34,200 nucleotides of DNA from Ectocarpus siliculosus (taxonomy: Eukaryota > Sar > Phaeophyceae > Ectocarpales > Ectocarpaceae): positions 1,719,607-1,753,806 of the forward strand of contig FN649745.1 of NCBI GenBank assembly GCA_000310025.1, in the 5' to 3' direction. The notes under the pieces are model-generated. The model ran no database searches. It was not told the DNA's origin and saw only the letters and a program-made list of their open reading frames with translations. The position numbers were made by a program, and so were the translations under genes. Below, piece by piece: positions 1 through 34,200 of this stretch (positions within the stretch are counted from its first letter, which is position 1; the number at the start of each line of letters is the position of its first letter).

Positions 1-364
1 TGGGGGCGCGGGTACATCGAAAGAGGGGGAGGGGGGGGGGGGGAGAGCCGAACGAACGACGAGGGGAATGGTGTGATGGGGTGCTTGTCAGCGATACAAG
101 AGAAAAATGACTACTTCTTCAGTTGTGGGATTTGGGTAGACTGCTGTAGCTGACACAACAGCCACTCCCGTCGAGACTCCTTTGGCACGGACGGGCTTGG
201 GGTCGGAGGGTGAACGTGGCCCGTATGCTCTACACGGGACGCGGGTAGCAAGAGTTGTGTCGGAAGGACACGGGGCAAACGCTTGAACAAAACAATCACG
301 GCACGGGCAAGCAGCCCGCGCACAGCTACATAGTGTAGCTAAGAACCTCTCGGCCATCGCGTTT
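1..364. other. Left-edge stretch without a supported gene
   Basis: It begins with a G-rich tract (about 23-46). A minus-strand frame at 88-357 starts with ATG but has no recognisable domain and no convincing splice link to the gene at 365-2601. It may be 3' UTR or flank of that gene. Confidence 0.4.
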
Positions 365-2601
365 TCAAGGACCCGCTTTGACCTGGCAGATGAAGCTAAT
401 CGGGGTAAGAGCTATCGTGTTCCGGCATACATAGCCCAAGGACGGGTCAACAGCAACGGTATTTGATCCGCTGAAGAAATCCCAACTAAATACCGCTGTC
501 GTGCTAGCACCTGCCTCCTGAACAAGCACGACACACCGACCGCCCCCGTCCCAACTACCCGCGGGGTCGCCCACCTCGCCGTTGACGTTGTAGCGGCTAG
601 TCGAGGTCCGCCTGACTGTGGTGCTGCTCTTGGTGAAAGGGCTCAGCGAGGTAGCCGGGCTGTTGTTCTGCATGTTTTCCAAGGAGGCCCTGTGAGCGAC
701 GGCCGCCAGGCTCGAGCTCGCGGCCGCCGCGTCCGCCAATCGGCTCTCCAGAGATTGCCGAGTCACGCCCAGGGGGAACTGCCGTGTAGATCGGGAAAAA
801 AATAAATGTTTAATGTATGGGACACGGTGCAATCATTCGAGGTCACGCTACACGTGATTCTGTTCGGGGAACGGGGTAAGGTAATGTGCGGGCGACGAGG
901 AGAGGGGCTGGGCACCAACAGCATAGCAGCGGCTGATAACATCCCGAACACACGGTACAGCAACAGAGCGAGTTCGGAAGACCTCGTTATCCTACACATC
1001 AGGACAGCCGTTCGATTGCGTGGAAGTTATGCACAGCATCTCTAGATAAGATGTGAAACACTGAAGTGTGGTCCCAACCAGTAGGTGCTGTTGATGTTAA
1101 TTCCCGACTTCCCCTGCTCTCATTGCAGTCTACAGAGACGGCGAGAGCGGGTACAGACCAGGCATGTGCACAACCAGGCGCTCTACGCGCTGCCGCGCAG
1201 CGAAAACTGGCCTGCACGTCACGAGACGCGTTCAAAAGCAATAAGAGAGGGTCGACCCAACTGCTGTGCTACACGTATATGCGCTTACTGTGCCGCCGAC
1301 TGGGCGAGACACATCAAACTCACGTCTTCTTCCTCGTCTTCTTCCAGCATACGCGGGAGGCCCTCGCAGCCGCCGCCGCTCCCGGAAGTGTCGAAAAACG
1401 GCGACGTGCGGCTTCTCGGAGCAGCTCTCGGAGAGCTCCTCGGAGAAACCCTCGGGGAACTGCCGCTACCGCTAACGCTGAGCCTGGGGGAGCCCTTGCT
1501 AGCCCTGGGCGACCTGGGTGGCTTTCCGCAGGAATTTACCCCGACCGCGAGGCCGATTGCTGAGAGAGTGTTCGACAGGAGAGACATCGGGGATGGGCCG
1601 TCCACAGGGGCCGCCGCACCGCCGTTGCCGTCTCCCTCCGCACCCCCGCCGTGATCTCCGTTGTTGTCCTCCATGAAGGTAGCCTCGGCGTCGTCGTCGT
1701 CTTCGCCGTTGCCCCCGGCGACGTTGCGTAGCGCTTGGCTCGAGGACATGTGCCTCTGCCGACGGGGGCTGCTGCGATTCCTGGTGCTGCCTGCGGCCCC
1801 GGGTGTAGCCGCCGCGCCGGGCCTGGCAGCAGTCGGCTCGGCGGCGCGAGGGATTCTACTTAGATGGAGCGGGGGAGATGATCTGCCAGCACCGGCGGCA
1901 GTAGGCGACCTTGCCAGGCTTGGACTCCTCGGGCGGCGGGCAGCGGCACCGGCGGCGGAAGTAGGAGACGATCTATTAGTCGGCGACGACGCGACCGCTG
2001 CGGCTGCCGCCGCCGCCGTGCCGCCGCCGCGCCGGAGGTAGTTGTGTGTGGCGCCCGCGCTGGGAGCGGGAACGGAAGAAGAGGACGGGGCGTGGAAGGG
2101 CGTCGCGTCCGCGCGAGACCGCTTGGGTTTGGCCGGGGTCCGCACTCGTAGGGGCCCCATCTGGATGCCTCGCGTCTGCTCCGCCGCTCCCACCCTCTTG
2201 CGGGCGGAGGCTAACAGGCCGCCGCCGCCGCCAGCCGAGCCCGCGCCGAGGTGGTGTTGGTTCGCGGCCGCGTCGACGATTCGGGTGCTGCTCGCCGAAG
2301 GCTTGGCCGGCACTCGGAGGTGGTCGAAGCTCTGCGGCTCGTGGATTGCACCTGCCCCGGCTGCTGCTGCTGCTACACCCCCGTTGTTGGTGTTGGTGCA
2401 GGCGATGCTACTGTTCCGAAGCACGCCGGATTCGCCGCCGCTGTCGTCCGGAAGCACCTCGTCGTCGTCCCACGTGACGCTCTTCTTCTTGGGGGGCCTC
2501 AGCGAGGATGTCGAGGAGGAGGAGGAGGAGGTAGCCATCGACGAGGACGAAGATGATGCCCCCCCTCTCAAGGAGCGCTCGAACGCCGCCGAAGACATCA
2601 T
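365..2601 (-). CDS. Ser/Ala/Pro-rich disordered protein with a possible PP1-docking motif (two exons modelled)
   Basis: I do not recognise this gene. Exon 1 runs 2601-1324 (426 codons, starting at the first of two adjacent ATGs; an ATG at 2643 is also in frame). It ends at a strong donor, GAC|GTGAGT. Exon 2 starts at 778 after a pyrimidine-rich acceptor (CACGGCAG) in the same phase 0. It either reads to a stop at 365 (about 563 aa in total) or leaves at a weaker donor, GAG|GTGGGC, near 575. The protein is low complexity: poly-Ser near the N terminus, Ala and Gly tracts, many SP and TP pairs with nearby Arg/Lys (possible proline-directed kinase sites), and acidic patches. KKKSVTWDDDE near residue 40 fits the RVxF-type PP1-docking pattern [RK]-x-[VI]-x-[FW]. 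It is transcribed divergently from NDC80. The N-terminal exon is fairly certain; the C terminus and function are not. Confidence 0.6.
779..1323 (-). other. Intron of the Ser-rich gene
   Basis: This is the 545-nt GT-AG intron between the two modelled exons. Donor GTGAGT and a T-rich acceptor tract ending in CGGCAG are both visible on the minus strand. Reading frames inside it on both strands are short and show no family resemblance. Confidence 0.55.
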
Positions 2602-3202
2602 ACTGCGAATGTACCAACGGGCAGATTCCCGAGGGCGACACACGCGCGACTGCTGTAGGGTTTCTCTGTGCTTGCAGAGGGTGAAGTCTCAACGAACCTG
2701 CCTACACCAGCGTGCCAGGACTTCCCTGCACCCCTTGGAGACCAAAACCTCCCTTGCGCGGTGCGTGCTGTGTCCTCAGCCCCGCTCTTGACCTGAAGGC
2801 TTCGCGCGTCTTTGGACTTGTTTCGCGCAACGGTATTTTGGGGGCGACGCAGAATAAAACGGGGATTTCCACAAAGACTCGCAGAGGCCCTTGGTCAGAA
2901 AAAAGACCAACGGCAATGTTGGACGTACGTGAATAGAGTAGACGCGGGGCAGAACGCAGGAGAGCCAGCGTTCTCTCTCCAGCAGTGGAGGGCAGAGAAC
3001 CGGGTTCTGTGTAACTGCATAAGCAGTGTAGCAGCTGCTGAGCGCTAGTGTCCGTGCCCGTGGTTCCTGGCTTGAAGGAAACTCGTATCGCAAAGGACTC
3101 GTGGATTGAAAGTTTGAAAGCGAAAGGCGGGCGAGCCTGGGTTCCAACAGCAGCTGGTAAGACCAACAGCAGCGCGCACGCATCAAACTACCTACCGCTA
3201 CC
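2602..3202. promoter_or_regulatory. Shared upstream region of the Ser-rich gene and NDC80
   Basis: About 600 bp separates the two divergent start codons, so the promoters of both genes, or one bidirectional promoter, should lie here together with both 5' UTRs. I see no TATA box placed convincingly for either gene. The NDC80 start lies in ACCATGGC, a good eukaryotic initiation context. Confidence 0.5.
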
Positions 3203-6200
3203 ATGGCAGCTCGAAGACGAACCACGCTAGCGGCAGTGTCGAGCGCATCGCTCAACTCCCGCGGGTCCATGGGCACGACGTCGTCGGGACGCTCCTCCCT
3301 GGCGTCATCCAAGCAGCCGTCCTCGCGATTCAGCATTTCTACCAGCTCGGCGGCGGCAAGGTCTACCATGGGCGGCGGCGCAGGGGGCGGAGGGCGCACT
3401 AGCATGGGAGCACGCCCCAGCATGGGCACGTCTCGTCCGAGCATGGGCACCTCGCGGCCGAGCATGGGTTCCTCCCGGCAGAGCGCGGGAAGGCCCAGCA
3501 TGTCTACCGCCGGGGACCGCAAGTCTGTCGGAGTTCGGCGAACCACCTCGTTCGGGACCGGCGGCGGCAGCAGGTCGGACCAGAGGCCGTTGATGGACAA
3601 GGCCCACCTCAACGCCTCCCTGCACAAGCTGGCGGCCTACCTGACCGACCACGGCTACGATCAGCCCATCAACAGCAAGAGCCTGACGCGACCGAGCGGC
3701 AGGGACTTCAACAACATCACGGGGTTCTTGTTCAGGCAGCTTGATCCGAACTACAGGGTGAGAGAAAGATGTGCTTTCGTGACGTGGTGGGACTCTAACT
3801 TCGAGACGTTTTTACATACACAACGGCCGCAGTCAGCAGTGGCGTGGTTGTTGTTGGGACTGTTGAGCAACAGCAGTGCTGCAGAAAGTTACAGTGTGGT
3901 TTGGCCAACCCCACGGCGTGCTGCTGCGATGACACTGCTGTGTGCTGTCCTCGACGGTTCACAACAACTGTGGGGTACCGTCTACATAACGTAACAGGTC
4001 AAATTGCCAAATTGCCTCTGCAGCGGTTCCTGTAGGCAGCTGTTTTCACAATGCAGAACGGCGGCGGGAGTTCGTGCCGAACAAAGAAAGCACCCCTTCG
4101 AGCACGACTGCTCTGTGCATGTGTTGCTACCGGTTTTTGTCGGTGCATGGTGCACTGCTGCTGTACAGTACTGCTGCTGTACAGTACTGCTGAACAAGCA
4201 ACGTGTTCGTCCTTGTCAGATGCCTCCTGTACGCGCTGCCTGAGACCCGAAGTATTTGACAAGAGATGCATGTACCGACTGCTGTGCCAGCAATTGCGGC
4301 TCTTCTTACCGTATTGCTGTAGGCTGCGTGAGATATCACATACCCTGGGCCGATTTGGAAAGATCGATTGCCCTGCAGTAACAGCGACAGTGATGGTGCC
4401 AACAACGGTGGCTTTGGATTAATCTCGTCGAGGGCTTTCCGAGGAAACGCACCGTTTGATTTTTTATTTTTGATGTGTGATGTTTGATGTTTGATGTTGG
4501 CATTCTCTCCGCCGTGGAGGTATTCAAGCTTTGAAGATTGGTCGAGGGTGTGTGGTGTCTTACGCAGCCTACTGTGCGATATGTTCGTGATCGGTGTGCT
4601 TCGTGCGGCGGTTTTGTTTGCCGACATAGCAGCGCACTACTCTGGAATAGAGTGCAACGCCACGACCTTGTTCAAACACGGCGGCAGCAGTTTTGTAACC
4701 ATGGCGTCTTTACGTGCCGGACATGATGCTGCGTCTATCGCGTTGGTCGCGCGCACCGCCGCACAACGGTCCTGCACTGCTGTTGAGAGAGGCGAAAGCA
4801 CCCCAAAAGTATCCACAACGGTCCTCGATGCGGGGACAGGGGGGGCACTCATTTTCGCGGTTACACGTTATATCTAGTCCCCTACGCGTTACGTGAAGCT
4901 GTGGTTGACTCCGCCCCCCCTTCCCAGAGCGGTTGCTGCAGACTCTGCTGACGTGGTTTTGTATGCGGCCAGATGTTGTTCTCGTTTGCTACAACTTGTT
5001 GTGACGTCCTTCTTGCTTCGCTGCTGGTTGTCTTGCTGTGCGTTCGTCGCCGCTGTGGCGTTACTGTACGGGGCGCGACACGATGATGTGGCTCAGCCCT
5101 CCGGGAGGTTCGAAGACGACGTTGTTCCCTTCCTCAAGATGGTCCGGTACCCGTTCACCATCTCCAAGTCCTCGCTCGCCGCCGTCGGAGCTCCGCAGAC
5201 TTGGCCTAAGGTTGGTTGGGGAAGAGGGGGGGGGGGGGGGGGGCAACCCATTGGAAATACCCCGGGCCGTTGTTATGGGGAAATTTTTCCATTTGGAATC
5301 CGGGGGATTGGGAAAAAATGTTCCCCCCCCCCCCAAAAATAGGGGGTCTGCGTACTGGGCAGCAAGCAGACAGCACCAAAGCGCTTTGTCAGCTCGTCCT
5401 CGCCTCACAGACCCCTGTTTGCCATCTAACCGATAGTGCTGTACACTCCACTACTGTGATCTTCTCGGAGCCAAGTTTGGGCAGCTAGAGTGCAGTGAGT
5501 ATGCAATGATATGAAAGCAAATTCACGATTCCCAATTTGGAATTCCAACCAATTCCAGTTTGGAATTCATGAGGAATTCCCACCCGGATCGTCCAGCAAT
5601 TCCAAATTGGAATTCCTATTTTACCAAGCGTGGTGAACACACACTGCACCACAGCTCCCCAAACTTGGCTCGAAGAGGCTCACAGCAATGCTCTACGCGG
5701 CCTCGAAGGTTTGAATGCAAACGGGTCTCTGTGAGGCGAGTACTGAGTGCCAAAGCGCTTTTGTGAGTTTTTCCAACGAAGCACGCAGAACTCCTGCGGC
5801 CTCATGGGGGTTTGGATGTAAAAGGCGTAATATCGAGATTCCAAATCGGAAAATTTCTCCATAACAACTGGCCTCACTAACGGCCGCCACATTCCATTTT
5901 TATTGGTGAGGGTCCGTTTCTATTGGGGAAGCTGTTTGTTGTTGGCGTAACGGGGAACTTGGTCGTCCTCGTGTAGAGAAGCCACAAGGTTGACACGCGC
6001 ACGGCCTGTGTCGGTGGTGGTGATGGTGGTTAGGTGATGGGTGCCATCTCGTGGATAGTGGACGCCCTCCTGTACGACGAGACCATCGCCGTGGCGGAGG
6101 AGGAGCAGCGCGCGAGGGAGCGGGAGGCCACGCCCGAGGAGAGGGAGCGGGACAAGGAGGACGGCGTCGATGACCAGGTGAGGTGACGTGGCCTCGGTGG

Positions 6201-7740
6201 TTTTTTTCGTGGTCCTTTGGTTGGTGTTCGTTCTACGCGTCGCTTTCCAACAGGCTTCCTTCGGTGTTGGTCTCCTCGCCCGCTGGTGTGTACATTGGTC
6301 AATTCGGCTTCGTCGAAGTGCGAGGGAGGCGTCATGTTTGTTCTTGTGTTTTTTGCCGGGATACTGCAAGGAGGTAGACGCCCTCGAGGATCAGTGTCAT
6401 GTTCCCTTTTTTCTATGTGCCTTGCTCTTTGTACGGTTTTTGTAACGGTGTTTGGTCGTACGGGACGGTTAGTATTGGACGATGGGGTACGTGCCAGACG
6501 CACGCCAGTTCCCCATTTTATCGTGGCATGGGCAACCGGTTCACGCAGTATTTCGATGTTGTCGTTTTCCTCTCAGATGAAGAAACTTCCCTCTCACCTG
6601 TCACAAGCTGTGTTGGGTGATTCAGCGTGTTGAAGATTGAACAACCCCTCTCCTTGGTTGGCGGCGGGGTCTGTGTCGATACGGTCACTGCTTTGTGCGG
6701 GCCCTCGCCTGCGCTGAGGCAATTTGCTTATCTTTCGGGGCGTCTCTATCTACGACGACGATACTGACGATGTTCAGGAATTGCTTTATCTACCGTGGAA
6801 GTTTATCCACCTGCCTTTCGGTCTGTGCCACTTAATTATCTTGCTGTGGCTTCGCGGATTTAAGCGGAAGGGGCCTGTGCATGATCCCTCCCACCCACAC
6901 ACCCGCCGCTGTGTCTCATCCTGCCTACTGCTGCCGCGGCCTTCAGGGCGCAGACCAGAAGAACTTCGTGGCCTACCTGGAAGAGGCCTACTGCTGCTTC
7001 CTCGAGGGAGACGACGAGGCCCATCAGGCCGTTACCACGGAGTACACGGAGGCGCGCGACGAGGAGGACGCCGGGGCCGAGGAGTTCCTACGGAACCTCG
7101 AGGAGGCCAACGAGGCCCTGGGGCAGACCAACCAAGAGGTGTGTTTGTTTGTTCCTGGGCAGGTTTGGGGGTTTTCACGCGCGTGTGCTGTATGCGCCGC
7201 TTGGCATACGTGTGGTAGAGTTTTCGGGACGATGGCGGCAGTAGTTCGTTTTTCTCCCAGTGGGTGTTCGCTAAAGCCACACCAACTTGGCACTGACATT
7301 TTGTGTGCCATTTGTTATCTCACGTTCGTCAACCAACCCCTCCCTCAAATATCTGGCTGCGGATTTCGCTCGTTTTCACGTGCCAGTATTTTCTACTTGT
7401 ATCGACTAACATAGACCGCATGAGACTGTTTTGGACTTAGTTCGGCGTGTCTAAGATAAGGTCGACTCCCTTCGGCTTGAAAAACCCTGTGTGAACGATG
7501 TTTTAGCTGCTGGACCAAGGGAATTCTCTGCCCGCACTGGAGGAAGGGCTTAAGCTGACGCTTTCCGACAACGAGAAGATCACCTCTCTCTTGGAGGAGA
7601 TCGAGACGCACAGGCGCTTGCTGCAGGAGAAGGTGGACAAGAGAGTGGAGGAAGAGCGGAGGCTCAAGGTGCGTGCGTGGTGTGGGAGGGAGGGGGCGGG
7701 AGAGGCAGGGGATGCCAAGGGGCAGAGGGACGTAGAGGCA

Positions 7741-7785
<45 letters not shown>

Positions 7786-10700
7786 AGAGAGTGAGGACAC
7801 AGGTAGACAACGTGGGTTTGCGGTAGTCAAAGAAGTTTCATCTTGCTTTATCCTGCCCCCGGTAGAGCAAGCGCGAAGGGCCCATTGCCTGTTGTTTGCG
7901 CCATGCGCGATATTTCCCACGGTGGCGTTTGTTTGTGCTGCTTCCAAACGGCGGGAAATGGTTGAGCGGTTTGTAGATGATGCCATACTCTGTTCTGGCT
8001 TCATCTTCGACGAAGATAGACAAAAAGACCTGTATGCATCCGTGCTGTCTTATTACACAATTTTCATTGTCGTTGACCTTGTTTTTTCTTTTAGGAACCC
8101 CTCCCTCTCTTGGAGGAAGCGTCTGCATCGCTGCGTGAGCAGATAGCGACGCAGGAGTTCAGCGCGTCGGACATGGAGGGCCAGCTCTCGGAGAGGAGCA
8201 GGCTGAGGGACGCGCTGGCCGGCGCGGGAGAGGCCAAGGTCAAAGCGCGCAAGGTTTGTGGAAGAGCAGCACTACTCCTGTGCTCGCAGCTTTGGAGTTG
8301 CTGTTGTGGCAATCGGGCTTACTTTGATGCGGAAAATTGTAAGCGTTGGTCAAGAAATGCCACTCAGAAGGGGCTTCGAAGCTTCTTTTTTCTACGATAG
8401 AAGCTTATTTTTGCCGGTGGCGCCGTATGAGAAACGCAAACCTGAACACGAATTCAACGTAGGTTGACTTCGGGGCCTCCACGTGTCTGTCATGTAGTAC
8501 GGTGTGATGTAATGTGTTGTCTTGATTAGGCGTGCGTTGCGTTTTGAGGCGAGCTGGAACAGTCGGCGCGTAGGCAGCGATGTCGCTGCTGCGTGTGCGC
8601 TATGTCGTCGGTGGTGAATGGAGGTTTTGTTGCAGGATATGCTCTGGCTGCGCTTTGGTGTTGCTTTACGGCCTGGACTGGTTGCCTCCGTCGATGTTTC
8701 CCGCCGAAGAAGAAAGGGAAAGGACCGGCTGGTCAGGCCATGGATAATGGCGGCCTCCTTCCTTCTTGACGTACTGCTGCAGATATGGCAACGGGGACTT
8801 ACGCATCCTCTTGCAAATGCCATGCGCGTTTCCTGTCAAGCACGTTATTTTTCTCCAATCACGTACGTTGCACCCCTTAACTGCTGTCGTTGACGTTACA
8901 TTGCTTGCAGGAGGGGTGGTCAGCCCAGGTTGAAGTGTCGAGCACAAAGGAGGCGCTCAAGGAGAACCTACACCGGTACAGGGAGCAGGCCGAGGCGTTG
9001 CTGCTCGTACCCTTCGGCACGCAGCCGGCAGAGGTGAGTGGGGGGGGGGGGGGGGGGGGGACCCCCCTAGTTTCAAACCCCGGGTTGTTGTTGTTGTTGT
9101 TGGCGATGCTGTTGTTATTGTTGTGGCAATTGTGATTCTGGTTGTGGCAGGTGTTGCCATTGAAGTCCGTTGGCACGCGGGGCGTTTCACAACAGCGAAA
9201 ATTGACTCCTGCAACGCCGGCCACACTGCTGTCTACCTCTTGAACAACGACGAAAAAGACTGCGGGGTCGCCCGTCGCGGAGCAGTGGAATATTCAAGAA
9301 TCAGAACCGCGTTCTTTCCCATCGACGAGACCTCTTGGCTTGCTCCACAAAGAACGGGCATCCGACGGCGGGCACCGTCTCTCGCCACCGGTTCATGAAA
9401 ACGATGTAATCTTCGGTGTTATTTGGAAGCCTCTTTGTTTCTGTCGTTGTTGTCATCCTGTGATGCCTCTCTTTTTCTTCTTACTCTGTTCATGAAACAA
9501 ACTTTGTTTTAGTGTTATTTCTGTGAACGCCTCCCGTTCTCTCTTTTTTCTTCGTCATTGACGAAATATGAACGTGTTGTGGTGATGCAGAACGCCGGAG
9601 AGACGAACTACGCGGTGGACATCGACGACACCAAGCTCGACCAAGAGGACGGCGTGTTGACGAATGACGTCAGGGGGGTCATCCGCCCCGCGCTGAAGGA
9701 GCTCAAGATTGCCATCGTGCGAAGGACCGCGGGGCTACGGCAGGTGGGTGTGCGTGCGTTGTGTGTGTGTGCGTTAGTTGCTGTTGTGTGTGTGTGTATT
9801 TGATTTTGATTGGGGTCGACCGCGCTAGCCGGCGGACCGAAAACAAGACATCAGACTCAGTGGCACTATAGCAATATTAACAGAATACTCTTCTCAAGGT
9901 TATGTGTGTGTGGTTGTTTTACTTTAGTTTGCATCGACGGCACTAAACGGCTGACCAAACAAAAAGGTGCCAGTCCTTACACGGGGATAAGAACTGCAAA
10001 CCGAACACGATCTATAGTCCGCTGGCAGGGGGGGCGCGGAGAAGATTGGATGACAACGTCCAATCCCGAGTTCAAGAGTATTTCACATGTTTGTACATAC
10101 TTGTACGTTTCTTTGTCTTTCGTCTACCGTTCGTGTGGAACCGTTTTGCTCAAACACGCCCTCTTTTCGCTTGTTTTTTCCGCGGGCAGGACCTATCGAA
10201 CTTGCTCGTGGAGGAAGACAAGGCGGAGGAGAACATCACCGACGTCCTGAGCGAGGTGGAGCTGCTGCACAAGCAGGCAAGCCATAGTGTGGACTAGGTC
10301 ACGGTTCGTGGACACGACGTCGTGTTTGCGTTAGTCTGGGGCCGAGCAGAATCCTCCGCGTTATGTGATCCTGGTGCCCCCATTCTCCTATTTGTGACTC
10401 AAGAGAACATACGGCAGTAGTATCACAAACACACTCCTCTTTCCTGGAACAAGAACGACGGATCAATTTGCTCTTGCAAGGGACCATGTGGCTGTCTAGG
10501 CCGTGTTGCAGCTCTAGATAAATGTTTCCGACGCTTCTAGAAAAGTTTCCGGCGGGGTCGTACCGCCTACACGCTCGTGAACGTATCGGTTTGGTCTTGT
10601 ATGCAACGTGCATCGGTGAATAATTTGACGTAGAACGTCGAGATCGCGTGTGTGGACTTTCTCGCATTTTTTTTGTCTTCAATGTACGACAGGAGACGGA

Positions 10701-13423
10701 GGCGTTGTTGCTGTTGCTTGGAGTTTTCACGTGACTCGTGACTCATGCACTTGTGGTGCATTGTGCGGAGGAAGGTTAGAGACGGAGCCCCCCCTCCCCC
10801 CCATACCTGTGACCCTGTCACCTTGTTGTGTGTCGATTATCAGGTCAAGCGGAAGGAAGAGGCCTACAACAAGAGCAAGTATGCCCTGGACAAGCAGGTG
10901 GCGGGCGGCAAGAGCGAGACAGAGCACGAGGAGAGACGCCTCGAGTCGCAGAACGGCTCGGCGGAGAGACTGGACAGGGTGGCGGCGGAGAACAAGGCCA
11001 GCTCGGACGTGCTGCGGGTGCAGATCGAGGTTTGAATTTGGCGGTCTACACGTGTTGGTTGGGTTGGCGGAGAGAGGAGGAGGTGGAATGTGGAGAGCTT
11101 TGTCTCGTACGTTGGCAAAGCATCAACATCAACAAAGTTGACGCTTGAATTTGCGACATCAACGAGAACAACGTTGTCGTAGCAAGACGGGACGAAGGAG
11201 GTATGTCACCCAGCAGTCGTGGTGCTTTGGAATGGCATGAAACTAATGTATGCGTTCTTGCAGCCCTACCAAGCGTTTTGACATGAACATATACCCGGAC
11301 GTCGTGTTGTGCTGTATGGCTTCGTTCTGTACGACAGGCGCTAAAGGAGAGAAAGGAGATGGAGAAGAGGCAAAGCGAGAACGTGTTGCAGAGTACGCTG
11401 GAAACTGCCCTGGACTACAAGGTAGAGCAGTCATAAAATATTCACCATAATAAAGACCTTTAGTCGGCGGGTGGGACCGCCAAATGCGCGTTGTTGAGGA
11501 AAAGGCACAAGACGGCGGTTTGTGGGCGTGCGATGGGCTTACGTGCTTGGCGCTGTTTGTCGAGTTAAGCTTAAACACTACTGTATTTTGCGTACAACGG
11601 TGGACGGTACCCTGGGTGTTCGGCCCGCCGAGGTAGTTATTGCGACGCGTTGCTAGATGTCACCAGAGTCGGGTCGCCGTAGCCCCCCCCCCCCCCCCTC
11701 CCCTCTTTTTTTTGTGTTAAAATGGTCAAGCATCCTCGAGGCAGCTACACAGTGTTTATAACTGTCTCTGGAAGTGAAAGCACCAGAAAATAAATTAAGT
11801 CATACGTAGCTGTCATCCGTACGCAAGGAAGTAAGCACAAGATGCCGAACACCCTTAGCAGGATGCAGCTCACCCTTCATGCGACTCGTCAAATACCTCA
11901 CGGCGCTTCGCGCTTGGTGATGCGAGAGCCTGGTCCGGTGAGAACCCGGCGTGCTCCGTCCCGGCTTTGTAAGGATGCGAGGTCAATGGTCAAACGACTA
12001 CGGCATGCACGACTATGAGTACACCCCCCTCCCCTCAAAAGGACGTTTGTATCTGTACGCCTACCGGCGATTTGACTCTGTAGCCAAAAAACCGTTGTAC
12101 ATAGGAACACTCGCGGCCTTCCAAACGCTTCCAAGAGTGATCTGCAGAGACGGGGGTTCTCCTCTCCGCAGTTCTTGCTGTGGTTAGTGGTTGTCTCCTC
12201 GCCCGCTGGAAACAGATTGGTGTGTCACAGCAGCGGTGTTCGAGATTGTTCTCTGAGGTTAGTGCTCGCTCACTACACCCTGCCTTGGCAATGCCGGGGT
12301 ACGTCCAGATTCCCCCCTCGATTCCAGCCTGCACGAACGCTTGGTTGTTGCACCGGTTTTTTTTTTCAGCTAGGTGCCAAGTGTTGAATGCTTGCTGCTA
12401 CAACTGCTGTGTACCTGTCGTTGCGATGCTTTGTCCGACGGTCGCTGCCAACTCGCGTGTGCGCATGGCCGTATACAAACAAAGCAGGAGCGAGAGGAGA
12501 AGTGCTTGGCCGGGCTCAAGGACAGGTATCGTCAGCACCACGGGGCTATCCTTCACGGGCAGACGGCGTTCGACCTCGTGCTGTCCGAGGGGGGCATTTT
12601 GCTGGACCACGAACAGCCGGCGGAGGAGGGGGAAGAGGGACTGGGGGGAGCGGTAAGTTCGCATCACCCCTTGCGTGTGTGTGCTGATGGGGGCGGGGGG
12701 GGGGGGGGGGGGGGGGGGGCCAAAGAAATTTTTAAAATTTGGTGCTCGCCCCGGTAACGCCGGAGGACCATTAATAGAGCTCGGATCTGGGTTTTTTGTG
12801 GGGACGGGTGCTGGTGGAGGATATTATTTCGGGGCCCGTGCTGAGCGTGGAGCAAACGGCTTGCGCGGAAATTCTTTACTTCTCTGCGTCGGACTCGGTG
12901 ACCATCGCTTCCATACTTGAGAAGGGCGCCCCCTACACTAACAGCGGCAAGTGTTGTTCCGGCAGCACCTGCGGTCCTAACCTTTCGGGNNNNNNNNNNN
13001 NNNNNNNNNNNNNNNNNNNNNNNNNNNNNNNNNNNNNNNNNNNNNNNNNNNNNNNNNNNNNNNNNNNNNNNNNNNNNNNNNNNNNNNNNGGGGGGGGGGG
13101 GGGGGCGGGGGGCGCAGAGTGTATCTTTGAAATTTGGTCGTCGCCCTGGCAGCCGCTAACGACTATTGATTACATTCGTATCTTGGTTTCGTTTGATTGG
13201 GGGACGTGTCACGGTTCGTTGTTGTGGCGCTTGCTATTGCGTTTGGTATGACCGTTTCGTTGTACCGTTTCGTCGTTTCGTTCCGTTTCGTTTCGTCATC
13301 GTACATGTATCGCAGGAGGGCCACCTTCGGCTACAGGAGGAAGGGGAGACGCAAGAGGACGGCGAGGAGGACACTTTGCACGGCCGGATAGCCCTGTGGC
13401 CCTCCGTGCCCTCGTCCTCATGA
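3203..13423 (+). CDS. NDC80: Kinetochore protein NDC80/HEC1 (13 exons)
   Basis: Outer-kinetochore subunit of the NDC80 complex, which binds spindle microtubules. Exons: 3203-3757, 5097-5210, 6034-6177, 6947-7138, 7507-7668, 8095-8253, 8911-9033, 9591-9743, 10190-10276, 10844-11029, 11338-11421, 12488-12652 and 13316-13423. They give 743 aa, somewhat longer than typical family members. Residues 1-125 are a basic Ser/Arg tail with RPSMGTS-like repeats (about 65-101). Residues 128-240 match the NDC80 calponin-homology domain: DKAHL, SLTRPSGRDFNNI, FLFRQLDPNY, RYPFTISKSSLAAVG, TWPK, then GAISWIVD. NFVAYLEEAY follows, then a long charged coiled coil. Exons 7-8 (YREQAEALLLVPFG to PALKELK) resemble the conserved loop segment. 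All 12 introns are phase 0; intron 9 uses a GC donor. The last two exons are less certain because the assembly gap lies between them. The CH domain makes the identification firm. Confidence 0.92.
4154..4192. repeat. Short tandem repeat, unit about 16 bp
   Basis: The unit CTGCTGCTGTACAGTA occurs about two and a half times in a row. Each unit contains the palindrome TACTGTAC/GTACAGTA type, so the stretch could also fold on itself. It lies in NDC80 intron 1. Confidence 0.7.
4470..4497. repeat. TGATGTT short tandem repeat
   Basis: About four imperfect copies of a 7-bp unit TGATGTT lie within NDC80 intron 1. Confidence 0.65.
5240..5895. mobile_element. Fold-back (long inverted repeat) element in NDC80 intron 2
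   Basis: The left and right halves are reverse complements around a centre near 5567. Matching pairs include GTTGTTATGGGGAAATTTTTCC (near 5269) with its complement near 5855, the block with CAAAGCGCTTTG near 5375 and 5750 and CTCGCCTCACAGA near 5400 with its complement near 5729, and AGCCAAGTTTGGG near 5469 with CCCAAACTTGGCT near 5657. The centre is rich in GGAATTCC-type palindromes. It has no coding capacity, so it is most likely a non-autonomous, MITE-like or fold-back transposon. The left arm follows a poly-G tract and looks sequence-degraded, so the exact ends and target-site duplication could not be set. Confidence 0.7.
7741..7783. repeat. (GA)n microsatellite
   Basis: A run of about 20 GA dinucleotides sits in NDC80 intron 5, just downstream of exon 5. 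Confidence 0.9.
9041..9126. repeat. Poly-G tract followed by (GTT)n
   Basis: A run of about 20 G directly after the donor of NDC80 exon 7 is followed by C-rich sequence and then GTT repeats with interruptions. Confidence 0.75.
11422..12487 (+). other. NDC80 intron 11
   Basis: Donor GTAGAG follows LDYK, and the acceptor lies at AAAG/CAG before GAGCGAGAGG (either AG keeps phase 0). The intron is enlarged by a 311-bp dispersed repeat copy and a poly-C run at about 11684-11698. Confidence 0.7.
11713..12023 (-). mobile_element. 311-bp dispersed repeat, copy 1 (inverted)
   Basis: Read on the minus strand, this segment starts TGTACTCATAGTCGTGCATG and ends CATTTTAACACA. It matches 25901-26211 with only scattered substitutions over the full length. 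Both copies are the same length, and I find no open reading frame that fills them. In this copy an A-rich run (AAAAAAAA) follows the end, as in retroposons, but copy 2 lacks it. It could be a SINE, a solo LTR (TG...CA ends) or another short element. It lies in NDC80 intron 11. Confidence 0.8.
12687..12719. repeat. Poly-G tract
   Basis: A run of about 30 G, with one C near its start, sits in NDC80 intron 12 just downstream of exon 12. The sequence after it (TTTAAAATTTGGT...) resembles that after the poly-G run at 13090 on the far side of the gap. Confidence 0.9.
12990..13089. other. Assembly gap (100 N)
   Basis: Exactly 100 N, a conventional placeholder size, lies in NDC80 intron 12 and is bounded on the right by a poly-G run (13090-13105). 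The true missing length is unknown, so an additional NDC80 exon could be hidden here. Confidence 0.98.
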
Positions 13424-16408
13424 TGAGGTCGCTCTTTGAGTTTTCTCTCGTGCAGTTTTTTTTGCGGGGGTAGGGAGCAGGCGTGTTGCTCGGTGGGAAC
13501 GGCACGTTCGAGGGAGATGGAGGAAGAGAAAAAAGTTAAAGTTCCAATGGCGAAGGAAGATCAGTTACTTGGAAGCCACAGATTTCGGAGTGCAATTCCT
13601 GGGGGGCGGGGGGCGGCGGCAATTTAGGCCGAGGATTGCTGCACGTGTGGTCTATCAAACTCGTTTGTTTGTGACGAGTGCAGAAGGAAGAAGGAAGTCG
13701 CGGGGAGGTGAATCAGAGCAAGCGGCGTTTTTTTGTCGAGGGGGAGGGGGGTTGACGTGTGAGGCGGCCCTGTCGCTGGAATGGTTTTACCGTGGCTGAC
13801 GCGTTTCTGGTCGTGTTGTTGCCAGGAACAAAGGGTGAAGGGGGGGTAGCAGAGAGACCGATGGGTTGACACATAGAGCTTGCATTGATCGACGTAGGTG
13901 TAAGCTGTTCTCCTGCTGGCCGTGATATGTTTTTGTCTTGAAGGGCGTGTGTGTGCTGCGGTAGTGCAGACGCTTGTAATATAGCATGCACGTCGAGCTT
14001 TCCTCTTATCAGGCAGACTTTGATTGCAATGCGTTGGGAGTTGTCGTAAGCTTAACCGGAACGTTGTTGTGGCTACAGAATGCGTATTCAACACGTATGT
14101 CAAGAGAGTGGGACCAGAGTGGGGAATACGGGATGTTGTACAGATCATACCTTTTCCACTGCCAACGGACAGTCCATACATTTTCCGCGCGGGAATAGTA
14201 GCCTTGAAATCAATATTGTTTTGTGGAAGGGTACAGCGAGCTCTGCCTCCGCTGCCATGGTGGGAGTTTGCAGGCCATCCCGCCAGCTCGCGTGTTTCGT
14301 TTTTTGTTGTAGTGTATATCATATCCGTTGCACCGTATCCTTGTTGTGCGCGGTTTCTCATTGTCTTCTCAGTCTACTGCAGTTTCATGTATGGTACATG
14401 GGTGCCTGGTGGGCGAGGGTGTATGTTTTTTTATTTAAACTCTCGATAGTACCCCTCGGCACGGATGTCCTTTAGACTTACATAGTTTAGGCGTCGATGG
14501 CGTTTATTGATACGTGAGGAAAGAAAGAACAAAGATTGGACTCAATCGTTTGCCGACTGTGTAATTAGGGCCAGACTGTAACGCTCACTGTTTCTTTCGA
14601 GTTGAGATTTCTTGACCGCCGTTGGTGGTACGATGCACCGAAGGTGCCAGACCTCATGCAATATTTATAGTTTCAGGATTGAGGAACGGGTGGAATTTGA
14701 AGTTGTGAGCGTATGAAAATATTCTGTGGTGCTCTCGAGGGAGCATGGTGTGACTGGGTCACATGATGTGTACCCGACATTCCAGAAGCGGCTGGCTGCA
14801 AACGCTTGCAGCTCCAATCGAATGGAACAGAAAAGGTTCGGGTGACTGACGGAAGAGAGGTGGAGGTGGCGCCTGTTTTGTCAAACCTTGCGCGTGCACT
14901 CACGCGTTTGTTATTTCCCCCGTTCGAGTCCACCCACCACACCGGAAGCTGGGGGGACAACCCTGCCATCATTTGATGTCCCCCACAACGCACCACGCAC
15001 TATACCTTCGTGAGTCAAGCAGTGTCTTTTGTTCATGACCACCTGCATGCAGGGATATGCTTATCCTCTGAGGACAATCGTCGAGTTGGTGTTGCGAAGC
15101 GCGAGTGGCGAACGGATAGATAGAGGAAATTCGTCCGACGTCGAGCTTGGTTTTCCGAAGCGCGATGGGCGAACGGATATAACTCTCAACATGAAGCTGT
15201 ATGCAGGAAGACGATTTCCTAGCAGAACACGGGGGGGGGGGGGGGTGAAACTTGCCCCGCCCGCTGCTGAAAGCGACCCATCAATCTTGCAAACCCGCGT
15301 TTGATCGGCCCGGGCCCACTGCCGGAAACGGGGTTTGGTTGATTTTGGGCACGAATGCTGAGACATGTGGCAATCGACCGCTCTCAATAACTTGTGTTCA
15401 AGAGCGTGCACGTCTCGAAAAAACTCCCGTCATTGATGCCCCGAGGGCGGGCTTGGACTTGGCCCTGGGCACCCGGTCCATCGATGGGGTTTTAGGCGCT
15501 AAGCGCAAATGCTGGCGCTCTACCTCGCATGTTCTGCACGCTTAAGCGACAAGTCGACATAGCCCCCCTCTGGGTACGGAGTACAGTGGTGTCCCTATAC
15601 CAACGACCGAGTGATTGTTTGAAAACTCATTTTTATTTTTCTCTGCATTCGTTTCGCCAAATCCACACCCACCCATGCCCATCGTGAGAGCGTTCCCCCA
15701 AACCACACCCCAAACATATCAACAACGTGATGTGGCGATCACAGCCATCCGGAAAGAAGAAGAAGCGAAATTGAACTCCACCGCCAAGGGAAGTTTCTAT
15801 TTTTACATCTAGACCACTCTTCTTGTCACCCTGCCCCCACCTTTTCAGAGATTCATGTTCATTCGTACCACGGTCGAGGGTGAGCAAGAAGCACTCTGCT
15901 AATCGAAGGCCAATCTGACACGCCAACAACGCCGACCCCTCCCAACAATCGTTCAGCGATAACAACATCTACTTCTTTATTATTTCAGCATCTACCGCCG
16001 AATGTTCTTGTTGCAAAGCCAACACACAGCAATGAAAGAAAACATACCAGCAACGACACGGTACAAACTCGAAGGATTTATACCCTGTATCACACGCACG
16101 CCCGCGTACTTCGAAGCTCATTGCAAAAAAACAACCGCATTCAATTCCCAAAACTCCATCCGAACACACCACCCACTACTTTTTGTTTTGACTGCTTTTT
16201 TCACTGTATAAAACCATTTCGACTACATTCCTTCGGAACAAACCAACCAACCAGCAGAGGACCTTTTCCGCCTCAGACACACATCCTCCTTACCACTACA
16301 TACACCAATACCGCTTGTTGGTATCGTAAACAAAATACTACTTTATTCAGCAGTAGCGCCTCTCTCCAAATACACTCCTACTCCGCAACAAATGTGCAGG
16401 AGACTCGT
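13424..16408. other. Intergenic region, NDC80 to WW-like gene A
   Basis: About 3 kb lies between two genes converging on it. It must hold both 3' UTRs. I see a 60-bp direct repeat (15079-15179), a poly-G tract (about 15231-15245) and AT-rich stretches, but no frame with coding character or a recognisable domain. A T-loop-like GTTCGAGTCC at 14921 lacks a tRNA fold. Confidence 0.5.
15079..15179. repeat. 60-bp direct repeat, two imperfect copies
   Basis: CGTCGAG(C)TTGGT, then CGAAGCGCGA, then GGGCGAACGGATA recur with a 60-bp spacing (starts at 15079 and 15139). The later portion of the second unit diverges. Confidence 0.6.
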
Positions 16409-17886
16409 TCAGTAGTAGGGGTCCTTGTAGGTGGTCTTCTTGGTCACCGTGTGCTCCCAGTACCGGTCCCCGTCCTCGTCGTACTTCGTCTCCCACCACC
16501 CCTTGCCCTCCTCCTTCTTCTCGTCCTTTTCGTCGTCGTCCTTCTTCTTGGGGTGGGGGGCGACGGCGAAAGGGTACAGCGCGCCACCGGGTACCGGCGA
16601 AGGCGTGAAGACCGGGCCTCCGGGGTAGCCCATGGGGGACGGGTTGACCGTCCCAACGGGAGAGACGAGGCCTCCGCCGCAGCCGTAGGTCCACTCGCCT
16701 GTGATGCTGTGCTGCCTGTTTTTTTTTTGTCATGTTCGGTGCGGGAGGGAGAAGGTTAGCTATGTTGCAAGCGGGAGGTTGGGCGGGGGGGGCAAGCGAG
16801 CGTTGTCCTTCCTTCCTATCACTGGACTGTTACGTACTTCTAGCTAAGCATGCTGCTTGTTGACGCGAAGACACCAGTTTCGAGACAAAGTTCACACCTA
16901 CATCGGCTACATCTACGAGCAAATATGTGCACATGCATATGACATCTCTGCAGATTGATTAACATGCAGGTGGCGTAATATATCACACACCCTGCATCGA
17001 TTTTCAAAGGCCGATTACTCCACGGCAAAGAAAGAGCGGGACGGTGCCGAAAATGGCGGTCTCGTCGAGATATTTCCGAACATGTATCGTTTGATTTATT
17101 TGTACATCTTCTTCGTCGTGGAGAAATGAACATTTGAAAATCTGCGTAGGTGATAATCCACAGCGCAGAATAAATTCTGGCACCTACAGCAGCATGTACG
17201 GGTTTCAGCAGCGAGCGGTGCTCCTACGAAGTACCTTCACAAAGTACGTCGAGTGGAACGGGTTTGCGACATTGGCCATCACCAAACACCAACCAAACCA
17301 GCACAAACACTCAGGTACCAAGTCTACCCATCGAACGCTCCTTATCGCTGTGCAATTCGACACGCAACCAGTAACCGCCTGCCGTGAGCAAATCGCAAAT
17401 CGCAACGTGGAATACCCCGAGGTGTAAATACCCCGAAGCCACTCACCAGTACGTCCTGCCGTACGCGTCAGTGAGCATGTCCCATCTTCCCTCGTCTTTC
17501 TTTTCCATCTTGTCAGAGCTCTGCGCGCTCTTGTCCGCACCTGGTGTGGGAGGAAGGGTTGAGCAGGAACAACCGCAGCACTACTGTAGTTAGACGTCAA
17601 CATGAACGAACGCAGGAAGGCTCCAACATGCATCCCAGACCACAAACAAAGGCTCGACAAACTTGCATGCACGCAATATATGTGTTCCCTACAAAGTGGT
17701 GCGCCGTTGCTGCAGACAAGCGCGGACAGTCGGGAGTGTGCAAAGCAAGGCAAAGCCATAGGTTGAAGCGAAACGCACGTACGGCTGCCTGGCTGGGGGT
17801 TGCTTACCATTCTTGGCGGCCTTCTTGGCCTCCTTGCGGCGCCTGTTGTTGGCCAGCACTGCGAATCCGTTCGAAAAGAAAGACAT
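16409..17886 (-). CDS. Small protein with two WW-like motifs, gene A
   Basis: Three exons: 17886-17808, 17540-17447 and 16715-16409 (159 aa, stop TGA). I do not recognise the family by name. The N terminus is MSFF followed by a Lys/Arg-rich segment. WW-like motif 1 covers residues 46-66 (W, then TDAYGRTYW, then QHSITGEW). A Gly/Pro-rich linker (NPSPMGYPGGPVF and so on) and a Lys/Glu-rich stretch follow. Motif 2 covers residues 131-157 (GWWETKYDEDGDRYWEH, then a T-rich end, DPYY at the C terminus). This matches the WW pattern W..GxxYYxNHxTxxTxWxxP, except that the second Trp is Tyr and Asn/His is shifted to x-His. WW domains usually bind proline-rich peptides, so an adaptor role is possible but unproven. 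Introns are in phases 1 and 2. Gene B is its inverted, head-to-head paralogue. Confidence 0.85.
16716..17446 (-). other. Intron 2 of WW-like gene A
   Basis: A 731-nt intron with donor TACTG|GTGAGT and acceptor AACAG|GCAGCAC. It splits the Trp codon (TG|G) of motif 1. Its length is close to the 754 nt of the matching intron in gene B. I see no other feature in it. Confidence 0.85.
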
Positions 17887-18439
17887 GCTTTCGCTGGTGG
17901 TGCCTGTTGTTGTTGCAGCTGCTGGGGTGGTGGTGGTGGTGGTGTTGCACTGCCAAGCTGCTGTGTGCTTGGTGTATGCTTTGTATGAGTGCTGGTTGGG
18001 CCTGGTGCTTGGTGTGTTTCCGTGTGCGTGCGGTCGGATGAGGTTGTGAGACCGAGAGGGGAGAGAGGAGAGAGGGCGCAACCGATCTTCGGACCGGAAA
18101 ACCTGGACGCATCCGGAAAGAACGGTCCTCACATTCCATGGCTCTGCATCGCGCAACGGAACTATCCGAGAAACCTTCTCTCGCCACAAAGGAACGGTTC
18201 GCGAGCGCTTTCGTGCGTTGAGTTCTCCCATCTTGTCAAAAAAAAAAATCCACGTCGCGCCGGCGTACCACGCCCACACCTTCACATAACCCACATCGGC
18301 AAGACGCAACGCACCCAACCGCAACAGAGCAAAGCCTCGCGAAACTCCGCAAGCAGTGTACGACGCACGTGCTCAGCACACTTCGCCACCCCGGCCGTCG
18401 CAGCGCAGCAGCACAGCACTCAGTAACGGGTGAGACAGC
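17887..18439. promoter_or_regulatory. Bidirectional promoter region between WW-like genes A and B
   Basis: The two start codons face away from each other across 553 bp. The region contains a (GGT)n run at about 17927-17943 close to the gene A start and a GAGAG-rich patch at 18055-18078. A poly-A run at 18239-18249 is also visible. I cannot name binding sites or a TATA box. Co-expression of A and B is likely given the arrangement, but that is inference. Confidence 0.55.
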
Positions 18440-19893
18440 ATGTCGTTCTTCACGAAAGGACTCGCGGGCATCTTCAACAACGGAAAGGCTCGCAAGAAAG
18501 GTGAGAGCGGGGATCGACGACTTGAAGTGCGTCGGCGATTGCTGTGCATATCTCTGGCGTTGCTGCTGCCCCTCCCTGCTGCTGCTTCAGGCTCATTCGC
18601 GCGGTTGGAGCCTCTTGCTGCTTGCTGTGGTTGGCTATATGTGTGCTCTAAGTTAGTTGCTCCACACGGCCGTTGCCTCAAAATTCCAAAATTCGTTGAC
18701 CCGCGTTGTCTCCGTCCTCCGTCGCTCTCTCGCCACCCCCTGCGCGCTCTCACACACAGACGAAGGGAAGGGCTCTGACAAGAAGAAGGACAAGAAGGAC
18801 GAAGGGAGCTGGGAGAAGCTCACGGACGTCTACGGCCGCACGTACTGGTGAGAGACGACGAGACACAGCAGCAGCGATGCGAAAGTGGCGGTTTACCTTC
18901 GGTCCCCTCTCTGGGTAGCAGCATTTCTAGCCTCGGAATTCCGAGCTTTTTTCTCACCCACTGCTTGCTGCCGCTGTGCTACTGTAGACTATAGCAGTAC
19001 TGCTACTGCTGTTTATAGGACTGCCTCAACCGGATGGTTAGTACTTCGAAGTACATGTAGATGTTCTTGCTGGCCTTCCGCTCGAATAAAAGACCCAAGT
19101 ACTACTTCCACAGAATCTGCCCGCCACTTTGCCAGTTCAACAACGACAAGGTTTGCGGGAGAATCCCGCGTTCAACAATATATTGCGTTTCTGGCCCGGA
19201 GCACGGCCCAACGTCAACTCTATTCGGACCGGTTCAATGCGGGCACATCAACAACATATACTAACGACTCACGAGCGTTTATCCCTGGAAAACGACCGAG
19301 GTTAGACAAATGATCTACAGGTCTGGAACAACAAGCAAGTTGGTCGGGTGTTTCGCCTTGGCTTGCCCACAACGATGCGATAGTATAGGCCCTTTGATGC
19401 CCTTCCTGCCCAATCCGACACAAAAGATTTTGATTGTTTCCGTCTTCAAACACAGTTTTTTGCCGAGCTGCTCGCGAAGTTGAGCTTCATGGGGTATGTG
19501 CAAGTTGAAGCCGGCCACTCGATGTGGAGTATTTAACCACCCCCCCCCTTTTCCTCCCCCTTGTTTCCACCCTATTTCCGGCACTTTCCTTAAACCAACA
19601 GGCAGCACAGCAAGACAGGCGAGTGGCACTTCGGCTACGGTGGCGGCTTTGTCCCTCCCGTTGGGACGGTCAACCCGTCCCCCATGGGCTACCCGGGCGG
19701 CCCGGTCTTCACGCCTTCGCCGGTGCCCGGCGGCACACTCTTCCCTGTCGCTGTCGCTGGCCCCCCCGGCAAGAAGAAGGAGAAGAAGGAGAAGGGCAAG
19801 GGGTGGTGGGAGACGAAGTACGACGAGGAAGGGGACCGGTACTGGGAGCACACGGTGACCAAGAAGACCACCTACAAGGACCCCTACTACTGA
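18440..19893 (+). CDS. Small protein with two WW-like motifs, gene B
   Basis: Three exons: 18440-18500, 18760-18847 and 19602-19893 (146 aa, stop TGA). It starts MSFFTKGLAGIF, followed by a Lys-rich region (KKKDKKDEG). WW-like motif 1 starts at W38 (SWEKLTDVYGRTYW, then QHSKTGEW). The Gly/Pro-rich linker is nearly identical to gene A. Motif 2 covers residues 118-144 and ends DPYY at the C terminus. Intron positions and phases (1, then 2 inside the Trp50 codon) equal those of genes A and C. From GGCAAGGGG to the stop codon, 97 nt differ from gene A by a single base, while exon 1 is clearly divergent. The function is unknown; small, charged, probably soluble proteins with protein-binding motifs are suggested. 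No signal peptide or membrane segment is evident. Confidence 0.85.
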
Positions 19894-22800
19894 ACACGAA
19901 GAAGACGAGTAGAAAGAGAACGAACAAACAAGAGGTTTGGCTGTATATAAGCGTGCAGGCTGTCCATGGTGGAGTGGAGTGGGACTCGTGGTCGGATAAT
20001 ACGCAAGTGTAGAGTTTCTTCTCGAGGATGCCCTCGATAAAACCCGAAAGTTCTATGGCAGGATGTTTCGGGATAACTATATAAAAAGAAGACGTCTTGG
20101 GGTAATATATGTTGCAGAGGCCCAGTTGATGGTAGCAAAGGCAGAGCTACTACTGTAGCTCCTTGTAATCTACGCCCCTTTGCGACCGCTCGGCGCCATT
20201 CTGTCACACAAACCAGTCCCCTTGCGTGTGGCATATGTATGTATATGTTGAGTGCCTTTGTTTTTTTTGTGTAGTGTGGCGAAAACATGGGGAATGAGTT
20301 CTACGATAGGTTGCGACGACAGCAAGCAGTGCATTTTCACGCGGGGGGTAACGAGTGCGGGGGTTGAGTTAATGTGGGGATTGTTCGGGTTCATGCGATT
20401 GTGCAGAGGACAGAATGACGGGAACTTTTTCCTGTGCGTAGTTCGATTTTAGAGTCTGTTTGTGCCTTGTTCGGATCGTCCTTGTTTAATGTTGGACTAA
20501 GATTCCGTTGTAGTTAGTTGTGTCTTTAACACTTCGTATGTCTTTTAATGGTTTTGGCGAGTCAGACTACACCAATACTTCGGTGGGGTATTGGTACGGT
20601 GAGATGATTACGTAGGGTAAGAGTTCACACAACACACAAACAAGAAAGTATTTAAGGATGCATGCGCCCATTTTGTGTCGGCGAGTGCTATAGTATAGGG
20701 AGGGCTCTCATGTTTCGAGTGGGCTTGGCGTGGGGGTCTGAGGTGCTGAACAGGAACCACGTGTGAAGGGTGCACGCGTTTACGTATTTGGGATTGGCGG
20801 AAGGGTTGGGACGAACGTAGGAAATGGGAGCGCCGTAAGGCTGCACTCATTCGGGAGGAAAACTGGCGCATTTTTTACGATCATCCTTGGAAAAGGGGGA
20901 AGCAGAAGGCTGTACTCGTTTCGGGAATGCACTGTTTTTGGTTAGGGAGGAGGACTGGGTGTAAGCTTGTGGGCACAAACTCCGTGTACATGCGATGTGT
21001 AGGCAGAAGTGCTTTGAAGCAGGAGAAAAAAAAGAAAACACCTTTGTACATAAAACAACGACGAGCTTATATTGTTAGGAGATTTTTTCTCCCCCCCTGT
21101 TTTTGAGAGCATCGAAACGGGCGGCGGCATCCTTTTGCTAAAGCGACGGCATGCCTTGAATTGTCGTCGAAGGACAAAGTGGCGTAGTGCCGTGTTCTCG
21201 TGGGAAAAACGCTGCTGCCGCTACACACCGTCGTCGTCGCCAAGCGCTTCCGTGTAACTTTCTTGTGGCCATCTTCGCCTCGTGTGTGTGCAGGCGTGCG
21301 GCGCATCTCTCTCAACCTTCTCGCCAGAGAGAGCGATCGATGCCTGCCGTCATCAGACAACATGAAGCCTCTTTGTGGCCGTTGCGCCAATGTTTCCCAA
21401 GCGGGGCGGGTCTGAGACGCGGAATCTTCCCAACGACCGAACCGCGTTCCACATCTCTTATGCAGCCCCGCTGTTTGTTTTTTTAGTGTTGGGTGCACAG
21501 CCGGGGACTACCAGTAACCCCGCACAAAACACGGCGAAGAGCTTGAAGGACCCGAACCAACCACTGGATGCGGAGGGTTCATTCGTCAGAAACCTGCCCG
21601 GAATCAACGGGAATGTATTTAATTTAGCTGACCTCGCACGCGTGGTACCAACGAACACACACCGTCTGCGTCTGTCTTGTCTGCCTGTCTTCTAGACACC
21701 CTCTCCTCATGAGGTTGGGCGTTCTGTTTTCATAGTCTTGCCAGTTCTTCCTGGTGTAACGGATGCTGGCGTGTGCCACAACTCGTCAACTGCCTTTCGA
21801 CGGCAGCGCCTACTGTGCGACTGAGCGTGTTCGCTGCACACGTTGGAGTGTAGACGGGCATGAATGGTACGTACGTTTTCGTCTCCACAAACGCCGAGAA
21901 TGGAAAACACACCACCCACATGCCCACCACTACAGTTCGTCCTGGTCCACACTTTCCCAAAACGGAGAGCCAAGCTTCGGCCAAACCCTTCCAAAATGCC
22001 GTGCCCCCTCCTGTTTCTGATTTTCGTTGTTGTACGTTAGTTATCGCGTCCTCTCTTAACGTCAAATTAGCTTGGCACACCGGTACGATCGCGACCCATA
22101 CCACATCGCGCCACCACCATCACAACTACATACCATCATCACCGCACCGTGCCAGCGCTCACAACGTGGGCACACAAAGAAAGCCGGCTAGACAATCAAG
22201 AAGAGAAAACAACAACCATACGACGGCAAGCAATCATCCAGGAATCGCCACACCATCAATCACCTCCTCCCTCCGGCACATACATACATTCAACAACAGC
22301 GTGCGCCCTAATTTTTCACTCGTCTTCCCTCTGATACAACTTCGGAAGCTCGTCTCGTGCGACAAAATAGACTTGGTTTCTTGTGCTATTTACTTGCTTG
22401 TTGACCTCAAAGCGACAAGCCTCTGGTCTGATTCACCAACAACGAACTAGAGCCACGGGCTGCGTGCGAGTTACCCCCCTCGTTCCCCTCCACAATTACA
22501 CCGCGTCAACGGGTTGAAGATTATCACCCGTCGCCCCATCTCTTCTCAGATCCAACACAGCAACCACGCCGCACGCCTGCAGCTATTCTAGCTAGCCGAC
22601 CTCCGCGCCAAAGAACGGGCGGGCGTGTTAAGCGACGGGGGGTAGGTTCTCCTTTTCGCAAGGCTCCGCTGAGCTGCGAACAAGCAACAATACCCCCAAA
22701 AACGAAGACGGATAGCGCAGGACTCACGCAATGTGTATAGCCACCGCCTAGCCTCTGTATCTCTGTGCTGGCCTATTGGAGCCAGCATGGCCCTCTGCTG

Positions 22801-24300
22801 ACCCTAATATAGCCTTCTTTCGTCCCTGCTGACTCAATCTCTTTGCCCCCGAAATCAACCACAACAAAGCACGACGATTTCCCTGGCAGAAAGTAAGTGG
22901 TACTCAATAAACTTCCTGGGGTGTGTGTTCGTCTTTTGGTTTTTCTCTGGCTGTCAGCACACTACACACCGGAAAGGAATCGGTTGAGCCAAATACGGCG
23001 AAAAGGGTTACAGAAAGATGAACAAGCACAGCAGTCCGGGGCAAGCACAAAAAATAAAATCGTCCTTCAGTTTCACGCGGGAACACCACCACCTGAATTC
23101 GGCAAATCTTGACATCCCATCTCAAGGCAAAACCCCTACTTCGCGTCCTCATTTATATTTTCAAATAAATGGACAGAAGGACAACATGACACTTCACCCG
23201 AAACCGCCAGTGCAGGTAAATGTAGGGACCATGGTACCACCGCGTGCCTGCACCGTAAAATACGCCCGAAACCACTGAAACTGCCGGAAAGACGGTGTCC
23301 CTCGCGTTGCGCAGATAAGGGGATTCGCAAGGGCAGCTGTCGTTCACTTGTACCCCCCCCCCCCCTTCCCACCTCCAACCAACATTAAACAGCTTGTGAG
23401 GAGGGGGGAAATAAATACCCACGCATAAAACAAATATGCATCTGTCTTTTGAATCAGTAAAGCAGCTCTTGAACCTTAAAAAGCCACCCAGCGCCAGCTC
23501 TACTTCTGTGCACACAGGGCGAGGGCTTGCCGTACTGTCTGTCTGTCCCGAAACACATGCTGCAAGGCACTCAAACACGGAAACGAGAGACGATGGACCA
23601 TACAATAAAAAACACAAAAAAACGAAACCATACAAACAAATACACCTCATATTAAACACAACATGCGCCTGTCGGACCTCGTGACACCGGGGTCCCGTTC
23701 GAGTTCCCCCCGCTTGAAACAGTGGTATAAAAACACGCCGCTTTGTTCTGTTGGCCTTTGCACACACTCCACCCTCTCAACACATCCTTCCGAGCAAGAA
23801 AAAAAAAAAGGCAGCAAGCCGTTACCAGTCAGTCAACCTCGGAAGGCCAGGGGAGAAACGATACACACATACACACACCGGTGTGGCACACGCGGAACTT
23901 GAAGCGACACAGCCGCCAATCGTGCCGTAAGCCGGAACCGCGGTAGGGTGTTGCACATCCTAAATACCCGCATTTCATTTCTGTCGGGCCGCTTCCCGTG
24001 TGCTGAAAAAACAAATTCACCAATCAGAAAAACCTCGCTTTGTTTGCGGGTGGCCACGATAGACCTTATCCTCCTCGCCCCCCCCCGGTACTGTGCTGCC
24101 ACAATCAACAATGACCACTCGAGCCCGCCCAAAACCATCTCACAAGGGTGCGCGGCTTACGCCAACGCACCTCTTCGCCAGCAACGCCGTGTCTTTGCGG
24201 TCTCCCTTCGGTCGCCGCCGCCGCCGCCGCAATTTATCAGCAAGGGAGCCAGTCCCCCCCCCCCCGCATTCGCGGGACCGCTTCAGCGCCGACGGCGGCG
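19894..24300. other. Intergenic region, WW-like genes B to C
   Basis: About 4.4 kb lies between convergent genes and should hold their 3' UTRs. Frames at 21187-21695 and 21860-22450 are open but have no repeat, domain or convincing splice-site support. Poly-C runs (23346-23357, 24078-24087, 24256-24265) and A-rich stretches are present. I see nothing else I can support. Confidence 0.5.
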
Positions 24301-27300
24301 TCAGTAGTAGGGGTCGGTCTTGGAGGTCTCTCCGGTGACCGAGTGCTGCCAGAACTTCCCGCCGTCCCTGGTGTACAACTTCTCCCACACCCCCGCGGCG
24401 ATCTTCTTCTTTTCCGCCGCCTTCTTCTTCTTCTCCTCCTCCTCCTTCTTCTTCTTCGCCTTGAGGGCCTCGGCGTGCTGCGGAGTATTTTTTTATTTTT
24501 GGCGAGACGGGACAACGCAGGCCAAAGCGACGTGTTTGGTTTGCGTGAACAACCGAGTGCCGCTCTTGTAGCCGGGTTTGAAAAAAGCACGTTCGAGTGA
24601 CACAAGAATTGGAGGAGACATACAGAAGGATGAAAGGGAAGGAAACCGAGATGCAGAAGGACTCGTCGCGGACCCCCTGAGCCTCAGCGCTTCAAGCAAC
24701 GGGAGATACAAGCACGGGCTTGCACCGTGATCATGAGCAGCAGCGCGCGCAATTAGCGCAAAGCCACGAGCACAAAACGGTAATAGCGGACGAAAAATCC
24801 ACACTCGTTGCCCGATCCCCTCCAGCTTAGCACAAGGTATTGGGGTGCTTCTGGCTGGGATATCTCTCTCTCTTCTCTCTGTCTCTCTCTTTCTTTCAGT
24901 AGCCTTCGCAGGCTATGTAGTTCGTCTTAAGTAAACATGTTGGATAAAGTATGCAATTGGGGAGTTGGGCTAGGGTCTGGGGTCTGCGCACCCCCTTCCT
25001 GTGCTATTTATTTGCTCTCTAAAAAATATAGTTTCTCGCGAAGGCGGTCCCTCTCTCTCTCTCTGCACCTCTCTTTCTCTATACACTCCGGAGTATATTT
25101 TTCTCGCCCTCCCTTCTCTCTCTCCCCCTCCCCCCCCCCCCCCCCCCCCCGCGCGCTCTCTCTTTCTCACCTGCCGCTTGATGTACTCCGGCACCTGGAC
25201 CGGCACGGGCGACGCCGGCATAGCGTTCCAGGGCGCTGCCGGGTACATGGCCACCGGCGACATCCCGTACGGCACCGGCGAGTGGCCGTAGTACTGCCGG
25301 GGCACCGGCGATATCCCGTACTGGGGCTGCTGCATGTACGGTTGCGGCGGCGGCACCACGGCCACCGGAGCAAGGGCGGGGACAGGGGCGGCGGCGGCGG
25401 CGGCGGCGGCCGCCGGCTTCTTGTTGTCATCGTCGTCATCGTCCGAGTCGAAGCCCTTCGCCGCTAGGCCGGTGTTGTAGCCCTGCTGGTGGAGGGCATA
25501 GCTGGTACCGTAGGTAACCTGCCCGGTTTGGCGGTGCTGCCTGTTGATGGTTTGAAAGGGGGAGGGGGGGAGCGCGGGGGGGGGGGTTAGCGAATCTCGG
25601 GGGGAAGGAGAGTCGTCTGATGACGGTTGCTGGAAACGAACGTCTTGTTCTTCTGGCTCGTGTTTCAAGTTTTTTGTACCGATGTACCGCTCTCGTTGCA
25701 AAGGTTGTGCTCCAAAACGCGCTCTGAGCAGTCGTCGTCGTTGTTGGAACAATCTCTGTCTACACGCGTCCACAAACAGTTTCTTTTGAGTTGCATACGT
25801 ATACGTAACGTTAAAGTCCGGGCGTTCTCATCGGTAGGGTGCACGAGTCTCGAGTTCCACGATTCGGGCATGGATGGAAGGGGAGGACAGGGAGGGGGGG
25901 TGTACTCATAGTCGTGCATGCCGTAGTCGTTTGACCATTGACCTCGCATCCCTACAAAGCCGGGACGGAGCACGCCGGGTTCTCACCGGACCAGGCTCTC
26001 ACATCACCAAGCGCGAAGCGCCGTGAGGTATTTGGCGAGTCGCATGAAGGGTGAGCTGCATCCTGCTAAGGGTGTTCGGCATCTTGTGCTTACTTCCTTG
26101 CGTACGGATGACAGCTACGTATGACTTAATGTATTTTCTGGTGCTTTCACTTCCAGAGACAGTTGTAAGCACTGTGTAACTGCCTCGAGGAAGCTTGACC
26201 ATTTTAACACAACGTCGTGCGATCATCCCCCGTTGCGCGGAGTGAGGTTTCTCGACCCCGCACAACATGATCTACTCGACCACCATTATGGTTACCGCCA
26301 AAAAAAAAAACCGAGGTAAAAAAAAAAACGGTAACCTGGTTGCCGAGTTCACGAAGTGAATTGGCTTCTTTACAACGTCGTTGCCAAGCGACGAAAACCC
26401 AATCCCGATGGCAAACACCGAGTGGGGGGCTTGTTTTACAACGTCGTTGCCAAGCGACGAAAACCCAACCCCGATGGCAAACATCGGGGAGGACAGGGAG
26501 GGGGGGGGTTAGAGGACACGGGCGTGCAACAACGGCGCGAGTCAGCACAGCCGAGAAGCAATGGTTGGGCGTGCCTCGGGGAGACGAAGAGCGAAGGCCC
26601 TCCGTTTTGTGTGAACCAGCCACGAGCCTCGCGTCGCACGTTCGTTACAACTAGGCTAAAAGGCCGTGCGGCAAACACGCGGAAATGTTGAGGGCAAAAC
26701 CCAGTTTGGTAAATGACTAGCGCCCGAGACAGACGTGTGGGGACCAAAAATGAAAGCTACAGGGTCGGGTGTGTGCGTGAAACGATGGACGGTTCATGCG
26801 CCATAAACCTAAGTTGCAGTGGCAGTTACAAATGAACATCTCGCATCGACATTTGACCGTGCTTGAATTCGTCGGCATTCACCTTAGCTCTCGCGTCTAT
26901 CGCTTCTCTATCCACTGCCTTTCGGTCAAAATATTGAAGAGCTTCGTGCTCTTTGCTCTTTTCGGTCTGTCCATGTATGCCCACATGTAGATCATGTCTC
27001 GCGATCTTCTCCATGTCGACGTACAAACTCTGCCGTTATTTTCTTGGGGAGACATCACAAAAGAAGGCACCACTGCTGCTGTGCCGCCTTGTCTTGGAGA
27101 GGAAGGAAGGTAAAAAAAGGGGCGTGTGGCAGCTGGTCCCTCGTGGCCATGAGAGAACGGAAGGGGGCTATTTCTACGTGTTCCGTAGTTGCCGAGGGCG
27201 CCTTTCCTTCCTGAATGTGTTTGTCAAGCCCCCCACCGTCCACTGATCGGGGCTTCATGATGAAGCCTGACGATAACGGAAAAACCACACGCAGGCTCCC

Positions 27301-28627
27301 AACTTCGCCCGCCGCCGGGAAACAAATGGGATGGAATGGGCGGGTGCGAATCGCGCCCTCGTTGGAACGAACAAAACGTTACGAGCTGCGACACAACAAG
27401 CTTGTGCACACGCACTGCTGAGACGCAGCAGTCAGTCGTTCGGTGGGTTCGATAACTTCGTTTCTGTTTCTCCTCCTCAACTTCCTCCGTGGAGTCATGT
27501 CAAATAATTGTTAACCAATTAATTGATGAGGGCGGGGGGGAACACCTACACTTCCATTTGACGGGTGTTTTGTGGAACGCCAGTCATCCCCCGACACCAA
27601 CATTGTACTAAATAATCAACAGACGCTCTCGTCTAATATTTATCTCTCGTGTATTGTTTGTTCCACACGTCGCCTAGGGCGCCGTTTCACAAAAATCTCT
27701 ACCACTGTTTATAGCGCATTGCAGAAGAAGCAACAGTCCCCTTGTCTGCACTGCCTGGTCTCCCTTCGTACATACAGACAACATAGTAGGGGTGCTGGCG
27801 TGGTCGTTGTTGTTGTTGTTGTCTTTGCGGGGAGAAAAAAAGCTCCGCATCCTTGTCCCACAGCCATTGCAAAAAACTGGTGAGGCTAGTCGTGCAGTGC
27901 AGCGATAAGACATCGCGCGTCATCAAGCGCTCTGTAACTCTGCGGGCGGACGCAAAAACGACGAAACGGCAACGAACAACGAAAACTCTTGCACACAGGT
28001 CCGTTGCATACACCATCCTCATAGAGCGGAAAATAATTTATTGTTCGTGAACACCTGCACGAAGTTGTAGGAGTACAGAGTAGGTGACGGCCATGTAAGG
28101 GCCAGAGATCGGAAAGCGCGCACACACTAAACCAGAGAAAGGACCGCGCTCCAAGTGGCGTCTGCTGCGATACATAGTCCGCCACTTTACACACGGCCTG
28201 ACACAGGGGGATAGCTGCCTGTGGGTATTGTAGACTGGTGTGATACCCTGAGGCTCCACATTTTCACTCACAAAAAAAATACAAGCATGCGCAACCTCAC
28301 CAACATAGGCGCCCGTAAGGATCCGTCCTCTGCTCCCACTGCTGCTCCGTTTCCTCTTCATCCTCTGACGATTCCTCTGCTTTCTTGGTCTCCTCCTTCT
28401 TGGTCTCTGTGACATGGGGAAAAAGGGTGGGGCGTGGTGCAAGATTATGTCTCGTGCAAACATCCTCTCGCTTCGTTCGCACGAAAAGAAATCCAAATCT
28501 ACCTGCCTGCTGTTATCTGTCTGGTGAAAGCTTGAAGTTGGAAAAAAAGGCCAGCCGCGCCCCCACCTTTCTTGTCGGCCTTGGGCTCGAACGAAGGCCG
28601 GTTCCTCCTCTTGATGAACTTAGACAT
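24301..28627 (-). CDS. Longer protein with two WW-like motifs, gene C
   Basis: Four exons: 28627-28567, 28406-28301, 25540-25171 and 24477-24301 (237 aa, stop TGA). It starts MSKFIKRRNRPSF, followed by a Lys/Glu-rich acidic stretch. WW-like motif 1 starts at W44 (WEQRTDPYGRLCW, then QHRQTGQ). A long middle region has an Asp run, nine Ala in a row and Pro/Tyr/Gln-rich sequence (PPPQPYMQQPQYG, several SPVP). A Lys/Glu helix then precedes motif 2 at residues 209-235 (VWEKLYTRDGGKFWQHSV, ending DPYY). The first two introns match genes A and B in position and phase (1, then 2 splitting the Trp56 codon); the third (phase 0) is extra. Motif 2 has the same length as in A and B, but Lys replaces the second Trp. 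The model is supported by three phase-consistent junctions. The function is unknown. Confidence 0.82.
24478..25170 (-). other. Intron 3 of WW-like gene C
   Basis: A GT-AG intron (CAG|GTGAGA to CCGCAG|CACGCC) found only in this family member. It holds CT-rich microsatellites (24865-24896, 25051-25080) and a poly-C run (about 25128-25150). No gene is seen in it. Confidence 0.75.
25901..26211 (+). mobile_element. 311-bp dispersed repeat, copy 2
   Basis: It starts TGTACTCATAGTCGTGCATG and ends CATTTTAACACA. It is the near-identical inverse of 11713-12023. The left flank GAGGACAGGGAGGGGGG is shared in similar form with the copy near 34002 and recurs at 26489, so the true element may extend further left. 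It lies inside the large intron of WW-like gene C. Confidence 0.8.
26371..26488. repeat. 66-bp tandem repeat
   Basis: TACAACGTCGTTGCCAAGCG and the following CGAAAACCCAA(T/C)CCCGATGG begin at 26371 and again at 26437. A more degenerate third unit precedes them. The period of 66 is a multiple of three, and one minus-strand frame stays open through both copies (repeating GFSSLGNDVVK). It is more likely intronic repeat DNA or a degraded fragment than a gene. Confidence 0.75.
27804..27822. repeat. (GTT)n microsatellite
   Basis: About five GTT units lie within intron 2 of WW-like gene C. Confidence 0.75.
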
Positions 28628-30327
28628 TACATGCTCCATGGCTAGGCGCCTCAGCAGCGGTCTCGGGACAGTCTTGAGTATTGCTAGGGCAGGCAAAGTG
28701 CAAAGGGTTGTTGTTGTGCGCTGCTGCCGCAGGCGCGGCGTCGCCCGCAGGGGCACCGGTCGGTAAATATTCGTCGGTAATTCTAGCAGAAGGAAATCTA
28801 AATCTGCTGGCTGCTGTAGTCTTCACGAGCCAAAAAAATTGGCACTACAAACGTATGGGCTACAATATGGAAATGTATTAGCAGTCTTAGCCAATCACCG
28901 ACGCCCCTGAAGACCGACGGCACACGGGACTGTATATATAACCACGCCGTTCATTTCTTCCTACAGCAGTAATATATCCTAGGCTAAATCCTACCGTATA
29001 TGTTACTGAGGTGGTAAAGGCCCCTCAGGAGACCCCACAAAGGCGGGGTAATAGTCCGAGATGTGTGCCTGCATGGTCATCAGGTTCTCCGGGAAATCCA
29101 TGCCCCCGTCCGTTCTGAGGGCCCCGTTTTCTCTCTCCCCTCTCCCCCACGTGTTGGTGAAAAGGGTTTGTTTGCTCAAGAGGGCAGAGTGTGATGCAGA
29201 CCTAGAACATACAGCAGCGAGAGCGGCGTAAGCGCTTCGCGCGTGGGTCGCAGATCGCAGATACACATGAAACAATAGCCCGCAACTTGTATCCTTGTGG
29301 TGGTGCCCTTTCCTAGAACGTTATTCATGGTCTGTTTGGTTCGGCGGGGGGGGTGTTCTACTCGGTTGCGGACTGCGCGCTTCGCACACAAAAAGACAAC
29401 ACGAACGTTGTTTCCCACGACGGACTTAGCCCGTGGCTACATGGCTTGCCTCATCGGTCTGTTGTGTCCGTGTCGATCAAGTCGGACGCGGGCACTTCGG
29501 TATGTTCAATGTAGCTTATGGGACCCAGCAGTTCGCATGATACCACACACCCCCTGATTGAAGCTTGATTGCTTACCTTGCGCCACATCGAAAGGAGCCT
29601 AAAGTAAATCAAATGATATTTCTTCCACAGTACATTTTTTTGGAAAGCTCTCGACGAGACGGAGAAGTCAACGCCAAAATTTCGGCACCGTCACTGACTG
29701 ACTGCTCTGTTGTTCCGCTGCAGAGTTAATCGAGCTTCTTTAGAAATAACTCCGTCGAAGGGGTGCGAAGAATGGCGTGAAAATTAATGGTACAAAGAAT
29801 CAAGTTTCAAAACTCCAGCTCCAATGAATCAAACTTTGAACACCTACAGCAATTCTACAGCAGCAGTAGTAATATTAATAGTGGCACTCTCAGAGAGAAT
29901 CAATCCTCCTGCATATTACGAAGTAGATCTCACGCACTTCGTCGTGGCTTCATGAGAAACACCAGCCCACCCAGTGATGATGATGATGATGAGACGTATG
30001 TACTACAATACAGCAGTAGAACTGATAGTGGTATGGCCCACCATCCCGTGGATTCGAAGCAACATCAGCAGTTCTACGCGCTCCTTACTGCTGCTGTGGT
30101 CCAGCTGAGTCGTGGCGAAGACACATAAATCCGCCTCTCTCCTTCGATTCCATTAGACTATAATATAGTGTCTTGTGTAACTACCCACGTTGATAGTTAG
30201 GTTTCAGTCCTTGGCTAACCGACTAGTCTAAGCGCTGGGCGTCTACTTTTACACATGAGTCGACAGCGGTGCGTCTTGTCCGTCCGTCCAGGCTGACGCT
30301 CGTCTACTTCTAATAAGGTCGCTTTGG
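28628..30327. other. Intergenic region upstream of WW-like gene C
   Basis: It contains the promoter and 5' UTR of gene C and possibly the 3' flank of the kinase-side locus. A minus-strand frame near 29017-29150 (reading ENLMTMQAHISDYYPAF) has coding-like composition but no splice partners I can find. A plus-strand frame at 29787-30128 is Ser/Gln-rich without domain signal. There is no firm gene. Confidence 0.45.
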
Positions 30328-30928
30328 CTATCGGCGTTGTTGCTGTAGGCGCCTCTCCAGCAGCCTCTCCTGGACCTCCATCGCTAGTAGCTGTGCGTTC
30401 ACCTAACGCCACCATCACATAAGTACATCAACAAACAGAATTGCGAGTGAGAACAAGTGAGAACCAAACAAATGCGATGCGCTCGTCGAACAGAATTTTT
30501 ACAATTGACCCGTTTGTTAGGGTCCGCGCTTTTTCGGCCAATCAATGCACACGCGAAAGAAGGCGTCCTTGAGGCCAGGCCCAGGTTTTGGGAGGAGCCG
30601 GACCATGACAGAAAGTAGGCGTTGCGGCGTTACGGCAGGGCAACTGTTTGGCAGTAATTTAGTGGACGCCCGTAGTAGGCAAACCCACAACAACACGAAA
30701 TAATGCAGATCTAAATATCATGATGGTCACACATACCACTCTCTGGTCGCCAACATAAGGGCCATTCGGATCACAAGCGCGAATACCACAATGGTCCCTA
30801 TATTTCGGATCAGAGTGGTATTCCCTACGAGGTTTGATCCTCTTGTACCTTGAGTGCTTCCGGAACCCCCCGAACAAAGTAGAGCAGACGCAGGAGTCCT
30901 CGGACGACAAAATTGCGCTCGCTCGCTC
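30328..30928 (-). CDS. Two possible terminal exons (C terminus of the ADCK1-like gene or a separate gene)
   Basis: Exon 30928-30737 (64 codons, acceptor GGCTAG|GAG, donor GTG|GTATGT) joins 30402-30328 (acceptor GTTAG, 24 codons plus TAG) in phase 0. The first has Cys- and Arg/Lys-rich sequence (SCVCSTLFGGFRK, RYKRIKPRREY). The second is an amphipathic helix (AMEVQERLLERRLQQQRR). No ATG starts the frame, so it must be internal. The preceding kinase exon at 31943-31850 also ends in phase 0 and lies on the same strand, so these could complete that gene, but the residues do not clearly resemble the family's C terminus. Codon use is less GC-rich than in the neighbouring exons. Tentative. Confidence 0.3.
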
Positions 30929-31774
30929 CTAGCCGAGCCAGCGCCTGGACTTCGTTTTTAGCAAGAGGAGAACGGCGTCAGGAGGGCAGGGGCGGAACCG
31001 AAGCGCTTGGGAGATGGAGACAGATAATCCCATGACCATGTCGCAACAACAACAAACACAAAAAAAAAAAAACTCCAAGCCCGTGTTCTAACAAACACAA
31101 ACGCAGCTCCTAGCCCGTGTTATAACCCCCCCCCCCCTCCCCACCAATGTGTGAACTCCCGGAGTGGAGAGTGCTATCGGCTTGTGTCCCGCTGAGAAGA
31201 GTTTTCCCACCCCATTCTTCGACGGCTACCTTGCACGGTTGGCACTGTTACATAGTTCAATCGTGCAAGAGTTTTTGTCGTTTCTTTCCCCACTGCTGTG
31301 TACGGCTGACGTTCTCTCATCGGCTTGCCGTTTAGCGCGTGCGGTCGGCGCCAGTAGGCTAGAAGAATACAGAATGCGCCGCCTTTTACGGTAAGAACAA
31401 GGGACTCTACGGAGTTTAGAACCCTAGGCCCAAACAAAGAGAAGTGGAAGAGCTTGGCCATAAGGACAGGTGTTCACGGTAACAACCCAACACTACAACC
31501 CACACCGTCGATGTTGGGATACCTTACCCCGCACAGGAAACACGACTCGAGCCTCGGTCAAAATAGGAGGGAGGTTCTTTGAAGTAGTCGGGAGGGTGCG
31601 GGGGTATGGCTATCACGTATTCTACGCGGCCTCGAATTTTCTGGTCCAGCGGTCTAGAAGAGTAGCAACGTGCCAGAAATCCTGAGTCACAAACGAAACG
31701 TAGAGTTCAGACGAAATACCGCTTGTAGAGGCGGGGCGGGTTTCGAAAAACTACAGCGGGGACGTACAACATGG

Positions 31775-33978
31775 TCAAATTAACAGTCCCCCGCCCAGAG
31801 TATCTGCTTGTATGGGCGCGTTTGCGCATGTACGCATGTATAAACGCACCCCCTTGGCGTCCTCTTCCCTTAGTACGGAGATGCATGTCTTGGCGGCGAT
31901 GACGAACGTGTTGATGGGCGCGCCCAGGGTCCTGTCAATGTGCCTGCGTGAAACCGTCGAAACCACCAATCCAAACACAGCAATAACCAGGCGGGTACAG
32001 ACGGGAGCGAAGTTATGATCCAAGCAAAGCATAAAAAAAGGTACCACAGAAGGCGTGAATCAGGTCACCACGGGCGCGCGCCCTTGAGACCAGCTAGGTA
32101 TTCCCATGGTGAACATAGTGTGTGTGCGTGTCGTCTCGCGCATGCTGCAGGGTGAAACGCATAACCCTGTAACAAAAAACTTTCGAAACCCGAGCAGGCA
32201 TTGATTGCACCGCATTTGATCAGGGAGGGGGGGTGGGACTGACACACATGCTGCTTCAAAACGAAAATTGATGCCCCACCAACCCTTTCGTGTGTCGATG
32301 CTTATCGCTGGGATACATGGCACGCAACATCAACACCAAATCCGCGCCTGAGGCAGTCGTTGGTCTTGAAAAGCAGGAGCATCTGCCGGTCGACCTTGGA
32401 GAGGAGCATGGCTATCTCGGGCGCGTACTGCTGCACGTAGCCGCGCACCATGCCCTTCTCCGTCTCGATGTCTTTCGTGTGGAGGCCGTCCATCCCAGAT
32501 GTCCTGAGAGCGTGCGTGTGCGGGGCGGACGGGGGGGGGTGGGGGGGGGGGGGGGCACGCGGGCGTGAACAAGCGAACGGAGACCCCGTGGTATACTGCA
32601 AGAGAGGGGGGAAGAGGTTCGAGAGCAAGCGTCCATTGACACCCTTCCCCAAAGCTGCTGCGAACGTTCCCAGCTGTTTCTCAAGGCTAGGCAGAGCAGG
32701 CAAAGGCGCGCCGGCGGCGAATAGACCAGCAGACAAGCGAGCAAAATGACAGGGGCAGTCTGCACGTGGGGGGAGTTGGACAGGCCAATGAGACGCACGA
32801 GGAGCGCGCCCGCGATCTAACGGCGGACACAGAAGCAGCAGCAGTCACGGACTACTACAAACACGACGGACGGACTGCATCCAATCCAGAGGCACGCTAC
32901 GAGACAAGATGTGCCTGCTTTTCCCCCTCCTGACAGCCCTAGAACACCACAACAGAACAAAGGGAGCTTCCTCGGCGGCACGGGCACGAGCGGTCGCGCC
33001 CACATCCACGAAAGAATACCGGAAACATCCGTGGGTACTCTCAACGACAAGGCAAAAAAATAAAAATCCGTTCGGCACGACGACCGACCGCCACATACGC
33101 ACGTGTCCTCGATTGCGTCCCACGACCTGCCGCACAAGATAGCCGCCAGCAGGTGGTACATGTCGCCGGAGTTGAGCCGCTGGCAGTATTTCTTCACCCC
33201 TGCGGTGTCAAAACAAAAAAAAATGTATTTGGCACGTGGACGCACGCGAATTCTTTATGGATGCTACAGTACTGCCACACACATAACATGCGCATCATCC
33301 AACAGGGGAAAGGATACTTTCGGAGATTGTGTTCAATTGCGGTCGCTAGCCTTTCCTCAACGTTTTTCCGTGGCAGGCACCTACCATGGCACCTATGTAT
33401 GTAGCTGCACGGCAGTTTAACCAAGCGTCACGAAAAGGGCAGTTTTTCGAAGGGCCGACTACTACTGCTGCGCGGCACCATGCCATGTCGACTCTCGATG
33501 GCGCTGCCGGCACAACAGGATGGAAGGAAAAAAAAATCCTCCCATCATGATTCAGCTGAGCAAGTACCCAGGCGAAAAATCGCGTACGATAAACGTAGCG
33601 CTCAACGCGCGAAGGGCTTTAGGAGAGTGACTCGACCGCATCGGGACAGTAGCGTTCGGTATTGCTTCGTCCAATCGTTTAAAAACGAAAAGTCAGATAC
33701 AGGGTCCCACGAGGCTGAGGCAAGCGAAAAACAGCCTGCCCGCCCCCCCCCTCCCCTCCCTTTCCCCTTCGCGTTGTCCCACCTGGAATATCCTTGAACA
33801 CCATCGCCTTCCACAGCCTGCAGTGGTCCACCCTGAACTTCTCCGTCAGCTCCCTGTACAGCCCGTGATCGAGCAGCACCAGCTGCGGGCGCCCCGACCC
33901 CCTCCTTGCCTCCGGGTGCGGTCTCACCAGAACGTTCGCGCCGTGAGGGTCGCAGTGGACTGAACCGTGGCGAAACAT
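31775..33978 (-). CDS. ABC1/ADCK1-type atypical kinase, 3' part (5' end beyond the window)
   Basis: UbiB/COQ8-related ABC1 family. Members act mostly in mitochondria or plastids; ADCK1-type proteins are poorly characterised. Exons seen: 33978-33783, 33199-33103, 32503-32348 and 31943-31850, in phases 1, 2, 2, 0. The first has the catalytic stretch VHCDPHGANVLVR and the metal-binding motif as LLDHGLYREL (DHG rather than DFG, as in ADCK1), then FRVDHCRLWKAMV. The next have KKYCQRLNSGDMYHLL, GRSWDAI, then DRQMLLLFKTNDCLR joined to HIDRTLGAPINTF. This order follows ADCK1. The third intron requires a GC donor (CTCAG|GCGCGG). Exon 31943 either splices at GGGG|GTGCGT or reads to a stop at 31775. N-lobe exons lie to the right of the window; the protein's last residues are unresolved. 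Confidence 0.85.
31851..33782 (-). other. Introns of the ADCK1-like gene
   Basis: Between the exons lie introns at 33782-33200 (GT-AG), 33102-32504 (GT-AG, containing a G-rich run at about 32531-32553) and 32347-31944 (GC-AG). I see no other genes in them; open frames there are extensions of exon frames or antisense shadows. Confidence 0.6.
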
Positions 33979-34001
33979 CTGACGAGGACAGGGTGGGTGA
34001 G

Positions 34002-34130
34002 TGTACTCAATAGTCGTGCAATGCCGCAGTTGTTAGACCATTGACCTCGCATCCCTATAGTGCCGGGACGGAGCGGGACGGAGCGGTATGCCGGTTTTTC
34101 GCTGGCCCAGGCTTCGTCTCACAAGGATGA
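34002..34130 (+). mobile_element. Diverged partial copy 3 of the dispersed repeat
   Basis: It starts TGTACTCAATAGTCGTGCAA and includes CCATTGACCTCGCATCCCTA and GCCGGGACGGAGC, clearly related to the start of copies 1 and 2. It then becomes divergent (a local GGGACGGAGC duplication) and loses similarity after about 130 bp. It lies in the intron upstream of the kinase exon at 33978. Confidence 0.65.
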
Positions 34131-34166
34131 AGCAAGCAGGCACTATTCTTGGTTTTGCTGTGCCAA

Positions 34167-34192
34167 GGGGGGGGGGGGGGGGGGGGGGGGGG
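34167..34192. repeat. Poly-G tract at right edge
   Basis: A run of about 26 G followed by CCCCAAAT, of the same type as the tracts at 5225, 9041 and 12687. Confidence 0.9.
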
Positions 34193-34200
34193 CCCCAAAT

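Follow-up and report, generated by a model that had tools for sequence, protein, structure and literature searches.

Three paralogous genes for small proteins with tandem, divergent WW-like domains in Ectocarpus siliculosus

Results

Genes A, B and C

The window analysed here is a 34,200-nucleotide stretch of contig FN649745.1 from the brown alga Ectocarpus siliculosus. Within it, three genes, termed A, B and C, could be rebuilt as predicted spliced open frames without internal stops, their introns all of the GT-AG type (Table 1), each encoding two copies of a short Trp-containing motif (A1 and A2, B1 and B2, C1 and C2), as an earlier note on the bare sequence of this DNA had proposed. Genes A and B are arranged head-to-head, with their start codons 553 bp apart. 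The positions and phases of two introns are common to all three genes, which are paralogs with conserved introns: intron 1, absent from the earlier note, is in phase 1, and intron 2, in phase 2, splits the Trp codon of the first motif (TG/G), exactly as had been described. Gene C possesses an additional phase-0 intron in the region encoding the linker. All three proteins follow one plan, in which a charged, Lys/Glu-rich segment lies upstream of each of the two WW-like domains, a Pro/Gly-rich linker separates the two units, and the chain ends with DPYY. The neighbourhood has 142 stop-to-stop frames of at least 100 aa; a Pfam scan (E 0.01) took in 40 of them and matched two, both to Ndc80_HEC.

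Table 1. Coordinates of genes and WW-like motifs, numbered from the first nucleotide of the window
Feature	Position	Strand	Exons	Length	Remarks
Gene A	17886-16409	minus	17886-17808, 17540-17447, 16715-16409	159 aa	open frame, GT-AG, intron phases 1, 2
Gene B	18440-19893	plus	18440-18500, 18760-18847, 19602-19893	146 aa	
Gene C	28627-24301	minus	28627-28567, 28406-28301, 25540-25171, 24477-24301	237 aa	
A motif 1 (WW-like)	16676..17487	minus			split in Trp codon by intron 17446-16716
B motif 1 (WW-like)	18807..19641	plus			split in Trp codon by intron 18848-19601
C motif 1 (WW-like)	25501..28341	minus			split in Trp codon by intron 28300-25541
A motif 2 (WW-like)	16412..16498	minus			DPYY end
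B motif 2 (WW-like)	19804..19890	plus			DPYY end
C motif 2 (WW-like)	24304..24390	minus			DPYY end

Residues of the six motif copies

The expression G-x-x-[YFC]-W-x-H-x-x-T fits all six copies in a residue table. It occurs three times in the unspliced six-frame translation of the window, each time in a motif-2 copy, and the three motif-1 copies are present only after splicing; by chance, 200 simulated windows together yielded four occurrences, or about 0.02 each. A profile built from the six copies detected no extra copy in the window, the nine real pieces scoring 15.5-56.8 bits and the next one 9.9. Motif 2 of A, B and C aligns without gaps over the 29 residues up to the C terminus, in agreement with the spacing given before.

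A first Trp and a Gly are conserved in all six copies and separated by 8 residues, which is the WW spacing. They are followed by an aromatic pair, with Cys at G+3 in C1 as the one exception (5/6 aromatic) and Trp at G+4 throughout. Thr at G+9 is likewise invariant, and G+5 is Gln or Glu in every copy, versus Val or Leu in WWP1, WWOX and SMURF1. The absence of the second Trp, also claimed previously, holds at the aligned position G+14, which is occupied by Y, F, Y, Y, Y and K in A1, B1, C1, A2, B2 and C2, respectively; however, A1 and B1 do contain a Trp two residues before it, 20 residues after the first Trp. A second Trp at G+14, taken as a mark of WW membership, is missing also from the matched WW domains of WWP1 (Phe) and WWOX (Tyr). 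Asp-Pro at G+16/17 is found in all three motif-2 copies, and the core Pro (G+17, three residues past the second-Trp position) in all three copies of motif 2 and none of motif 1.

Relationship to the WW domain

The resemblance to WW domains was supported by profile searches. The motif-2 profile, compared with PDB sequences, retrieved WW proteins in 17 of the 19 matches listed to E 10, with the whole domain covered; the best were WWP1 (E=1e-4), WWP2 (1.6e-3), STXBP4 (4.4e-3) and Su(dx) (5.7e-3), and the reversed profile, used as a control, gave no match. All 16 matches of the motif-1 profile were WW proteins, including CC45, which we take to be a designed WW domain, yet 12 of them were limited to columns 7-19, the first half; the best E-value, 0.0059, sums three domains of one chain, and that of the best single-domain chain is 0.026. 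The reversed motif-1 profile matched one non-WW protein, cytochrome c oxidase subunit 2 (E 7.7). The six-copy profile retrieved only WW proteins (9/9; best E 9.3e-4, summing two domains), and protein B as the sole query retrieved them in 10 of 11 matches (best E 0.01). On profile comparison we regard motif 2 as demonstrably related to WW domains, and the relationship of motif 1 as demonstrated in part.

Pfam, suggested earlier as a check, ranked WW first for both A (E 0.11, 13.0 bits) and B (E 0.033, 14.7 bits) and matched it to three of the six isolated motifs (best E 0.016; the one shown, 15.6 bits), but all scores tested, for proteins A and B and for the isolated motifs, fell below the gathering cut-off of the WW family (PF00397), 26.9 bits. 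Whole protein C had no WW match in Pfam; its best family, MFAP1 (E 0.016), spans motif 1 together with the charged N terminus (residues 7-86) and was rejected as weak and below its own cut-off. The same applies to the phage family GP46, whose matches overlap motif 2 in A (E 3.1) and in B (E 0.053), where it attains 13.9 bits, nearly equal to the WW score.

Searches for relatives covered viruses, bacteria and archaea, and leave distribution among algae and other eukaryotes to one side. No relative was confirmed in viral contigs, whether the query was protein B, the full-length alignment or the motif-2 alignment, none was found in bacterial and archaeal genome contigs, and tblastn of protein B against phages gave zero matches; the bacterial and archaeal NCBIfam families matched B and C only at chance level. 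Among the papers listed on WW domains in Ectocarpus, brown algae, kelp, stramenopiles and diatoms, none presents such a family in its title or abstract opening.

Predicted structures, another check suggested, gave a divided answer on the three-stranded antiparallel sheet of WW domains. The AlphaFold model of C motif 2 (pLDDT 71.8) has two strands and a two-residue third, and among the 50 Foldseek matches listed for it 34 name the WW domain and a further nine are Pin1, KIBRA or MAGI2 entries, presumably WW-containing as well; with a best E of 0.72 the model weakly resembles WW. The B motif-2 model (two strands, pLDDT 64.4) does not appear WW-like, with none WW-titled among the best 50 of 121 matches.

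Comparison with known WW proteins

Domains of WWP1, WWOX and SMURF1 offer precedents for most of the unusual residues. The WWP1/WWP2 domains (2op7, 6rss), which we take to be the fourth WW domains of these proteins, align without gaps from the first Trp through Asp-Pro and have Phe in place of the second Trp, followed by K-D-P; however, they carry Asp-His at G+6/G+7, where the family described here has His-Ser/Thr/Arg, and Phe instead of Trp at G+4. They are also part of a large HECT ligase. The second WW domain of WWOX (1wmv) has Tyr at the second-Trp position and the pattern T-T-Y-x-D-P, like motif 2 of A and B, but differs in the residues of strand 2; WWOX is itself a tandem WW protein, in which an oxidoreductase domain comes after the WW domains. 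SMURF1 WW1 (2laz, 2lb0), matched by both the six-copy and the motif-1 profile, shares His at G+6 and T-G at G+9/G+10 (YFLHTQTG), and differs by Phe at G+4 and Leu at G+5. The WW pairs of YAP and Prp40 also consist of two WW domains and a linker, but retain the canonical second Trp, and their effector regions are larger, whereas the proteins A, B and C contain little beyond their domains except charged segments and the Pro/Gly linker.

Discussion

The observation made in the earlier note is thus confirmed, and its interpretation is partly supported. A, B and C are a local gene family whose building block is of a known kind. The best reading is that the proteins are small adaptors with WW-like domains in tandem, whose ligand specificity has been altered; that they are paralogous tandem divergent-WW proteins, most likely adaptors, we hold with a probability of about 0.65, a value lowered because most motif-1 matches span half of the motif. 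For the fold, adaptor role, ligand class and division of labour between the motifs we would propose the following. In this reading the domains of these small, highly charged proteins are divergent members of the WW superfamily. Motif 2, which keeps the first Trp, the Gly, the aromatic strand 2 and the Asp-Pro past strand 3, with the strand-3 Tyr kept in A and B and replaced by Lys in C, would most likely bind a ligand that contains proline, its specificity being reduced or altered. Motif 1, which has neither the core Pro nor a Trp at G+14, would be likelier to stabilise or pack on motif 2 than to bind alone. Duplication of the genes probably came after the two-domain, two-intron form had arisen.

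It is possible, albeit distinctly less likely, that the domains are orphan WW derivatives that have lost ligand binding and preserve enough of the sheet for folding or pairing, while the Lys/Glu-rich segments do the work, with nucleic acid, membranes and acidic partners among the conceivable targets. The loss of the second Trp and the Gln/Glu at G+5 in all six copies would fit such a role, as would the charged segments preceding both domains; however, a substituted second Trp does not necessarily abolish WW binding, and WWP1 and WWP2 domains have Phe there. Moreover, over the 29 codons of motif 2, A and B show a single amino-acid difference and no synonymous change; this motif is therefore constrained or recently converted. 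A precedent for this alternative is the second WW domain of WWOX, with Tyr at the second-Trp position, which has been proposed as an orphan module stabilising a neighbouring domain (PMC6104168).

More ambitiously, the WW-like adaptors could be lineage-specific, each domain having a rebuilt binding face, with a conserved DPYY end and a ligand class outside the known WW groups; this is doubtful. Such a face would comprise Trp at G+4, Gln/Glu at G+5, Ser/Thr/Arg at G+7 and an aromatic residue or Lys for the second Trp.

The earlier suggestion that the proteins bind each other's linkers lacks support, unless binding depends on phosphorylation, because PPxY, LPxY, PPLP and PPR are absent from all three proteins; a single PPxxY is present in C, and proteins A, B and C have 4, 3 and 4 Ser/Thr-Pro sites, respectively, with SPVP occurring 1, 1 and 3 times. 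Binding of sister linkers, perhaps requiring phosphorylation of these sites, still has a small chance, which we raised because SMURF1 WW1, which shares H-x-x-T-G, binds the phosphorylated Smad1 linker (PMC4021816); the same text names W262, by our own assignment the second Trp, retained in that domain. In our hand alignment Arg at G-5 of C1 would occupy the place of the phosphate-contacting SMURF1 Arg243, but the other motif-1 copies, A1 and B1, have Leu there, and motif 2 of A and B, despite Lys at G-5, has acidic residues at G-3, G-1 and G+1 (hand mapping), which would disfavour phosphate. Least probable by far is an unrelated Trp/aromatic repeat (e.g. an Asp-box or a new fold) convergent with WW: the B motif-2 model would agree with it, and so would a BNR/Asp-box match (E 0.017), set aside as matching one of the six isolated motifs, but separate searches with either motif retrieved nearly only WW proteins and the reversed controls none.

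Should the tandem WW-like adaptors proposed here recognise ligands despite lacking the second Trp, the range of sequences known for WW recognition would become wider, and the Pfam cut-off would prove to overlook WW adaptors in a little-studied lineage of eukaryotes; otherwise, A, B and C would represent a small local gene family with a common domain.

Three paralogous genes for tandem WW-like proteins

Features of the window referred to in the text
Feature	Position	Strand	Description
Ndc80/HEC kinetochore gene, exon piece	3161-3991	+	Pfam PF03801, E 5.5e-17
Ndc80/HEC kinetochore gene, exon piece	4878-5339	+	Pfam PF03801, E 3e-10
Gene A	17886-16409	-	GT-AG introns, open, 159 aa
Gene A, exon 3	16409-16715	-	
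A/B intergenic region	17887-18439		candidate bidirectional promoter
Gene B	18440-19893	+	GT-AG introns, open, 146 aa
Gene B, exon 3	19602-19893	+	
Gene C	28627-24301	-	GT-AG introns, open, 237 aa
Repeat in intron 2 of gene C	26369-26486		52-nt unit, two copies

The three genes proposed in the earlier note (A, B and C, with two motif copies each) are indeed present: GT-AG splicing yields an open frame in every one, and in all three a phase-2 intron (intron 2) splits the Trp codon of the first motif. Intron 1 has phase 1 throughout, at codon 27 in A and codon 21 in B and C, and the linker of C holds one additional intron, of phase 0. The common introns and the identity of the B and C proteins to A (75% and 42%, respectively) identify the genes as paralogs whose duplication followed the emergence of the two-domain form. 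Genes A and B are oriented head to head with start codons 553 bp apart, and C lies ~4.4 kb beyond B. The spliceosomal introns and the Ndc80 gene in the window indicate that these genes are eukaryotic. Intron 2 of C contains a repeated unit (96% identical, 66 bp apart), perhaps a fragment of a mobile element.

The pattern reported earlier, G-x-x-(Y/F/C)-W-x-H-x-x-T, holds for all six copies (A1, B1 and C1 for motif 1; A2, B2 and C2 for the C-terminal motif 2). As a regular expression it occurs three times in the unspliced window, always in motif 2, and four times in 200 windows simulated with a first-order model; a profile of the six copies found no seventh in the window. Our literature search on WW domains returned no title or abstract opening describing such a family; WW-bearing calpains are discussed in PMC10762896.

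Exon 3 shows 91% identity between the inverted copies A and B and contains two near-identical patches; the high identity breaks off only a few bases from the stop codon. dS falls from 0.96 in exons 1-2 to 0.27 in the linker of exon 3, and motif 2 has a dS of 0. Among 145 of the 146 aligned codons (the split Trp codon was excluded), those encoding the same amino acid differ in 0/28 cases in motif 2 and 19/82 elsewhere (Fisher p 0.003), or in 9/81 cases in exon 3 and 10/29 in exons 1-2 (p 0.008). In global alignments, the introns and 3' flanks stay inside the spread of identities obtained from 20 shuffles of each: identity is 0.655 for intron 1 (shuffles average 0.588 and peak at 0.668), 0.615 for intron 2 (0.590, 0.625) and 0.519 for the 3' flank (0.579, 0.654). 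Either strong constraint on codons or gene conversion of one inverted copy by the other would account for the exon-3 pattern.

Relationship to WW domains

In Pfam, both A and B have WW as their top family, with 13.0 bits (E 0.11) for A and 14.7 bits (E 0.033) for B, where GP46 comes next at 13.9 bits; these scores lie well under the Pfam cut-off of 26.9 bits. The 10 weak matches of C include no WW (top: MFAP1, E 0.016). Among the isolated motifs, three of six matched WW (best E 0.016) and one BNR/Asp-box (E 0.017). Profile searches against PDB sequences, with matches listed to E 10, are clearer on the identity of the motifs. The motif-2 profile reached E=1e-4 for WWP1, and WW proteins make up 17 of its 19 matches; the remaining two, an antibody chain and a viral glycoprotein, have E 0.58 and 0.88, respectively. 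All 16 matches of the motif-1 profile are WW proteins, counting CC45, a designed WW domain; for this profile the best E (0.0059) is a sum over three domains in one chain, chains with a single domain reach E 0.026 at best, and 12 matches are restricted to columns 7-19 of 34. The six-copy profile found WW proteins only (9/9), its best E of 9.3e-4 being a sum over two domains, and for protein B alone 10 of 11 matches are WW proteins (best E 0.01). Reversed profiles, used as controls, gave no match for motif 2 and only cytochrome c oxidase subunit 2 (E 7.7), with no WW protein, for motif 1. These results relate motif 2 to WW over its whole length and motif 1 in its first half; the second half of motif 1 shares only the spacing of a WW domain. 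Because the scores stay under the Pfam cut-off and the second Trp is missing at its aligned position, we class the motifs as divergent, WW-like domains rather than canonical WW domains.

The motifs can be aligned without gaps to the WWP1 and WWOX domains. All six retain the first Trp and, eight residues later, the Gly; at the third residue after this Gly (G+3) they have Tyr or Phe, except for Cys in C1, and at G+4 Trp, where the reference domains have Phe. The second Trp position (G+14) is occupied by Tyr in A1, C1, A2 and B2, Phe in B1 and Lys in C2, and D-P at G+16/17 is present in motif 2 and absent from motif 1. His at G+6 is shared with SMURF1, and solved WW domains offer precedents both for this His and for Phe/Tyr in place of the second Trp. 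What seems particular, compared with the reference domains, is the combination of these residues, together with the G+4 Trp, the Gln or Glu at G+5 and the DPYY end common to the three proteins. Positions G+5 and G+7 presumably line the pocket that takes the Tyr of PPxY. PMC4301871 describes the first Trp as required for stability, the xP pocket as housing the second Trp, and the Tyr of PPxY as entering the second pocket in type-1 domains.

AlphaFold predicted two strands for the C terminus of B (45 aa, three-sequence alignment; mean pLDDT 64.4, pTM 0.30), and Foldseek returned no WW title for this model among the best 50 of 121 rows. For motif 2 of C (36 aa) the model has two strands and a two-residue third (pLDDT 71.8, pTM 0.42); the best 50 of 311 rows comprise 34 titles naming a WW domain, 9 Pin1, KIBRA or MAGI2 entries, presumably WW-containing, and 7 others, at E-values of 0.72-2.6, none significant. 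The models are compatible with a putative WW fold for motif 2.

Possible functions

A serious rival to ligand binding is a non-binding role of the motifs; WWOX WW2 is proposed to be an orphan, chaperone-like domain (PMC6104168). Phosphorylation-dependent binding of the linkers is less probable but has a precedent in SMURF1 WW1, which shares the H-x-x-T-G segment with the motifs and is reported to bind the phosphorylated Smad1 linker (2LAZ, 2LB0) through Arg243, Thr245, Gln247, Gln249 and Tyr251 (PMC4021816). Ser/Thr-Pro sites number 4, 3 and 4 in A, B and C, and SPVP occurs 1, 1 and 3 times. Mapped by hand, the phosphate contacts give a mixed picture: at the place of Arg243, C1 has Arg, A2 and B2 have Lys, and A1, B1 and C2 have Leu, while the adjoining contact positions of A2 and B2 carry acidic residues. 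The earlier suggestion that the proteins could bind each other's linkers finds little support as a route to self-assembly, since PPxY, LPxY, PPLP and PPR are absent from all three; C carries one PPxxY. The best reading of A, B and C is as putative small tandem WW-like adaptors with an altered ligand preference.
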